In this document: in pieces, positions 1-64,000 of the stretch
Numbering within the stretch: the stretch's first letter is position 1
Layout of the letters: each line of letters opens with the position of its first letter
Source: Rhodococcus sp. SGAir0479
Lineage (GTDB): Bacteria > Actinomycetota > Actinomycetes > Mycobacteriales > Mycobacteriaceae
Assembly: GCF_005484805.1 (NCBI RefSeq)
Contig: NZ_CP039432.1
Span: 1,302,001 to 1,366,000, forward strand
Length of the DNA: 64,000 nt
Direction of reading: 5' to 3'
Notes under the pieces: generated by a model
Seen by the model: the letters and a program-made list of their open reading frames with translations, nothing else
Told to the model about the DNA's origin: nothing
Database searches by the model: none
Translations under genes and position numbers: made by a program

Positions 1-381
1 CTCGAGGCCCTCGATCACGAACATCTCCCACAACGGTCGCGAACGGTCCATCGGCTGGCTCGCTATCGAACCGCACAGCTCGGACAGCTCGTCGCGGCCG
101 CCTGGCGCCGGCACGGCGATCCGGTGGACGTGGCGATCGACGTCGAAGTCGGAGTCGTCGACCCACACGGGATGGTCGAGATTGAAGCGGCTGTCCTGGA
201 GGCGGCGCCTGAAGTTGGGCATCGCTTTCACGCGAACCGCGAGTTCGTCACGGAGCTTCGCGAAAGAATAGCCACCCGGGATCGTGGAGCCGTCAAGGAT
301 GATGAGGCCGCACACATGGAGCATCTGCGTCGGGGTTTCGAGGTAGAGGAAGCTGGCATCCATTCCACTGAGTCTCTCCAT
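1..381 (-). CDS. Wax ester synthase/diacylglycerol acyltransferase (WS/DGAT), N-terminal part only
   Basis: The minus strand encodes 127 residues that run off the left edge. They begin MERLSGMDASFLYLETPTQM, the hallmark opening of the actinobacterial WS/DGAT (Tgs) family, which makes triacylglycerol or wax esters from acyl-CoA and diacylglycerol or alcohol at the membrane and on lipid droplets. The family's catalytic HHxxxDG motif normally lies just after this stretch, so it is outside the window and activity cannot be judged. The ATG at 381 is chosen because the conserved MxxLSGxDASFL opening starts there. The gene is divergent from a LipC-like esterase. In M. tuberculosis a WS/DGAT gene (Rv0221) also sits beside lipC (Rv0220), which suggests a joint role in storage-lipid turnover. 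The family call is firm; the substrate is not. Confidence 0.9.
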   Translation of the reverse strand, partial: MERLSGMDASFLYLETPTQMLHVCGLIILDGSTIPGGYSFAKLRDELAVRVKAMPNFRRRLQDSRFNLDHPVWVDDSDFDVDRHVHRIAVPAPGGRDELSELCGSIASQPMDRSRPLWEMFVIEGLE

Positions 382-392
382 GCAGTTAACAG

Positions 393-406
393 TAGAACCT
401 GTTCTA
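393..406. promoter_or_regulatory. Perfect palindrome between the WS/DGAT and esterase genes
   Basis: TAGAAC-CT-GTTCTA is a perfect 6-bp inverted repeat that begins 12 bp upstream of the WS/DGAT start codon. The embedded 9-mer GAACCTGTT (395-403) occurs again in inverted orientation as AACAGGTTC at 463-471, just inside the annotated start of the divergent esterase. This looks like a pair of operator half-regions for a regulator of the shared promoter. The regulator is unknown and no matching regulator gene is adjacent. Confidence 0.4.
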
Positions 407-450
407 GATTTCTGGGTGCGTTGTGACAAAACTCATGGTTAAATGGTTTT

Positions 451-1710
451 ATGTGGTTAAGTAACAGGTTCCTATTGCGACAGGTGGTTACCGCTGCTCT
501 GGCGGCAAACGCGGTGCAACCGGTGCCCGGTATGCCGCTCTCGGTGCCGACGTTCCTGTCGGGATGGCTCACCGCCGAACTTGCCCCACAGTTGCTGGCG
601 GCGACGGTGGCCGATGCCGGGATCCGTGTCGCGCGGGGACGCATCCGGTCCCGGGCAGACGTCGCCGGCCTCGCTCTGGCGGGGGTGTCGGCGACCGCGC
701 TCACCGCGGTGGTCACGGCCGGGCGTGGCGCCCGCGCGGAGGTGGAGTCGGCGCTCACCGAAGCCCTCGGGTCCGACTGCCGCACGGTCGCGGACCGGCC
801 GGCCTCCGACGGCGCCGTGCCCTGGCGTCAACTCGCCTGGCCGTTCCGGATGCGCCGCGCCGACGTCGTGCGGGTGCGCAACCTCGCCTATGCGCCGGGT
901 GGGCGACGGTTCCGGATGGACGTCTACCACCGGCGGGACACGCCGACGAACGCCCCGGTCCTGCTGCAGATCCACGGCGGCGGCTGGGTCACCGGCAGCA
1001 AGGACCACCAGGGAGTCCCGCTGATGCTCGAGATGGCCTCGCGCGGATGGGTGGGCGCCGCGATCAACTACCCGCTGTCCCCGCGTTCGGTGTGGCCCGC
1101 CCACCTGATCGCGATCAAGCGGGCGGTGGCGTGGCTGCGGGAGAACGCCGCGACGTACGGCGGGGATCCCGACTTCATCGCGGTGACCGGCGGGTCGGCC
1201 GGCGGGCATCTCGCGGCGATGCTCGCGCTCACCGCGGGAGAGTCGGGGCTGCAGCCCGGATTCGAGGACGCGGACACCTCGGTGCAGGCGTGTGCCCCGC
1301 ACTACGGCGTCTACGACTTCGCCGGAGAGACCGGCATCAAGGCGGTGCGCCAGCGTGTGCAGTCGGGGCTCATGCCACTGGTACTCGGGAAGCAGGCGCG
1401 GTTCCCCGAGGACTACGAGGCCGCGTCCCCGCTGGCACATCTGCGTGCGGACGCTCCACCGTTCTTCGTCATCCACGGCACCAGCGATTCGTTCATTCCG
1501 GTCGCCGAGGCACGGGAGTTCGTGCGGCGGTTGCGCGCGGTCTCGGTCAACCCCGTCGCGTACGCCGAACTGCGGGGCGCCCAGCACGCCTTCGACATCT
1601 TCCCGTCGATCCGGAGCATCACCGTCGCCCGGGGCGTCGCGGACTTCCTGGACTGGGTGCACGCACCGCGTGGGCACGGCCGGGGCCGGGCGGACGCGGA
1701 CGCCGGGTAG
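451..1710 (+). CDS. LipC-like alpha/beta-hydrolase esterase (hormone-sensitive-lipase family)
   Basis: This 419-residue protein has the family IV (HSL) lipase signature. An oxyanion-hole HGGGW lies at residues 175-179 and the nucleophile motif GGSAGG has its serine at about 249; an HGTSDSF aspartate region and a GAQHAF histidine near the C-terminus complete the triad. The first ~130 residues match the N-terminal extension of mycobacterial LipC-type esterases and contain hydrophobic stretches that could bind membrane or cell envelope. It would hydrolyse short- to medium-chain esters. It is divergent from a WS/DGAT gene, so a role in neutral-lipid turnover is plausible. The ATG at 451 lacks a clear Shine-Dalgarno; TTG 475 or GTG 484 in the same frame would remove only 8-11 residues and would place the second operator half outside the gene. 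Confidence 0.85.
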   Translation: MWLSNRFLLRQVVTAALAANAVQPVPGMPLSVPTFLSGWLTAELAPQLLAATVADAGIRVARGRIRSRADVAGLALAGVSATALTAVVTAGRGARAEVESALTEALGSDCRTVADRPASDGAVPWRQLAWPFRMRRADVVRVRNLAYAPGGRRFRMDVYHRRDTPTNAPVLLQIHGGGWVTGSKDHQGVPLMLEMASRGWVGAAINYPLSPRSVWPAHLIAIKRAVAWLRENAATYGGDPDFIAVTGGSAGGHLAAMLALTAGESGLQPGFEDADTSVQACAPHYGVYDFAGETGIKAVRQRVQSGLMPLVLGKQARFPEDYEAASPLAHLRADAPPFFVIHGTSDSFIPVAEAREFVRRLRAVSVNPVAYAELRGAQHAFDIFPSIRSITVARGVADFLDWVHAPRGHGRGRADADAG

Positions 1711-1743
1711 CGGAGATTCGCTGCAGCGGCCGGGGGAGCGCGC

Positions 1744-2343
1744 CTACCGGGAGCGCTTCCCGAGCTTGGTGACTCCGGCGGGTGGCAGCCCGGCCGCCGC
1801 GGCCAGGACGTCGCAGAACGCCTCGACATCGGAGGCGAGTGCGGTGGAGGTCGCCGTCCACGACGCGCGCAACTCGAGTTGGTGGGCCCGCGGGGGGCCG
1901 GCGATGTCGCCGTACCGCACCGAACTGGTGGCCGTCACGGTCCCGCCGAGCGCGACCACGTCGTCGGTCTTCTCGGTGAGCGCGTCCACCAGCCAACTCC
2001 ACGCCACCTCCGGCAGCAGCGGATCTGCCGCGAGCGCGGGTTCGACGTCCGCCTGGATGTAGGCGACCAGCCGCATCGTCCCGTTCCACGCCTCGTCGCC
2101 GTCCGGGTCGTGCAGCAGGATCAGCCGCCCGAACGCGTCGCCCTCGGAGAACGTGGCGTGCTCGGCAGCCGTGTCGTTGTCGGGGTGGTGGACCTCCGCG
2201 CCGATCGCGTAGCTGAAGGGCGCGAGCCGCTGCGGTGGACGGATCGGGCCGACCTCGATGTCCGGGTGAACCTGCGCCGAGTTCATCGCGTCGACGGCGG
2301 CGCGGAACTGGGCTGGTTCGTTGGGTAATCCCGGGGTCGTCAC
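1744..2343 (-). CDS. DUF3000 family protein
   Basis: This 199-residue protein of unknown function belongs to DUF3000 (Rv2680 family), which is confined to actinobacteria. Recognisable family stretches are [37 protein letters not shown] and [15 protein letters not shown]. It has no membrane segments and no enzyme motif that I can name. The open frame extends upstream over the hemE start, but conserved sequence begins at GTG 2343 ([14 protein letters not shown]), so that start is used. The gene is divergent from hemE, as its relative is close to the heme genes in M. tuberculosis. Only the family assignment is supported. Confidence 0.85.
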
Positions 2344-2461
2344 ACCAGCGGACGTTAGACGCCACACCTGGTGGCGCGGTGGAGGCGCGCCGATTCTGCC
2401 CCGGCCCGGCGCCATGGCAGCATGGACCCCGATGAGCGGCTTGGAAGATACGAATGCAGGG

Positions 2462-3529
2462 ATGAGCGGGCGCGCCGAGTACCCCGCTCGCCGGGTTCTC
2501 GACGACGCACCGTTGCTGGCGGCGGCCACGGGTCGTCCGGTGACGCATCGACCCGTGTGGTTCATGCGTCAGGCCGGACGCTCGTTGCCGGAGTACCGGG
2601 AGATCCGGGCGGGGATCGGGATGCTCGAATCCTGCTTCGACCCGGAACTGGTCTGCGAGATCACGATGCAGCCCGTGCGGCGGCACAAGGTCGATGCGGC
2701 GATTCTGTTCTCCGACATCGTGGTGCCCCTCAAGGCGGCGGGCATCGACCTCGACATCGTCGCGGGGGTCGGCCCCGTCGTGGCGAACCCGGTGCGGTCG
2801 ACGGCCGACGTGGCCGGACTGCCGCGGCTGGTACCCGACGAGGTCGGCGCGGTGGCGCAGGCGGTCCGTCTGCTCACCGCCGAATTGGGCTCGACGCCGT
2901 TGATCGGGTTCGCGGGCGCGCCGTTCACGCTCGCCTCGTACCTCGTCGAGGGCGGTCCCAGCCGCAACCACGAGCGGACCAAGGCGCTCATGCACGCCGA
3001 CCCGAAGACGTGGCACGCGCTGCTGGGCCGGATCACCGACATCACGATCGCGTTCCTGCAGGCGCAGTTGCATGCCGGTGTCGATGCGCTGCAGCTGTTC
3101 GATTCGTGGGCGGGCGCGCTGTCGCTGGCCGAGTACCGCGAGTTCGTGTTGCCGCACTCCGAGCGGGTGTTCGCCGAGGTCGAGGCCGCGGGCGTCCCGC
3201 GAATCCACTTCGGGGTGGGGACCGGGGAACTGCTCGGCGCGATGGGTGAGGCCGGTGCCGACGTCGTCGGTGTCGACTGGCGCATCCCGCTCGACGTGGC
3301 CGCGCGCCGGGTCGGGCCGGGCAAGGGGTTGCAGGGCAACCTCGACCCCGCGGTGCTGTTCGCCGGCTGGGACGCCGTCGACAAGCAGGTCCGCCGCATC
3401 TGCCGGGAGGCGGATGCCGCACTCGCGGCCGGCGCCACCGGGCACATCTTCAACCTCGGGCACGGTGTCCTGCCCGACACGGACCCGGCCGTGCTCACCG
3501 CGGTCGTGGAGCTGGTGCATTCACTGTGA
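2462..3529 (+). CDS. hemE: Uroporphyrinogen III decarboxylase
   Basis: HemE removes the four acetate carboxyls of uroporphyrinogen III to give coproporphyrinogen III in the cytoplasm. The diagnostic [16 protein letters not shown] motif is near the N-terminus, followed by the catalytic-pocket sequence [26 protein letters not shown] sits near the C-terminus. The length of 355 residues fits the family (about 350-360). ATG 2462 is preceded by a GGAAG at 2443-2447; an in-frame ATG at 2432 would add ten residues and is possible. It is the first gene of hemE-hemY-chdC. The hemY start codon overlaps its stop (GTGA), so the two are probably translationally coupled. Confidence 0.96.
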
Positions 3530-4890
3530 CCGGTAGGCGAGTCTCGGTCGCGGTCGTCGGTGGCGGCGTCACCGGGCTCGTCGCCGCGTACCGCCTGCGG
3601 CAACAGTGCGGTGACGACGCCGCGATCACCATCGTGGAGGCGGGCCCGCGACTGGGCGGCAAGTTGCGGACCGTCCCGCTCGGTGACGGCCCGGTCGACG
3701 TCGGTGCCGAGGCGTTCATCGCTCGCCGGCCGGAGGTCGCGGAGCTGATCGGCGAGCTCGGTCTCGCCGACCAATTGGTCCATCCCGCCGGGCGGCAGCC
3801 GCTGGTGTGGTCCGAGGGGGCGCTGCACCCGCTGCCCACCCGCACGCTGATGGGTATCCCGTCCGACCCGCAGTCGGTCGCCGGGCTGGTCGACGCCGAC
3901 ACCCTCACCCGTATCGTCGCCGAGCCGTCGGTGCCGTTCGCGTGGGATCCGGCGTCCGACGTCGACGTCGCGACGCTGGTGCGCAGCAGATTCGGGGATC
4001 AGGTGGTCCGGCGCAGCGTCGATCCGCTGCTCGGCGGCGTGTACTCCGGGTCGGCCGAATCTCTCGGCGTCCGTGCGGCGCTACCGACGCTCGCGGCCGC
4101 GCTGGACGCCGGCGCGCCCAGCCTCACCGCCGCGGTCACGGCCGCGTTGCCCACTCCGGCGCCGGGCCCGGTGTTCGGCACCCTGCGCGACGGATACGGC
4201 TCACTGCTCGCTGCCCTGCGGGACGCGGGACGCCCCCAGACGATCCTCGACGCCCCCGCGTCCGGGCTGCGCCGGGACGGCGACGGCTGGTGGCTCGACC
4301 CGCTCGGTCACGTCGAAGGTGTCGTGCTGGCGCTGCCCGCCCCGGACATGGTCCGCCTGGTCGCCGACGCGGTCCCGCAGCTGGCCGCCGCGGCACGCGA
4401 CATCGAACTCGCGTCGTCCGCGGTCGTGGCGCTGGCGCTGCCGGACGACACCGGGATCCCGGAGAATTCCGGCATCCTCGTCGCGACCGGGGAGCCGCTG
4501 GGGGCGAAGGCATTCACGTTGTCGAGCCGCAAGTGGCCGCACCTGGCCGACCGTGCGGTGACGCTGGTCCGGGCGTCGTACGGCCGCTTCGGCGATGCCG
4601 CCGTGGTCGATATGCCCGACCCGGACCTGATCGCGACGGCCCGGACCGACCTCGAGACCGTGACCGGGGTGCGACCCGAACCGGTGGCCGCCGTCGTCCA
4701 GCGCTGGCACGGCGGGCTGCCGCAGTATGCGCCCGGTCACCTCGACCGGGTCGCCGCGATCGAGGAGGCCGCGGCCGGGGTCGACGGTCTCGAGGTCGCG
4801 GGCGCCTACCTGCACGGAGTCGGGGTTCCGGCCTGCGTCGCGTCCGCGACGGCGGCGGTGTCCCGGCTGTCGGCGCGAGTGGCAGGATGA
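3526..4890 (+). CDS. hemY: Coproporphyrinogen III oxidase (HemY/CgoX, FAD-dependent)
   Basis: This 454-residue flavoprotein starts with a dinucleotide-binding fold ([17 protein letters not shown], residues 5-21) and an [12 protein letters not shown] stretch, both typical of protoporphyrinogen oxidase-type amine oxidases. A C-terminal [16 protein letters not shown] stretch completes the FAD site. Because a chdC gene follows, the enzyme should act on coproporphyrinogen III, giving coproporphyrin III in the coproporphyrin-dependent pathway of Gram-positive bacteria. The start is GTG 3526, overlapping the hemE stop by 4 bp. The coproporphyrin ferrochelatase gene (hemH/cpfC) is not in this window. 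Confidence 0.95.
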
Positions 4891-4894
4891 GGCC

Positions 4895-5590
4895 ATGGCA
4901 CGCCTCGATTACGACAAACTCAACTCCACCCTCCGCTACGGCATGTTCTCGGTGTTCCAGGTCCAGCCGGGCGTCCTCGGTGACGACCGCGCCGCCGCGG
5001 TGAAGAACGCCCAGCACTTCTTCGATTTCTTCGCCGATACCGACGTGGAAGTGCGCGGCATCTACGACGTCGCAGGCCTGCGCGCCGACGCCGACTTCAT
5101 GATCTGGACGCACGCCGAGCGGCTCGAGGACCTGCAGAAGCTGTACAAGGACTTCCGTCGCACCACCGATCTCGGCCAGGTGAGCGACCCCGTGTGGTCC
5201 AACGTCTGCCTGCACCGCCCGGCCGAGTTCAACAAGAGCCACCTGCCTGCGTTCATCGCCGGTGAGGAGCCGGGCGACTACATCTGCGTGTACCCGTTCG
5301 TGCGCTCGTACGAGTGGTACCTGCTGCCCGACGCCGAACGTCGCAAGATGCTCGCCGACCACGGCAGGGAGGCTCGCGACTACCCGGACGTGCGCGCCAA
5401 CACCGTCCCGTCGTTCGCGCTCGGCGACTACGAGTGGATCCTCGCGTTCGAGGCTCCCGCGATGGACCGCATCGTCGACCTCATGCGCGACCTGCGTGCC
5501 ACCGAGGCCCGCATGCACGTGCGTGAGGAGACGCCGTTCTTCTCGGGCCCGCGGGTGAGCGTCGAGGAACTCGTCAACGCTCTGCCGTGA
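4895..5590 (+). CDS. chdC: Coproheme decarboxylase (HemQ/ChdC)
   Basis: This 231-residue protein of the chlorite dismutase-like superfamily catalyses the last step of the coproporphyrin-dependent route, the hydrogen-peroxide-driven decarboxylation of Fe-coproporphyrin III to heme b. Family stretches include [12 protein letters not shown], a [14 protein letters not shown] helix and [16 protein letters not shown], which carries the conserved active-site tyrosine region. The length is normal. It begins 4 bp after the hemY stop and ends the operon. A GC-rich hairpin follows directly. Its presence fixes the heme pathway type of the organism. Confidence 0.96.
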
Positions 5591-5597
5591 CCGGCGT

Positions 5598-5626
5598 CCA
5601 CCCCGCACCGGCCGGGTGCGGGGTGG
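5598..5626 (+). terminator. Intrinsic-terminator-like hairpin after the heme operon
   Basis: A perfect 12-bp stem (CCACCCCGCACC, 5598-5609, with GGTGCGGGGTGG, 5615-5626) closes a 5-nt loop 8 bp after the chdC stop. It lacks a U-tract, as is common in high-GC actinobacteria. Confidence 0.7.
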
Positions 5627-5678
5627 TGCCCGGTGATGCCGCGATCACGCGGGAGGGGCCGGTATTCTTGTCCTCAGG

Positions 5679-5701
5679 TTGTTCTATTTTAACTAGAACA
5701 A
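5679..5701. promoter_or_regulatory. Probable GntR (YtrA-type) operator
   Basis: A perfect 8-bp inverted repeat, TTGTTCTA (5679-5686) and TAGAACAA (5694-5701), is separated by 7 bp and ends 12 bp before the GTG of the GntR gene. It sits in the most AT-rich stretch nearby and so overlaps the likely promoter. YtrA-subfamily regulators usually bind such spaced palindromes and repress their own operon; the match of site to regulator is inferred. Confidence 0.7.
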
Positions 5702-5713
5702 TAGGATGAGGGT

Positions 5714-6064
5714 GTGCTCATTCGTATCGATGCGTCCTCGTCCGTACCGCTGTACGAACAGTTCGCCGCGTCCGTGCGCGGCGCGATCGCCGACGGATCG
5801 GTGTCGCCGGGGGAGCGGTTGCCCTCGGCCCGTGACCTCGCGGCCTCGCTCGACCTCAACGTCCACACCGTCCTGCGTGGCTACCAACAGCTCCGGGACG
5901 ACGGGCTGATCGAGCTGCGCCGCGGCCGGGGGGCCGTGGTGACGGCGGACGCGTCGGTTCGCAGCCGGCTCCAGGATGCGGTGCGCGGCCTGGTCTCCGA
6001 GGCGAAACGGCACGGTATGAGCGCGGCCGAGCTGCTGGACCTCGTGAAGAAGGAGATGTCATGA
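5714..6064 (+). CDS. GntR-family transcriptional regulator, YtrA subfamily
   Basis: This 116-residue DNA-binding protein has the GntR winged helix at residues ~10-75. VPLYEQ opens it, LPSARDLAASLDLNVHTV is the helix-turn-helix, and a short C-terminal helical tail stands in place of a large ligand domain, which is characteristic of the YtrA subfamily. These repressors normally control an adjacent membrane-protein or ABC-transporter operon in response to envelope stress. Here the partner is the DUF1648 membrane protein, whose ATG overlaps this gene's stop (ATGA). The GTG at 5714 follows an AGGATGAGG ribosome-binding stretch very closely. A perfect palindrome lies directly upstream. The inducer is unknown. 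Confidence 0.92.
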   Translation: MLIRIDASSSVPLYEQFAASVRGAIADGSVSPGERLPSARDLAASLDLNVHTVLRGYQQLRDDGLIELRRGRGAVVTADASVRSRLQDAVRGLVSEAKRHGMSAAELLDLVKKEMS

Positions 6065-7065
6065 CCGGAGCGGTTGTGGGGCAGAGGGTTTCATGGATCC
6101 GGGCGGCGGTGGGCGCGCTCACCCTGCCGGTCGTCGCGGCCACTGCGGCCGCCGTCGTGCTGAATGCCTGGTCGACGGCGCTGCCCGATCCGATCGCGGT
6201 GCACTTCGGCCCCGCCGGCACGGCCGACGGTTTCGCCGCGCAGGGGTCCGCGCGGTGGTGGCCGCTGCTCGGGCCGTCGATCGCGTTGCTGCTGGGCGTG
6301 ATCGTGCTGCTCCTGACTCGCCGCGACGTGCGAGCGGCCCGGATGGGCACCGCCGTCGCATCCGGTCTCGGCACCGCGGTGGCGGTGCTGCCCGTGCTCC
6401 TGCTCGCACCGCAGCGCGATCTGCCCTCCGCGGTCGATGCCACGTTCGCGGCGTGGTGGGTCGCGGTGGCGGCCGTCGTCGGTGTCGTGGCCGGATGCGC
6501 GGGAGTGCTGCCGGTGGGGCACCCCCGGGCCGTGGCAGCGCAGAGCGTGCCGCCGGCGGATGCGCCGCGAATCGCTCTGGCGGACAGTGAAAGCGTGGTG
6601 TGGACCGGTACTGCCGCCATGCCTCGGTGGCTCGCCGTCACACTCGGGGTGCTCCCGCTCGTGGTCGCCGCCGCCGCGGCGTGGGGGGCGTCCGACGCGG
6701 GCGTTCCGGCGCTGGTGATCACCGCGGTCGTCGGTGCGTTGCTGATGGGACTGGCACTCGCACCGGTCCACGTCGTCGTCGACGGCCGCGGCCTCGAGAC
6801 CCGGTACGTGCTCACCGGGGGCCGGCGCCGGGTCCCGCTCGACGAGGTCGCGCGCGCCGACGCCGTGCGGATCGGTCTGATCAACCGGTACGGCGGGATC
6901 GGGTACCGCGTCGGCCCCGACGGCGTGGGACTGCTCGTGCGGCCCGGCGCCGCGCTCCGGGTCACCCGCGGGGACGGCTCGAAGTTCACCGTCACCGTCG
7001 ACGGTGCGGATCAGGCCGCGGCCGTGCTGAACTCGCTCGCCGCCCGCGGTCGGGTCGCGAGGTAG
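6061..7065 (+). CDS. DUF1648 domain multi-pass membrane protein
   Basis: This 334-residue integral membrane protein has an N-terminal DUF1648 signature (LPDPIAVHFGPAGTADGF, residues ~40-57) and about five to six hydrophobic segments. A soluble C-terminal part (residues ~235-330) with a beta-rich, PH-like composition follows. Its ATG overlaps the stop of the GntR gene, so the two form a regulator/membrane-protein pair of a kind usually tied to envelope stress. No enzymatic motif is visible. Its last 55 bp overlap the convergent gene that ends at 7011; codon use stays coding-like to the end, so the overlap appears real. Confidence 0.8.
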   Translation: MTGAVVGQRVSWIRAAVGALTLPVVAATAAAVVLNAWSTALPDPIAVHFGPAGTADGFAAQGSARWWPLLGPSIALLLGVIVLLLTRRDVRAARMGTAVASGLGTAVAVLPVLLLAPQRDLPSAVDATFAAWWVAVAAVVGVVAGCAGVLPVGHPRAVAAQSVPPADAPRIALADSESVVWTGTAAMPRWLAVTLGVLPLVVAAAAAWGASDAGVPALVITAVVGALLMGLALAPVHVVVDGRGLETRYVLTGGRRRVPLDEVARADAVRIGLINRYGGIGYRVGPDGVGLLVRPGAALRVTRGDGSKFTVTVDGADQAAAVLNSLAARGRVAR

Positions 7066-7706
7066 CGAGCGCCGGTCGTCGCCGCGACCAGGGCGGCGCA
7101 GACGACGGCGATCACCGCCGCGAACGTCCTGGTCTCGGTGGTGAACCCGAGAACCCACGCCACTCCGACACCGGCCGTCGTCGCCACTGCGGCCCCCGCG
7201 GGCAGGAGAGCTGGCAGCCACCGGGCGGTGCTCGCGGCCCGCGGATCACGGGCTCCGTGCAACGTGACGAAGGTGCACGCCACGGCGAGAAGGTATGCGA
7301 GGGCGCCGGTCACGGCGTAGAGCCCCACGACCAGGTAGGCCGGCTCGATGTGCACGCCGCTTCCGGTGAACCCGAGGTAGAGCATCACCGCCACGAGTGC
7401 GAACCCGACGGCGACCCCGGCCAGGGCCGTGGGGACGACCAGGCCGAGGCGCCGGGCTCGGCCGGACAGTCCACGCTCGTCGGCCCACGCCCGTAGTGTC
7501 CGTTCGGGATCGGCGCCCGTCACCGCGCTCGCCGGCACACCGTCTGTGCCGGCGGCCGTCAGTTCGGCGGACAGTTCTGCGAGCAGGTCGCGGCGGTCCG
7601 CGCGTCGAACTGCGGCTCTGCGCCACACGCGCGCCGCCTGTCGCAGGACGCGTGCATCCGCCGTCGCCGACGACGGTCCGAAATCCTTGCAGGTGCTCTC
7701 GATCAC
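7011..7706 (-). CDS. PadR-associated membrane protein with HAAS-like N-terminus
   Basis: The protein has 231 residues: a charged, helical N-terminal region of about 75 residues (RADRRDLLAELSAEL) resembling the HAAS domain that accompanies PadR regulators, then four hydrophobic segments. The start is GTG 7706, preceded by a strong AGGGGAGGAAG ribosome-binding site and overlapping the padR stop by 4 bp. The longer open frame further upstream is padR in another frame and is not part of this gene. HAAS-type proteins are thought to act with PadR in envelope sensing, but no specific function can be stated here. Its 3' end overlaps the convergent DUF1648 gene by 55 bp. Confidence 0.75.
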   Translation of the reverse strand: MIESTCKDFGPSSATADARVLRQAARVWRRAAVRRADRRDLLAELSAELTAAGTDGVPASAVTGADPERTLRAWADERGLSGRARRLGLVVPTALAGVAVGFALVAVMLYLGFTGSGVHIEPAYLVVGLYAVTGALAYLLAVACTFVTLHGARDPRAASTARWLPALLPAGAAVATTAGVGVAWVLGFTTETRTFAAVIAVVCAALVAATTGARYLATRPRAASEFSTAAA

Positions 7707-8065
7707 GAATCTTCCTCCCCTGTACGAGTTTCCGACACCGGACGCAGTAGTGCGGTGACGCTCGCGGCCACCGTGAGCCATTCGGTGGCGCCCTGTGACA
7801 GTGCATCGTGGCCGGCGGGAGTCAACGAGTAGTACTTCCGCGGTGGACCGGTGTCCGACGGGCGACTCTCGGACTCGACCAGACCGGCCTTCTCGAGGCG
7901 GGCGAGCAGCGGGTAGGACGAGCCGCCGGCCACCAGCAGGTCACGCTCGGCCAGTCGTCGGGTCAGTTCGTACCCGTACACGGGCCGGTCCCGCAGGAGC
8001 GCGAGCAGGCAGAGGTCCAGCACTCCACGCAGAAGGAGACTGCGTCGCTCGACCGAAGGACTCAT
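7703..8065 (-). CDS. PadR-family transcriptional regulator
   Basis: This 120-residue repressor-type protein carries the PadR winged helix. LDLCLLALLRDRPVYGYEL begins the domain, SSYPLLARLEKAGLV is the recognition region and GPPRKYYSLTPAG forms the wing. The short length fits PadR subfamily 2, which lacks a long C-terminal domain. It is followed in a GTGA overlap by a HAAS-like membrane protein, the standard pairing for autoregulated PadR operons. ATG 8065 is preferred over an in-frame TTG at 8074. A spaced palindrome lies 18-36 bp upstream of the start. The ligand is unknown. Confidence 0.92.
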   Translation of the reverse strand: MSPSVERRSLLLRGVLDLCLLALLRDRPVYGYELTRRLAERDLLVAGGSSYPLLARLEKAGLVESESRPSDTGPPRKYYSLTPAGHDALSQGATEWLTVAASVTALLRPVSETRTGEEDS

Positions 8066-8082
8066 GCCTGGCAAGCTACCAG

Positions 8083-8101
8083 TACCTTGGTAAGCAAGGT
8101 A
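8083..8101. promoter_or_regulatory. Probable PadR operator
   Basis: TACCTTG (8083-8089) and CAAGGTA (8095-8101) form a perfect 7-bp inverted repeat with a 5-bp spacer, directly upstream of padR on the minus strand. Its location over the likely promoter and its symmetry fit autoregulation; the assignment is inferred. Confidence 0.65.
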
Positions 8102-8140
8102 GTGGTTTCGGCGGCAATCGAAGAGGGGGGTCGCGGATTG

Positions 8141-8166
8141 CCGGACAGCCCCGAGGGGCTGTCCGG
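8141..8166 (-). terminator. Strong hairpin after msrB
   Basis: CCGGACAGCCCC (8141-8152) pairs with GGGGCTGTCCGG (8155-8166), a 26-bp near-continuous palindrome 12 bp beyond the msrB stop. It separates msrB from the padR promoter and has no U-tract. Confidence 0.7.
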
Positions 8167-8177
8167 CTCGCGTCGTA

Positions 8178-8615
8178 CTAGGAACCGTCCGCGGGCTGGA
8201 GCCGGAGCGAGATGCTGTTGATGCAGTAGCGCTGGTCGGTCGGCGTGGGGTAGCCCTCGCCCTCGAACACGTGACCGAGGTGGCTGTGGCAGCTGCTGCA
8301 CAGCACCTCGACGCGGTGCATCCCGAGGGAGTCGTCGGCGCGCAGGATGACGGCGTCGGAGTCGGCCGGATCGAAGAACGACGGCCAACCGCAGTGCGAT
8401 TCGAATTTCTCGGTGCTGCGGAACAGCTCCGCCCCGCAGGCGCGGCAGGTGTACACGCCTTCGGTCGTCGTGTCGGTGTACTCGCCGACGTGCGGCCGCT
8501 CCGTGCCGGCCTGCCGCAGCACGTGGTACTCCTCGGGCGTCAGCTGGGCGCGCCATTCATCGTCGCCTCGGCGGACCTTCGGTTCGGGCAGCCCGGAATC
8601 CTGTGTGGAACTCAT
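8178..8615 (-). CDS. msrB: Peptide-methionine (R)-S-oxide reductase
   Basis: This 145-residue cytoplasmic MsrB reduces methionine-R-sulfoxide in proteins. Visible are the two zinc-binding CxxC pairs (CRAC and CSSC), the HCGWPSFF substrate stretch, and the catalytic cysteine in RYCINSISL near the C-terminus. It starts with ATG at 8615. It is next to aftC, as msrB (Rv2674) and aftC (Rv2673) are in M. tuberculosis. Nothing is missing relative to the family. Confidence 0.96.
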   Translation of the reverse strand: MSSTQDSGLPEPKVRRGDDEWRAQLTPEEYHVLRQAGTERPHVGEYTDTTTEGVYTCRACGAELFRSTEKFESHCGWPSFFDPADSDAVILRADDSLGMHRVEVLCSSCHSHLGHVFEGEGYPTPTDQRYCINSISLRLQPADGS

Positions 8616-8649
8616 GACTCCACGCTAGTACCTGCCGCCGACGGGAGCG

Positions 8650-9915
8650 TCAGACCTTGGCGGGAGCGGGAGCCGGGGCCACCGCGTCCGCGACGAGGAA
8701 GTCCGGGTCGATACCGCGATCGAGCCGGTTCTCGCGTCTGGCGGTGAGGTACCGGTTGACGAGGACCGCGAAGACGACGATGAGGAGCAGGCTCCAGCCC
8801 ATCGTCGGCTTGAGGTACTCGGCTGCCCGCCCGGCCTGCAGGAAACGATACGAGATCCAGTCGTCGGCACTCAGGACACCGTAGAACGCGAGCCATGCGG
8901 GCCAGTTGCGGACGACGGAGTTACGGAGCACGACCGTCATCACCAGCGGGAACAGCAGCATCGAGTAGTACAGCTGACCGAGCGAGCCCAGCAGGAACGA
9001 CGCGGTGAGCAGCACACCCGAGGCCGTCGCCACGAAGAACAGCTCGTCCTGGCGGTAGTACCGGTACAGCAGCCACAGCGACACCGCGACGATGGCCGCG
9101 AAGGCGATGCGCAGCGCCCAGATCAATGCGACCGGCAGGCCGAAGTACGTGCCGTTGCCGACGATCGAGCTGTTGAAGTAGTCGCGCGACTCCATCAGGT
9201 ACGGCAACGTGTGGTGCACGAACTCCATGGGATCCGCCGACAGCGGCCATGCCACCGCGGTCAGGACCAGCGGGATGCCGATCGCGGTGACGAACACCTT
9301 CCACTGGCCGCGCACCAGCGGCAGCAGCAGCAGCGGCGCGAGGATGGGTTTGACCGCGAACGTCAGTCCGATCGCCGCGCCCGACCACATGTCCTTCCGG
9401 CGCAGCAGCAGGAACAGGAACGCGATCTCGCCGAGCAGCACCAGGCCGTTGATGTTGGAGAAGATGAGCGTGTTCGACACGGTTTCGGTGGAGAACGCGG
9501 CGAACAGCAGGATCGGCGCGGCCACGGAGTCGAGTGCCAGGCCGAACATCTTCAGCAGCAGGTAGAGCGCGACGATGACGGCGACGGTGTTGGCCAGGAT
9601 GAACAGCCAGCGCGACTTCTCGGGATCGAGGATCGCGAGCGGAGCCATCAGCAGGGTGCCGCTCGGTGGGTACAGGTAGTGCGGGTCCACCGAATTGAAG
9701 TTGGCGGTGTAGACCTCGCGACGATTGAGGAACGCCAGCGCCGCCTGGTAGACGGGCGAGAAGTCGTCGGTGACGGATCCGTTGACCGCCCTCACGACCA
9801 CTCGTTGGATCACCGTCATCACGGCGAGGGGCCACAGGGCGAAGTTGATGACCTCGGCGGTGGTGCGGCCGGTGCGCGGCTCGAATCGTCGAAGGAACAC
9901 TACGGCACGGTACAC
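8650..9915 (-). CDS. aftC: Arabinofuranosyltransferase AftC-type (DUF2029/GT87)
   Basis: This polytopic membrane glycosyltransferase of about 421 residues adds alpha-1,3 arabinofuranosyl branches to arabinogalactan and lipoarabinomannan, using decaprenyl-phosphoarabinose on the outer face of the membrane. It aligns over its length with M. tuberculosis AftC: VTDDFSPVYQAAL, VDPHYLYPPSGTLLMAP (probable catalytic DPH loop), FATETVxNTLxFxNING-type stretch, YFNSSIVGNGTYFGLP, and an LEYLKxxxGWSLL-like tail. About ten hydrophobic segments are present. The start is uncertain: GTG 9915 is used, GTG 9900 is an alternative, and the upstream extension of the open frame is antisense to the neighbouring coding frame and not real. 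The order msrB-aftC-hydrolase matches M. tuberculosis. Confidence 0.9.
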   Translation of the reverse strand: MYRAVVFLRRFEPRTGRTTAEVINFALWPLAVMTVIQRVVVRAVNGSVTDDFSPVYQAALAFLNRREVYTANFNSVDPHYLYPPSGTLLMAPLAILDPEKSRWLFILANTVAVIVALYLLLKMFGLALDSVAAPILLFAAFSTETVSNTLIFSNINGLVLLGEIAFLFLLLRRKDMWSGAAIGLTFAVKPILAPLLLLPLVRGQWKVFVTAIGIPLVLTAVAWPLSADPMEFVHHTLPYLMESRDYFNSSIVGNGTYFGLPVALIWALRIAFAAIVAVSLWLLYRYYRQDELFFVATASGVLLTASFLLGSLGQLYYSMLLFPLVMTVVLRNSVVRNWPAWLAFYGVLSADDWISYRFLQAGRAAEYLKPTMGWSLLLIVVFAVLVNRYLTARRENRLDRGIDPDFLVADAVAPAPAPAKV

Positions 9916-9950
9916 CGGCGAGCCGTCGGGACAGCTCGGCCACCCCGGGC

Positions 9951-11516
9951 TCACGCCGGGCAGGCGCTCCCGTTGGTCGGCAGCAGCGCCGAATCCAGGT
10001 AGCGGCCCAGGGCCAGGCGGGCACACGACGAGTGGGTGGTGACGGGATGGCCGTAGCCCTCCCACGTCAGCGTCGCCGACGTGGCCCCCGCGCCGGTGAG
10101 TGTGCCGGTGACCGTGGCCAGGCCGGTGTTGCCGACGACGGGATCGGCGGCCCCGCTGAACACGAGCACGGGGATCGGGACCGCACTGGGCAGCGGCGGC
10201 GGCGCCATGGTCGGCCAGGCGGCGCACCGCATGAGCCCCAGCGCAGCGTCGGAGCCGAACACCGGGTACTCGGCACTCCATTCCTGGGCGAGTTGCGCGG
10301 CGCGTCCGGGGCCGGGCCACTGCTGCCCGTCGCTGCAGCGGGCGACGAACTGGCCGTCGGTGCCGCCGGTGGCGGTCGTCGCGCGAATCAACCCCTGGAG
10401 CGGTCCGAGGTCGCCGCGGTCGGCGGCGGACAGGATGTCGGCCAGTTCACGGACCCGGCTCGTCTGGTCGCCGCGCGGCGACCCGAGGAATCCCGACACG
10501 GCAGCCAGCAGCGCGCTCGACGACACCGTGCCGAGGTCGCCGGCGGCGGCCCGATCGCGCAGGCCGGTGAGCGCCGCCGTCGGATCCGGGCCCAGGGCGC
10601 AATTCAGCGCGGCGCAGCGGCGGGAGAAGTCGGCCAGCGCGGCCTGGCGGCCCTGCACCCGCTGCTCGGCCGCTGTCGGGGCGTCCACCGTGGTCGGGGT
10701 GGGCGCGTCCAGCACCAGGCGGCCGAGCCGGGACGGGTACTTCGCCGCGTACGCGAGCGCGACCGCCGAACCGTTGCCGGTCGCGAGCACGCCCAGCGTC
10801 TCCACCTGCCACAGCTCGCGCAACTGTTCGAGGTCGTCTGCGGCGTGCGCGGTGTCGAAGGCGAGCGCGTGCGGCTGCAGCGCGTCCGTGCATGCCACCG
10901 CGGCGTCGCGCCCGAGCGCCGCGACCTTGTCGGCCGGCGCCGCATCGCCCGGGGTGAACTGCCCGAGATCGGCGAGTTCCTGGCGATCCAGCGACTTGCC
11001 GCAGTCCAGCGGCGTCGACGCGCCGATCCCACGCCGGTCGACGGCGACGATCGGTTGCCGCGCCAGCAGATCGGCGCTGGGGCCGGTCGCCAGCGCCGCC
11101 AGCGTGGTCGACGACGCGACATCGGACCCCGACGTGAGGACCACCGGCGCGGCGTCGTGGGGCGTCCGGTCCGTGCGAGCACGCACGGCGCCGACCTGGA
11201 TGGGACCGACCGCACCGCCCGTCGGGTCGAGGGGCGCGGTGAAGGACGCGCATTCGAGCGACACCCCGGCCGGCGCGGCACCGAGGCCGAGCGGCGAGAG
11301 GGTGGCGTCCGTGCAGTCGACCCAATCCAGGTCGCGGACCGGCTGCTGCAGCTGCAGCGCCGACGGCGTCGGGTCGGCCGCGCGGGAAGAGCCGTCCCGG
11401 TGCTCGACGACGGCGATCTCCGGCCGGTCGGACGGGCCGGCGCCGCACGCTGCACACGCCGCGAGCACCGCACCGGTGATCGCGGTGACCCCGATCCTCT
11501 TCACGAGCGACTGCAT
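9951..11516 (-). CDS. Lipoprotein alpha/beta hydrolase (Rv2672-like, TAP-like C-terminus)
   Basis: This predicted secreted lipoprotein of 521 residues has positive residues at the N-terminus (KR), a hydrophobic core and a lipobox LAAC with cysteine at ~21. The mature part is an alpha/beta hydrolase of the tripeptidyl-aminopeptidase-like group: VAVDRRGIGAS, a nucleophile-elbow region LATGNGSAVALAYAAKYP, and a C-terminal TAP-like segment WEGYGHPVTTHSSCA carrying the probable catalytic histidine. Its position between aftC and the RibD-like gene equals that of Rv2672. The elbow GNGSA differs from the usual GxSxG (GVSYG), so the exact nucleophile is unclear. ATG 11516 is chosen because it begins a standard signal peptide. 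Confidence 0.85.
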   Translation of the reverse strand: MQSLVKRIGVTAITGAVLAACAACGAGPSDRPEIAVVEHRDGSSRAADPTPSALQLQQPVRDLDWVDCTDATLSPLGLGAAPAGVSLECASFTAPLDPTGGAVGPIQVGAVRARTDRTPHDAAPVVLTSGSDVASSTTLAALATGPSADLLARQPIVAVDRRGIGASTPLDCGKSLDRQELADLGQFTPGDAAPADKVAALGRDAAVACTDALQPHALAFDTAHAADDLEQLRELWQVETLGVLATGNGSAVALAYAAKYPSRLGRLVLDAPTPTTVDAPTAAEQRVQGRQAALADFSRRCAALNCALGPDPTAALTGLRDRAAAGDLGTVSSSALLAAVSGFLGSPRGDQTSRVRELADILSAADRGDLGPLQGLIRATTATGGTDGQFVARCSDGQQWPGPGRAAQLAQEWSAEYPVFGSDAALGLMRCAAWPTMAPPPLPSAVPIPVLVFSGAADPVVGNTGLATVTGTLTGAGATSATLTWEGYGHPVTTHSSCARLALGRYLDSALLPTNGSACPA

Positions 11517-11538
11517 GGCCGACAGCCTGCCAGGCCGA

Positions 11539-12336
11539 TCACTCGGCACCGGCCCGGACCCAGCGGGTGAGGAGCGTCCCGTCGTCGTCGCCGAGGACGT
11601 GGGCTCGGGTCATCGGGACGGGATCGGTGCGGGCCGAGCCGGCGATCCGCCCGGCGGGCCCGGCGACCAGCAGCGGTGCGGCGGTCAGGCACAGCTCGTC
11701 GACCGCGTCCTCCGCGATGAGCGTGCCGAACAACCCGGGCCCGCCCTCGCACAGCACCCGCCGCAGCCCGCGCCGCTGCAGCACGGCGAGCAGCGCGGCC
11801 GCGCTCACGTCGTCGGTGGCGGCGACCTCGACGTCGCCGCCCGCGTCCCGCAGGCGCGCGAGGTGCGCGGGGTCCGCCCGTTCCGACGTCAGGATCACCG
11901 GCGGCACGGTGGTGTCGGTGAACAACCGTGACGCCGGATCCAGTCGCCCGCTGGCGGAGACCACGACGATCGGGGGGACGGCCGCCAGTCCGGCGCTGCG
12001 GCGTCGGGCGGCGCGCGCATCGCTGGTGCGGGCGCCGCCGTAGTTCTCGCCACGGGCGGTGCCGGCGCCGACGACGATCGCGTCCGCCAGCTCGCGTAGC
12101 AGCCCGAACACGCGCTTGTCGGCGGGTGTGCCGAGACCGGCGCTGGCGCCGTCGACGGTCACGGCCCCGTCGAGGCTCGACACGAAGTTGACGCGAACCC
12201 ACGGCCTGTCGAGCCCGACCGGATATCCGTACAGTGAACGCAGGTCGTCATCGGTCAGCCGATCCGGCCGGTCGCCGCTGCCCTCGGGCCGTGTGAAGTA
12301 GGTCGCAATATCCAGACGGTGCACGTGTTCGATCAC
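11539..12336 (-). CDS. RibD C-terminal (dihydrofolate-reductase-like) NADPH reductase
   Basis: This 265-residue protein of the RibD reductase-domain family lacks the deaminase domain. Typical stretches are VRVNFVSSLDGAVTVDG near the N-terminus, AIVVGAGTARGENYG (nucleotide site) and RRVLCEGGPGLFGTLI. Rv2671 of M. tuberculosis, its positional equivalent, is a RibD-fold enzyme known to supply dihydrofolate-reductase-like activity when overexpressed; the natural substrate here is not known. The start is taken at GTG 12336. An ATG at 12360 exists, but it would overlap the divergent zapE start. Only 22 bp separate the two start codons. Confidence 0.88.
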   Translation of the reverse strand: MIEHVHRLDIATYFTRPEGSGDRPDRLTDDDLRSLYGYPVGLDRPWVRVNFVSSLDGAVTVDGASAGLGTPADKRVFGLLRELADAIVVGAGTARGENYGGARTSDARAARRRSAGLAAVPPIVVVSASGRLDPASRLFTDTTVPPVILTSERADPAHLARLRDAGGDVEVAATDDVSAAALLAVLQRRGLRRVLCEGGPGLFGTLIAEDAVDELCLTAAPLLVAGPAGRIAGSARTDPVPMTRAHVLGDDDGTLLTRWVRAGAE

Positions 12337-12358
12337 AGCACGTCGATACCCTCTATGC

Positions 12359-13372
12359 ATGCATGCACGTCTTGTCGATCGCAATCCGGTGGTGCCGGCC
12401 GATCAATTGGTTGCTCAGATGGTGCCGCCGGCGATGTTCGACGACGTCAGCTTCGCGTCCTACATTCCCGACCCGAAGGAACCCAGCCAGGCGGCGGCGG
12501 TCCGCAAGGCCGAGGAGTTCTCCCAGCGGGTCGCCAAGATCCGCAGCGGCGGTCGGCGCGGTCTGTTCGGCAAGAAGACGCCCGCCACCGGTGCGGGGCT
12601 CTACCTCGACGGTGGTTTCGGTGTCGGCAAGACGCACCTGCTCGCCTCGATCTTCCACAGCTCGCCGTCACCCAAGGCCTTCGGCACGTTCGTCGAGCTG
12701 ACGCACGTGGTCGGCGCGCTCGGCTTCAACCGCGCGGTGGAGGAACTGTCGAACCACAGCGTGCTGTGCATCGACGAGTTCGAGCTCGACGATCCGGGCG
12801 ACACCATGCTGGTCTCGCGCCTGCTGACCGAGCTGTCGGCGCGCGGTGTGTCGATCGTCGCGACGTCGAACACGCTGCCGGGTCAGCTAGGTGAGGGCCG
12901 CTTCGCCGCCCAGGACTTCCTGCGCGAGATCAAGAAGCTCGGCTCCATCTTCGAGACCATCCGGGTCGACGGTCCGGACTACCGCCACCGCGACCTCCCA
13001 CCGGCACCCGAGCCGACCGACGACGCCGATCTCCAGGAGCGCGCCGACGCAATCGAGGGCGCCACGCTCGACGACTTCGACGAGCTGTGCGCGCACCTGA
13101 GCACCCTCCACCCGTCGCGCTACGGCAAGCTCGTCGAGGGTGTCCCGGCCGTGTTCATCCAGGGTGTCCACCCCGCGCAGGACCAATCCGTGGCACTGCG
13201 CCTGGTGGTCCTCGCCGACCGCCTGTACGACGCCAGCATCCCGGTGACGGTGTCGGGCGCCAAGCTCGACGAGATCTTCACCCCGGAGATGCTCGCCGGC
13301 GGCTACCGCAAGAAGTACCTGCGCGCCACCTCGCGGCTGCTCGCGCTGTCGCGCTTCGAGGTCGCGGCCTGA
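12359..13372 (+). CDS. zapE: AFG1/ZapE-type ATPase
   Basis: This 337-residue P-loop ATPase of the AFG1/LACE1 family (ZapE) is proposed to act at the membrane on division or protein quality control. Visible are the Walker A motif DGGFGVGKTHLL (residues ~84-95), the Walker B region LCIDEFELDDPGD (~138-150) and the conserved IVATSNTLPGQLGEGRF stretch. Its place beside the RibD-like gene and a GNAT gene matches Rv2671-Rv2670c-Rv2669. Three overlapping ATGs (12355, 12359, 12363) arise from an ATGC tetranucleotide repeat; only 12359 is in frame. Confidence 0.93.
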   Translation: MHARLVDRNPVVPADQLVAQMVPPAMFDDVSFASYIPDPKEPSQAAAVRKAEEFSQRVAKIRSGGRRGLFGKKTPATGAGLYLDGGFGVGKTHLLASIFHSSPSPKAFGTFVELTHVVGALGFNRAVEELSNHSVLCIDEFELDDPGDTMLVSRLLTELSARGVSIVATSNTLPGQLGEGRFAAQDFLREIKKLGSIFETIRVDGPDYRHRDLPPAPEPTDDADLQERADAIEGATLDDFDELCAHLSTLHPSRYGKLVEGVPAVFIQGVHPAQDQSVALRLVVLADRLYDASIPVTVSGAKLDEIFTPEMLAGGYRKKYLRATSRLLALSRFEVAA

Positions 13373-13402
13373 TCGGGACCGCCCGGTCCTGCCGATGATG
13401 CG

Positions 13403-13424
13403 GCGCAGCCGTCAGAGGCTGCGC
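13403..13424. terminator. Hairpin between convergent zapE and GNAT genes
   Basis: GCGCAGCC (13403-13410) pairs with GGCTGCGC (13417-13424), with the GNAT stop codon starting in the loop. It could serve as a terminator for both convergent genes. The stem is short (8 bp), so confidence is moderate. Confidence 0.45.
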
Positions 13425-13942
13425 TGCATCACGTAGTCGTGGTGGGTCTGCGTACCCACCCGGAACGTCTTGGTGCCCACCTTCTCGAACCCGTTCTTGA
13501 CGTAGAAGCGTTGGGCGCGTTCGTTCTCCTGATTGACCCCGAGCCACACGCCCGCGCAGTTCTCGTTGCGTGCGTGGGTCACGGCGGCCTCCATCAGTGC
13601 GGCCGAGACCCCCGAGCCGTGCCTGTCGGGCAACACGTACAGCTTGCTGATCTCGGTGGTCGGGCGCAGTGAGACCGCGGACTGGATGTCGTGGTCGTCG
13701 GGGGTTCCGTCGACGAGCATGACGTAGCCGACGATCTCCCCGCCGGAGGTGGCCTTGAGCACCGTGCGGGTGGGGTCGGTGAGGTACTCGCTGAACTTCT
13801 CCGCCGAGAGCACATCGTCGATGAACGCCGCGATGTCCTCCCTGGTCGCGTGCGGCGGACAGGCCAGCGGGAAGGTCACCGCGGCCACGTCGGCCAGTGC
13901 CTCGGCGTCCCAGATCCCGGCGCGGTCCACGGAAATCGTCAC
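13412..13942 (-). CDS. GNAT-family N-acetyltransferase
   Basis: This 176-residue protein has the GNAT acetyl-CoA fold: strand 4 and P-loop region ISKLYVLPDRHGSGVSAALM (Q/RxxGxG/A-like RHGSGVS), then WLGVNQENERAQRFYVKNGFEKVG, typical of the motif B tail. The substrate is unknown. It is the positional counterpart of Rv2669. GTG 13942 is used because a GAGGTGAAG ribosome-binding stretch precedes it. The much longer open frame upstream is a shadow of the MFS gene. Confidence 0.88.
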   Translation of the reverse strand: MTISVDRAGIWDAEALADVAAVTFPLACPPHATREDIAAFIDDVLSAEKFSEYLTDPTRTVLKATSGGEIVGYVMLVDGTPDDHDIQSAVSLRPTTEISKLYVLPDRHGSGVSAALMEAAVTHARNENCAGVWLGVNQENERAQRFYVKNGFEKVGTKTFRVGTQTHHDYVMQRSL

Positions 13943-14007
13943 TGCTTCACCTCGTCGCGTGCATCGGGTCCGTCCCGGTAAGTACACCACTTGGCGGGCG
14001 GGGGCGG

Positions 14008-15270
14008 TCACGCGCCGGTGCGGGCACCCTCCGTGTCGGCGGTGTCCGGCCGGGCCGGACGGGGCGCGAACGCCGGTGCCAGCAGGAACAGTGCGGCCGC
14101 GAAGAGCAGCGGCGCCACGAAACCGAGACGCAGGTCCGACGTCCACGCGATGCCGCCGATGACGGCGCCGCCGAGCACCGTGCCGGCGTAGTTGAAGAGA
14201 TTGAGGCGGGCGATGACGGTGTCGGTGCGGCCCGCCGGCGCGAGTCGACCGGCCGCGCTGAAGCACAGGGGGGCGACCACCGGCGCACCGAGTCCGACGA
14301 CGAAGAAGCCGGCGATGGCCACGGCCGGGGCCTGTGCCAGGACGACCACCAGCAGGCCGATGACGCTGACCGCGGCGCCCACCCGAACCACCGCAATCTC
14401 GCCGAACCGTCGCACCCAGTGGTCGCCGGTGAGCCGGGAGATCAGCGCGGTGATCTGGTACGCGGCCATGGCGAGGGCCGCGGTGCCCGCGTCGGACAGC
14501 AGCACCTCCTTCAGATACAGCGCCGACCAGTTTCCGATCCCGAAGTCGATGGCATAGAAGAGCACCATCGCGATGCCGAGCGCCAGGAACGGCCACAGCG
14601 GGAGGGCCAGGGGAGCGGTGGACGTGTCCGCGGTGTGCTGGTGGCCGGTGCGCAGAAGACGCGGTCCGATCGCCGCGCAGCCGATCGCGGCGACGGCCGC
14701 GGCGATCAGTACGCACGCGGTGACCGACAGATCGAGCGCGGAACATGCCGAGACGAACAGCGCTCCGGCGATCGCACCGACGCTCCATGCTGCGTGGAAG
14801 GAGGAGAGGATCACCCGGCCGTAGAGATGCTGGATCGACACAGCCTGCATGTTGGCGGTGGCGTCGACCATGCCCAGGCCGATGCCGTAGAACGCGAACG
14901 CCACGAGGAACGCCGCGGTCGACGATGCGAGCGCGATGGCCACCGCGGCGAGCGCGATCGCGAACAGCCCCACCCGCAGCGTGGTGCGGCTGGAGGTGGC
15001 CTTCGCGAGTTGTTCGGCGACGACACTGCCGACCCCGGCCACGACGGACACCCCCACGACCGCCCCCACCACGAGACTCTCGGTGAACCCGAGATCGTCC
15101 TTGAACTGGGGGAGTTGGGTGAGCAGAACCGCCAGCACGAAGCCCTGCAATCCGAACGCGACGGCGGCGGCGACGCGGGCGGTGGCCTGGGCGTTCGGGT
15201 CTCGCGTCACTGGACGAGTGTCCAAGGTTCGGCTCCGTTTCCTCGGGTTCTCTGCTTCACTGCTCATCAT
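14008..15270 (-). CDS. MFS transporter
   Basis: This protein of up to 420 residues has 12 predicted membrane segments and a proton-coupled MFS layout. A FKDDLGFTESLVVGAVVG region opens the first half, and a two-fold repeat is visible with a break near residue 205. The cargo cannot be deduced. It is divergent from a beta-glucosidase gene, which makes a sugar or glycoside a guess only. If ATG 15270 is used, its start codon overlaps the start codon of the divergent gene. GTG 15210 (VTRDPNAQ, 400 residues) would leave about 58 bp for promoters and is a realistic alternative. Confidence 0.8.
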   Translation of the reverse strand: MMSSEAENPRKRSRTLDTRPVTRDPNAQATARVAAAVAFGLQGFVLAVLLTQLPQFKDDLGFTESLVVGAVVGVSVVAGVGSVVAEQLAKATSSRTTLRVGLFAIALAAVAIALASSTAAFLVAFAFYGIGLGMVDATANMQAVSIQHLYGRVILSSFHAAWSVGAIAGALFVSACSALDLSVTACVLIAAAVAAIGCAAIGPRLLRTGHQHTADTSTAPLALPLWPFLALGIAMVLFYAIDFGIGNWSALYLKEVLLSDAGTAALAMAAYQITALISRLTGDHWVRRFGEIAVVRVGAAVSVIGLLVVVLAQAPAVAIAGFFVVGLGAPVVAPLCFSAAGRLAPAGRTDTVIARLNLFNYAGTVLGGAVIGGIAWTSDLRLGFVAPLLFAAALFLLAPAFAPRPARPDTADTEGARTGA

Positions 15271-16684
15271 GGCGGCACAGCATCCGATTCCGGGTTTTCC
15301 CGACGATTTCGTGTTCGGTGTCGCGGCCGCGGCGTACCAGATCGAGGGCGCCGTGACCGAGGGTGGGCGCGGACGCTCGATCTGGGACGAATTCTGTGCC
15401 GTCCCGGGCGCCGTCGCGCGCGGTGAGTCCGGCGCGGTCGCGACCGACCACTATCACCGCTACCGCGAGGACGTCGCCCTCATGCGGGACCTGGGCGTCG
15501 ACGCCTACCGGTTGTCGGTGTCCTGGCCGCGGATCCGCCCCGACGGCACGGGGCCCGTCAACGCGGCCGGCCTCGACTTCTACGACCGGCTGGTCGACGA
15601 ATTGTGTGCGGCCGGCGTCACTCCCGCGGTGACACTGTTCCACTGGGACCTCCCGCAGGCGCTGCAGGACGACGGCGGGTGGATGAACCGGGCGACGGCC
15701 GAGCGGCTCGCGGAACTCGCGACCGTCGTGGGGAAGCGGCTGGGCGATCGCGTCGGGATGTGGATGCCGCTCAACGAGCCGGTCGTCCACACCCTGTACG
15801 GCCATGCGCTGGGCGTGCACGCCCCCGGCCTCGCACTCGGGTTCGGTGCGCTGCAGGCGGCGCACCACCAGCTCCTCGGTCACGGATTGTCGGTGCAGGC
15901 GCTGCGGTCGGCGGGGTGCGGCAACATCGGTATCGCGTCGAACCACGCGCCCGTGCACCCCGCGACGGACGGACCCGCGGACATCGAGGCCGCCGACGTC
16001 TACGACCACATCGTCAACTGGACGTTCGCCGACCCGGTTCTGCTGGGCAAGTATCCGGCGGACGAGTTGGCGGCGCTGCTCACGGGCCCGGTGGACGACG
16101 ATCTCGCGACCATCGCCCAGCCGCTGGACTGGTACGGGGTCAACTACTACGAGCCGACCGTGATCGCAGCCCCGGGTGACGGCGCGGGCACCGTCGGCGT
16201 GCTGGAGGTGGATCTCCCGCCGGGCCTGCCGTTCGCGCCCGTGCCGCTGCAGGGTTACCCGACAACCGACTTCGGTTGGCCGATCGTGCCGGACGGGCTG
16301 CGGGAGATCCTCACGCTCTTTCGGGACCGCTTCGGTTCCGCGCTGCCACCGGTGTACATCACCGAGAGCGGCTGCTCGTTCCACGACCCGGATCCGGACG
16401 CGGACGGCCGGGTGCGCGACACTCGGCGGATCGACTACCACGCCGACCATCTGGCCGCCGTCCGTGCCGCGATGGATGCCGGTGTCGACGTACGGGGCTA
16501 CTTCGTGTGGTCGATCCTCGACAACTTCGAGTGGGCCGCCGGGTATCGCGAACGGTTCGGGCTGGTCCATGTCGACTACGACACCCTGGACCGGACGCCC
16601 AAGGACTCGTATCGGTGGTTCCAGGCGATGCTGACCGCGCGCCGGACCGACCGAAACGGGGACACCAGGCTGCCCGGAAGTTGA
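15269..16684 (+). CDS. GH1 beta-glucosidase
   Basis: This 471-residue glycoside hydrolase family 1 enzyme retains beta-glycosidic bonds. The acid/base glutamate is E170 in MPLNEP and the nucleophile is E366 in ITESG. FPDDFVFGVAAAAYQIEGA and YRLSVSWPRIRPDG are the family N-terminal signatures, and FVWSILDNFEWAAGYRERFGL closes the barrel. It has no signal peptide, so it is cytoplasmic and would need imported glycosides such as cellobiose or aryl-glucosides. The divergent MFS transporter is a possible uptake partner. The open frame extends upstream, but homology begins at ATG 15269. A hairpin follows the stop. Confidence 0.93.
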   Translation: MAAQHPIPGFPDDFVFGVAAAAYQIEGAVTEGGRGRSIWDEFCAVPGAVARGESGAVATDHYHRYREDVALMRDLGVDAYRLSVSWPRIRPDGTGPVNAAGLDFYDRLVDELCAAGVTPAVTLFHWDLPQALQDDGGWMNRATAERLAELATVVGKRLGDRVGMWMPLNEPVVHTLYGHALGVHAPGLALGFGALQAAHHQLLGHGLSVQALRSAGCGNIGIASNHAPVHPATDGPADIEAADVYDHIVNWTFADPVLLGKYPADELAALLTGPVDDDLATIAQPLDWYGVNYYEPTVIAAPGDGAGTVGVLEVDLPPGLPFAPVPLQGYPTTDFGWPIVPDGLREILTLFRDRFGSALPPVYITESGCSFHDPDPDADGRVRDTRRIDYHADHLAAVRAAMDAGVDVRGYFVWSILDNFEWAAGYRERFGLVHVDYDTLDRTPKDSYRWFQAMLTARRTDRNGDTRLPGS

Positions 16685-16686
16685 AC

Positions 16687-16722
16687 GAGCCCCAGCCGTG
16701 GATGGGGGCATGACTGGGGCTC
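16687..16722 (+). terminator. Hairpin after the beta-glucosidase gene
   Basis: GAGCCCCAG (16687-16695) and CTGGGGCTC (16714-16722) form a perfect 9-bp stem with an 18-nt loop, 3 bp after the stop codon. Confidence 0.5.
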
Positions 16723-16810
16723 CGCACCATCGGGGGGATGGCGTGACTCACGGTACCTGAGGGATCCCTCATGTCCTCCCCGGCGCACGGGCGGCCCACC
16801 CCGGAACGCG

Positions 16811-16844
16811 AGAAGGGGCACTTCCGTGTGGAAGTGCCCCTTCT
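16811..16844 (-). terminator. Terminator hairpin of the tRNA cluster
   Basis: A perfect 15-bp stem (AGAAGGGGCACTTCC, 16811-16825, with GGAAGTGCCCCTTCT, 16830-16844) closes a GTGT tetraloop 3 bp beyond the last tRNA of the minus-strand cluster. It may also stop transcription coming from the beta-glucosidase side. Confidence 0.8.
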
Positions 16845-16847
16845 CGG

Positions 16848-16922
16848 TGGTGCGCGATACTGGGATTGAACCAGTGACCTCTTCCGTGTCAGGGAAGCGC
16901 TCTCCCGCTGAGCTAATCGCGC
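16848..16922 (-). tRNA. tRNA-Val (GAC)
   Basis: The cloverleaf is complete: acceptor GCGCGAT/ATCGCGC, anticodon loop CTGACAC, T-arm GGTTCAATCC. The CCA end is encoded (tgg at 16848-16850 on the plus strand). It is identical in its body to the copy at 17103-17177. Confidence 0.95.
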
Positions 16923-16986
16923 GGGTCTTTCGGGTCGAAAACCCCGAGTTTCCCCGGGGTCTTCGGACCGACCTGACGGCCGATCA

Positions 16987-17062
16987 TGGAGCGGATGACG
17001 GGATTCGAACCCGCGACCCTCACCTTGGCAAGGTGATGCGCTACCAGCTGCGCTACATCCGC
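16987..17062 (-). tRNA. tRNA-Gly (GCC)
   Basis: Acceptor GCGGATG/CATCCGC, anticodon loop TTGCCAA, T-arm GGTTCGAATCC, and an encoded CCA end (16987-16989). It has the same 73-nt body as the copy at 17275-17347, which lacks the encoded CCA. Confidence 0.95.
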
Positions 17063-17102
17063 GTGTGACACTCAAGATCTCAGCAGCATACTGCGTCGAA
17101 CT

Positions 17103-17177
17103 TGGTGCGCGATACTGGGATTGAACCAGTGACCTCTTCCGTGTCAGGGAAGCGCTCTCCCGCTGAGCTAATCGCGC
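17103..17177 (-). tRNA. tRNA-Val (GAC)
   Basis: Second identical copy of tRNA-Val(GAC), with encoded CCA (17103-17105). Its 5' end lies one nucleotide from the 3' end of tRNA-Cys, so the two must be cut from one precursor. Confidence 0.95.
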
Positions 17178-17178
17178 G

Positions 17179-17249
17179 AGGTGGAGACGGGAATCGAACC
17201 CGTGTGCACGGCTTTGCAGGCCGTTGCCTCACCACTCGGCCACTCCACC
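17179..17249 (-). tRNA. tRNA-Cys (GCA)
   Basis: 71-nt tRNA with acceptor GGTGGAG/CTCCACC, U73 discriminator typical of bacterial tRNA-Cys, and anticodon loop CTGCAAA. No CCA is encoded. It lies between the Gly and Val genes of the cluster. Confidence 0.95.
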
Positions 17250-17274
17250 ATAAAAGGTCGAGTCCAACCTCTCG

Positions 17275-17347
17275 AGCGGATGACGGGATTCGAACCCGCG
17301 ACCCTCACCTTGGCAAGGTGATGCGCTACCAGCTGCGCTACATCCGC
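17275..17347 (-). tRNA. tRNA-Gly (GCC)
   Basis: First gene of the minus-strand cluster in the direction of transcription, with anticodon loop TTGCCAA. No CCA is encoded. The order Gly-Cys-Val followed by Gly-Val suggests an ancestral duplication of the block with loss of one tRNA-Cys. Confidence 0.95.
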
Positions 17348-17742
17348 ATTTGCTCCGGCGGGGCGTTTCCGCTTCCCCGGTGCGGTGAGAACATTAGCGG
17401 ACCATTTGAGAAAGGCACAAATCTCCTGGTCAGAACATGAATAGCGGGCATCGAGACTTGTATGCGACCTCCGTCGACCCCGCCGCGGCGGGTCTGTGTG
17501 GGATCTCGTTCCCGCCGTGGGTTCCGCCTGGGGGTTCCGCGACCCACGCGCGCGTGCGGCCACGCGCCTGTGCGCGCGAGAGGGCTCGTCCACGCGGGCC
17601 GACCGCCGCCGAGTCGGGCCGGTGCCGCGGTCGGCCGGCACCGTCTTCCGGAGCCGAAAAGCCACCGACCAGGGGATTCGTGTTCGGCGCAGGTGCGTGT
17701 TAGTGTTTCGTCTCGTTCGACCGCGACAGTTCGTCGCGGTTC
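17348..17742. other. Intergenic stretch with no supported gene
   Basis: About 395 bp between the minus-strand tRNA cluster and the plus-strand tRNA-Val. It should contain both tRNA promoters. The open frames here are short and overlap each other in several frames; none shows a family motif or a convincing ribosome-binding site, so I call no gene. Confidence 0.6.
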
Positions 17743-17814
17743 GGTCCCGTGGCTCAGTGGAAGAGCGTCCCGTTCACACCGGGGAGGTCGCTGGTTCGAT
17801 CCCAGCCGGGACCA
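17743..17814 (+). tRNA. tRNA-Val (CAC)
   Basis: Acceptor GGTCCCG/CGGGACC, anticodon loop TTCACAC, T-arm GGTTCGATCC; no encoded CCA. It reads GUG, complementing the GAC isoacceptors nearby. A strong terminator hairpin follows 15 bp downstream. Confidence 0.95.
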
Positions 17815-17829
17815 CGCACGATATTCGAG

Positions 17830-17859
17830 AAGCCGCCCCTCCAGCAGGAGGGGCGGCTT
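17830..17859 (+). terminator. Intrinsic terminator after tRNA-Val(CAC)
   Basis: AAGCCGCCCCTCC (17830-17842) pairs with GGAGGGGCGGCTT (17847-17859) around an AGCA loop and runs into TTTCTT, giving a canonical rho-independent terminator. Confidence 0.88.
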
Positions 17860-17902
17860 TCTTCGTATCTCCGGCCGGGAGGACCGTCGTGCCGGGCAGC
17901 GG

Positions 17903-18754
17903 TCAGGGCCCCTCGATCGGCGCGGATACGACGAGGATGTCGGACGGGACGGCGTCGACGACCCATCCGCCGAGGGGGTCGCCCGGGAACTGGGTCGCCA
18001 CGACGTCGGCGACCACATCACGCAACGGAACCGTGGGCGACGGTTGCGGGGCCGGGCCGAACGCACGCAGCACGTCGGTCGTCTGGTCGGCGGCGGTGCC
18101 GTTGGTTGCCGCCGCCACCGAGTAGCCGTTCCCGATGGTGGCCGAGTTCACCACCGGCGGACCGTAGTCGGACCATCCCCATTTCGTGCCTTCCGCGCCG
18201 GGGAGGCGGGCGGTTCCCCAGTTCTGGTACGTCCCGTCCGCAGCCGCCGGGGCGGCGTCGCGCATCCACCCGAGGATCGGCGACCGCGGGTCCTGGGCCT
18301 TCTTGACCTCGAGGAACCGGACGGTGTCGGCGGTGGAGGTGTAGGAATTGCCCCAGAACGCCGCGCCCGAAGTCGCGGTCAACCCGTACTGCGCGGCCGG
18401 TCCGTCGATGGAATTCGGATACTTCGCATAGAGCCGGGACGCCGCGCCGTCGTCGGAGAAGCGGATCATCCGCTCGGCGAGCTCGCGGTCGGTGGTGGAA
18501 CCGTCGCCGTGCTGGAGGGCGAAATCGGCGATGTACAGCTTGACGGTGGACAGCCCGGGTCGCGCCGCGAACTGATTCGCCGTCCCGACGCTCCACCCCG
18601 TGTTCGAGTCGGTGAACGTGAGCGCGGTGCGGTCCGGGACGGATCCCAGGTCGCCGGGGACGATGGGAGCGGCCGGCGCCTGGCCTGCCGTGCCGGGGAA
18701 CACTGCAATGGCCGCAGCGGCCCCGAGTCCCAGTGGAGTGATGCGGTATTTCAC
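17903..18754 (-). CDS. Secreted protein resembling class A beta-lactamase/serine hydrolases
   Basis: This 283-residue protein has an N-terminal signal peptide (hydrophobic LGLGAAAAIAVF, Ala-rich cleavage region GQAPAAP). In the mature part LSTVKLYIADFAL carries an SxxK motif like the catalytic serine-lysine of the beta-lactamase/transpeptidase fold, and SDDGAASRLYAKY sits where the SxN/SDN loop would be. A GTKWGWSDYG stretch could stand for the third (KTG) element. These are weak resemblances; the protein may be a non-lactamase cell-wall or unassigned serine hydrolase. GTG 18754 is chosen for the signal peptide. A much longer open frame upstream is not supported. It is monocistronic and convergent with tRNA-Val. 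Confidence 0.6.
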   Translation of the reverse strand: MKYRITPLGLGAAAAIAVFPGTAGQAPAAPIVPGDLGSVPDRTALTFTDSNTGWSVGTANQFAARPGLSTVKLYIADFALQHGDGSTTDRELAERMIRFSDDGAASRLYAKYPNSIDGPAAQYGLTATSGAAFWGNSYTSTADTVRFLEVKKAQDPRSPILGWMRDAAPAAADGTYQNWGTARLPGAEGTKWGWSDYGPPVVNSATIGNGYSVAAATNGTAADQTTDVLRAFGPAPQPSPTVPLRDVVADVVATQFPGDPLGGWVVDAVPSDILVVSAPIEGP

Positions 18755-19069
18755 GAGGGTCCGCCCTTCGTCGTCGAATATCCGGACATGCGCGCATCGG
18801 GATGTTCGACCGGCTGTCGCGCCGCCCGAAAACCCTTGTGTACCTACAGACATTCGTCGACGAACCGCTCTCGCTGTTCCAAGTCCAATCGTAGGACGGG
18901 GGCGGCGGATCCGCTGCGCTCCGAGGGAGCGGCCACGCCCGCCGCCGGCAGCCTGCGGGCCGCGCTGCCGGGTTTTGCCACGAGCCGGCTCCGGGGTCCT
19001 CGGTAGTCTGGGACGGTCGGAGGGTCGTCCCCGCCGACGGGGCCTCGAGCGCGACGGTAGGTGTGGACG
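18755..19069. other. Divergent intergenic region
   Basis: About 315 bp between the secreted-protein gene and the PGPGW gene. It has GC-rich hairpin-forming stretches (18900-18990) and a TAGTCT that could be a -10 element at 19004-19009 for the rightward gene. I see no coding signal or known RNA motif. Confidence 0.4.
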
Positions 19070-19561
19070 ATGGGTGATCCGGTGACCGGGGAGAAGGCCG
19101 CCGAACGCGACCACGGGTCGGCGGGCCCGGAAGAGTCCGGTTTCCGTCCGGGTCAGGCGCTCGAGGAGATCGAGAACAAGTGGCGACGCCGTCGCCGGCG
19201 AATCGCCGCGAACACGTCGCTCAACCTCGCCTATCGCATCGGCGTGGGGGTCGTCGGCACGCTCGTCCTGGCCGCGGGCATCGTGGCGATTCCGTATCCC
19301 GGTCCGGGGTGGCTGATCGTGTTCGCCGGACTGGGCATCCTCGCCTCCGAGTTCGCGTGGGCGCACCGGCTGCTGCACTGGGTGCGCGCCCGTTACGACC
19401 GTTTCATGGAGTGGTTCTCCCACCAGTCCGCCGTCGTCAAGGCGCTCGGGGTGCTGTTCACGACGATCGTCGTCGTCGCGACACTGTGGGTGCTCGGCAC
19501 CTTCCATCTGCTCGGAACGTGGGTGGGACTCGAGCAGCCGTGGTTGGAGAGCCCGCTGTAA
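19070..19561 (+). CDS. PGPGW-motif transmembrane protein (TIGR02611 type)
   Basis: This 163-residue membrane protein has a charged N-terminal tail rich in arginine (WRRRRRRI) and three hydrophobic segments. The signature IPYPGPGWLIVFAGLGILASE lies at the second segment (the isoleucine-to-glutamate span, about residues 77-97) and defines the PGPGW/TIGR02611 family. The function is unknown; the family is common in actinobacteria. ATG 19070 follows a GGTAGGTG ribosome-binding stretch. It lies directly upstream of thrS but is probably a separate transcription unit. Confidence 0.8.
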   Translation: MGDPVTGEKAAERDHGSAGPEESGFRPGQALEEIENKWRRRRRRIAANTSLNLAYRIGVGVVGTLVLAAGIVAIPYPGPGWLIVFAGLGILASEFAWAHRLLHWVRARYDRFMEWFSHQSAVVKALGVLFTTIVVVATLWVLGTFHLLGTWVGLEQPWLESPL

Positions 19562-19670
19562 CGCGCGGTCGGCGCGACGGTGGTACGGCTCCACTGATCA
19601 CGATGCGGTGCCGATAACATGGGATCGCCCCTCATCCCGGGGCACACCTCATACCTAGGAGCGCATCGCC

Positions 19671-21731
19671 GTGACCACGCCCGCATCCGTTACCCCAGCC
19701 GCACGCGTCCGAGTGCCCGCCGGGACCACTGCGGGCACGGCGGTTCGCGAGGCGGGCCTGCCCGGCAAGGGCCCCGACGCGGTCGTCGTGGTCCGCGACG
19801 CCGAGGGCAACCTCAAGGACCTGTCGTGGGCGCCGGACGTGGACGTCGAGGTCGAGGCCGTCGCCGCGGACACCGAGGACGGGCGCAGCGTCATCCGACA
19901 CTCGGCCGCGCACGTGCTCGCGCAGGCCGTCCAGCAGGAGTTCCCCGAGGCCAAGCTCGGTATCGGCCCGCCGATCAAGGACGGCTTCTACTACGACTTC
20001 CAGGTGGAGCGCCCGTTCACGCCCGAGGATCTCGCCAAGCTCGAGAAGCGCATGAAGAAGATCGTCAAGGACGCGCAGCGCTTCTCCCGGCGGGTGGTCG
20101 AGGATCTCGAGGACGCCCGCACCGAACTGGCGAGCGAGCCGTTCAAGCTCGAGCTGATCAGCGACAAAGCAGACGAGTCGCTATCTGACGACCCCGAGGT
20201 CATGGAGGTCGGTGGCGGCGAGCTGACGATCTACGACAACCTCAACCCGCGCACCGGTGAGGTGATCTGGAAGGACCTGTGCCGCGGTCCGCACATCCCG
20301 ACCACCAAGTACATCCCGGCCTTCAAGATCACCCGCAGCTCGGCGGCCTACTGGCGCGGCGACCAGAGCCGCGAGGACCTCCAGCGCATCTACGGCACCG
20401 CGTGGGAGTCGACGGAGGCGCTCGACAAGCACCTCGAGCTGCTGGCCGAGGCGGAGCGCCGCGACCACCGCAAGCTCGGTGCCGAACTCGATCTGTTCTC
20501 GTTCCCGGACGAGCTGGGCTCGGGCCTGCCGGTGTTCCATCCCAAGGGCGGCATCATCCGCCAGGAGATGGAGAACTACTCCCGCAAGCGGCACGTCGAG
20601 GAGGGTTACGAGTTCGTCTACTCGCCGCACATCACCAAGGGACATCTGTACGAGGTCTCCGGTCACCTCGACTGGTACAAGGACGGCATGTTCCCGGCGA
20701 TGCACATCGACGAGGAACTCAATGAGGACGGCACCGTCCGCAAGCCCGGTCAGGACTACTACCTCAAGCCGATGAACTGCCCGATGCACAACCTCGTGTT
20801 CGGGTCGCGGGGTCGCTCCTACCGGGAGTTGCCGCTGCGCCTGTTCGAGTTCGGCTCGGTGTACCGCTACGAGAAGTCCGGCGTCGTACACGGACTGACC
20901 CGGGTCCGCGGCATGACGCAGGACGACGCGCACATCTACTGCACCAAGGAGCAGATGCGCGACGAGCTGACCACCACGCTGCAGTTCGTGCTGGGACTGC
21001 TGAAGGACTACGGCCTCGACGACTTCTACCTCGAGCTGTCGACCAAGAACCCGGAGAAGTTCGTCGGCGACGACGCGCTGTGGGAAGAGGCCACCGAGAC
21101 GCTGCGCGAGGTCGGTGAGGCGTCGGGCCTGAACCTGGTGCCGGATCCGGGTGGAGCCGCGTTCTACGGCCCGAAGATCTCGGTCCAGGTGCAGGACGCG
21201 CTGGGCCGCAGCTGGCAGATGTCGACGATCCAGCTCGACTTCAACCTGCCCGAGCGTTTCGACCTCGAGTACACCGGTAGCGACGGCACCAAGCAGCGTC
21301 CGGTGATGATCCACCGCGCGCTGTTCGGTTCGATCGAGCGGTTCTTCGGTGTCCTCACCGAGCACTACGCGGGCGCGTTCCCGGCGTGGCTGGCCCCCGT
21401 TCAGGTGGTCGCCATTCCGGTGGCCGAGGCGTTCGAGGATCACCTGTTCGACGTCGTCAGGCAGCTCAAGGCTGCCGGCGTGCGGGCCGAGGTGGACGTC
21501 AGCGACGACCGCATGCAGAAGAAGATCCGCAATCACACCACGCAGAAGGTGCCGTTCATGCTGCTCGCGGGTGAGCGGGACGTCGAGGCCGGAGCGGTGA
21601 GCTTCCGCTTCCGCGACGGCACGCAGGTCAACGGCGTGCCCGTCCAGAAGGCGGTCCAGATGATCGGCGAGTGGATCGGGCGTCGTGAGAATGCCTCGCC
21701 CACAGCCGAACTCGTCGGTGGTGCCCAGTGA
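19671..21731 (+). CDS. thrS: Threonyl-tRNA synthetase
   Basis: This 686-residue class II aminoacyl-tRNA synthetase charges tRNA-Thr. Domains in order are TGS (residues ~5-70), the editing domain with the [11 protein letters not shown] metal-site histidines (~78-88), the catalytic core (motif 2 region [14 protein letters not shown]; zinc ligands include C in NCPMHN), and the C-terminal anticodon-binding domain. GTG 19671 follows AGGAG at 19656-19660. Its stop overlaps the next gene (GTGA). It heads the thrS-HIT-pgsA-patA-pimA-NUDIX order known from M. tuberculosis (Rv2614c-Rv2609c). Confidence 0.97.
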
Positions 21732-22288
21732 GCGACCAGCCCGAGGAGAACACCGAGAACGGCGTGCTCGTCGACGTCGGCGCGGGCGACGCGGACCACC
21801 TGCAGCGACTGTGGTCACCGCATCGCATGTCGTACATCGCCGAGGCGCCCAAGACGTCGAGCTCGAGCGAGGGCCCGTTCAGCGAGATCCCCAAGCTCAG
21901 CGACGAGGACGGACTGATCGTGGCGCGCGGCGAATCCGTGTACGCCGTGCTCAACCTCTACCCCTACAACCCGGGGCACATGATGGTGGTGCCGTACCGG
22001 CGGGTCGCCGCGCTCGAGGACCTCACGGCCGAGGAGAGCGCCGAGCTGATGGCGTTCACGCAGCGAGCGATCCGCGTCATCAAGCGGGTCTCGCGGCCGG
22101 ACGGTTTCAACGTGGGCCTCAACCTGGGTGGCGCCGCCGGCGGGTCGCTCGCCGAGCACCTGCACCAGCACATCGTGCCGCGGTGGGGCGGTGACGCGAA
22201 CTTCATCACCATCCTCGGTGGCGCCAAGGTGATGCCGCAGCTGCTCCGCGAGACGCGGGCCTTGCTCGCGGGGGCCTGGAACGAGTGA
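21728..22288 (+). CDS. HIT-family AP4A phosphorylase-like protein
   Basis: This 186-residue histidine-triad protein has its triad in [11 protein letters not shown] (residues ~140-150), after a [14 protein letters not shown] strand. The M. tuberculosis positional equivalent Rv2613c is a diadenosine tetraphosphate phosphorylase, so degradation of Ap4A is the likely activity. The GTG start overlaps the thrS stop by 4 bp. The pairing with thrS is sensible, since aminoacyl-tRNA synthetases make Ap4A as a by-product. Confidence 0.92.
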
Positions 22289-22379
22289 TTCACCGAGGTC
22301 CGGGGCACGGCATGGCAGGATCGGGGTCCGGGTTCGCGAAGATCCGGACGGGTGACCGTAGGTGGGAGGGGGGAGTGGA

Positions 22380-23066
22380 ATGCTGAGCTTCTTCGGGCGC
22401 GCATCGGTGTCCAAGGTGACGGCACCGATGGGTCGGGCCCTGGTGAAGACCGGGCTGACCCCCGACGCCGTCACGGTGTTCGGGACCGTCGCGAGCATCG
22501 CGGGGGCGCTGACACTCTTCCCGTCCGGTCACTTGTTCTGGGGAACCATCCTCATCTGGTTCTTCGTGATGTTCGACATGCTCGACGGTGCGATGGCCCG
22601 CGCCCGGGGCGGCGGCACGCGGTACGGGGCGGTGCTCGACGCGACGTGCGACCGGATCGCGGACGGTGCGATCTTCGCGGGCCTGGCGTGGTGGGCGGTG
22701 TACCACGAGAACAGCAAGAGCTTGCTGATCGCGACGCTGATCTGCCTCGTGAGCTCGCAGGTGATCTCGTACGCCAAGGCGCGCGCGGAGGCCAGCGGGC
22801 TGTCCGCCGACGGTGGTCTCATCGAGCGCCCCGACCGGTTGATCATCGTGCTCGTCGGTGCCGGATTCACCGGAATCGCAGGGCATTTCGACATCGCCTG
22901 GCTGCACTGGGCGGTGTACGTGGCGATGTGGATCCTCGCCGTCGCGAGCATCGTCACGGTGTTCCAGCGGGTACTGGCCGTCCGGAACTCGGCGGGCGCG
23001 CGGGACCTGTTGCCGATCGCGCCGCCACGGGCCGACGCGAACCACGGTGCGGAGGAATCGTCGTGA
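22380..23066 (+). CDS. pgsA: Phosphatidylinositol phosphate synthase (CDP-alcohol phosphatidyltransferase)
   Basis: This 228-residue membrane enzyme transfers the phosphatidyl group from CDP-diacylglycerol to inositol-1-phosphate, giving phosphatidylinositol phosphate. The CDP-alcohol signature D-x2-D-G-x2-A-R-x8-G-x3-D-x3-D is visible in MLDGAMARARGGGTRYGAVL and the following DATCDRIAD. About six membrane helices are present. ATG 22380 follows a very strong GGGAGGGGGGAG site. It overlaps patA (GTGA) and begins the phosphatidylinositol mannoside block pgsA-patA-pimA. Confidence 0.95.
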   Translation: MLSFFGRASVSKVTAPMGRALVKTGLTPDAVTVFGTVASIAGALTLFPSGHLFWGTILIWFFVMFDMLDGAMARARGGGTRYGAVLDATCDRIADGAIFAGLAWWAVYHENSKSLLIATLICLVSSQVISYAKARAEASGLSADGGLIERPDRLIIVLVGAGFTGIAGHFDIAWLHWAVYVAMWILAVASIVTVFQRVLAVRNSAGARDLLPIAPPRADANHGAEESS

Positions 23067-23968
23067 CGTTCTCGGAGCGGGCGACCGACCTCGGCTACGC
23101 GGCCGGCTGGCGCGTCGTGCGGGCGCTGCCCGAGCGGATGGCCACCGCGCTGTTCGACGCGGGCGCGGACTTCGCGGCGCGCCGCGGAGGCGGCCCACAG
23201 CAGTTGCGTCGCAACCTCGCCCGCGTGCTGGGCGTACCACCCGAGCAGGTCCCCGACGAGTTGCTGCGGGACTCGCTGCGCTCCTACGCCCGGTACTGGC
23301 GCGAGGCTTTTCGGCTGCCGTCGATGGACCTGGCGGAGACCCGCGCGAAGGTCGACCGGACGGTGGTCGGAACCGAGCACCTCGAGAAGGCGATGGCCGA
23401 GGGCAAGGGTGCGGTCCTCGCCCTGCCGCACAGCGGGAACTGGGACATGGCCGGAGTGTGGTGCACTCAGACGTGGGGTGGGTTGTCCACCGTCGCCGAG
23501 CGCCTGAAGCCGGAGTCGCTGTACCGGCGGTTCGTCGCGTACCGGGAGAGCCTCGGCATGGAGATCTTCCCCCTCAGCGGCGGCGAGCAGCCCCCGTTCG
23601 GTGAGCTGGCGAAGCGGTTGCGCGAGAACAAGGTCGTGTGCCTGCTCGGTGAACGCGATCTGGCCGCCAAGGGCGTGCCGGTGACGTTCTTCGGCGAGCC
23701 CACGCGCATGCCGGCCGGCCCGGCCAAGCTCGCGATCGAGACCGGGGCGGCGTTGCTGCCCGTCCACTGCTGGTTCGTCGACGGCGGCTGGGGATTCTCG
23801 ATCGATCCGCCGGTGGACGTCTCGGTCGGGGTCGACGGTGCCACGCAGGCGTTGGCCGACCGCTACGCCGCGAACATCGCCGCGCACCCGGCCGACTGGC
23901 ACATGCTCCAGCCGCTGTGGCTCGACGACCTCTCGGAGGCGCGTCGCGCTCGCATGGAGTCGCGATGA
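23063..23968 (+). CDS. patA: Phosphatidylinositol mannoside acyltransferase
   Basis: This 301-residue lysophospholipid-type acyltransferase acylates the 6-position of the mannose at the inositol 2-position in PIM1/PIM2, on the cytoplasmic face of the membrane. Catalytic-type elements are ALPHSGNWDMAG (His with HxxxxD spacing) and LLGERDLAAKGVPVTFFGEP (conserved Glu). The start GTG 23063 overlaps pgsA and the stop overlaps pimA (ATGA), so the three are coupled. Confidence 0.94.
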   Translation: MTFSERATDLGYAAGWRVVRALPERMATALFDAGADFAARRGGGPQQLRRNLARVLGVPPEQVPDELLRDSLRSYARYWREAFRLPSMDLAETRAKVDRTVVGTEHLEKAMAEGKGAVLALPHSGNWDMAGVWCTQTWGGLSTVAERLKPESLYRRFVAYRESLGMEIFPLSGGEQPPFGELAKRLRENKVVCLLGERDLAAKGVPVTFFGEPTRMPAGPAKLAIETGAALLPVHCWFVDGGWGFSIDPPVDVSVGVDGATQALADRYAANIAAHPADWHMLQPLWLDDLSEARRARMESR

Positions 23969-25092
23969 AGATCGGCATGGTCTGCCCGTACTCCTTCGAC
24001 GTACCGGGCGGTGTGCAGGCGCACGTCGCCGAGCTCGCGGAGGTGCTGATCGAGCGCGGGCACAAGGTCAGCGTTCTCGCGCCGGCATCGGACGGCACCG
24101 AGTTGCCCGACTTCGTGGTGTCGGCGGGACGCGCGGTGGCCATCCCCTACAACGGATCGGTGGCGCGGCTGACGTTCGGACCGGTGTCGTACGCCCGCAC
24201 GCGCCGCTGGATCGCCGAGAACGACTTCGACGTGCTGCACATCCACGAACCCAACGCGCCGAGCCTGTCGATGCTCGCGATGAAGATCGCCGAGGGGCCG
24301 ATCGTCGCGACGTTCCACACCTCGACCACGAAGTCGCTGGTGCTGAGCACGTTCCAGGGGGTGCTGCAGCCGTACCTCGAGAAGATCAGTGGCCGGATCG
24401 CGGTGTCCGAACTGGCCCGGCGCTGGCAGGTCGAGTCGCTCGGATCCGACGCCGTCGAGATCCCCAACGGCGTCGACGTCCCGGCCTTCGCCGATGCCCC
24501 GCTCCTGCCGGGGTATCCGCGTCCGGGCAGGACGGTGCTGTTCCTGGGCCGCTACGACGAGCCGCGCAAGGGCATGGCAGTGCTCCTCGGCGCCCTGCCC
24601 GCCCTGGCCGAGAAGTACCCCGACCTCGAGATCCTCGTGGTGGGCCGCGGCGACGAGGAGAAGCTGCGCAAGGAGGCGGGTCCGTTCGCCCGGCACCTGC
24701 GTCTGCTCGGACAGGTCAGTGACGCCGAGAAGGCGTCGGCACTGCGCAGCGCCGACGTGTACTGCGCCCCCAACCTCGGGGGCGAGAGCTTCGGCATCGT
24801 GCTCGTCGAGGCGATGGCGGCCGGGGCCCCCGTCGTCGCGAGCGAGCTCGACGCGTTCCGGCGGGTGCTGCGGGACGGCACCGCGGGATTGCTGGTCCCG
24901 GTCGGGGACTCGGCCGCTCTCGCGGCGGCGATCGACTCCGTGCTCGGCGACGACGACCGCCGCAGGGCGCTGACCGACGCGGCGCGCGTCGTGGTCGGGG
25001 AGTACGACTGGCCGGTCGTCGCGGAGCAGATCCTGCGGGTGTACGAGACCGTCACGGTGGGCTCCACCGGTGTGCGTGAGGTGCGTTCGTGA
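23965..25092 (+). CDS. pimA: Phosphatidylinositol alpha-mannosyltransferase
   Basis: This 375-residue GT-B fold GT4 enzyme transfers the first mannose from GDP-mannose to phosphatidylinositol. Visible are the N-terminal MVCPYSFDVPGGVQAHV (GG loop), LHIHEPNAPSLS, the donor-binding FLGRYDEPRKGM and the GGESFGIVLVEAMAAG E-x7-E motif. It has no transmembrane segments and associates peripherally with the membrane. It overlaps patA and the NUDIX gene at both ends. Confidence 0.96.
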   Translation: MKIGMVCPYSFDVPGGVQAHVAELAEVLIERGHKVSVLAPASDGTELPDFVVSAGRAVAIPYNGSVARLTFGPVSYARTRRWIAENDFDVLHIHEPNAPSLSMLAMKIAEGPIVATFHTSTTKSLVLSTFQGVLQPYLEKISGRIAVSELARRWQVESLGSDAVEIPNGVDVPAFADAPLLPGYPRPGRTVLFLGRYDEPRKGMAVLLGALPALAEKYPDLEILVVGRGDEEKLRKEAGPFARHLRLLGQVSDAEKASALRSADVYCAPNLGGESFGIVLVEAMAAGAPVVASELDAFRRVLRDGTAGLLVPVGDSAALAAAIDSVLGDDDRRRALTDAARVVVGEYDWPVVAEQILRVYETVTVGSTGVREVRS

Positions 25093-26108
25093 CCTTCTCC
25101 GCCCTGACGATCCTGATCGTCGCGCTCATCGCTGCCGTGATCGCGGTGGTGGGCGCCTGGGCGTACGGCACCGCGAACCGGCTCGACCGGTTGCACGTGC
25201 GCTCGGACCTGTCCTGGCAGGCACTCGACGCGGCGCTGGCGCGCAGGGCCGTCGTCGTCCGTGCCATCGCCGCGGCGATGCCGGCCACGTCGGGGGAGGG
25301 CCGGCGGCTGTCGATGCTCGCCGGTCAGGCCGAGCGCGCCGAGCGTGCGCAGCGCGAGCCCGCCGAGAACGCGCTCTCGGGAGCGCTGGCCACCCTCGAC
25401 ACCCATTCTCTCCCACCGCAGTTGGTCGCCGAGCTCGCCGATGCCGAGGCCCGGGTGCTCATCGCCCGGCGGTTCCACAACGACGCGGTGCGCGACACCC
25501 TCGCGCTGCGCACCCGACGGCCGGTCCGCTGGCTGCATCTGGGTGGCACGGCGCCGCTGCCCACGTACTTCGAGATCGCGGAGCGGCCGGAATCGTCGTC
25601 GGCGTTGCAACTCGACGACGTCCGCACGTCCGCGCGGGTCGTGCTGCTCGACGACCGCGGACGGGTGCTGCTCATGCGTGGGCACGATCCCGCGACCCCC
25701 GAGTCGTCGTTCTGGTTCACCGTGGGCGGCGCCGTCGAGAGCGGGGAGACGCTGCGTGCGGCGGCGGTCCGGGAGATCTCCGAGGAGACGGGCCTCACGG
25801 CGGATCCGGACGCGCTGCGGGGACCGCTGTGGCGGCGGGTGGCGATCTTCCCGTTCGCCGGTGAACTGATCCGCTCCGAGGAGCTGTTCTTCGCCCTGCG
25901 GACCGACGAATTCGTTCCGCATTCCGGGGGTTTCACCGAACTCGAACAGCGCACCATCACCGAGCACCGGTGGTGTACGGCGGCGGACATCCGGACCATC
26001 CAACAGGGCGGGGAGCCGGTGTATCCGCAGGACCTGGCGGCCCTGTTGGACGAGGCGAACATGGCCGTCGTGCGGGCCGACGAGCCGGCGGTCCGCGCGA
26101 TCCGCTGA
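25089..26108 (+). CDS. Membrane-anchored NUDIX hydrolase (Rv2609c-like)
   Basis: This 339-residue protein has an N-terminal transmembrane helix (residues ~4-25) and a helical region of about 120 residues (RSDLSWQALDAALARRAVVV) that resembles LemA-type helices. A C-terminal NUDIX domain carries the full Nudix box G-x5-E-x7-REUxEExGU (GAVESGETLRAAAVREISEE, then TGL). It hydrolyses an unknown nucleoside-diphosphate-linked substrate. The conserved position after pimA suggests a link to mannosyl-donor or lipid metabolism, but this is inference. GTG 25089 overlaps the pimA stop. Confidence 0.88.
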   Translation: MTFSALTILIVALIAAVIAVVGAWAYGTANRLDRLHVRSDLSWQALDAALARRAVVVRAIAAAMPATSGEGRRLSMLAGQAERAERAQREPAENALSGALATLDTHSLPPQLVAELADAEARVLIARRFHNDAVRDTLALRTRRPVRWLHLGGTAPLPTYFEIAERPESSSALQLDDVRTSARVVLLDDRGRVLLMRGHDPATPESSFWFTVGGAVESGETLRAAAVREISEETGLTADPDALRGPLWRRVAIFPFAGELIRSEELFFALRTDEFVPHSGGFTELEQRTITEHRWCTAADIRTIQQGGEPVYPQDLAALLDEANMAVVRADEPAVRAIR

Positions 26109-26255
26109 TATGACGCGGGCCACAGCAGGCCAGCTATCGGGCACTGGCTATCGGGGCCCGGGCGCCGTCGTCCTAGAATTGCGGATGCGCTGCGGTGCCC
26201 CCCGGGGCCGTATGTGTCAGATCATCCGAAGCCGGCGAGAACCCAGGAGTTTGCT

Positions 26256-27158
26256 GTGAGCACCCCCGACACCACCCCCACTACCGGCACGGCGCGCGTG
26301 AAGCGGGGCATGGCCGAGATGCTCAAGGGCGGCGTCATCATGGACGTGGTCACCGCCGAGCAGGCCAAGATCGCCGAGGATGCCGGTGCCGTCGCGGTCA
26401 TGGCGCTCGAGCGGGTGCCCGCCGACATCCGCGCCCAGGGCGGCGTCTCGCGCATGTCGGATCCGGACATGATCGACGGCATCATCTCCGCGGTGTCGAT
26501 CCCGGTGATGGCCAAGGCCCGTATCGGTCACTTCGTCGAGGCCCAGATCCTGCAGTCGTTGGGTGTCGACTACGTCGACGAGTCCGAGGTCCTGACTCCC
26601 GCGGACTACGAGAACCACATCGACAAGTTCGCGTTCACGGTCCCGTTCGTGTGTGGTGCCACCAACCTCGGTGAGGCTTTGCGCCGGATCAACGAGGGTG
26701 CGGCGATGATCCGCTCCAAGGGTGAGGCCGGCACCGGAGACGTCTCCAACGCCACCACCCACATGCGCCGGATCCGTCAGGAGATCCGCCGCCTGACCTC
26801 CCTGCCGGAGGACGAGCTGTACGTCGCGGCGAAGGAGCTGCAGGCGCCGTACGATCTGGTCGTCGAGGTCGCGAAGGCCGGCAAGCTGCCGGTCACCCTG
26901 TTCACCGCCGGCGGTATCGCCACCCCGGCCGACGCGGCGATGATGATGCAGCTCGGCGCCGAGGGTGTGTTCGTCGGCTCGGGTATCTTCAAGTCCGGCA
27001 ACCCGGCCGAGCGGGCCGCCGCGATCGTCAAGGCCACCACCTTCCACGACGATCCGGACGTCCTGGCCAAGGTCTCCCGCGGCCTGGGCGAGGCCATGGT
27101 CGGCATCAACGTCGACGAGATCCCCCAGCCGCACCGCCTCGCCGAGCGCGGCTGGTGA
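26256..27158 (+). CDS. pdxS: Pyridoxal 5'-phosphate synthase, lyase subunit
   Basis: This 300-residue TIM-barrel subunit makes PLP from ribose 5-phosphate, glyceraldehyde 3-phosphate and ammonia supplied by PdxT. Strongly conserved stretches include [53 protein letters not shown] (catalytic lysine region) and the phosphate-binding [18 protein letters not shown] 26256 follows AGGAG at 26245-26249. It is separated from pdxT by tesB, as in M. tuberculosis. A terminator hairpin follows. Confidence 0.97.
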
Positions 27159-27195
27159 CCTGAGCCCCGATCACTCGGAGCCGAAAGAACGTCGT

Positions 27196-27232
27196 GAACG
27201 CGGTGGGGACCCCGGAGGTCCCCACCGCGTTC
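27196..27232 (+). terminator. Terminator hairpin after pdxS
   Basis: A perfect 16-bp stem (GAACGCGGTGGGGACC, 27196-27211, with its complement at 27217-27232) encloses a 5-nt loop between pdxS and tesB. It has no U-tract. Confidence 0.75.
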
Positions 27233-27283
27233 GCGTGTGTGCGTTGCTAGCCTGAGCGGGCACCCAGCGGAAGGAAGCCGGCC

Positions 27284-28105
27284 ATGGCGAAGATCGAGCA
27301 GATCCTGGAGCTCGAGCGGCTCGAGAAGGACATCTTCCGGGGCATTGCCACCGAGACGATTTTGCCGCGCACGTTCGGCGGGCAGGTCGCCGGTCAGGCG
27401 CTGGTGTCCGCGGTGCGCACGGTCGACGACCATCTCCACGTGCACTCGCTGCACGGCTACTTCCTGCGTCCGGGCAACCCCGTGATGCCGATCGTCTACC
27501 TCGTCGACCGGATCCGGGACGGGCGGTCGTTCACCACCCGCCGAGTGACCGCCGTGCAGGACGGTCAGGCGATCTTCACGATGTCGGCGTCGTTCCACGT
27601 CCTCGACGAAGGCATCGAGCACCAGGACGTGATGCCGTCGGTGCCGGACCCGGACGAACTGCCCGACGCGGCGTCGCTGACGTCGGAGGAGATGTCCTGG
27701 GAGTTCCGCGAGTGGGCCGACTGGGACCTGCGGTTCGTGCCGGCCGACCGGATTCGCCGCAAGCCCGGGGTGCCGGTCCAGCAGCAGGTCTGGTTCCGCT
27801 CGCGCGAAGAACTGCCCGACGATCCGATGTTCCACATCTGCACGCTCGCCTACATGAGCGACATGACGTTGCTGGCGTCGGCCAGCACGATCCATCCCGA
27901 CACCCCCGTCCAGAGCGCGTCGCTGGACCACGCGCTGTGGTTCCTGCGGCCGTTCCGGGCCGACGACTGGCTCCTCTACGACCAGACGTCGCCGTCCGCG
28001 GGTTTCGGCCGTGCCCTCACTCAGGGCCGGATCTTCGACCGCAGCGGCAATCTCGTCGCGGCCGTGGTGCAGGAAGGTCTCACCCGGCTCCTGCGTCGCG
28101 ACTGA
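27284..28105 (+). CDS. tesB: Acyl-CoA thioesterase II
   Basis: This 273-residue double-hotdog thioesterase hydrolyses acyl-CoA to free acid and CoA. Family features are FGGQVAGQALVSA, VHSLHGYFLRPGN, the helix-edge ASLDHALWFLRPFRADDWLLYDQ and GFGRALTQGRIFDRSGNLVAAVVQEGLTR. Active-site Asp/Thr/Gln-type positions are retained (DH in SLDHALWF, Q in VVQEG). It is the counterpart of Rv2605c. It starts with ATG 27284 after a GGAAG site and is cut off from pdxS by a hairpin. Confidence 0.95.
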   Translation: MAKIEQILELERLEKDIFRGIATETILPRTFGGQVAGQALVSAVRTVDDHLHVHSLHGYFLRPGNPVMPIVYLVDRIRDGRSFTTRRVTAVQDGQAIFTMSASFHVLDEGIEHQDVMPSVPDPDELPDAASLTSEEMSWEFREWADWDLRFVPADRIRRKPGVPVQQQVWFRSREELPDDPMFHICTLAYMSDMTLLASASTIHPDTPVQSASLDHALWFLRPFRADDWLLYDQTSPSAGFGRALTQGRIFDRSGNLVAAVVQEGLTRLLRRD

Positions 28106-28285
28106 AAGACCCTGCGGGAAGCGGACTTTCGTTCGCGGATTCCGCCACGGCCGCGTCCGGGGCGCGGTCGGACGTCGGACCCCGGTGCGGCGCCGGAGTT
28201 CGGGGCGGTGCGCAGGCCGGGCTCCGGGGCGCGGCTGATAGCGTTTTCGGGGTCAACAGCGTCGAACAGTGCAGGACTTTCACTC

Positions 28286-28891
28286 GTGGCAAATCAACCG
28301 ACCATCGGCGTGCTCGCGTTGCAGGGCGACGTGCGCGAGCACCTCGCGGCACTCGAATCCTGTGGGGCGCGTGGTATCGGCGTCCGCCGACTCTCGGAAC
28401 TCGAATCCGTGGACGGGCTGATCATCCCGGGCGGTGAGTCGACGACGATGAGCCGGCTCCTCACCGTCTTCGAGTTGCTCGAACCGCTGCGTGCGCGCCT
28501 GAAGGCGGGAATGCCGGCGTTCGGTTCCTGCGCCGGCATGATCCTGCTGGCGAGCGAGATCCTCGACACGCGTCCGGATGCCGAGCACCTCAACGGTCTG
28601 GACATCACGGTGCGGCGCAACGCGTTCGGCCGGCAGGTCGACTCCTTCGAGGCCGACCTCGACTTCGCCGAGATCGCGGGCGATCCGGTGCGGGCCGTGT
28701 TCATTCGGGCGCCGTGGGTCGAACGCGTGGGCGCCGGCGTCGACGTGCTGGCGCGGGTGCCGGAGGGCCCCGCGGCCGACCACATCGTGGCGGTCCGGCA
28801 GGGGAGCGTGCTGGCGACGTCGTTCCATCCGGAGGTCACCGGCGACCGCCGCGTGCACGGACTGTTCGTGGACATGGTGCGGGGGAACTGA
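28286..28891 (+). CDS. pdxT: Pyridoxal 5'-phosphate synthase, glutaminase subunit
   Basis: This 201-residue class I glutaminase passes ammonia to PdxS. Motifs are [19 protein letters not shown], the nucleophile cysteine in [10 protein letters not shown], and the catalytic SFHPE histidine-glutamate near the C-terminus. GTG 28286 follows GCAGGA. About 180 bp separate it from tesB, so it may have its own promoter. A perfect hairpin overlaps its stop. Confidence 0.96.
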
Positions 28892-28901
28892 CCCCCGCAC
28901 C
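28876..28901 (+). terminator. Terminator hairpin overlapping the pdxT stop
   Basis: GGTGCGGGGG (28876-28885) pairs with CCCCCGCACC (28892-28901); the pdxT stop codon lies in the loop. It sits between two convergent genes and may serve both. Confidence 0.65.
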
Positions 28902-28915
28902 ACGTCACTGCGCGA

Positions 28916-29896
28916 TCACCACGCGTTGAGGGTGTCCAGAATCTGCGCGCGGGACTTCCACAGCTCCTCGGACCAGTAGGCCCACGAGTGGGTCCCGGTG
29001 GTCGTGAAATCGAACGTCGCCGGGATCCCGAGGGAGTTCAACCGGAGCTGGAACGCTCGGCTGTTGGCCAGCGCCAGTGCCTCGAGTCCCATCGCGTTGG
29101 AGGTGTTGAACGAGCCGACGGAGCCGACCGGGCGGTCGAACTCGCCGATCAGGCCGTTGCCGGACGAGATGTAGAGCGACAGTCCGCGCAGCTGCGGAGC
29201 GAACACGAACGGGTCGTTGCGCAGCCATGCCGGGCTCCACGGCGGACCCCACATCGAGTCGACGTTGAAGCCGCCCGCGTCGAGCATCGCGAGACGGATG
29301 CCCTCCCGCATGCCCGGCGCCGAGATGTTCAGGTACCCGGAGAACGAGCCCGCGTGCTTGAACTGGTCGCGGTGGTACGCGGCCAGCGTCAGCGCGGCCG
29401 ACCCACCCATCGACAGTCCCGTGACGGCGTTGTTGCTCCGGGAGACGCCACGGGTCTCGAGGTAGGCGGGCAGATCCTGGGTCAGGAAGGTCTCCCACTT
29501 GTACGTGACCTTCTGCCCGTTGAAGTTGCTCGGTGCGTACCAGTCCGAGTAGAAACTGGACTCACCGCCGACCGGCATCACGAGCGTGATGTTGTCGTTC
29601 CGGAACTGCTCCCGCGCATTCGTCTCGAACGACCACGCGTTGCGGTCGTTGCGGGCACGTAGGCCGTCGAGCAGGTACAGCGCGGCGTTACCACCGCGTG
29701 CCGCCCACTGGATCTGGACCTTGATCGGCCCCATCGCGGAGTTGACGAAGACTTCCTCGTAACCGCCCCGGGGGGCCGCATTCGCGGTCGACGTCGTGGT
29801 GACCGCCGCCAACGCGGGGAGCATGAGGACCGCTGCCGCCATCCCGATCAATCGCTTCTTCAGTCGGCCGGCCGCAGCCGGTCTGTGAATGCGCAT
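28916..29896 (-). CDS. Secreted mycolyltransferase, antigen 85 family
   Basis: This 326-residue exported esterase of the Ag85/Cmt family transfers mycolic acid from trehalose monomycolate to arabinogalactan or to another monomycolate. It has a signal peptide ([20 protein letters not shown], Ala-rich cleavage near residues 38-41). The nucleophile is Ser162 in [13 protein letters not shown], and the catalytic His lies in [20 protein letters not shown] and [10 protein letters not shown] are family signatures. It proves a mycolate-bearing cell wall. It lies between pdxT and yebC, where M. tuberculosis has no such gene. ATG 29896 follows a GGGGGAAAGG stretch. Confidence 0.93.
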
Positions 29897-30192
29897 TTCG
29901 TTCGCCTTTCCCCCAACGATGTCGGCATCTTCAGTCGTCCGCGCCCCCGCGCGTGAGACGCCGTTCGTCGTTCTCGATGTCACATCATGGATGTCTTTGG
30001 AAGGGTCCATTGCCGGGGACCGACTGTCCTCGGAACATTGTCAACATCTACCGGATCGTGACCTTACCGGGAGGCGGTGTATCCGGCTCGGCTCCATGTG
30101 CAGGTAGCATCGAACCTCCGACAAGTGTGCAGTCGATTGCCGTGGGATATGTCGTATCCGCCGCGGCATGCTGCAGGAAGGGGCTCCCACGA

Positions 30193-30945
30193 ATGAGCGG
30201 CCACTCCAAATGGGCCACCACCAAGCACAAGAAGGCCGTGATCGACGCCAAGCGCGGCAAGATGTTCGCGAAGCTGATCAAGAACATCGAGGTGGCAGCT
30301 CGTACGGGTGGCGGCGATCCGTCGGGTAACCCCACCCTCTTCGATGCGATCCAGAAGGCCAAGAAGAGCTCGGTCCCCAACGACAACATCGAGCGGGCAC
30401 GCAAGCGTGGTGGCGGCGAGGAAGCCGGCGGCGCGGACTGGCAGACCATCATGTACGAGGGCTACGGTCCCAACGGTGTCGCGGTGCTGATCGAGTGCCT
30501 CACCGACAACCGCAACCGGGCGGCCGGCGAGGTGCGCACCGCGATGACCCGTAACGGCGGCAACATGGCCGACCCGGGCTCGGTGTCCTACCTCTTCACC
30601 CGCAAGGGCGTCGTCGTGCTCGAGAAGAACGGCCGCACCGAGGACGATCTGCTGGAGATCGTGCTCGAGGCCGGCGCCGAGGAGATCAACGACCTCGGCG
30701 ACACCTTCGAAATCGTCTGCGAGGCCGGTGACCTCATCCCGGTCCGCACCGCGCTGGTCGACGCCGGCGTGGAGTACGAGTCGGCCGACCCGGACTTCCG
30801 CGCCTCGGTCGAGGTTCCAGTGGACGCCGAGGGCGCGCGCAAGGTCTTCAAGTTGGTCGACGCCCTCGAGGACTCGGACGACGTGCAGAACGTCTACACC
30901 AACGTCGACGTCTCGGACGAGGTGCTCGCCGAGCTGGACGCGTAA
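30193..30945 (+). CDS. yebC: YebC/PmpR (TACO1-like) regulatory protein
   Basis: This 250-residue protein opens with the family hallmark [20 protein letters not shown] and contains [21 protein letters not shown] and [11 protein letters not shown]. YebC proteins have been described both as DNA-binding regulators, often next to ruvC, and as translation factors that relieve ribosome stalling at proline stretches. ATG 30193 is set by the conserved N-terminus. In related genomes yebC is close to ruvCAB; here a kstD gene lies between. Confidence 0.95.
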
Positions 30946-30960
30946 CCGAACGCGGGCGAC

Positions 30961-31014
30961 GAACTCCCGCCCCGGATCCCGGCCGTCGGCCGGTCGTATC
31001 CGGGGCGGGAGTTC
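30961..31014 (+). terminator. Strong terminator hairpin after yebC
   Basis: GAACTCCCGCCCCGGAT (30961-30977) pairs perfectly over 17 bp with its complement at 30998-31014, and a small GGCC-type hairpin sits in the loop. It isolates yebC from kstD. Confidence 0.8.
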
Positions 31015-31153
31015 CGCTTTCCGGCCACCGCCGCGCCGGATCGGCATGCGTGCGCGGAATCACATCCGGTCCCGCCTCGCGGGAACTTCGGTGGCCGACG
31101 CGCCGCCCCGGCTCTAGCGTTCAGGCACTATTCCGATGAACAGGAGAGTGCCC

Positions 31154-32854
31154 GTGAGCAACACCCGAGCCTTGGCCCCGACCCCCGCACGTGACATCAC
31201 CGTCGACCTCCTCGTCGTCGGCGCCGGGACGGGCTTGGCCGCCGCCCTGGCCGCCGACGAGTTGGGGCTGTCGACGCTGGTGGTCGAGAAGACGCAGTAC
31301 GTCGGCGGGTCGACCGCACGCTCCGGCGGGGCGTTCTGGATTCCGGCCAATCCGGTGCTGCAGGAATCCGGGGCCGCGGACACGCTCGAGCGCGCCCGGA
31401 CCTACGTCAGCTCTGTGGTCGACGGCTCCGCACCCGCCGAACGTGGTTCCGCGTTCCTCGACCACGGCGCCGCCACCGTCGAGATGCTGCGCCGAACCAC
31501 GCCGATGCGGTTCTTCTGGGCCGAGGAGTACTCCGACTACCATCCCGAGCTGCCCGGCGGCTCGGCGCGCGGCCGGACCTGTGAGTGCCTTCCCTTCGAC
31601 GCCTCGGTGCTCGGCGCCGAGCGGCCCCGCCTGCGCCCCGGCGTGATGGAGGCACCGGTCCCGATGCCGACGACGGGCGCGGACTACAAGTGGATGAACC
31701 TCGTCGCGCGGGTGCCCGCCAAGGGCGTGCCGCGCATCCTCAAGCGAGTGGCCCAGGGCATCGGCGGGCTCGCGCTCAAGCGCGAATACATGGCCGGTGG
31801 ACAGGCTCTCGCCGCCGGGCTCTTCGCCGGTGTGCTCGACGCCAAGATTCCGGTGTGGACCGAGACGTCGCTCGTCGAACTGGTCACCGACGGTGACGCC
31901 GTCACGGGCGCGGTCGTCGTCCAGAACGGCCGCGAGGTCACCGTCACCGCGCGGCGGGGCGTCGTGCTCGCCGCCGGCGGCTTCGACCACGACATGGACA
32001 TGCGCCACAAGTTCCAGTCGGAGAACCTGGCCGAGCACGAGAGCTTCGGAGCCGAGGGCAACACGGGCGACGGCATCCGGATCGCGCAGCAGGTGGGCGC
32101 GGACATCGACCTCATGGACCAGGCCTGGTGGTTCCCGGCCGTCGCCGGACTGCCCGGTCGCGACCCCCTCGTGATGCTGGCCGAGCGGTCACTGCCCGGG
32201 TCGTTCATCGTCGACCACACCGGTCGACGCTTCGTCAACGAGTCCACCGACTACATGTCGTTCGGGCAGCGGATCCTCGAACGCGAGCGGGCCGGTGACC
32301 CGGTCGAGTCCATGTGGATCGTCTTCGATCAGGCGTACCGCAACAGCTACATCTTCGCGGCGGGCTTGTTCCCCCGCCAGCCGCTGCCGCAGTCGTGGTA
32401 CGACGCCGGGATCGCGCACCAGTCGTCCGATCCCGTCGCGCTCGCTCGCTCGGCCGGTCTGCCCGAGGACGCGTTCGCGGAGACGTTCCGCCGGTTCAAC
32501 GAGACCGCTGCGGCCGGCGTCGACTCCGAGTTCGGGCGCGGCGCCAGTGCCTACGACCGTTACTACGGTGATCCGACCATCACGCCCAACCCCAATCTGC
32601 GGCCGTTGGCGAAGGGCCCGTTCTACGCGGTGAAGATGACACTCAGCGATCTCGGCACGTGCGGTGGTGTCCGGGCGGACGACCGGGCGCGGGTGCTCCG
32701 CGAGGACGGAAGCACCGTCACCGGCCTGTACGCGATCGGCAACACCGCCGCCAACGCCTTCGGTAACACCTACCCGGGCGCCGGCGCGACGATCGGTCAG
32801 GGCCTCGTGTACGGGTACATCGCGGCACACGACGCCGCCGAGCGCACCGTCTGA
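31154..32854 (+). CDS. kstD: 3-oxosteroid 1-dehydrogenase (KstD-type flavoprotein)
   Basis: This 566-residue FAD-dependent dehydrogenase introduces the 1,2 double bond in 3-ketosteroids during sterol ring degradation. An N-terminal FAD fold [19 protein letters not shown] is followed by [10 protein letters not shown]. The C-terminal signature [16 protein letters not shown] and [19 protein letters not shown] with [12 protein letters not shown] is typical of KstD and its close relatives. GTG 31154 is preferred because AGGAG lies 7 bp before it; an ATG at 31136 is in frame. It stands alone, away from any other steroid gene in this window. A relative acting on another 3-keto steroid or a delta-4 (5-alpha) variant cannot be excluded. 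Confidence 0.85.
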
Positions 32855-32910
32855 CACCCCGGCCACGCGCCTCGCGCGTGTTGGTGCGCCCACCCGCGCC
32901 CACCTCCCGC

Positions 32911-32931
32911 TATGCTCGAACAGCTGTTCGG
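32911..32931 (+). promoter_or_regulatory. Probable LexA (SOS) box and -10 element of ruvCAB
   Basis: TCGAAC-AGCT-GTTCGG at 32916-32931 matches the mycobacterial SOS box TCGAAC(N4)GTTCGA with one difference in the last base. It directly abuts TATGCT (32911-32916), a good -10 hexamer, and ends 23 bp before the ruvC GTG. LexA bound there would block transcription start. ruvC is a known DNA-damage-inducible gene type. Confidence 0.8.
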
Positions 32932-32954
32932 AAAGTGTTGCGAGAGGTGGGCGC

Positions 32955-33554
32955 GTGCGTGTTCTGGGTGTCGACCCCGGCCTGACGCGATGCGGATTCG
33001 GCGTGGTCGACGCCGGGCGCGGGCGTGAGGTGAAGCCGGTGGCGGTCGATGTCGTGCGGACCCCGCCGGACATGGAACTGGCCTCCCGGCTGCTGCGGAT
33101 CTCGGAGGCCGCCGATGACTGGCTCGACCGCCACCGGCCGACCGTGGTCGCGGTCGAGCGGGTGTTCTCGCAACACAACGTGCGGACCGCGATGGGCACC
33201 GCGCAGGCGGGTGGCGTCGTCGCGCTCGCCGCGGCCCGGCGCGGAATTCCTGTGTGCTTCCACACCCCCAGCCAGGTCAAGGCCGCCGTGACCGGCAGCG
33301 GCACCGCCGACAAGAAGCAGGTCACCGCGATGGTGACCCGAATCCTCGGGCTCGACACGGCCCCGAAACCGGCCGATGCGGCGGACGCGCTCGCGCTGGC
33401 CATCTGCCATTGTTGGCGCGCGCCGATGCTCGACCGGATGGCCGCCGCCGAGGCGGCCGCGGTCGAGCAGAAGCGACGGTACGAGTTGCGGCTGAAGGAA
33501 AGCGCGGCGGCGCGGCGCAACGGCACGCCGGCCGGGAAGGCAGGGACACGGTGA
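32955..33554 (+). CDS. ruvC: Holliday junction resolvase RuvC
   Basis: This 199-residue endonuclease cuts Holliday junctions. It has the acidic catalytic residues in [14 protein letters not shown] (Asp7), [12 protein letters not shown] (Glu) and [15 protein letters not shown] (Asp pair). The C-terminal tail is longer and basic, as in other actinobacteria. GTG 32955 is fixed by the conserved start. Its stop overlaps ruvA (GTGA). A LexA-type box lies just upstream. Confidence 0.96.
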
Positions 33555-34153
33555 TCGCTTCGGTGCGAGGTGAGGTGCTCGAGATCGGGCTGGACCACGC
33601 GGTGATCGAGGCCACGGGTGTGGGCTACCGCCTCAACACCACGCCGGCAACACTCGCGACGCTCCGCCGGGGCGAGGAGTCACGGCTGCTCACCGCGATG
33701 ATCGTCCGCGAGGACTCCATGACGCTGTACGGGTTCGCCGACACCGAGTCGCGGGACCTGTTCGGGCTGCTGCAGACCGTGTCCGGGGTCGGTCCCCGGC
33801 TGGCGATGGCGATCCTGGCGGTGCTCGAACCGGAAGCGCTGCGCAAGGCGCTCGCGGAGGGCAACGTCACCGCACTGACCCGGGTGCCGGGCATCGGCAA
33901 ACGCGGCGCCGAACGCATGGTCGTCGAGCTGCGTGACAAGGTCGAAGCGGTCGCGACCAGCGGCGACGTCCCGGGTGTCGTGCCGGGCGCCGCGGGCGCG
34001 GTCCGCGAGCAGGTGGTCGAGGCGCTGACCGGTCTCGGGTTCCGGCTCGACCAGGCCGAGAAGGCCACCGACTCGGTCCTCGCGAAGGACCCCGATGCCG
34101 TGACGTCGACGGTCCTCCGATCGGCGCTGGCGACACTCGGTAAGACGCGATGA
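33551..34153 (+). CDS. ruvA: Holliday junction DNA helicase subunit RuvA
   Basis: This 200-residue tetramer subunit binds the four-way junction and loads RuvB. It has an OB-fold N-terminal domain (residues 1-62), tandem helix-hairpin-helix motifs ([17 protein letters not shown] and [19 protein letters not shown]) and a C-terminal RuvB-contacting domain (~150-200). It overlaps ruvC and ruvB by 4 bp each. Confidence 0.97.
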
Positions 34154-35280
34154 ACGACACGGATCCCACCGACGAGGGCGCGTACGACGAGTCGGCGGTG
34201 ACGGCCGAGTACGTGCCGTCCGACGGCGAGATCGAGGCGAGCCTGCGGCCGAAGAGCCTCGACGACTTCATCGGGCAGCCGCGCGTGCTCGAGCAACTCC
34301 AACTGGTGCTCGCCGGCGCGAAGCAGCGCGGCGGCACGCCCGACCACATCCTGCTGTCGGGTCCGCCCGGACTCGGCAAGACCAGCATGGCGATGATCGT
34401 CGCGACCGAACTGGGAACGTCACTGCGGCTCACCTCCGGGCCGGCGCTCGAACGCGCCGGGGACCTGGCGGCGATGCTGAGCAACCTGGTCGAGGGCGAC
34501 GTGCTGTTCATCGACGAGATCCACCGCATGGCGCGTCCCGCCGAGGAGATGCTGTACCTGGCCATGGAGGACTTCCGGGTGGACGTCGTCGTCGGCAAGG
34601 GGCCGGGTGCGACGTCGATCCCGCTCGACATCGCGCCGTTCACCCTCGTCGGCGCGACCACCCGTTCCGGCGCGCTCACCGGGCCCCTGCGGGACCGGTT
34701 CGGGTTCACGGCGCACATGGACTTCTACGAGCCGGCCGAGTTGCAGCGGATCCTGCTGCGCTCCGCGGGAATCCTCGGGGTCGAGCTCGGGGAGGAGGCG
34801 AGTGCGGAGATCGCCGGCCGCTCCCGCGGCACCCCGCGTATCGCGAACCGGTTGCTGCGCCGTGTGCGCGACTACGCGGAGGTCCGGGCCGACGGTGTGG
34901 TGACCCGCGACATCGCGCGGGCCGCGCTGGCGGTCTACGACGTGGATCCGCTGGGCCTCGACCGCCTCGACCGCGCGGTCCTGGGCGCGCTGGTGCGCAG
35001 CTTCGGCGGCGGCCCGGTGGGGGTCTCGACGCTCGCCGTCGCGGTGGGGGAGGAACCGAACACCGTCGAGGAGGTCTGCGAGCCCTTCCTGGTCCGTGCC
35101 GGGATGATCGCGCGCACCCCGCGCGGCCGGGTGGCGACCGCCGCCGCGTGGGCACAGCTCGGACTCACCCCGCCGCCGGACGCCGCGATCGGCGGCATCG
35201 ATGTGCGGGCCCGCGAACCACAACTCGACCTGTTCGACGCGGCCGACGGCGTGCCGGACGGCCCCGACCCGGAGCGGTGA
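34150..35280 (+). CDS. ruvB: Holliday junction branch-migration ATPase RuvB
   Basis: This 376-residue AAA+ motor drives branch migration. It has [16 protein letters not shown] at the start, Walker [10 protein letters not shown] (~71-79), Walker [10 protein letters not shown] (~118-126), the sensor region [19 protein letters not shown] and a C-terminal winged-helix domain with the TPRGRVAT motif. ATG 34150 overlaps the ruvA stop. The length is slightly above the usual ~340 because of acidic tails at both ends. Confidence 0.97.
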
Positions 35281-35450
35281 TCGACCGCTTCCGGCGCGGC
35301 GCGTGTTCGATATGAGCGGAACGGGATCGGCGAGGATATACCGATCTGCCGACCTGCAAGTGGCACACTGGGAGGCGCGCGGCACCCTTCGGTGCCGTGC
35401 AGAGCCGTGTGTAACGCCCAGCGTGACGAAACCCGAGGACTGACTCCCAG

Positions 35451-35777
35451 ATGGATTTGCTCTTTCCGCTTCTCATCCTTGCTCTGCTCGTGCCGATGTT
35501 CCTCGGCATCCGCCGTCAGAAGAAAGAGATGCAGAAGACGACCGCCCTCCAGGATTCCCTGCAGGTCGGTGACCGTGTGATGACGACGGCCGGGCTGCAC
35601 GCCACCGTCGCGCAGATCGGAGACGACACCGTCGACCTCGAGATCGCGCCCGGCGTGATCACCACGTGGTCGCGGATGGTCGTCCGTGAAGTGCTGACCG
35701 ACCACTCGGACGAGGATTCGCTCGACTCCCTCGACGAGACCCCGGACGAGACCCAGCGTCGTCTCGACGGCGAGTAG
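35451..35777 (+). CDS. yajC: Sec translocon accessory subunit YajC
   Basis: This 108-residue protein has one N-terminal membrane helix (LLFPLLILALLVPMFLGI) and a cytoplasmic domain with GDRVMTTAGLHATVAQIGDDTV and an acidic tail. YajC associates with SecDF. The order yajC-secD-secF is the classical one. The leader of about 170 bp after ruvB carries a small hairpin (35380-35397). Confidence 0.93.
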   Translation: MDLLFPLLILALLVPMFLGIRRQKKEMQKTTALQDSLQVGDRVMTTAGLHATVAQIGDDTVDLEIAPGVITTWSRMVVREVLTDHSDEDSLDSLDETPDETQRRLDGE

Positions 35778-35897
35778 TGCGGTAGCCGCCCTCGTCGACA
35801 GGCTCCCCGGACCTGCCGACGGGGGCGCGTTCGCGCTCGATCCGGGCGTCATCGCGCCCAATACCCGAACCGCACGTATCGAGGAGACAGACAGACC

Positions 35898-37616
35898 GTG
35901 GCACCTTCGACAGGATCGGTGCACCCAGTGCGCGCGCTCACCGTTTTCGCGGTGATCGTCGCGGCGCTGTATGCGCTGGTCTTCTTCACCGGAGACAAGT
36001 CCCCGACCCCGGAGTTGGGGATCGACCTGCAAGGTGGGACACGCGTCACCCTCACCGCCCGGACTCCGGACGGCAGCACCCCCAGCCAGGACAGCCTCCG
36101 CCAGGCCCAACAGATCATCGAGACCCGCGTCAACGGGCTCGGCGTCTCGGGGTCGGAGGTCGTGATCGACGGCGACAACCTCGTGATCACGGTTCCCGGT
36201 GACGACAGCTCGCAGGCGCGGTCGCTCGGACAGACCGCGCGGCTGTACATCCGTCCGGTCCTCGGTTCGCAGGCCGCGTCGGCCCCCGGCGCGCAGCCGG
36301 CCCCTACCCAGGCGCCCACGGCATCGACCCCGCCGCCTGCCGCCCCCGAGGTGGCCCCGACCCCGCAGGAACGCCCCTTCCCGGCGCAGAATCCCACCGA
36401 GCCCGCGCAGCCCACCGACACGCCGGCACCGACCACGGAGGCGCCCGCGCCGGCGACCGAAGCGCCCGCAGCCGGTTCGCCCGAGGCCGCCGCGGCGGAG
36501 ATCCAGAAGGCCAAGGAGACCCGGCAGAGCTCGGACCCGGCGGTCCAGCAGCAGGCCATGGCCGCGCTCGACTGCTCGGCGCCGGACCCGCTGCAGGGCA
36601 ACGACGACCCGGCGCTGCCGCTGGTCGCGTGCTCGAGCGACGGCACGACCGTCTATGTGCTCGCGCCGAGCATCATCGACGGCCAGGAGATCTCCGACGC
36701 ATCGTCGGGGTTCAACAGCCAGCAGTCGCGGTACGAGGTGAGCCTGAGCTTCAAGTCGGGCGGCAGCTCGACGTGGGCGCAGTTCACGTCGTCGAACATC
36801 GGCAAGCAGGCCGCGTTCACGCTCGACTCGCAGGTGGTCAGCGCCCCCGTCGTGCAGGGCGCCACCCCGGTCGGTAGCTCGACCTCGATCTCCGGCCAGT
36901 TCACCCAGACCCAGGCCCGCGAGCTCGCGAACACCCTGAAGTACGGTTCGCTGCCGCTGTCGTTCCAGGCGTCCGAGGCCGAGACGGTCTCCGCCACGCT
37001 GGGCCTGGCCTCCCTGCAGGCCGGCCTCATCGCCGGTGCGGTCGGTCTCGTGCTGGTGCTGCTCTACTGCCTCGTCTACTACCGCATGCTGGGCCTGCTC
37101 ACCGCGCTGTCGCTGCTGCTCTCGGGCGTGATGGTGTACGCGGTGCTGGTGCTGCTGGGCCGCTACATCGGCTTCACCCTCGACCTCGCAGGCATCGCCG
37201 GCCTCATCATCGGTATCGGCATGACGGCGGACTCGTTCGTGGTGTTCTTCGAGCGCATCAAGGACGAGATGCGCGAGGGCCGCAGTTTCCGGTCCGCGGT
37301 GCCCCGCGGTTGGACCCGTGCCCGTCGCACGATCCTGTCCGGCAACGCGGTGAGCTTCATCGCCGCCGCCGTGCTGTACGTTCTCGCGGTCGGCCAGGTC
37401 CGCGGTTTCGCATTCACCCTGGGCCTGACGACCATCCTCGACGTGGTCGTGGTGTTCCTGGTGACCTGGCCGCTGGTGTACATGGCGTCGAAGTCGCGTT
37501 TCTGGTCCAAGCCGAGCATCAACGGCCTCGGCGCCGTCCAGCAGGTCGCCCGCGAACGCAAGATGGTCGCGGCGTCGGCTCCCGGCCCGCAGGCGTCCTC
37601 GGACAAGGAGGCATGA
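35898..37616 (+). CDS. secD: Protein translocase subunit SecD
   Basis: This 572-residue RND-type subunit uses the proton gradient to pull exported proteins out of SecYEG. It has an N-terminal helix (residues ~12-32), the conserved [12 protein letters not shown] strand, the large periplasmic-type P1 domain, and five membrane helices at the C-terminus with [27 protein letters not shown]. Residues ~130-200 are a Pro/Ala/Thr-rich low-complexity insertion, also known from mycobacterial SecD. The start is GTG 35898 after GAGGAGACAG. It ends 4 bp before secF. Confidence 0.95.
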
Positions 37617-37620
37617 GCCA

Positions 37621-38808
37621 ATGAGTGAGTCGAACACCTCCACCGCCAACCAGGACCGGGCGATGACCGACGCCGGCGTCGATCAGGCGCTGCTGCCGCA
37701 CCACAGCTGGCTGCAGCGGTTGTACACCGGTACCGGCGGCTTCGAGGTCGTCGGACGGCGCAAGTTCTACTACTGGATCACCGGCACGGTCGTCGCGCTG
37801 TCGTTGCTCAGCATCGTCGTCCGCGGGTTCACGCTCGGCATCGAGTTCGAGGGCGGCACCCGAATCCAGTTCCCCGCACCTGCGGGGGTGACCACCGAGC
37901 AGGTCGAGACCGTGTACTCGGACGCTCTCGGCGACGAACCGGTGTCGGTGCAGACGGTCGGATCCGGGTCGAGCTCGTCGGTGGAGATCCGTTCCGAGGC
38001 GCTCGACGCGGGCCAGGTCAACACGCTGCAGAACGCGCTGTACGACACCTTCCAGCCGAAGGACAGCAACGGCAACGTGTCCAAGACCGCGATCAGCGTC
38101 GCAGACGTCAGCGAGACGTGGGGCGGCCAGATCACCAAGAAGGCGCTCATCGCGCTGGTGGTCTTCCTCGTGATCGTCAGCATCTACATCGCGATCCGGT
38201 TCGAGCGGGACATGGCGATCGCCGCGATCGTGTCGCTGTTCTTCGACATGATCGTCACCGCCGGTGTGTACTCGCTGATCGGCTTCGAGGTGACGCCGGC
38301 GACGGTCATCGGTCTGCTCACGATTCTCGGCTTCTCGCTGTACGACACTGTCGTCGTGTACGACAAGGTGGAGGAGAACACGCGCGGCGTGCTGCACCTC
38401 AACCGTCGCACGTACGCCGAGCAGGCCAACCTCGCGGTGAACCAGACCCTCATGCGGTCGATCAACACGACGGTCATCTCGATCCTGCCGGTGCTGGGCC
38501 TGATGGTGGTCGCGGTCTGGCTGCTCGGTGTCGGCACGCTCAAGGACCTGGCGCTGGTGCAGCTCGTCGGCATCATCGTCGGTGCGTACTCGTCGATCTT
38601 CTACGCGACCCCGCTGCTCGTCTCGATCAAGGAACGCTGGGGTCCGGTGGCCGCGCACACCAAGAAGGTGCTCGCCAAGCGTGCGGGCGCTGCGGGCGGG
38701 AAGCCGGCGGAGGCGGCAGCCATGCAGCCGCGGGTGCGGCCGGCAGCCGGTCCCGCCCCGCGACCGGGATCCCGGCCCACGGGGAAGCGCAACAAGAAGA
38801 GGCACTGA
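37621..38808 (+). CDS. secF: Protein translocase subunit SecF
   Basis: This 395-residue partner of SecD has an N-terminal helix, GIEFEGGTRIQFPAP in the P1 domain, and the RND helix region TILGFSLYDTVVVYDKVEENTRG with INTTVISILPVLGLMVVAVWLLG. The C-terminal tail is basic (GKRNKKRH), typical of a cytoplasmic end. It starts 4 bp after secD and is followed after 3 bp by a lipoprotein gene. Confidence 0.96.
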   Translation: MSESNTSTANQDRAMTDAGVDQALLPHHSWLQRLYTGTGGFEVVGRRKFYYWITGTVVALSLLSIVVRGFTLGIEFEGGTRIQFPAPAGVTTEQVETVYSDALGDEPVSVQTVGSGSSSSVEIRSEALDAGQVNTLQNALYDTFQPKDSNGNVSKTAISVADVSETWGGQITKKALIALVVFLVIVSIYIAIRFERDMAIAAIVSLFFDMIVTAGVYSLIGFEVTPATVIGLLTILGFSLYDTVVVYDKVEENTRGVLHLNRRTYAEQANLAVNQTLMRSINTTVISILPVLGLMVVAVWLLGVGTLKDLALVQLVGIIVGAYSSIFYATPLLVSIKERWGPVAAHTKKVLAKRAGAAGGKPAEAAAMQPRVRPAAGPAPRPGSRPTGKRNKKRH

Positions 38809-38811
38809 CAC

Positions 38812-40548
38812 ATGAACACCCCACGCCGATCCCGTCGTCGCGTGGTCAGGGCGCTCGGTGTCCTGGCCACGGCGGCGACCGTGGGGGCGTCCGTCGCCGC
38901 GTGTTCCGAGCCCGCGGACCAGGTTCCTTCGCTCGGATTCGCGATCGACAACGTCGTGACGACCTACAACGCCAACACGGTGGAGGGCGCGGCGACCGGT
39001 GCGGTCGCTGCGCTCGGCCGGGTCCTGACCGGCATGAACTACGTCGGGCCGTCGGGTGCGCCGGTGGCGGACACCGACTTCGGGACGGCCAGTGTGCTGC
39101 CCGGCGATGCGCTCACCGTCCAGTACCGGCTCAATCCGGCGTCGGTGTACTCGGACGGCGTCCCCGTCTCGTGCGACGACCTCGTGCTCGCGTGGGCGGC
39201 CGGCAGCGGACGCTTCACGCGCCCCGGCGAGGGCGGCCCGGAACCGATGTTCGACGCCACGTCCCGCGCCGGGTACGCGGACATCGACCGCATCGACTGC
39301 CAGCCGGGCTCCAAGGACGCCCTGGTGGTGTTCAAGCGGGGCCGCTCGTACCTGGACTGGCGGTCGCTGTTCGGGGCCACCGAACTGATGCCGGCCCACG
39401 TCGCGGGGCAGGCGGCCGGTGTGCCGGACGTCGTCGGGGCGATCGGTTCCGGCGACGCCGACGCGGTCGGGCGCATCGCGGACTTCTGGAACACCGGCTG
39501 GGCACTGGCCCCCGGTGACCTGGACACCGCGAAGTTCCCGTCCTCGGGGCCCTACAAGATCGACTCGTACACCGAGGACGGCGGGCTGGTGCTGGTCGAG
39601 AACGACCGGTGGTGGGGCAACAAACCCGCGACGTCACGAATCGTGGTGTGGCCCAAGGGGTCGGACGTGCAATCGCAGCTCGCGGACGGGGACGTCGAGG
39701 TCGTCGACATCGGGTCCGGGTCGATGGCCGGGCTCGATCTCGGCGGGTTCGAGGTCGTGGACGAGCCGTCGCGCAGCGTCGAGCAACTGGTCCTCGGCAC
39801 CCGGGGCGTGTTCGCCTCGGCCGACGCCCGCCGGGCGTTCGCGCTGTGCCTGCCCCGGCAGGCGCTGTACGACCAGCTGGGGCACCCCGGGTTCGACCGC
39901 ACCGACGGGCTCGGCTCGGGTGTCGTCGACTCCCGGATCACCGCGCCGGACACCCTGTTCCATCCGTCGGCGGTGGCCGCCGAGGGCGGGATCTACACCG
40001 ATCCCGACATCCCCGGCGCGAAGGCCGCCCGGGAGGATGCGGGCGAGTCGAGCATGACCGTGCGCGTCGGATATCTCGCGCCGGACGACCGCCGGGCCCG
40101 GACGGTGCGCGAAATCGCGGCGTCGTGCGAGGCGGCGGGCATCACCGTCGAGGACGCCGGCTCCCCGGACTTCCGCCCCGGTGCGCTGGGCGCCGGGGAT
40201 GTCGACGCCGTGCTGGCCGGTACCGCGGCGGCGGCCGGTGCGGCCGGGTCGAGTGTGCCGACGGACGCGTCGTTCGCGTTGCGGTCCGGCAACGGCGACA
40301 ACGCCGGCGGGTTCTCCAACCGGCGGTACGACGAGATCGTCGATCAACTGGCGGTGGACGGTTCACTCGCGGGCCGGATGTCGCTCTCCGGCGAGGCCGA
40401 GGCGATCCTGTGGGACGAGATGCCGTCCGTGCCGCTGTTCGACCAGCCCCGGACCACGGCGCATTCGAGCGGAATGCACGGCGTGGTGCCGAACCCGACG
40501 AGGTCCGGTGCGGGCTGGAACATGGACAGGTGGATACTGCTCAGGTGA
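38812..40548 (+). CDS. Solute-binding lipoprotein, family 5 (Rv2585c-like)
   Basis: This 578-residue lipoprotein has a Tat-compatible twin-arginine-rich N-terminus (RRSRRRVVRALG) and a lipobox VAAC with the acylated cysteine at 31. The mature part has the architecture of peptide/nickel-binding proteins (SBP_bac_5): YRLNPASVYSDGVPVSCDDLVLAW, SGPYKIDSYTEDGGLVLVENDRWWG, then a second lobe. There is no cognate permease nearby, so it may work with a distant ABC transporter or act as an envelope factor. Conserved clustering with secF and apt equals Rv2586c-Rv2585c-Rv2584c. Confidence 0.88.
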   Translation: MNTPRRSRRRVVRALGVLATAATVGASVAACSEPADQVPSLGFAIDNVVTTYNANTVEGAATGAVAALGRVLTGMNYVGPSGAPVADTDFGTASVLPGDALTVQYRLNPASVYSDGVPVSCDDLVLAWAAGSGRFTRPGEGGPEPMFDATSRAGYADIDRIDCQPGSKDALVVFKRGRSYLDWRSLFGATELMPAHVAGQAAGVPDVVGAIGSGDADAVGRIADFWNTGWALAPGDLDTAKFPSSGPYKIDSYTEDGGLVLVENDRWWGNKPATSRIVVWPKGSDVQSQLADGDVEVVDIGSGSMAGLDLGGFEVVDEPSRSVEQLVLGTRGVFASADARRAFALCLPRQALYDQLGHPGFDRTDGLGSGVVDSRITAPDTLFHPSAVAAEGGIYTDPDIPGAKAAREDAGESSMTVRVGYLAPDDRRARTVREIAASCEAAGITVEDAGSPDFRPGALGAGDVDAVLAGTAAAAGAAGSSVPTDASFALRSGNGDNAGGFSNRRYDEIVDQLAVDGSLAGRMSLSGEAEAILWDEMPSVPLFDQPRTTAHSSGMHGVVPNPTRSGAGWNMDRWILLR

Positions 40549-41123
40549 TTTCTGCGATGGACGCCCCCGACACCGCCACTCCCGGCCTGGCCGCCGCTCT
40601 CGAGCGCGCCGAGACCGCGGTGACGCAGCTGACCCGGTGGTGTGACGACTTTCCGAGCCCGGGCGTCCGGTTCGCCGACCTCACGCCCGTGTTCGCGGAC
40701 GGGCCCGGGTACCGCGCGGTGGTCGAGGGGCTGGCGGCCGCAGGTGCCGGCGCCGACATCGTCGCCGGCGTCGACGCACGCGGGTTCCTGCTCGGCGGCG
40801 GCGTCGCGATGCAGTTGGGGTGCGGGGTGCTCGCGGTCCGCAAGGCCGGCAAGTTGCCGCCGCCGGTGTACGCCGAGAGCTACTCGCTCGAATACGGGGC
40901 CGCCACCCTGGAGATCCCGTGCGATGCGCCCGACCTGACGGGGCGTCGGGTGTTCGTCATCGACGACGTGCTCGCGACGGGCGGCACGCTGCTTGCGGCG
41001 GCCGATCTGCTCACCCGCGCCGGGGCGGACGTCGTCGGAGTCGCCGTGGTGCTCGAACTCGCGGAGCTGGGCGGCCGGGCGCGGTTCGACCGGTACCCGC
41101 TGACCTCACTCGTCCGGGTCTGA
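40545..41123 (+). CDS. apt: Adenine phosphoribosyltransferase
   Basis: This enzyme salvages adenine with PRPP to give AMP. The PRPP-binding motif [20 protein letters not shown] and the [15 protein letters not shown] start are diagnostic, and [18 protein letters not shown] is the family loop. GTG 40545 overlaps the preceding stop (GTGA). ATG 40557, preceded by AGGTGA, is an equally good start and would give 188 residues. The gene precedes rel, as in many actinobacteria, linking purine salvage to the stringent response. Confidence 0.94.
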
Positions 41124-41205
41124 GGACTACAGTTGTGCCTGGCGGTGTAGCAGCGTCGCCGGGTCCCGAGGGACCACCCGCAGCGCGGTGGCAGGAGGTG
41201 ACGGC

Positions 41206-43554
41206 ATGACTCAGCATCTTGATCGGTCCCAGAACACAGGTGCGACGTCCACAGGGTCGTCGGCGCCTGCCGAGAAGGCCGACAAATCCGCCGCGCCGGT
41301 GCCGACGTCCGCGTCGCGCCGGGTCCGCGCGCGTCTGGCCCGCAGGATCACCGGGCAGCGCAACGCCCCGGTCCGTCCGGTACTCGAACCGTTGGTCGCC
41401 GTCCACCGGGAGCTGTATCCCAAGGCGGACTTCTCACTGCTCCAGCGCGCCTACGACGTCGCCGAGCAGCGGCACGCCACGCAGTTCCGCAAGTCCGGCG
41501 ACCCGTACATCACGCACCCGCTGGCCGTCGCGAACATCCTCGCCGAGCTGGGCATGGACACCACGACGCTGGTGGCCGCACTGCTGCACGACACCGTCGA
41601 GGACACCGGGTACTCACTCGACGAGCTCACCGCCGAGTTCGGCGACGAGGTCGCCCACCTGGTCGACGGCGTCACCAAGCTCGACAAGGTGGTGCTCGGC
41701 TCGGCCGCCGAGGGCGAGACGATCCGCAAGATGATCATCGCGATGGCGCGCGATCCCCGCGTACTGGTGATCAAGGTGGCCGACCGGCTGCACAACATGC
41801 GCACCATGCGCTTCCTGCCCCCCGAGAAGCAGGCCCGCAAGGCTCGCGAGACGCTGGAAGTCATTGCACCGCTCGCGCATCGACTGGGTATGGCAACCGT
41901 CAAGTGGGAGCTCGAGGACCTCGCGTTCGCGATCCTGCACCCCAAGAAGTACGAGGAGATCGTGCGTCTGGTCGCCGACCGGGCGCCGTCTCGCGACACC
42001 TACCTGGCGAAGGTGCGCGCGGAGATCAACGCGACGCTCTCGACGTCCCGGATCAACGCGACCGTCGAGGGCCGGCCCAAGCACTACTGGTCGATCTACC
42101 AGAAGATGATCGTCAAGGGCCGCGACTTCGACGACATCCACGACCTGGTGGGCGTGCGGATCCTGTGCGACGAGATCCGCGACTGTTACGCCGCGGTCGG
42201 CGTCGTGCACTCGCTGTGGCAGCCGATGGCCGGGCGGTTCAAGGACTACATCGCGCAGCCGCGGTACGGGGTGTACCAGTCGCTGCACACCACCGTGATC
42301 GGTCCCGAGGGCAAGCCGCTCGAGGTGCAGATCCGGACGCGCGACATGCATCGGACCGCCGAGTTCGGCATCGCGGCGCACTGGCGGTACAAGGAGACCA
42401 AGGGCCGGCACTCCGGCGACGTCGCCGAGGTCGACGACATGGCGTGGATGCGCCAGTTGCTCGATTGGCAGCGGGAGGCGGCGGACCCGGGGGAGTTCCT
42501 CGAGTCGCTGCGCTACGACCTCGCGGTCAAGGAGATCTTCGTGTTCACCCCGAAGGGCGACGTGATCACCTTGCCGTCGGGGTCGACGCCCGTCGACTTC
42601 GCCTACGCGGTCCACACCGAGGTGGGGCACCGCTGTATCGGTGCCCGCGTCAACGGTCGTCTCGTCGCGCTCGAACGTACGCTCGAGAACGGCGAGGTGG
42701 TGGAGGTCTTCACCTCCAAGGCCCCCAACGCCGGCCCCAGCCGGGACTGGCAGTCATTCGTGGTCTCGCCGCGCGCGAAGGCCAAGATCCGGCAGTGGTT
42801 CGCCAAGGAACGCCGCGAGGAGGCGCTCGAGGCCGGCAAGGACGCGATCGCCAAGGAGGTGCGCCGCGGCGGACTTCCGTTGCAGCGCTTGATGAATGCC
42901 GAATCCATGGCGGCCATCGCCCACGAGTTGCGTTACACCGACGTCTCGGCGCTGTACACCGCGGTCGGTGAGCACAACGTCTCCGCGCAGCACGTGGTGC
43001 AGCGGCTGGTCGCGCACCTCGGCGGGGTGGGCGCGGTCGAGGAGGAACTGGCCGAGCGGGCCACGCCGTCGACCATCCCCACCAACCGTCCCGGAACCGG
43101 GGACGTGGGTGTGCTGGTGCCGGGCGCACCGGGCACGGTCGCCAAGCTCGCGAAGTGCTGCACCCCCGTGCCGGGTGACGAGATCATGGGCTTCGTGACC
43201 CGCGGCGGCGCGGTGAGCGTGCACCGCACCGACTGCACCAACGCGACGTCGCTGCGCCAGCAGTCCGAACGGATCATCGACGTCGAGTGGGCGCCGTCGC
43301 CCTCGTCGGTGTTCCTGGTCGCGATCCAGATCGAGGCCCTGGACCGGCACCGGCTGCTGTCGGACGTCACGAAGGCCCTGGCCGACGAGAAGGTCAACAT
43401 CCTGTCGGCGTCGGTGACGACGTCGGGCGACCGGGTCGCGGTCAGCAAGTTCACGTTCGAGATGGGCGACCCCAAGCATCTGGGGCACGTGCTCAACGTG
43501 GTCCGCAACGTCGAGGGCGTCTACGACGTCTACCGCGTCACCTCAGCGGCGTAG
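41206..43554 (+). CDS. rel: Bifunctional (p)ppGpp synthetase/hydrolase Rel
   Basis: This 782-residue stringent-response enzyme has all domains in order. The HD hydrolase has [10 protein letters not shown] with His128-Asp129. The synthetase has [29 protein letters not shown] in two adjoining stretches and [13 protein letters not shown], zinc-finger/helical and C-terminal ACT domains follow ([20 protein letters not shown]). Both activities should be intact. ATG 41206 follows AGGAGGTGA. The last codons (Ser-Ala-Ala-stop) lie inside the first copy of a 33-bp tandem repeat. Confidence 0.96.
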
Positions 43555-43659
43555 CTCGCGGAGCCGCCGTGGGGGTCAGCGGCGTAGCTCGCGGAGCCGC
43601 CGTGGGGGTCAGCGGCGTAGCTCGCGGAGCCGCCGTGGGGTCAGCGGCGTAGCTCGCGG
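43543..43659. repeat. 33-bp tandem repeat at the 3' end of rel
   Basis: Three and a half head-to-tail copies: 43543-43575, 43576-43608, 43609-43640 (one G shorter) and a partial copy at 43641-43659. Each begins TCAGCGGCGTAGCTCGCGG. The first copy encodes the last three residues and stop codon of rel. Because 33 is a multiple of three, the following copies present the same Ser-Ala-Ala-stop in the same frame. Confidence 0.95.
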
Positions 43660-43686
43660 CGGTAGCCGTACTCCGTCCCGCAACGG

Positions 43687-43733
43687 CCGAAGGGTCCCTT
43701 CACACGCTGACAGCGCGTGAAGGGACCCTTCGG
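43687..43733. terminator. Long hairpin between rel and the cyclophilin genes
   Basis: CCGAAGGGTCCCTTCAC (43687-43703) pairs with GTGAAGGGACCCTTCGG (43717-43733). Three further pairs continue the stem past a single A-C mismatch, for about 20 pairs in total. It lies between convergent genes and is likely a bidirectional terminator. Confidence 0.8.
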
Positions 43734-43753
43734 CTCGTGCGGGGGCGGACTGA

Positions 43754-44542
43754 CTAGGCGACCTTGGCGGTCTCGATGGTGACGGGCGTGTTGGGGGCGC
43801 CGCCGCCGGCCGACATCGAGCCGTCGTCGCCGGCGCCGGCGATCTTCTCGATGGTCGCGAGTCCCTCGTCGGAGATGGTGCCGAACGCCGTGTACTGCGG
43901 CGGCAGGAGCGAATCGGCGTAGACGAGGAAGAACTGGCTGCCGTTGGTGTCGGGACCGGCGTTGGCCATCGCGATCGTGCCCCGCGGGTACACCAACGCT
44001 TCCGCGGCGGCCGGATCGTTCGCCGCGTACGCGGTCGTGGGGTACTCGTTGGCGAACTGGTATCCGGGTCCACCGGTGCCCTTACCCGTGGGGTCACCGC
44101 ACTGCAGGATCTGCAGGCCCGGAGTCGTGGACAGCCGATGGCAGGGGGTGTCGTCGAAGTATCCCTGTTCGGTGAGGCTGGTGAAGCTGTTCACCGTGCA
44201 CGGGGCGGCCGCGCGGTCGAGCGAGAGCCCGATCGGGCCCTCGTTCGTGGTGAGGGCGACGGAGACCGTGCCCTCGTCCGAGACGCCCGTGGCGTTCGGC
44301 GGCTGGACGGCCTTGGCGGCGGGGCCGCCGGCCGGGTAGCTGCAGTCGACGGTGGGCGCCGTCGGAGCCGGCACTGCGGGCAGGGCGGCGAACCGGGACA
44401 TGTCGATGCTCGGGGCCGCCGGCGTGGTCCAGGTGTTCGACGAGCTCGCCGCGGTGGAGGAACCGCCGTCGTCGTCCGAGGAACACCCCGCCAGGGCCAG
44501 GGCCAGGCCGATGCCGGCCGCTACGAATGCTGTGCGCTTCAT
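43754..44542 (-). CDS. Lipoprotein cyclophilin-type peptidyl-prolyl isomerase
   Basis: This 262-residue protein has a lipoprotein signal peptide (MKRTAFVAAGIGLALALAGC, lipobox ALAGC, cysteine 20), a Ser/Thr-rich linker and a cyclophilin domain. Catalytic-type arginine lies in CHRL, followed by LQCGDPTGKGTGGPGYQF and NGSQFFLVYADSLLPPQYTAFG. The family QGG is changed to QCG. Four cysteines of the domain (CSY, PCTVNSF, PCHRL, LQCGD) are shared with the neighbouring paralogue and could form two disulfides outside the membrane. Its ATG shares one base with the upstream paralogue's stop (TGATG). Confidence 0.9.
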   Translation of the reverse strand: MKRTAFVAAGIGLALALAGCSSDDDGGSSTAASSSNTWTTPAAPSIDMSRFAALPAVPAPTAPTVDCSYPAGGPAAKAVQPPNATGVSDEGTVSVALTTNEGPIGLSLDRAAAPCTVNSFTSLTEQGYFDDTPCHRLSTTPGLQILQCGDPTGKGTGGPGYQFANEYPTTAYAANDPAAAEALVYPRGTIAMANAGPDTNGSQFFLVYADSLLPPQYTAFGTISDEGLATIEKIAGAGDDGSMSAGGGAPNTPVTIETAKVA

Positions 44543-45396
44543 CAGTCCAACCTCACGCTCGTGATGTCGACGGGGGTGGCGGGCTTGCCGTCGGCGGCGC
44601 CGCCCTCGACCCCCGCGGCCGCGATCTTGTCGAGGGTCGCCAGTCCGGTCTCGTCGATGGTGCCGAACACCGTGTACTGCGGCGGCAACGTCGAGTCGCC
44701 GTAGACGAGGAAGAACTGGCTGCCGTTGGTGCCGGGACCCGCGTTGGCCATCGCGACCGTGCCGCGCGAGTACGTCACCGGCATCTGCGCGTTGATGTCG
44801 TCGGCGGCGTACTGGTCGGTGGGGAACTCGTTGGCGAACTGGTAGCCGGGGCCGCCGGCGCCGGTCGCGGAGGGGTCGCCGCACTGCAGCACCTTCAACG
44901 AATCGCTCGTGGTGAGCCGGTGGCAGGTGGTGGCGTCGAAGTACCCCTGCGACGCGAGGCTCGCGAAGCTGTTCACGGTGCACGGGGACGTGGCGTTGTC
45001 GAGCGTGAGCCCGATGTTGCCCTGGGTGGTCTCCATGCTGGCACTGACGGTCGCGACGGTGGTGTCGATGCCCTCCGCGCGGGGCGGGTTGTTCGGCTTC
45101 GCGGGAGCACCGCTGGGGGTGTAGGCGCAGTTCACGAGGTTGGGCAGCGGCTGGGCGCGGCCGGCCGGCATCGCGGCGGCACTCGACGTCTCGGATGCGG
45201 CGGTGGTCTCCGACGCGTCGTCGTCCCGGCCCGACAGCGTCACGACCACCGCGCCGACGGCGACGACGACGACCGCGCCGACGACGGCGCCGGCGACGGT
45301 CAGCTGCTTCCGCTTGCGCGCACGCGCCGCGCGCCGTTCGAGCTGGCGTTCCAGCTTCCGTTTCGCCGCCTCCCGGCGCTGCTGATTGCTCGGCAC
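44542..45396 (-). CDS. ppiB: Membrane-anchored cyclophilin-type peptidyl-prolyl isomerase (Rv2582 type)
   Basis: This 284-residue protein has a long basic N-terminus (NQQRREAAKRKLERQLERRA), one membrane helix (residues ~34-53), a Ser/Thr/Ala linker and a cyclophilin domain with CHRLTTSDSLKVLQCGDP and NGSQFFLVYGDSTLPPQYTVFG. It would fold exported proteins from an outward-facing position. GTG 45396 starts the conserved basic region. It is the upstream member of a tandem paralogue pair; the second copy is a lipoprotein. The location beside rel and the MBL gene equals Rv2582. Confidence 0.92.
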   Translation of the reverse strand: MPSNQQRREAAKRKLERQLERRAARARKRKQLTVAGAVVGAVVVVAVGAVVVTLSGRDDDASETTAASETSSAAAMPAGRAQPLPNLVNCAYTPSGAPAKPNNPPRAEGIDTTVATVSASMETTQGNIGLTLDNATSPCTVNSFASLASQGYFDATTCHRLTTSDSLKVLQCGDPSATGAGGPGYQFANEFPTDQYAADDINAQMPVTYSRGTVAMANAGPGTNGSQFFLVYGDSTLPPQYTVFGTIDETGLATLDKIAAAGVEGGAADGKPATPVDITSVRLD

Positions 45397-45591
45397 TGCA
45401 GTCGTCCTCCCGTACGTCGTCCCGGTGTGTTGTGCACATTCCGGCGTTGCTTCGCGTGGCCCGCGCCACCGTCGACGGGCCGCACAGAGTCTGCCACCTC
45501 AACCTGAGAAGATCCTGGAGGGGCGAGCGCCTACGCTGTAGACGATTCGACTTCGGTCCCTCGATCGACCCGTACTCTAGGAGCTGACACC

Positions 45592-46272
45592 GTGCTCGTC
45601 ACCGGATTCCCGGCCGGGATGTTCCAGACCAACTGTTACATCCTCGCCCAGGACGACGCGAAGAGGTGCGTCGTCGTCGACCCCGGGCAGGATGCCGCCG
45701 AGCCGTTGTTCCGCTTCCTCGAGCAGCAGGACCTGACGCCGGAGGCGGTGCTGCTCACGCACGGCCACCTGGACCACACCTGGTCGGTGGCGCCGGTGTG
45801 CGAACGCTACGGGATTCCCGCGTACATCCACCCCGAGGACCGCTACATGCTCACCGATCCGGGCCGCGGTATCGGGCCGAGTATGAACCAGTTCATCGCG
45901 GGCGTGGAGTTCCGTGAGCCCGCCGAGGTCATCGAGCTGGCGGACGGAGACGAGTTCACCGCTGCCGGAATCGATTTCGTCGTCGACCACACGCCGGGCC
46001 ACACGCAGGGGTCGGTGGTGCTGCGCACCGAGATCACCACCGACGGTGGACCGTTGCAGGTCGCGCTCACCGGCGACACGCTGTTCCAGGGGTCGATCGG
46101 GCGCAGCGACCTGCCCGGCGGCAACCACGAGCAGTTGCTGGAGTCGATCGCGCGCAAACTGCTCGTGCTGGACGACGGCACCGCGATCCTGCCCGGGCAC
46201 GGCGGGTCGAGCTCGATCGGCCAGGAGCGTGCCGCCAATCCGTTCCTCGTTGGACTGACCGCCTCCCAGTAA
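45592..46272 (+). CDS. MBL-fold metal hydrolase (glyoxalase II-like, Rv2581c type)
   Basis: This 226-residue metallo-beta-lactamase-fold enzyme has the dinuclear site THGHLDHT (His57, His59, Asp61, His62), a further HTPGHTQGS histidine, GDTLFQGSIGRSDLPGG and the C-terminal PGHG. It resembles hydroxyacylglutathione hydrolases, but actinobacteria lack glutathione, so a mycothiol thioester or another thioester is more likely. GTG 45592 follows TAGGAG. It forms a short operon with hisS. Confidence 0.88.
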   Translation: MLVTGFPAGMFQTNCYILAQDDAKRCVVVDPGQDAAEPLFRFLEQQDLTPEAVLLTHGHLDHTWSVAPVCERYGIPAYIHPEDRYMLTDPGRGIGPSMNQFIAGVEFREPAEVIELADGDEFTAAGIDFVVDHTPGHTQGSVVLRTEITTDGGPLQVALTGDTLFQGSIGRSDLPGGNHEQLLESIARKLLVLDDGTAILPGHGGSSSIGQERAANPFLVGLTASQ

Positions 46273-46287
46273 GGAAAAGTAAGCACC

Positions 46288-47568
46288 GTGACCAAGTCAG
46301 GCGCCAGTACCTTCTCGGCCCCCAAGGGCATTCCCGACTACGTTCCGCCGCAGTCCGCGGAGTTCGTCGCCGTGCGCGACGGACTGACCCGGGCGGCGCG
46401 GCTGGCGGGTTACGGCCACATCGAGCTGCCGATCTTCGAGGACACCGGACTGTTCGCCCGCGGGGTCGGCGAGTCCACCGACGTCGTCTCGAAGGAGATG
46501 TACACGTTCGCCGACCGGGGCGACCGTTCGGTGACGCTGCGTCCCGAGGGGACGGCCGGGGTGATGCGCGCGGTCATCGAGCACGGGCTCGATCGCGGCC
46601 AGCTGCCGGTGAAGCTGAGCTACGCCGGACCGTTCTTCCGCTACGAACGTCCGCAGGCGGGCCGCTACCGGCAGCTGCAGCAGGTGGGTGTCGAGGCGAT
46701 CGGCGTGGACGATCCTGCACTCGACGCCGAGGTGATCGCGATCGCCGACGCCGGTTTCCGCGGCCTCGGTCTCGACGGCTTCCGCCTCGAGATCACTTCG
46801 CTCGGCGACGACACCTGCCGACCGCAGTACCGGGAACGGCTGCAGGAGTTCCTGTTCGGCCTGGACCTGGACGAGGAGACCCGCCGCCGCGCCGAGATCA
46901 ACCCGCTGCGGGTGCTCGACGACAAGCGGCCGGACGTTCGCGAGAAGACGGCCGGCGCCCCGCTGATGCTCGATCACCTCTCCGAGAGCGCGAAGGCGCA
47001 CTTCGACCAGGTGCTCGCCCACCTGGACGCGCTCGGCGTCCCGTACGTGATCAATCCGCGCATGGTGCGCGGCCTCGACTACTACACCAAGACGACGTTC
47101 GAGTTCGTGCACGACGGACTGGGCGCGCAGTCCGGCATCGGCGGCGGTGGTCGCTACGACGGCCTCATGGCGCAGCTCGGGGGACAGCCGCTGTCGGGCA
47201 TCGGATTCGGTCTCGGTGTCGACCGGACGATCCTGGCGCTCGCCGCCGAGGGCAAGTCCGCCGGCACGCCCGCTCGCTGCGAGGTGTTCGGAGTTCCGCT
47301 CGGCGGCGCGGCGAAGGCCCGAATGGTGAAGATCGCGCACGATCTGCGGGCGGCGGGGATCCGCGTCGACATGGTCTACGGCGACCGCGGCATCAAGGGT
47401 TCGATGAAGGCGGCCGACCGCTCCGGGGCGCGACTCGCGCTCGTGCTGGGCGATCAGGATCTCGAGGCCGGGACCATCGGCGTGAAGAATCTGGGTACCG
47501 GCGACCAGGTGTCGGTGTCGCTGGACGACGTTGTCGCGCAGACGGGTTCGCTTCTTGCCGACGCCTGA
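46288..47568 (+). CDS. hisS: Histidyl-tRNA synthetase
   Basis: This 426-residue class II synthetase starts with the [12 protein letters not shown]-type stretch. Motif 2 is in [21 protein letters not shown], the HisA signature is [15 protein letters not shown], and motif 3 is [17 protein letters not shown]-terminal anticodon-binding domain follows. GTG 46288 follows AAGGAAAAG. It begins 15 bp after the MBL gene, as Rv2581c-Rv2580c. Confidence 0.97.
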
Positions 47569-48196
47569 CGGCGGGGGCGGCCAGGAGTATGCCCTCGACC
47601 TGATCCCGGCGTCGATGCTGGCGCCGCGCATGCGGCGAGTAGCGGTCGTCTCGATCCTGATCGGGGTCGTGGCCGGTGTCGTGGTGGCGTTGTTCGCGTC
47701 GCCGCTGGTCGCCCTGGCGGTCGGCGCCGTCGTCGGCCTGCCCACCGCGGTGTCCGCGTTGTTGGCGACGCGTCGGCGGATCTGGCTGGACGGCAACGTT
47801 CTTCACGCCTCCAATGGGGTGCGCCATCGCCGCGTCGAGGTGGCGCAGGCGGTGACGGTGGAGTTCTTCGTGCGGTACGCGCGGATCAGTCAGGTCGCCG
47901 TCCGGATCGGGGACGGCCGTGCGTCGCAGACCGTCCCGCTGGCGCTCTACGCGGCGGACGGCGGCCGCGAACTCGACGTCCTGGCCCTGCGCAAGCTCGC
48001 CGACGCACTGTCGTCGAGCGAACTGGCGCCCGCGGCCGCGGCGGCGTCGGTGCTGATCGGCCAGTTGCGGGCCGAGGCCCGCGGGGCCGGGCTCGAGGAA
48101 CGCCCGCTGTACCGGGCTGTCGGACTGATCCGGGACGCGGGGCGGGTTCCGCAGACCACGCTCACCGACCAGGAGGTCGCGACGCTCGCCGACTGA
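47555..48196 (+). CDS. Membrane protein of unknown function
   Basis: I do not recognise a named family. The product (about 213 residues) has two membrane helices ([20 protein letters not shown] and [20 protein letters not shown]) and then a soluble C-terminal part with alternating strands ([24 protein letters not shown]) that could be PH-like. The start is uncertain: TTG 47555 overlaps the hisS end by 14 bp, TTG 47531 would overlap it by 38 bp, and ATG 47618 would start just before the first helix. Tight coupling to hisS suggests one transcript. Codon use is coding-like throughout. Confidence 0.6.
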
Positions 48197-48291
48197 CGGC
48201 GACGGTCCCGATCGTCGGTGGTGCGCGGTCGCGGCCTGCGGGTTCGGCTGATCGCTTCGCACTGTCGGCGCAGAGGATTATCGTTCGAAGC

Positions 48292-50895
48292 ATGGTCGGT
48301 CTCTGGCCCGTCCTCGATCGCCGCTCGGTGGTCCGGGGCGCAGAGGAACTGCTCCGCGACGGCACCTCGTGCGGGGTGGTGCTGGTCGGCACCGCCGGGG
48401 TGGGCAAGACGACGACGGCACGCGAATTGGTGGGTTCGCTCACCGGCGACGCCCGCTGGATCGTCGGGACCGAATCCACGCAGAACATCCCGCTCGGTGC
48501 TTTCGCGCCGCACCTGGCCCGTACGACGTCGCGTGATCCGGTCGTCGCGCTGCGGGCGGTGCGGGACGTGCTCGCCGAGGACGGTCTGGCCCCCGACGGC
48601 GGGGTGGGGATCGTCGGTGTCGACGACGCGCACCTGCTCGACGAGTTCTCGGCGGGCCTCGTGCACCAGCTGGCGGTCGGGCGCGACGCCCGACTGGTGG
48701 TGACTGTGCGCAGCGGCGCCCCGGTGCCGGGGGCGATCGAGGCCCTGTGGAAGGACGGCCTGCTCACGCCGTTCGTCGTCCCGCCCTTCACGCGCGAGGA
48801 GATGGACCAGGAACTGGCGACGGTGCTGGGTGCTCCCGTCGAGCGGTTCAGCGCCGACGCGATCTGGGAGGAGTCGGAAGGGAACCCGTTGTTCCTGCGG
48901 CACCTGGTGGAGAGCGCGCTCGACGGCGGCACACTGCGGAAGTCCGGTGGCGTGTGGCAGCTGCGGGGTCGGCCCGGTGTCTCCCCGGCGCTCGCGTCGT
49001 TGCTGGAGTCCCGCTTCGCCCGCACCCCTCAGGACGCGCTCGACGTCGTCGACTACCTGGCCTTCTGCGAGCCGCTCGAGCTCGAGGTGCTCAGCGAACT
49101 CGTGGGCCGCCGCTCCATCGAGGAGGCCGAGCGTATGGACCTGGTGCGGGTCCGCGACGTGGGGCACGCCCACGTCGTTCGGCTGGCGCATCCGCTCTTC
49201 GGTGAGGTGATCCGCGACCGCGCCGGCGTCCTGGCCGCGCAGCGGATCAAACGCCGCCTCGTCGAGGTGCTGCGCGAATCGCCGGATCCGGGTGTGGTGA
49301 CGTCGATGCGGATCGCGGAACTGGCGATGGAATCGGGGGTCCAGCCGGACCCGGAGTTGCTGGTGCGCGGCGCCGAGGATGCGATCGCGATGTGCAGCCT
49401 CGAGCAGGGCGCCCGGCTCGCGACTGCGGCGGTGCGGCTCGGTGCCGGCTTCGACGCCTCCTTCGCGCTCGGTCGGGCGCTGATGTGGCAGGGCATGGGA
49501 AACGAGGCCGAGGAGGTGTTCGCGGCCGTCGACCCCGATCGGTTGTGCGAGTACGACGTCGCCCGGTGGTTGCTGACCCGGGTGGCCAGTCTGTACCTCG
49601 AGGCGGGGCGTCCGAGCGACGCGGTCGAGTTGTTCGAGAAGGAACGCGGTCGCATCACCGATCCGGTCCTGAAGGTGTCGGTGGTCGCGCTGGACGCGGT
49701 GCTGCACCTGTACGACTGCCGGCCCGAACGGGCGATCGCGCTGGCCCGCGAGGTGGAGGCGGCGCCCGAGGCGCACCCGTGGGCGCGGGCGAGCGGTGTC
49801 TTCGCCGGCGTCGCGGCCCTCACCGTGTCCGGGCGCGGGTTCGAGGTCGGGGCGCTCGCCTCGTCCGCGTGGGAGGCGATCTCGCACGGGGACGGCCTGC
49901 TCCGCTTCCACATCGGCTACTTCGAGGTGCAGGCGCTCACGCTGGTGGGCCGCCTCGGTGCCGCCCGGGCCACCGCGGCACGGTACCGGGAACTCGCTGC
50001 CGGACAACCCAACAGCGCGGCCCTCGCGGACGTCGCCTCCGGGGTGGTGGAACTGACGAGCGGGCGGCTCGACGAGGCCGCCGCGCATCTCACCGAAGCG
50101 CTGGCCGTTCTCGACCGTGCGACGCGGTCGGAGTGGATGCTGTTGGCGGCGGTCAGCCTGTGCCAGGTGCGGGCGGCGCAGGGACGACCGGAGGACGCGG
50201 CCGCGGCGCTCGGGATCGCGGAGCGGCACGCCGGGCCGGAACTCGCCTTCTTCGACCCGCTGATCGACATCGCTCGCGCCTGGGTCGCGGGCGCGGAGGG
50301 GGAGGTGTCGGCGGCAGCGCACGCCGCCCGGCGCGGCGCCGAGGCGGCGGCAGCGTCCGGACAGTTCGCGATCGAGGTTCTCGCCCTGGATGTCGCGACG
50401 ACGTTCGGCGACTACTCGACCGTCGCCCGGCTCGGTGAACTGGCGAGCGTGGTCGACGGCCCGTTCGGGAAGGTCGCGGCCGCCCGGGCGCGGGCACTGG
50501 CCAAGGCGGACGGTCCGGCGCTCGAGGCACTGGCCGGCGACTTCGAACGCGTGGGCGCACTGCTCGCGGCCGCCGACATGTACGCGCAGGCCGCGACCGC
50601 CTACTCCCGCGCCAACGACCGGCGCGGCGAGCTCGCGGCGGCCGGGAACGCGCACTGGCTGGCCTCGCGGTGCGACGGCGCCACCACTCCGGCCCTCGCG
50701 AAGGCCGCCCGGCCGCTCCCGCTCACCGACCGGGAGCGGGAGGTCGCGGTGCTGGTGGGACGCGGCCTGTCGAACAAGGACATCGCCCGCCGGCTCGTGC
50801 TGTCGGTGCGTACCGTCGAGGGACACATCTACCGGGCGTGCGAGAAACTCGCGCTCAGTCACCGCAGCGACCTGGCCAAACTCGTGCAGGTGTGA
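48292..50895 (+). CDS. Large LuxR-family ATPase regulator (LAL type)
   Basis: This 867-residue regulator has an N-terminal AAA/STAND ATPase with Walker A GTAGVGKTT (residues ~33-41) and Walker B VGIVGVDDAHLLD (~106-118). A long helical middle with TPR-like repeats (~330-780) follows. The C-terminal LuxR helix-turn-helix is LTDREREVAVLVGRGLSNKD, then IARRLVLSVRTVEGHIYRAC (~805-845). Such MalT-like proteins bind a small inducer in the helical part and activate nearby promoters. It lies just upstream of mdh on the same strand; a link is possible but unproven. Confidence 0.88.
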   Translation: MVGLWPVLDRRSVVRGAEELLRDGTSCGVVLVGTAGVGKTTTARELVGSLTGDARWIVGTESTQNIPLGAFAPHLARTTSRDPVVALRAVRDVLAEDGLAPDGGVGIVGVDDAHLLDEFSAGLVHQLAVGRDARLVVTVRSGAPVPGAIEALWKDGLLTPFVVPPFTREEMDQELATVLGAPVERFSADAIWEESEGNPLFLRHLVESALDGGTLRKSGGVWQLRGRPGVSPALASLLESRFARTPQDALDVVDYLAFCEPLELEVLSELVGRRSIEEAERMDLVRVRDVGHAHVVRLAHPLFGEVIRDRAGVLAAQRIKRRLVEVLRESPDPGVVTSMRIAELAMESGVQPDPELLVRGAEDAIAMCSLEQGARLATAAVRLGAGFDASFALGRALMWQGMGNEAEEVFAAVDPDRLCEYDVARWLLTRVASLYLEAGRPSDAVELFEKERGRITDPVLKVSVVALDAVLHLYDCRPERAIALAREVEAAPEAHPWARASGVFAGVAALTVSGRGFEVGALASSAWEAISHGDGLLRFHIGYFEVQALTLVGRLGAARATAARYRELAAGQPNSAALADVASGVVELTSGRLDEAAAHLTEALAVLDRATRSEWMLLAAVSLCQVRAAQGRPEDAAAALGIAERHAGPELAFFDPLIDIARAWVAGAEGEVSAAAHAARRGAEAAAASGQFAIEVLALDVATTFGDYSTVARLGELASVVDGPFGKVAAARARALAKADGPALEALAGDFERVGALLAAADMYAQAATAYSRANDRRGELAAAGNAHWLASRCDGATTPALAKAARPLPLTDREREVAVLVGRGLSNKDIARRLVLSVRTVEGHIYRACEKLALSHRSDLAKLVQV

Positions 50896-50995
50896 CGCGC
50901 GACACGTCGAAGTGTCCGGATGCGGTGTGACGTACCTCCTTCTCCCACCGCGAGTTTCGTGACTACCGTGGGTACTCCCGATGCGAGGAGGCGGT

Positions 50996-52000
50996 ATGGG
51001 TACTGCAGCTGTCGACAGAGCGCCGGTCACGGTCACCGTGACGGGAGCTTCGGGTCAGATCGCCTACGGTCTGCTCTTCCGGATCGCGGCGGGTGACATG
51101 CTCGGCCCCGACACGCCGATTCGGTTACGGCTGTTGGAGATTCCGTCCGCGGTCCGGTCCGCGGAGGGAGTCGCCATGGAGCTCGACGACGGTGCGTTCC
51201 CGCTGCTGGACGGCATCGAGATCAGCGACGATCCGGCGGTGGGCTTCGCCGGCTCGGAGATCGCGATCCTCGTCGGAGCGCGCCCGCGCACGCAGGGCAT
51301 GGAACGCTCGGACCTGCTGGCGGCGAACGGCGCCATCTTCTCCGAGCAGGGCCGCGCCCTGCAGTCCGGTGCCGCGGAGAGCGTCAAGGTGCTGGTCGTC
51401 GGCAATCCGGCCAACACCAACGCGCTGATCGCGATGAACAACGCGCCCGATGTCCCGCGGACGGCGTTCTCGGCGCTCACCCGGCTCGATCACAACCGGG
51501 CGATCGCGCAGCTCGCCCACAAGACCGGCGAGCCCGCCGCCGACATCAGCCGAATGACCATCTGGGGCAACCACTCCGCCACGCAATATCCCGATCTGAG
51601 CCACGCGGTCGTGGGCAACAAGTCGGCCGAGGACGCGGTGTCGGATCGGGAGTGGATCGAAACCGACTTCATTCCCACTGTCCAGCAGCGAGGGACCGCG
51701 ATCATCGCGGCCCGCGGCTCGTCGTCGGCGGCCTCCGCGGCGAGCGCGGCAATCGACCACGTGCGCGACTGGGTCCGTGGTACCCCCGCGAACGACTGGG
51801 TGTCGATGGCCGTGTGTTCCGACGGCTCCTACGGCGTTCCGGAAGGACTGATCAGCTCGTTCCCCGTCACGTGCGGCGACGGGGGCTACCGCATCGTCCC
51901 GGATCTCGACATCGACGCGTTCTCCCGCGCGCGCATCGACCGGTCGGTCGCGGAGCTCGCGGAGGAACGTGAGGCGGTGCGGGCGCTCGGCCTGATCTGA
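50996..52000 (+). CDS. mdh: NAD-dependent malate dehydrogenase
   Basis: This 334-residue cytoplasmic enzyme of the TCA cycle interconverts malate and oxaloacetate. It has the Rossmann motif [19 protein letters not shown], substrate-binding arginines in [15 protein letters not shown], the conserved [13 protein letters not shown], and the active-site [12 protein letters not shown] histidine. ATG 50996 follows GGAGG at 50987-50991. Its length is normal for the type 2 group found in actinobacteria. Confidence 0.96.
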
Positions 52001-52025
52001 CCGAGCCCCCGCGCCCGAACGGGCG

Positions 52026-53312
52026 TCAGTCCTCGAACGCGAGATCGTCCGGGTCGACGCCACCGAGGACGGCGGGCGCGACCAGGGGGAGTTCGCCGAC
52101 CACCGTGTTGTGCGGCCCGGCGTCGACCAGGAAACTCGGCGCCGAGCGATCGACGGTGTCGTCGTAGCCGGGCCGGGCCGTCGGCGACATCATCCCGGGC
52201 CCCCCGAGTCCACCGCCCGGTGGGGTCGCCGCGGCGGTACCCCCCGCGGACCGGGAGCCCTGTGTCCCGGGCCCGGCCGCGTCGGCCGACAGCTGCGCAG
52301 CGGACGGGCCCGTGCCACGGGTGCCCGCGGGGGGACCGCCGACCGCGCCGAGCCAGCCGGTACCGGCGGACGCCGCAGATGCCGCAGATGCCGCCGTGGG
52401 CGACGCACCGGCGGCGGCCGGGCGGGTGGACCACTCGCTGCCGGGTCCCGCCGCCACCCCGGCGGTGTGCGTCTGGGCGGGCGCGTCCCCGGCTCCGGGC
52501 TCGGTGAACGGCCGGCCCACGGCCTCGAGCAGCGACGCTGCGATCGTGATCGGTGACGGGCCGCCGCCGGCAGCCAGACCCGGCGCCGGCACCGGGGCCG
52601 GGGGCACCGGGATCGCGGTCCCGAGTGTGGCCATCGCGGCCTGGTGCCCCGCGAGTTCGGCGCGCGTCTCGGCCACCACCGACAGTGCGCGCTGCAGGTG
52701 ATCGGCGGCCGCGGCGATGATCATCGTCTGTCCGGGCGGCGTCAGCGCCACCGGTGCGGCCGCGGCCGCGGTCGCCACGAACGACTCGGCGACCGCGACG
52801 AGCTCGGCGTTGCCGCGGGCCACCGTGCCGGCGGCCTCCTGCGTTACCGCGGCGATCTCGTTGCCGCGCACGCTGAGTTGCTCGCCTGCGGCCTGTGTCC
52901 GGCCACCCTGCTCCTGGGCAGCGGTCGCGGCTCCGCCGTCCCACACGCCGTCGAGCGCGCGCAATCCGGACGCGCCCATCGACAGGGCGGTGTCGAGGAC
53001 GGAGGACGACTGCCGCAGCAGCGCGGTCGGGTCGAGACTCCCGAACGTTCCGGTGCCGAACGCGGCCGCCAGATCCGAGATGGGGCGCAGCAGGTCGTCC
53101 ACCCCGGGCAGAGGGGGCAACTGCGGCAGCGCCGGCAGGGCACCGGCGGCCATGTCGGTGAACGGTGTGTCCAGCCACGGGCCCAGCGGCGACGCCTCGA
53201 GCGCCTCCAGCGGAGTGCGAGGAACCGGCATGTCCAGGACCGGGCCCGCCGGGGACGCCTGCAGTACGTCCAGCACGGTCGGCTGCTCGGGCTGCGTGTT
53301 CGCCGTCGTCAC
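52026..53312 (-). CDS. Probable ESX (type VII) secretion-associated protein, partner of the EspC-like gene
   Basis: This 428-residue protein has no signal peptide. The N-terminal third is helical and has a WDGGAATAAQEQGG stretch at ~125-138 that recalls the WxG turn region of ESX substrates. The C-terminal half is Pro/Ala/Gly-rich low-complexity (PPAPVPAPGLAAGGG), with an acidic end. This layout (helical head plus disordered tail) is seen in EspA/EspB/PPE-like ESX proteins, but I cannot assign a family. GTG 53312 overlaps the EspC-like gene stop by 4 bp, so the two are co-translated. No ESX core component is present in the window. Confidence 0.55.
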   Translation of the reverse strand: MTTANTQPEQPTVLDVLQASPAGPVLDMPVPRTPLEALEASPLGPWLDTPFTDMAAGALPALPQLPPLPGVDDLLRPISDLAAAFGTGTFGSLDPTALLRQSSSVLDTALSMGASGLRALDGVWDGGAATAAQEQGGRTQAAGEQLSVRGNEIAAVTQEAAGTVARGNAELVAVAESFVATAAAAAPVALTPPGQTMIIAAAADHLQRALSVVAETRAELAGHQAAMATLGTAIPVPPAPVPAPGLAAGGGPSPITIAASLLEAVGRPFTEPGAGDAPAQTHTAGVAAGPGSEWSTRPAAAGASPTAASAASAASAGTGWLGAVGGPPAGTRGTGPSAAQLSADAAGPGTQGSRSAGGTAAATPPGGGLGGPGMMSPTARPGYDDTVDRSAPSFLVDAGPHNTVVGELPLVAPAVLGGVDPDDLAFED

Positions 53313-53638
53313 GCGTCGTCTCCCAGTGTCGTCCCGGCGGCGCCGAGCACCGTTCCGGTGGTCTGGTCGGCGTGCTCGTACGCCGCGGCGATCGCGTGCG
53401 CGACGGTGCCGGTTCCGGCGAAGACGTTCGCCAGTGCGGCGACCGAAGCGGCGTGCGTGGCCTGCGTGGTGGCGTACGTCGCCAGGAAGTCGGCGCCGAT
53501 CACGCCGAACACCGGCGCCAGCGCGGCGGCGTTCGCCGCGATGTCCGCCCCCTCGGTGGCGGCGATATGCGCCGCGGCCCCGGACGCGACGTCGCCGTAT
53601 GCCCGAATTTCGTCGGGTACAGCAGAAAACCCGTTCAA
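53309..53638 (-). CDS. EspC-like type VII secretion target (DUF2580 type)
   Basis: This 109-residue, almost entirely helical, Ala-rich protein resembles the EspC/DUF2580 family of ESX-1 secretion-associated proteins: AVPDEIRAYGDVASGAAAHI near the start and LATYATTQATHAASVAALAN in the second helix. TTG 53638 is chosen because GGGGGG lies 5-6 bp before it and because family members start there; the open frame extends to 53713. In mycobacteria EspC is co-secreted with a larger EspA partner from a locus separate from the ESX core, which parallels this pair. Confidence 0.65.
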   Translation of the reverse strand: MNGFSAVPDEIRAYGDVASGAAAHIAATEGADIAANAAALAPVFGVIGADFLATYATTQATHAASVAALANVFAGTGTVAHAIAAAYEHADQTTGTVLGAAGTTLGDDA

Positions 53639-53716
53639 GATGACCCCCCAGTCGTCGAAGTCGGATGCCCGATTTCGGGAGTCACTGTAACCGACGGGCG
53701 GCGCGGCGAGCACGGC

Positions 53717-54415
53717 TCAGTCGTCGGCCTGTGGACAACTCTCGGCGAGCCCGGCCAGGAGGGCGTCTGCGGCAGCGGAGACGGCGTCGACCGGACCGTC
53801 CCACCCGAGGGTGCGGAGGGCGGCGGTCGCGACCGTGTGTGGCGTGACGGCGGACCCGGTCCGATGCGCCGCCGCGTCGGACCGCGCACTGATGGTCGCC
53901 TCGACGAGCCGGAACGGCAGGTCGGCGGTGCCGGGACCGCAGTCCCGGCCACCGATCGCCGCCAGCGCATCGCGCGCGAATGCGGTGTACGTCGCCATCA
54001 GCCGGTCCCGCAGGGACCGGAACTCGGCGAACCGGTCGGTGGTCACCTCGGGCAACAGGTAGAGCGCACCGAGGTTCCATCGGGACCCGGCGAGCTGGCC
54101 GGCGTCGAAGAGGGCCAGCGCGTACACCCGCACGACGGGATCGCCGCAGTGCGCGCGGATCCGTCCGGCCTGCTCCACGGGGCCCGCGACGGTCCCGAGC
54201 AGCAGTGCGGCCAGGATGTCGTCCTTGGTGGAGAAGTGGTGGTACATCGATGCCTGCCGGATGCCGACCGCGTCCGCGATCATCCGCGTCGAGGTGCCGG
54301 TGAATCCCCGGGTGGTGAACAGTTCGGCCGCGGCGTCGAGAATCTCGTCGCGCGCGGTCGCCCCCGGCCGGGTGCGGGTTCTCAGGCGCGGTCTGCCGGC
54401 GCCGGTCGTCGTCAT
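53717..54415 (-). CDS. TetR-family transcriptional regulator
   Basis: This 232-residue protein has an N-terminal TetR helix-turn-helix (ARDEILDAAAELFTTRGFTG then ADAVGIRQASMYHHFSTKDD, residues ~20-66) and a larger ligand-binding helical domain. It is divergent from the permease/DUF1989/carboxyltransferase operon, 241 bp away, and is a candidate regulator of that operon. ATG 54415 is set by the start of the conserved region. The ligand is unknown. Confidence 0.88.
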   Translation of the reverse strand: MTTTGAGRPRLRTRTRPGATARDEILDAAAELFTTRGFTGTSTRMIADAVGIRQASMYHHFSTKDDILAALLLGTVAGPVEQAGRIRAHCGDPVVRVYALALFDAGQLAGSRWNLGALYLLPEVTTDRFAEFRSLRDRLMATYTAFARDALAAIGGRDCGPGTADLPFRLVEATISARSDAAAHRTGSAVTPHTVATAALRTLGWDGPVDAVSAAADALLAGLAESCPQADD

Positions 54416-54481
54416 GCCTCCATCCTTACAGGAAAGCGGCGCAGCATGTTTCGACGTCGCGACCTGGGCTGTGAGCGTCCG

Positions 54482-54497
54482 GTCACGTGTGCGTAAC
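54482..54497. promoter_or_regulatory. GlnR-type nitrogen-control box
   Basis: GTCAC-GTGTGC-GTAAC fits the actinobacterial GlnR consensus of two GTNAC-like half-sites separated by six bases. It lies 160 bp before the permease ATG and 67 bp before the divergent TetR start. A separate CTGTC-GAGT-GACAG palindrome lies at 54586-54599, closer to the operon, and could be a TetR operator. Both assignments are inferred from pattern and context. Confidence 0.65.
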
Positions 54498-54656
54498 CGT
54501 CGACACGAGTCTGCAACGGGATCCGGCCGTTCGGACCCACGATCGCAACCTCGGCGACATCGCACGCGTCATCGCGCCCCGAAAACTGTCGAGTGACAGA
54601 AACCGGTACCCGGAGCTTTCCGGGGAGGTGACGCCCCGTCTCTCGTAGGAGGGTTC

Positions 54657-56183
54657 ATGACAGCCGCCGTCGCCGCAGCGTCGAACGACCGGGGTGATCT
54701 GGCCGAGTTCGGCTACGAACAGCAGCTGCACCGTTCCCTCGGCAAGTTCGGGTCCTTCGCGGCCGGCTTCTCGTTCGTCTCGATCCTCACCACGATCTTC
54801 CAATTGTTCGGGCTGGGATTCGGATTCGCGGGCCCGGCCTTCTTCTGGACCTGGCCCGTCGTCTTCCTCGGTCAGTTCATGGTGGCGCTGTGTTTCGCGG
54901 AACTGGCCGCCCGCTACCCGATCTCGGGCGCGATCTACCAGTGGTCCCGGCGGCTCGGCGGCGAGATCGTCGGGTGGTTCGCCGGCTGGTTCATGATCGT
55001 CGCGCAGGTCGTCACCGCGGCGGCCGCGGCGATCGCACTGCAGGTGGTGCTACCGGCGGTCTGGAGCGGGTGCCAGGTGGTCGGGGACGATCCCGCCCTG
55101 ACGTCGGCGAGCGGTGCCGCCAACGCGGTCCTGCTCGGATCGATCCTTTTGGTGCTGACGACGATCATCAACTGCGTCGGCGTGAACTGGATGTCACGGC
55201 TCAACAGCATCGGTGTGACCTGCGAGATCGTCGGTGTCGTCGCGGTGATCGGCATGTTCCTCACCCACGCGCAGCGCGGGCCGGACGTGGTGTTCGACAC
55301 CGGCGGCGCGCAGTCGGGGTACGGCTGGGCCTGGATCGTGTCGGGCCTGATGGCCGCGTACGTCATGGTCGGCTTCGGTTCGGCCGGTGAGCTGGCCGAG
55401 GAGACGCACAACCCGCGCCGGGTCGCACCGCGCACCATCCGACTGGCGCTGTCGGTGTCCGCGCTCGGCGGCGGACTGATGATCGTCGGAGCGCTCATGG
55501 CGGCCCCGAGTCTCACCGACGGGCGACTGGCCACCGAGGGCCTGCCGTACGTGCTGACCTCGATCCTCAGCTCGCCGTGGGGGACGTTGCTGCTGGTCGA
55601 CGTGGCGATCGCGGTGTTCGTGTGCACGCTCGCGATCCAGACCGCGGCGTCGCGGCTGATGTTCTCGATGGCGCGTGACGGCCGGTTGCCGGCCAGTGCC
55701 GTGCTCGCCCGGGTCAACCCCCGCACCGGCACGCCGATCGCGCCCAGCGTCCTCGTCGGAGTGCTGTGCATCGCGGTGCTGGCCGTCAACGTCGGCAACT
55801 CCGCGATCTTCGCGACGCTCTCGAGCGTATGCATCGTGCTGATCTACCTCGCGTACCTCATGGTGACCGTCCCGATGCTCGTCCGGCGCCTGTCCGGCCG
55901 GCCGCTCGGTGGCCCGGAGGTGGACACCGACGGCCGAAAGCTGTTCTCGCTCGGCGTCTTCGGGATACCGGTCAACGTGGCCGCGGTCGCCTACGGCGCG
56001 CTCATGGTCGTCAACCTGTCCTGGCCGCGCGCCGAGATCTTCGATCCCACGGGGGAGTACCCGATCCTCCGGTGGGCCGCGCCGCTCGCGGTGCTCGCCG
56101 TGGTGCTCGTCGGCGCCGCCTGTTGTTCCCCGCGCGGCGCCGCCCGCGCAACCGTTTCCCGTCCCGTCCCGATCGGAGCCTGA
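54657..56183 (+). CDS. APC-superfamily amino acid/amine permease
   Basis: This 508-residue transporter has about 12 membrane helices. Family stretches include a SFVSILTTIFQLFGLGF first helix region, FAELAARYPISGAIYQWSRR, and GFGSAGELAEETHNPRRVAP, which mark the amino acid/choline (ACT/GABA-like) permease group. Members next to urea or guanidine carboxylase genes are presumed to import the nitrogen compound. It starts at ATG 54657 after TAGGAGGG. It is the first gene of a four-gene operon; the next GTG follows the stop after 1 bp. Confidence 0.9.
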   Translation: MTAAVAAASNDRGDLAEFGYEQQLHRSLGKFGSFAAGFSFVSILTTIFQLFGLGFGFAGPAFFWTWPVVFLGQFMVALCFAELAARYPISGAIYQWSRRLGGEIVGWFAGWFMIVAQVVTAAAAAIALQVVLPAVWSGCQVVGDDPALTSASGAANAVLLGSILLVLTTIINCVGVNWMSRLNSIGVTCEIVGVVAVIGMFLTHAQRGPDVVFDTGGAQSGYGWAWIVSGLMAAYVMVGFGSAGELAEETHNPRRVAPRTIRLALSVSALGGGLMIVGALMAAPSLTDGRLATEGLPYVLTSILSSPWGTLLLVDVAIAVFVCTLAIQTAASRLMFSMARDGRLPASAVLARVNPRTGTPIAPSVLVGVLCIAVLAVNVGNSAIFATLSSVCIVLIYLAYLMVTVPMLVRRLSGRPLGGPEVDTDGRKLFSLGVFGIPVNVAAVAYGALMVVNLSWPRAEIFDPTGEYPILRWAAPLAVLAVVLVGAACCSPRGAARATVSRPVPIGA

Positions 56184-56184
56184 A

Positions 56185-57063
56185 GTGACCACCATCGACC
56201 ACGACCGTCCGACCGCCACGTCCACCACGGCCAGCGCCCGCGCGCACGCTCGGGCCCAGGAGGGGACGATCGCCGCCGCGATGCCGGTGGTCCCCGCCGC
56301 CGCCTGGCCCGCTCCGCCCGAGGGCGTCGCCGCCGATCGCCTCGTGTGGGCCGAGACGGTGCCCGGGGGGCGGTACGCGACCAAGGTGCTGGGCCGCGGA
56401 ACCCGCGTGCGCCTGCGTGACCTCGATGGCCGCGCGTGCGCACACGTGCTGTTGCACCGCGCCGACGCGCCGTGGGAGCGGCTGAACGTCGCCGACACCG
56501 TGAAGGTCCCGTGGCAGGCGTACGTCGGTGCGGGTCACCCGCTGCTGTCGGATGCGGGGCGGGTACTCGCCACCGTCGTCGCCGACACCTCCGGGCACCA
56601 CGACGCGCTGTGCGGCACCACCTCCGCGTCCATGAACGGCGCGAAGTACGGTGCGGGCGAGCTGCATTCGTCCTCGCCCGCCGGGCGCGAGCTGTTCACG
56701 GTCGCCGCGGCCAAACACGGGCTGGGGCCGCGCGACCTACCGCCGTCGCTGTCGTTCTTCCACGGCGTGCGCGTCGCTCCGGACGGCGCGCTCGTCTCCA
56801 CCGGGACCGCCGGCGCGGACACGTACGTCGACCTGCTGCTGCACCTGCCGGTGATCGTGTCGATCGCCAACACCGCCCACCCGCTCGACCCGTCCCCGGA
56901 GTTCGCGACGACCGCGCTCGAGATCCTCGCCTGGTCCGCCCCCGAGGACCTCGACGCCCTCCCGAACGACGACCCCGAATACCGCCGCGCCGTACTCAAC
57001 ACCGAGGACGCCTGGACCGCGCGCCGCGGCGCCGCACCGCTCGACGGAAAGGATGCACGATGA
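56185..57063 (+). CDS. DUF1989 urea/guanidine carboxylase-associated protein (longer member)
   Basis: This 292-residue protein has the DUF1989 (PF09347) fold with the longer-member signatures WAETVPGGRYATKVLGRG, RLNVADTVKVPWQAYVGAGH, VVADTSGHHDALCGTTS and SLSFFHGVRVAPDGAL. It is paired with a second DUF1989 protein downstream. In guanidine-degrading bacteria such a pair forms carboxyguanidine deiminase (CgdAB), which converts carboxyguanidine to allophanate and ammonia. GTG 56185 follows GGAG at 56175-56178. It overlaps the next gene (ATGA). Function is inferred from family and operon. Confidence 0.88.
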   Translation: MTTIDHDRPTATSTTASARAHARAQEGTIAAAMPVVPAAAWPAPPEGVAADRLVWAETVPGGRYATKVLGRGTRVRLRDLDGRACAHVLLHRADAPWERLNVADTVKVPWQAYVGAGHPLLSDAGRVLATVVADTSGHHDALCGTTSASMNGAKYGAGELHSSSPAGRELFTVAAAKHGLGPRDLPPSLSFFHGVRVAPDGALVSTGTAGADTYVDLLLHLPVIVSIANTAHPLDPSPEFATTALEILAWSAPEDLDALPNDDPEYRRAVLNTEDAWTARRGAAPLDGKDAR

Positions 57064-57725
57064 CCGCCCTGCTGCCCGCACCCCACGACCTCGCCCTGAT
57101 CCCGGGAGAGATCCTGCTCGACGAGACCGTCGCCCCCCGCGGACCGTGGTCCGCAGTCGTGGCCGCCGGCGACGTCCTGACCGTCGTCGACCTGCACGGT
57201 AACCAGGCGGTCGACACCCTGATCTACGCCGCCTCCGACCACTCCCGGCGCTACTCGGCGGCGGCCACGGTCGTCGCGCAGCGCAACCTCTTCCTCACCG
57301 CCGGCAGCGTCCTGCGCGCCGACGACGGGACCCCGCTGATGACGATCGTCGCCGACGAGGTCGGCAATCACGACACCGTCGGCGGTGCGTGCTCGCAGGA
57401 GTCGAACACCCTGCGCTACGGGCACCACACCAAGCACCAGCACGCGTGCGTCGAGAACTTCCTCGTCGAGGGCGCCCGGTGGGGGCTGGGCAAACGCGAC
57501 CTGGTCTCCAACATCAACTTCTTCATGAACGTCCCGGTGGACCCCGACGGTGCGCTCGGCATCGTCGACGGCCTGTCCGCGCCCGGCAAGCGCCTGGCCC
57601 TGCGCGCCGAAGTCGACGCGCTCGTCCTCGTCTCCAACTGCCCACAGATCAACAACCCGTGCAACGGGTTCGACCCGACCGCGGTCCGCATGATCGTGAC
57701 CCGGCCGCAGGAGGTGCGCGCATGA
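57060..57725 (+). CDS. DUF1989 urea/guanidine carboxylase-associated protein (shorter member)
   Basis: This 221-residue second DUF1989 protein carries the motif-rich GGACSQESNTLRYGHHTKHQ with following HACVENFL, KRDLVSNINFFMNVPVDPDG and NCPQINNPCNGFDPT. The clustered cysteine and histidine residues suggest a metal site. Together with the upstream protein it probably forms a two-subunit deiminase of the CgdAB type. It overlaps both neighbours by 4 bp. The older names are UAAP1/UAAP2; I avoid a number because usage is inconsistent. Confidence 0.9.
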   Translation: MTALLPAPHDLALIPGEILLDETVAPRGPWSAVVAAGDVLTVVDLHGNQAVDTLIYAASDHSRRYSAAATVVAQRNLFLTAGSVLRADDGTPLMTIVADEVGNHDTVGGACSQESNTLRYGHHTKHQHACVENFLVEGARWGLGKRDLVSNINFFMNVPVDPDGALGIVDGLSAPGKRLALRAEVDALVLVSNCPQINNPCNGFDPTAVRMIVTRPQEVRA

Positions 57726-59707
57726 CCGCCAAGTGCACGGTGCTGCGGCCCGGGATGGCCACCACGGTCCAGGACTACCCGGGCCGCACGGGCTACTGGC
57801 AGATCGGGGTGCCGCCGTCCGGCCCGATGGACGACCTGTCGCTGCGGCTCGGCAACCTCGCCGTCGGAAACTCGGAGGGCGCACCCGGTTTCGAGGCGCT
57901 GATGGGCGGGCCGGCACTCCGGTTCGACGAGCCCACCCACGTGTGCGTCACCGGCGCTCCGACACGCGTCACGGTCGACGGCGCGGTGGTACCGCAGTGG
58001 CGGCCGGTGCTCGTGCCCGCCGGGGGAGTGCTGGACGTCGGCACTGTCGCCGGGCCGGGGCTGCGTGTCTACGTCCTGATCGCCGGCGGGATCGACGTCC
58101 CCGAATTCCTCGGGGCCGCAGCGACGTTCACGCTCGGCCGGTTCGGCGGCCTGGACGGGCGGACGCTACGCGAGGGCGACGTCCTGGCGCTCGGGGACGC
58201 GCCGACGTCCGCGCCGGTCGCCGTCCCGTCCGACGCCGTCCCGGCCCTGTCGGAGCGCTGGGAGCTCGCGGTCACCGAGGGCCCGCACGGTGCCCCCGAG
58301 TTCTTCACCCGCGAAGACATCGACACGCTGTATCGCACCGACTACGAGGTGCACTTCAACTCCGACCGGACGGGCGTGCGGTTGATCGGCCCCCAGCCGG
58401 ACTGGGCGCGACCGGACGGCGGGGAGGCGGGCCTGCATCCGTCGAACATCCACGACAACGCGTATTCGATCGGTGCCCTGGACTTCACCGGTGACACCCC
58501 GATCCTGCTGGGCCCCGACGGCCCCAGCCTGGGCGGCTTCGTGTGCCCGGTGACGGTCGTGGCGGCCGACCGGTGGAAGCTCGGACAGCTCGCGCCCGGC
58601 AACACGGTGCGGTTCGTGCCGGTGCGATCCACGCACGCGGCGTCCCGGCGGGAGCTGGGCCCGGGCCGACGCGCAGCGCTGCCCGCCGTGCTCTCGACCG
58701 GCGGCGACGGCGATGACGGCGTGCTGGCCCGGCGCGACGGCGACACGGCGGTGACGTACCGCCGCTCGGGTGACGACAACGTCCTGGTCGAGTACGGCGA
58801 GATGACCCTCGATCTGGGTCTGCGCGCCCGGGTGCACGCGCTGCACCAGCACCTCGACGCCCACCGCCCCGCCGGGCTGCTGGACCTCACGCCGGGGATC
58901 CGGTCGCTGCAGGTCCGCGTCGACCCCGATGTCCTGCCGGTGCCGGCGCTGCTGGGGCTGCTCGCGGAGGCCGAGGAGCAGATCCCCGCCGCGAACGAAC
59001 TGGTGGTGCCGAGCCGGACCGTGCGGATGCCGTTGTCGTGGGACGACCCGGCCACCCGCGAGGCCATCGCCCGGTACATGCACGGCGTGCGCGCGGACGC
59101 GCCGTGGTGCCCGTGGAACATCGAGTTCATCCGCCGGATGAACGGCCTCGATTCGGTGAACGACGTCTTCGACACCGTGTTCGGCGCCGAGTACATGGTG
59201 CTCGGGCTGGGCGACGTGTACCTCGGGGCGCCGGTGGCGACTCCGCTCGATCCGCGACACCGACTGGTCACCACCAAGTACAACCCGGCCCGGACCTGGA
59301 CTCCGGAGAACGCGGTCGGCATCGGCGGCGCCTACCTGTGCATCTACGGCATGGAAGGCCCGGGCGGTTACCAGTTCGTCGGGCGCACCACGCAGGTGTG
59401 GAACCACCGGCACCCGGGCTCGGCGGCCCCGTTCGAGGAGGGGACGCCGTGGCTGCTGCGCTTCTTCGACCGGATCTCCTGGTACCCCGTGGATCCGGAC
59501 GAGTTGCTGGACCTGCGGGCCGACCTGGCCGCCGGGCGGGGACCGGGCGGCATCGAGATCGTGGACGGGAGTTTCTCGCTGGCCCAGCACCAGCGCTTCC
59601 TCGCCGACAACGCTGCGCCGATCGAGGCCTTCCGCGCGACGCAGGCGGTCGCGTTCGCCGACGAGCGCCACCGGTGGGCCGCCGCGGGCGAATTCGCGCG
59701 CCGCTGA
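57722..59707 (+). CDS. Carboxyltransferase-only urea/guanidine carboxylase homologue
   Basis: This 661-residue protein corresponds to the middle part of urea or guanidine carboxylase. The AHS2/KipA-like half (TVLRPGMATTVQDYPGRTGY, residues ~5-300) comes first. The AHS1/KipI-like half (YRRSGDDNVLVEYGEMTLDL, ~340-450) follows, and then the carboxylase-specific stretch (MPLSWDDPATREAIARYMHG; LVTTKYNPARTWTPENAVGI). A full enzyme has a biotin carboxylase domain before and a biotin-carrier domain after; both are absent. The protein starts exactly at the carboxyltransferase border and ends after the helical tail, with no MKM biotin motif. No allophanate hydrolase follows. ATG 57722 overlaps the upstream gene. 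A partner subunit must come from elsewhere, or the chemistry is biotin-independent. Confidence 0.9.
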   Translation: MTAKCTVLRPGMATTVQDYPGRTGYWQIGVPPSGPMDDLSLRLGNLAVGNSEGAPGFEALMGGPALRFDEPTHVCVTGAPTRVTVDGAVVPQWRPVLVPAGGVLDVGTVAGPGLRVYVLIAGGIDVPEFLGAAATFTLGRFGGLDGRTLREGDVLALGDAPTSAPVAVPSDAVPALSERWELAVTEGPHGAPEFFTREDIDTLYRTDYEVHFNSDRTGVRLIGPQPDWARPDGGEAGLHPSNIHDNAYSIGALDFTGDTPILLGPDGPSLGGFVCPVTVVAADRWKLGQLAPGNTVRFVPVRSTHAASRRELGPGRRAALPAVLSTGGDGDDGVLARRDGDTAVTYRRSGDDNVLVEYGEMTLDLGLRARVHALHQHLDAHRPAGLLDLTPGIRSLQVRVDPDVLPVPALLGLLAEAEEQIPAANELVVPSRTVRMPLSWDDPATREAIARYMHGVRADAPWCPWNIEFIRRMNGLDSVNDVFDTVFGAEYMVLGLGDVYLGAPVATPLDPRHRLVTTKYNPARTWTPENAVGIGGAYLCIYGMEGPGGYQFVGRTTQVWNHRHPGSAAPFEEGTPWLLRFFDRISWYPVDPDELLDLRADLAAGRGPGGIEIVDGSFSLAQHQRFLADNAAPIEAFRATQAVAFADERHRWAAAGEFARR

Positions 59708-59750
59708 CGTCGGGCCTCCCTGTGGCCGGGAGGGAGATTTGCCAGCCGGG

Positions 59751-59790
59751 GGTGAATGGGTGTTCACTCGGTGGTGAACGTCCATTCACC
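59751..59790. promoter_or_regulatory. 40-bp nested palindrome, probable TetR operator of the DHA2 pump
   Basis: Outer arms GGTGAATGG (59751-59759) and CCATTCACC (59782-59790) and inner arms GTTCAC (59762-59767) and GTGAAC (59774-59779) share one centre. The block ends 59 bp before the pump's TTG start. A TetR gene lies directly after the pump in the same operon, so repression by that TetR is the likely meaning. Confidence 0.75.
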
Positions 59791-59849
59791 GAGGTTGTCC
59801 CGGTGGTCCCCGTGGCCGCCGACGCTTCCGCCCGTTCGGAGATGATCCA

Positions 59850-61334
59850 TTGGCAGCACGACCCGTCACCGCTCCGCCTCGACCGGCGCAGGCCACGCCG
59901 CGCCGGTCGAGTGCGCTGATCACCGCGGTGCTCTGTCTCTGCGGAACCCTGGTGTCGCTGCAGCAGACACTCGTGGTGCCGTTGCTCCCGGATCTGCGGC
60001 ACATCCTGGGCGTGAGCGCCGACAATGCGTTCTGGCTGGTCACCGTGACGCTCCTGACGGCCGCGGTGGCCACTCCGATCGTCTCGCGCCTGGCCGACAT
60101 GGTCGGCAAGAAGCGAATGATGCTCGTGGCGATGACGACCATGGTCAGCGGCTCGCTGCTGGCCGCGGTGGGGGGCACGTTCGTCACGGTGCTCGTCGGG
60201 CGCGGCATGCAGGGCTTCGCGTCGTCGCTCATCGCGGTCGGCATCGGAATCCTGCGGGACGAGTTGCCGCGGGAGAAGGTGCCCGCGGCCACGGCGCTGA
60301 TGAGCGCGACGCTCGGCATGGGCAGCGCGTTGGGGCTGCCGCTCGCCGGCGTCATCTATCCGCACCTGGGATGGCACGCGGTGTTCTGGATCTCGGCGGC
60401 CGCCGGTGCCGTCATGCTCACCGCGGTCGCGGTGGTGGTGCCCGAATCCGAGGTGCGCTCGCCGGGACGCTTCGACATCCTCGGTGCGCTCATCCTGTCG
60501 ATCGCACTGACCGGCCTGCTCCTGGGCATCTCCAAGGGCGGCGCGTGGGGGTGGAGCAGCGGCCGCACCCTCGGCTGCTTCGTGCTCGCGGCGGTGGTGC
60601 TCGCGATCTGGGTTCCCTACCAGCTGCGCGTGACCGATCCCATGGTCAACCTGCGGACCTCGGCGCGGCGCCCCGTCCTGCTCACCAACACGGCGTCGAT
60701 GATCGTCGGTTTCGCGATGTTCGCGAACATGCTCGCCACCACCCAGCAGTTACAGATGCCGGAGGGGACGGGCTACGGGTTCGGGCTCAGCGTGCTGACC
60801 GCCGGGCTGTGCATGGTCCCGGCAGGCCTGTCGATGGTGGTCTTCTCGCCGCTCTCCGCGAAGATCACCACGCGCTTCGGCGCGCGGGTCACGCTCATCA
60901 CCGGCGCGCTCATCCTCGCCGTGGCCTACGTCGTGCGCTTCACCTTCAACGGATCGATCGCGCTCATCGTGCTGGGTGCGATGGTGGTGAACATCGGAAC
61001 CGCGATCACGTACTCGGCCATGCCGATTCTCATCATGCAGTCCGTGCCCGTCACCGAGACCGCGGCCTCCAACGGGCTCAACTCGCTCCTGCGCTCGATC
61101 GGCACGTCCACCTCCAGTGCGGTGGTCACGGCGCTGTTGACCGCGATGACGGTGGACATCGCCGGCGTCCACCTGCCGACGCTCGACGCGTTCCGCGCGG
61201 TGTTCGCGGTCGCCGGGTGCATGGCGCTGCTCGCCGCGGCGGTGGCGTGGTTCATTCCCCGCATGCCGCGGACCGTCCGGACGGCCACCGTCGTCGAGGC
61301 GTCCGCCGGGGCGCAGGCCGAGACGGCGTCGTGA
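59850..61334 (+). CDS. DHA2-type MFS drug efflux transporter
   Basis: This 494-residue EmrB/QacA-type pump has 14 predicted helices. Signatures include SLQQTLVVPLLPDL in helix 1, the loop ADMVGKKRMMLVAMTTM, and RGMQGFASSLIAVGIGILRD with TALMSATLGMGSALGLPLAG (motif C). It should export toxic compounds in exchange for protons. The start is TTG 59850, with GGAG 8 bp upstream; no in-frame ATG is near. It is co-transcribed with a TetR gene (GTGA overlap) behind a large palindrome. Confidence 0.88.
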   Translation: MAARPVTAPPRPAQATPRRSSALITAVLCLCGTLVSLQQTLVVPLLPDLRHILGVSADNAFWLVTVTLLTAAVATPIVSRLADMVGKKRMMLVAMTTMVSGSLLAAVGGTFVTVLVGRGMQGFASSLIAVGIGILRDELPREKVPAATALMSATLGMGSALGLPLAGVIYPHLGWHAVFWISAAAGAVMLTAVAVVVPESEVRSPGRFDILGALILSIALTGLLLGISKGGAWGWSSGRTLGCFVLAAVVLAIWVPYQLRVTDPMVNLRTSARRPVLLTNTASMIVGFAMFANMLATTQQLQMPEGTGYGFGLSVLTAGLCMVPAGLSMVVFSPLSAKITTRFGARVTLITGALILAVAYVVRFTFNGSIALIVLGAMVVNIGTAITYSAMPILIMQSVPVTETAASNGLNSLLRSIGTSTSSAVVTALLTAMTVDIAGVHLPTLDAFRAVFAVAGCMALLAAAVAWFIPRMPRTVRTATVVEASAGAQAETAS

Positions 61335-61906
61335 GCGGAGCCGGATCGATGAGTGGAACGTCCACGCGTGACAACGTCCTCGCGGCGGCCCGCCGGTTGT
61401 TCGCCGAGCGGGGTTACACGGCGACCACGATCAAGGACGTCGCCGAACTGGCGGGCTGCTCGCCCGCGATGGTGATGAAGATGATGGGCAGCAAGGCCGA
61501 GCTCTACAAGGCGGCCGCGCCCACACTGCCGTCGGCCGCGGACGACCCGCACTTCCACGAGGACGAGGCGCCCGGATACCGGTTGGTGCGCAACATCGTG
61601 CAGCGCCGCGACGGCGACGAGTCCGAGCCGTGGGTGATGATGCCGCTGCTGATCCACGAGGCGCCGGACCGCGCGTCCGCCGAGGCCGACGCGCGCGACC
61701 GCTACATCCGCGGAATCTCCGCCAAGATCGGCGACACGTCGGCGGACAAGCTGCCCACGCAGATGGTGGTGGCGGCACTCCTCGGACTCGCCGGCGGGAT
61801 TCGCACGGTCGGATTGCTGCCGACCGACGCGATCGACTCGGAGGAGCTGATCCGCCGCTACGGCGCCGTGGTGCAGGCGATCATCGACGGGGCGGTCGCG
61901 CCGTAG
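61331..61906 (+). CDS. TetR-family transcriptional regulator
   Basis: This 191-residue protein has an N-terminal HTH (TRDNVLAAARRLFAERGYTA then IKDVAELAGCSPAMVMKMMG) and a short ligand domain. It is downstream of the DHA2 pump in one operon, where autoregulated local repressors are often found. GTG 61331 overlaps the pump's stop; ATG 61349 with GGAG 8 bp upstream is an equally good start and removes six residues. The likely site is the 40-bp palindrome before the pump. Confidence 0.88.
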   Translation: MSGAGSMSGTSTRDNVLAAARRLFAERGYTATTIKDVAELAGCSPAMVMKMMGSKAELYKAAAPTLPSAADDPHFHEDEAPGYRLVRNIVQRRDGDESEPWVMMPLLIHEAPDRASAEADARDRYIRGISAKIGDTSADKLPTQMVVAALLGLAGGIRTVGLLPTDAIDSEELIRRYGAVVQAIIDGAVAP

Positions 61907-62151
61907 CCGCGCGGCTCCACGCCCGTCTCGCCCAGCTCGCCCAAACTGCGAACAAGTACCGGGGTGTGCCGATATCGTCCTCTCCCAGGGCACGACGTCG
62001 GGTTCGTCCCGAAGGCCTGCCCCGGCCGCCGGACCGGTACCCGGAGAGGCCGGAACGTCGCGTTCGAGTTGCGCGCATGCCCGGAATGTGGAAGTTGTAT
62101 CGGTCGCGGCTATTTCCGATTTTGATCTGACGTTTGACGAGAGGGTGTGGG

Positions 62152-62799
62152 ATGGCGGGTTCGAGATGGCGTGGCGGTGTTCGGCGCATGGTGGCCGGCG
62201 TCGTGGCAGCGGCCGGGTTGACGGCCGGCCTGGCGATCGCGACCGGTCCGACGGCGTCGGCGCAGCCCGCGCTTCCGCCGTTGCCGATCGGGTCGGCCGA
62301 GGTCACGGACTTCCTCAACCAGGCGACCTCGGTCGTCGGAAACGTCGCCGGTGCGATCCAGAGCTTCCAGAGCATGGACTTCGGCTCCAGCTCGGGTCTG
62401 CCGCTCGGCAGCCTCGGCCTCGGCGGTGTCGGGCGGCCGGCGGCCGGTCCGGTGTCGCAGCACTTCGGGGGCGGCCACTACGGCATCGACATCGCCGCAC
62501 CGATGGGCGCTCCGATCCTCGCCGCCGCCGACGGTGTCGTGATCAACTCCGGGCCGGCATCCGGGTTCGGGTTGTGGATCCGGATCCGGCACAACGACGG
62601 CACCGTCACCACCTACGGGCACAACGACGTCAACTTCGTCTCCGTCGGTCAGCGGGTGTCGGTGGGTCAGCGGATCGGCAACGTCGGTAACCGCGGCAAC
62701 TCCACCGGCCCGCACCTGCACTTCGAGGTGGACCTGCCCGGCGGCATCAAGGCCGACCCCATTCCGTGGCTCGCCGCGCGCGGCGTGTTCATGTTCTGA
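62152..62799 (+). CDS. Secreted M23-family peptidase
   Basis: This 215-residue exported protein has a signal peptide (RRMVAGVVAAAGLTAGLAIA, cleavage near TASAQP), a linker of about 60 residues and an M23 (LytM) domain. Zinc ligands are in GGHYGIDIAAPMG (HxxxD) and GPHLHFEVDLPGG (HxH). It should cut peptidoglycan cross-bridges, or regulate a hydrolase. ATG 62152 follows GAGAGGGTG. The upstream region of about 245 bp shows no riboswitch that I recognise. Confidence 0.9.
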   Translation: MAGSRWRGGVRRMVAGVVAAAGLTAGLAIATGPTASAQPALPPLPIGSAEVTDFLNQATSVVGNVAGAIQSFQSMDFGSSSGLPLGSLGLGGVGRPAAGPVSQHFGGGHYGIDIAAPMGAPILAAADGVVINSGPASGFGLWIRIRHNDGTVTTYGHNDVNFVSVGQRVSVGQRIGNVGNRGNSTGPHLHFEVDLPGGIKADPIPWLAARGVFMF

Positions 62800-62874
62800 T
62801 CCGGGCGACCACGCCGTCCACGGCGCGGGCCGGCCCCGAGTGGTGCTCGGGGAACGGCCCGCGGCACGGCGTAC

Positions 62875-63240
62875 TCAGTCGGTGACGACGGCGTCGGCCT
62901 CGATCTCGATCAACAGTTCGGAGTCGATGAGCGCGCTCACCTCGAGAATCGTGGTGGCGGGACGGATCTCCCCGAACACCTCACCGTGAGCGAGGGCTGC
63001 CTCCTCCCACTTCGACATGTCGCGCAGGTACATCCGCGTGCGGATGACGTCGGAGAGGGAGGCGCCCGCCTCGCTCAGCGACGCGGCGATCGTCGTCAGG
63101 GCGCCGCGCGTCTGCTCCTCGAGGGTCGCCCCGGGCGCGGTGGTGCCGGACACGGCGATCTGGTTGCCGATCCGGACGGCGCGCGAGTAGCCGATCCGGG
63201 GCTCCCACTCGGAGCCGGACGAGATGTTCTTTCGGGTCAT
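62875..63240 (-). CDS. RidA family protein
   Basis: This 121-residue member of the YjgF/YER057c/UK114 (RidA) superfamily shows RIGNQIAVSGTTAP, LSEAGASLSDVIRTRMYLRD and PATTILEVSALIDSELLIEIEADAV. The arginine typical of imine/enamine deaminases is in the RTRMYL segment. The archetype hydrolyses reactive enamines from PLP enzymes; the substrate here is unknown. ATG 63240 begins the conserved part; a longer frame upstream is not supported. It is divergent from the radical SAM gene. Confidence 0.9.
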   Translation of the reverse strand: MTRKNISSGSEWEPRIGYSRAVRIGNQIAVSGTTAPGATLEEQTRGALTTIAASLSEAGASLSDVIRTRMYLRDMSKWEEAALAHGEVFGEIRPATTILEVSALIDSELLIEIEADAVVTD

Positions 63241-63287
63241 TCCGCAGATTCTGTCAGGCGGATCCGGGGGAGTCGCCGCCGCACCGT

Positions 63288-63303
63288 TCGAACACGATTT
63301 CGA
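63288..63303. promoter_or_regulatory. Candidate LexA box (upstream) of the radical SAM gene
   Basis: TCGAAC-ACGA-TTTCGA differs by one base from the SOS box TCGAAC(N4)GTTCGA. It lies between the divergent RidA and radical SAM genes, 60 bp before the latter's start. Confidence 0.5.
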
Positions 63304-63311
63304 TCGAGTTG

Positions 63312-63338
63312 TTGACATGCGTTCGCACGCGTGTTCGA
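63312..63338 (+). promoter_or_regulatory. TTGACA -35 element and second candidate LexA box
   Basis: A consensus TTGACA (63312-63317) is followed by TCGCAC-GCGT-GTTCGA (63323-63338), one base from the SOS consensus, which would cover the -10 region. The box ends 10 bp before the ATG of the radical SAM gene, so LexA would block the promoter. Confidence 0.65.
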
Positions 63339-63347
63339 CTGACCTGC

Positions 63348-64000
63348 ATGAGGTGGCAGGGACAGACGCTCGAGGCCAACGACGGCGCGCTCCCCGGGCT
63401 CGAACGGGCGGGGCTGATGCGCAGCGTCCGGACTCCCGAGTTCGACGGGGTGACGTTCCACGAGGTGCTGTGCAAGAGCGCCCTCAACAAGGTCCTGGAA
63501 GAATCGGCGATGCCGTTCCGGTTCACCGTGAACGCGTACCGCGGCTGCACCCACGCCTGCCGGTACTGTTTCGCCCGGCCCACGCACGAGTACCTGGACC
63601 TCGACTCGGGCCGGGACTTCGACACCCAGGTGGTCGTCAAGATGAACGTCGCCGCCGTGCTGCGCAAGGAGCTCGCGCGCCGGTCGTGGAAGCGGGAGCA
63701 CGTCGCGCTCGGCACCAACACCGACCCGTATCAGCGTGCCGAGGGTCGCTACCGGCTGATGCCGGCCATCATCGGCGCCCTCACCGAGTCGCGGACGCCG
63801 TTCTCGATCCTGACCAAGGGCACGCTGCTGCACCGGGACCTGCCGATCCTGCGGCAGGCCGCGGAGCGGGTGCCCGTCGGGATCGGGATCTCGCTCGCGA
63901 TCCACGACGCCGAGCTGCAGAAGGCCGTTGAGCCGGGGACCCCGACGCCCCGGGCCCGCCTGGACCTCATCCGGGCGGTCACCGACGCCGGGCTGCCGTG
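63348..64000 (+). CDS. Radical SAM protein of the Rv2578c family (N-terminal part)
   Basis: 217 residues are present before the right edge. The [4Fe-4S] motif is CTHACRYC (cysteines ~67, 71, 74; CX3CX2C), in VNAYRGCTHACRYCFARPTH. GTNTDPYQRAEGRYRLM and FSILTKGTLLHRDLPIL are stretches shared with spore-photoproduct-lyase-like radical SAM proteins (Rv2578c type). The function is unknown, but its promoter carries SOS-type boxes, so a DNA-damage role is plausible. ATG 63348 begins the conserved MRWQGQ start. Confidence 0.88.
   Translation, partial: MRWQGQTLEANDGALPGLERAGLMRSVRTPEFDGVTFHEVLCKSALNKVLEESAMPFRFTVNAYRGCTHACRYCFARPTHEYLDLDSGRDFDTQVVVKMNVAAVLRKELARRSWKREHVALGTNTDPYQRAEGRYRLMPAIIGALTESRTPFSILTKGTLLHRDLPILRQAAERVPVGIGISLAIHDAELQKAVEPGTPTPRARLDLIRAVTDAGLP

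Follow-up and report, generated by a model that had tools for sequence, protein, structure and literature searches.

Organization of the locus

The window analyzed here, a 64-kb stretch (C1:1302001-1366000) of the 4.97-Mb genome of Rhodococcus sp. SGAir0479, carries a gene on the forward strand (57722..59707) for a protein of 661 amino acids. On the basis of Pfam, NCBIfam, alignment, and dN/dS, we describe it as a predicted guanidine carboxylase that has kept only its carboxyltransferase (CT) part and has neither a biotin carboxylase (BC) nor a biotin carrier (BCCP) domain. Three genes of the same direction lie upstream of this CT-only gene, namely, a permease of the urea carboxylase system (54657..56183; TIGR03428, 891.2 bits, cut-off 740.45) and the two DUF1989 genes UAAP1 (56185..57063; TIGR03425, 288.1 bits, cut-off 205.95; PF09347) and UAAP2 (57060..57725; TIGR03424, 328.7 bits, cut-off 284.7), all on the forward strand. 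The ATG start codon of the CT-only gene at position 57722 overlaps the UAAP2 stop codon (ATGA), and its own stop codon ends at position 59707. The permease is likely a guanidine importer, and UAAP1 and UAAP2 are, by published assignment, the subunits of carboxyguanidine deiminase (PMC11410670). The guanidine carboxylase pathway set is present in this genome: both DUF1989 subunits, the only two such genes found, are adjacent, and the one allophanate hydrolase scoring over its cut-off is encoded elsewhere, at C1:757597. An MFS transporter gene starts 142 bases downstream of the CT-only gene and lies outside the set common to related loci.

A divergent gene for a TetR-family regulator (53717..54415, reverse strand; TetR_N, 8e-17) precedes the permease; its start near 54415 is an estimate, and the longest frame extends to 54565. 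TetR genes are found near many related operons. By its position, the regulator may resemble AmtR of Mycobacterium smegmatis, a TetR-type protein described as a second regulator of msmeg_2184 to msmeg_2187 and msmeg_2189 (PMC4222082). The divergent promoter region also contains a GlnR-type box, GTCACGTGTGCGTAAC (54482..54497, forward strand), which is the sole exact match in the window to the motif reported for M. smegmatis (PMC3662644). With one box found against 1.27 expected by chance in 64 kb, only its place is notable. GlnR binding has been reported upstream of msmeg_2184 (PMC3662644). A comparison of the M. smegmatis wild type with a glnR mutant under nitrogen starvation gave expression that was 48-fold higher in the wild type for msmeg_2184 (permease), 13-fold for msmeg_2185, 32-fold for msmeg_2186, 3-fold for msmeg_2187 ("urea amidolyase"), and 4-fold for msmeg_2189 (allophanate hydrolase) (PMC4222082). 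In that study, urea did not support growth of M. smegmatis, and the authors term the functions highly speculative (PMC4222082). Judging from the Mycolicibacterium loci, MSMEG_2187 would be a CT-only protein.

Domain content and selection

Pfam recognized CT_A_B (residues 28 to 300) and CT_C_D (residues 345 to 563) in the 661-residue protein and nothing else, and the match to TIGR02712 covered profile positions 449 to 1112 of 1201, that is, the CT and its tail. Thus, the BC domain is absent from the protein (the profile match begins at position 449), as is the BCCP domain with its biotinyl site (the match ends at position 1112). These results bear out the description in the initial annotation of a protein trimmed to its carboxyltransferase. 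The TIGR02712 score, 951.6 bits, falls below the curated cut-off of 1303.85. No BC or biotin/lipoyl domain was found within the 64-kb window; the five BC domains of the genome (PC, AccA1, AccA2, AccA3, and a urea carboxylase) and the nine biotin/lipoyl domains found all lie outside it, in agreement with the earlier statement that no gene for the missing parts is nearby.

The CT-only gene is under purifying selection. Its median dN/dS was 0.107 (28 pairs from eight sequences of the genus); the full-length homologue, restricted to its CT part, gave 0.129 (55 pairs). With a dN/dS of about 0.11, and with 129 of the 301 family genomes sampled having the CT-only form and no full-length homologue, this form is not a product of decay, and the earlier view of an intact gene cut at domain borders holds. 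A decaying remnant or an assembly artifact would be in line with the split copies seen in G003, a genome that is 79% complete, and in G293. However, the dN/dS value, the grouping of 88 CT-only rows in one clade (see below), and the intact frames in the loci opened refute this explanation for the clade as a whole, and we give it hardly any credence.

Distribution of the CT-only form

Within the genus, 8 of 14 genomes carry an intact CT-only gene (86 to 100% identity), and a ninth has the gene in pieces. Among the 301 family genomes sampled, 207 gave a CT match (E up to 1e-100) and 72 gave a full-length match over the cut-off. CT-only genes without any full-length homologue were counted in 129 of the 301, these being the genomes with a best E-value of about 1e-270 to 1e-298, taken by eye from the table, with part of the loci opened. 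CT-only and full-length forms were distinguished by the length following the CT match, more than 60 residues being taken as full length, and this rule agreed with BC and BCCP hits at the best 80 loci among the matches listed. These 80 loci comprised 42 full-length forms (19 from Streptomyces) and 38 CT-only forms, the latter from Nocardia (11), Rhodococcus (9), Mycobacterium (7), Mycolicibacterium (3), Williamsia (3), Gordonia (2), and Rhodococcoides, Skermania, and Dietzia (1 each). Both BC and BCCP were present in 42/42 of the full-length loci, and neither was found within up to 8 kb on each side in any of the 38 CT-only loci of this set. UAAP1 and UAAP2 lay upstream in all 38, and an allophanate hydrolase was located within the locus in 18 of the 38. 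In the comparison of homologues proposed in the initial annotation, 88 CT-only rows formed one clade (see below), and the 38 CT-only loci among the best 80 listed shared the UAAP1/UAAP2 neighbors. BC and BCCP were likewise lacking in 17 further CT-only loci, in five more (one of them split, in G293), and in another three. The domains might have been encoded in neighboring frames of close relatives, which the initial annotation had named as evidence against its reading; tblastn rejected this at the CT-only loci opened. At the class level, 394 genomes were sampled; matches at E up to 1e-120 came from 32 genomes outside the family, 30 of them with long frames and two with short ones, one of which is cut by a contig end. 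The CT-only form is a clade-wide architecture, wider than a local oddity.

The Rhodococcus genome also encodes a full-length homologue of 1,203 amino acids (C1:3208017-3211586), about 1.85 Mb from the CT-only gene, which matched TIGR02712 with 1674.8 bits, above the cut-off. Since it has Asn at the specificity site (see below) and lies downstream of genes for UrtA, UrtB, and UrtD, we regard it as a urea carboxylase. A complete carboxylase elsewhere in the genome had been named as a finding that would speak against the CT-only reading. Such an enzyme is there, but it is of the Asn type, and 129/301 family genomes have the CT-only form with no full-length homologue at all; the urea-type carboxylase of the same genome does not explain the CT-only form. 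Could this enzyme nevertheless lend its BC and BCCP domains to the CT-only protein? All eight genomes of the genus with an intact CT-only gene do carry a full-length homologue as well. Because the 129 genomes show a full-length partner to be unnecessary, however, lending is excluded as a general mechanism, and we consider it very improbable.

Phylogeny and a second CT-only lineage

Twelve urea-type rows served to root a tree of 145 CT sequences, in which all 88 CT-only rows grouped in a single clade (SH-aLRT 99, one change) inside the full-length actinobacterial guanidine carboxylases. The 91 CT-only rows of a larger tree still formed one clade. Four loci of the same family (L082 to L084 and L305) have full-length enzymes in the same slot and fall outside the CT-only clade.

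A second CT-only lineage consists of two loci, L300 (in G380) and L301 (in G458, cut by a contig end), whose proteins are about 50% identical to that of the window. The gene order at L300 is permease, UAAP1, UAAP2, CT, and allophanate hydrolase, with no BC or BCCP, and a guanidine-I riboswitch precedes the permease (80.2 bits, gathering score 63). No guanidine riboswitch was found at positions 50000 to 64000 of the window, in 13 loci of the first clade, or in six full-length actinobacterial loci. A test placing both CT-only lineages in one clade gave a p-AU of 0.177 in the CT tree, which does not reject a common origin. In a UAAP1+UAAP2 tree, common origin was rejected (p-AU of 3.9e-65), with long branches in play; this tree held 53 of 55 rows, the window and L149 having been dropped because one UAAP was missed in each.

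Substrate specificity residues

Asp at position 1330 of the K. lactis enzyme has been described as a marker of guanidine and Asn as a marker of urea (PMC11410670). By alignment to 5i8i, this site corresponds to residue 254 of the window protein, an Asp (codon 58481..58483, forward strand). The residue is Asp in 91/91 aligned CT-only sequences of the first clade and in 49/49 actinobacterial full-length guanidine-type sequences, Asn in 12/12 urea-type sequences of the same family, and Met in both sequences of the second lineage. Alignment further identified Asp498 (K. lactis Asp1584; codon 59213..59215, forward strand) and Lys519 (K. lactis Lys1605; codon 59276..59278, forward strand), both kept in 91/91 sequences of the first clade. 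Lys1605 is reported to be the general base of the K. lactis enzyme (PMC5770610). The published residue rule for guanidine, Asp at both 1584 and 1330, agrees with Asp498 and Asp254 of the window protein. The initial annotation had left open a variant of either guanidine or urea use. Given the Asp at the 1330 site and the separate Asn-type enzyme near the Urt genes, guanidine rather than urea is indicated; the guanidine half of that proposal stands, and urea as the substrate of the CT-only enzyme is rejected by the specificity residue as described in the cited work. We infer that the CT-only protein carboxylates guanidine.

Residues that changed with the domain loss

Among full-length relatives, 290 columns are at least 97% fixed, and 243 of these are fixed to the same degree in CT-only proteins. 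Relaxed columns gather at positions 91 to 160 (5/26, p of 0.045) and in the tail, positions 601 to 661 (5/17, p of 0.007), the p values being raw with seven regions tested; little relaxation was seen at positions 161 to 310 (3/70) and 481 to 600 (3/79). Among 283 columns fixed in CT-only proteins, only two have a residue that no more than 10% of the full-length relatives from actinobacteria possess. These are Asp215 (codon 58364..58366, forward strand), present in 93/93 CT-only sequences, and His562 (codon 59405..59407, forward strand), present in 92/92 CT-only sequences with data; each occurs in 0/69 full-length sequences, eight of which are plasmid sequences of proteobacteria and an enterococcus. 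Both residues are found in both CT-only lineages, the His562 position of L301 lying beyond the contig end. Asp215 belongs to one half of the CT fold and His562 to the other.

The two lost domains, BC and BCCP, ordinarily load CO2 and carry it; without them, the CO2 must come from another protein unless the enzyme has a novel mode of action. The two new residues are relevant to this choice, because plain donation of the carboxyl group in trans would not demand residues that are fixed in both lineages with the loss. A biotin-free enzyme, in which the CT fold with Asp215 and His562 draws directly on bicarbonate and ATP, or on some other activated carboxyl donor, would fit these residues, and PxpB/PxpC share the fold and work without biotin domains. 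On the other hand, positions 161 to 310 and 481 to 600 are hardly relaxed, the general base and the Asp are kept, and two new residues would have to account for a large change of chemistry. We regard a biotin-free reaction as rather unlikely, although it is the leading alternative to a donor in trans. The more specific proposal that a putative Asp215-His562 pair took over the activation or placing of the donor, giving rise to biotin-free guanidine carboxylases in two separate actinobacterial lineages, is speculative and a shade less likely still. Neither of the two models put forward in the initial annotation, the biotin-free reaction and an AccA-type donor, is clearly favored by Asp215 and His562.

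The same residues, together with the Met at the specificity site of the second lineage, could also point to a different reaction, in which the CT-only protein supplies UAAP1/UAAP2 by converting some guanidino compound instead of carboxylating free guanidine. However, all 91 sequences of the first clade have the guanidine-type Asp, one operon of the second lineage lies behind a guanidine-I riboswitch, and carboxyguanidine is known to be processed next by UAAP1/UAAP2 and allophanate hydrolase (PMC11410670). In view of these points, we consider a different reaction improbable.

Source of the carboxyl group

By a slight balance of probability, we favor an AccA-type alpha subunit that supplies carboxybiotin in trans to the CT-only enzyme. 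We take the labels AccA1, AccA2, and AccA3 to follow mycobacterial naming; they were assigned from neighboring genes and from how closely a subunit resembles one of the three found in the present genome. BC genes occurred in 78/78 checked genomes of the 129 (2 to 10 each), the known CT residues are kept, and the pathway partners are in the operon, all of which supports such a donor. Three genomes with small BC sets narrow the choice: G165 has PC, AccA3, and AccA1; G049 has PC, AccA3, and AccA2; and G028 has AccA1, AccA2, and AccA3. AccA3 is the only BC gene common to them and, by elimination, is the best donor candidate, with one exception genome. In M. tuberculosis, acyl-CoA carboxylases (ACCases) 4, 5, and 6 are described as having AccA3 as their common alpha subunit (PMC11001197), whereas AccA1 is reported to pair with AccD1 and AccA2 with AccD2 (PMC4347857).

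Several observations count against this explanation. The exception, G020, has an intact CT-only operon and only PC and AccA2; AccA3 was found there neither by three profile searches nor in the approximately 0.78 Mb of DNA read, and an assembly gap is possible. No alpha subunit is thus common to all four minimal genomes (G165, G049, G028, and G020), which also favors the biotin-free model. A comparison of gene presence revealed no physical or genetic link of CT-only genes to any alpha subunit, and no known alpha-subunit docking domain was found in the CT-only protein. The new fixation of Asp215 and His562 in both lineages likewise speaks against plain donation in trans. A dedicated small carrier was considered as another donor. 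Stand-alone biotin/lipoyl frames of 72 to 94 amino acids occur in G000, G028, G124, G165, and G299; they are absent from G020 and G049, and a small carrier is therefore not general.

With an AccA-type donor, the system may be pictured as follows. The ancestor would have been an ordinary BC-CT-BCCP guanidine carboxylase, and a single loss near the base of a Mycobacteriales clade would have taken both BC and BCCP. The permease would bring in guanidine, which the CT-only enzyme would turn into carboxyguanidine. Carboxybiotin attached to the BCCP of an alpha subunit from an acyl-CoA carboxylase, in most genomes AccA3, would provide the carboxyl group. According to the pathway chemistry in the literature, UAAP1/UAAP2 would then deiminate carboxyguanidine, and the resulting allophanate would be broken down to ammonia and CO2 by allophanate hydrolase, whose gene lies elsewhere in this genome.

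Relation to known systems and implications

The CT-only protein is 63 to 75% identical to the CT of full-length actinobacterial guanidine carboxylases and shares with them the Asp at the 1330 site and the operon partners, which are UAAP1 and UAAP2 and in most cases also allophanate hydrolase; it differs in lacking BC and BCCP and in having Asp215 and His562 in place of Ala/Ser and other residues. Identity to the CT of the urea carboxylase of its own genome is 60 to 62%, but that enzyme is complete, has Asn at the 1330 site, and is encoded beside urea transporter genes. PxpB/PxpC (5-oxoprolinase; KipI/KipA) have the same two CT half-folds and no BC or BCCP. Unlike the 661-residue CT-only protein, they are short separate proteins, and the window protein scores far under their cut-offs (128.5 versus 500 and 29.7 versus 145.55); a PxpC-type match is present elsewhere in the genome. 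The mycobacterial AccA3 acyl-CoA carboxylases have a carboxyltransferase without its own BC-BCCP (PMC11001197), the arrangement proposed here for the CT-only enzyme. Their beta subunits, however, are members of a different CT family and assemble into stable complexes, whereas the CT-only protein is likened to them by gene presence. A 2011 survey of the family describes, in its available text, urea carboxylases of full length as well as half-CT proteins encoded by separate genes, and names no CT-only form (PMC3199775). Our literature search, with subscription journals mostly outside its scope, found no guanidine carboxylase lacking BC and BCCP.

The CT-only protein is the commoner form of the enzyme in the sampled family, and in database records it goes by the name of urea carboxylase or urea amidolyase. 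Searches that depend on the full-length profile and its cut-off overlook guanidine use in these bacteria. If AccA3 is the donor, nitrogen scavenging and lipid synthesis would share one carboxybiotin pool; if the enzyme is biotin free, it would represent a new carboxylation chemistry.

AccA3, the best candidate for the carboxybiotin donor, was not found by profile searches in genome G020 (C1, 3157527 bases), although the CT-only operon is intact there; the BC genes of this genome are limited to those of pyruvate carboxylase and AccA2. Stand-alone biotin/lipoyl carrier frames of 72 to 94 aa were observed in Rhodococcus sp. SGAir0479 itself (C1:2695629-2695829) and, in similar form, in G028, G124, G165 and G299, with no known partner in any of the five genomes. 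The Rhodococcus genome also encodes a complete urea-type carboxylase, with UrtA, UrtB and UrtD genes upstream of it (C1:3199500-3219000).

In one operon of the second CT-only lineage, a guanidine-I riboswitch lies immediately 5′ of the permease gene (L300:6402-6508, genome G380). The CT-only gene was found in pieces in G293 (C2:4389248-4391303) and G003 (C1:3947254-3949230). These split genes sit in operons or assemblies that are otherwise kept, and they may reflect decay or sequencing errors.

Within the family in which CT-only genes are common, the slot of the CT-only gene in the operon is occupied by a full-length guanidine carboxylase at four loci (L082, L083, L084 and L305), and the same was seen in Mycobacterium sp. 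1465703.0 (L130). These full-length enzymes, perhaps gained by transfer, constitute natural comparisons for the CT-only form.
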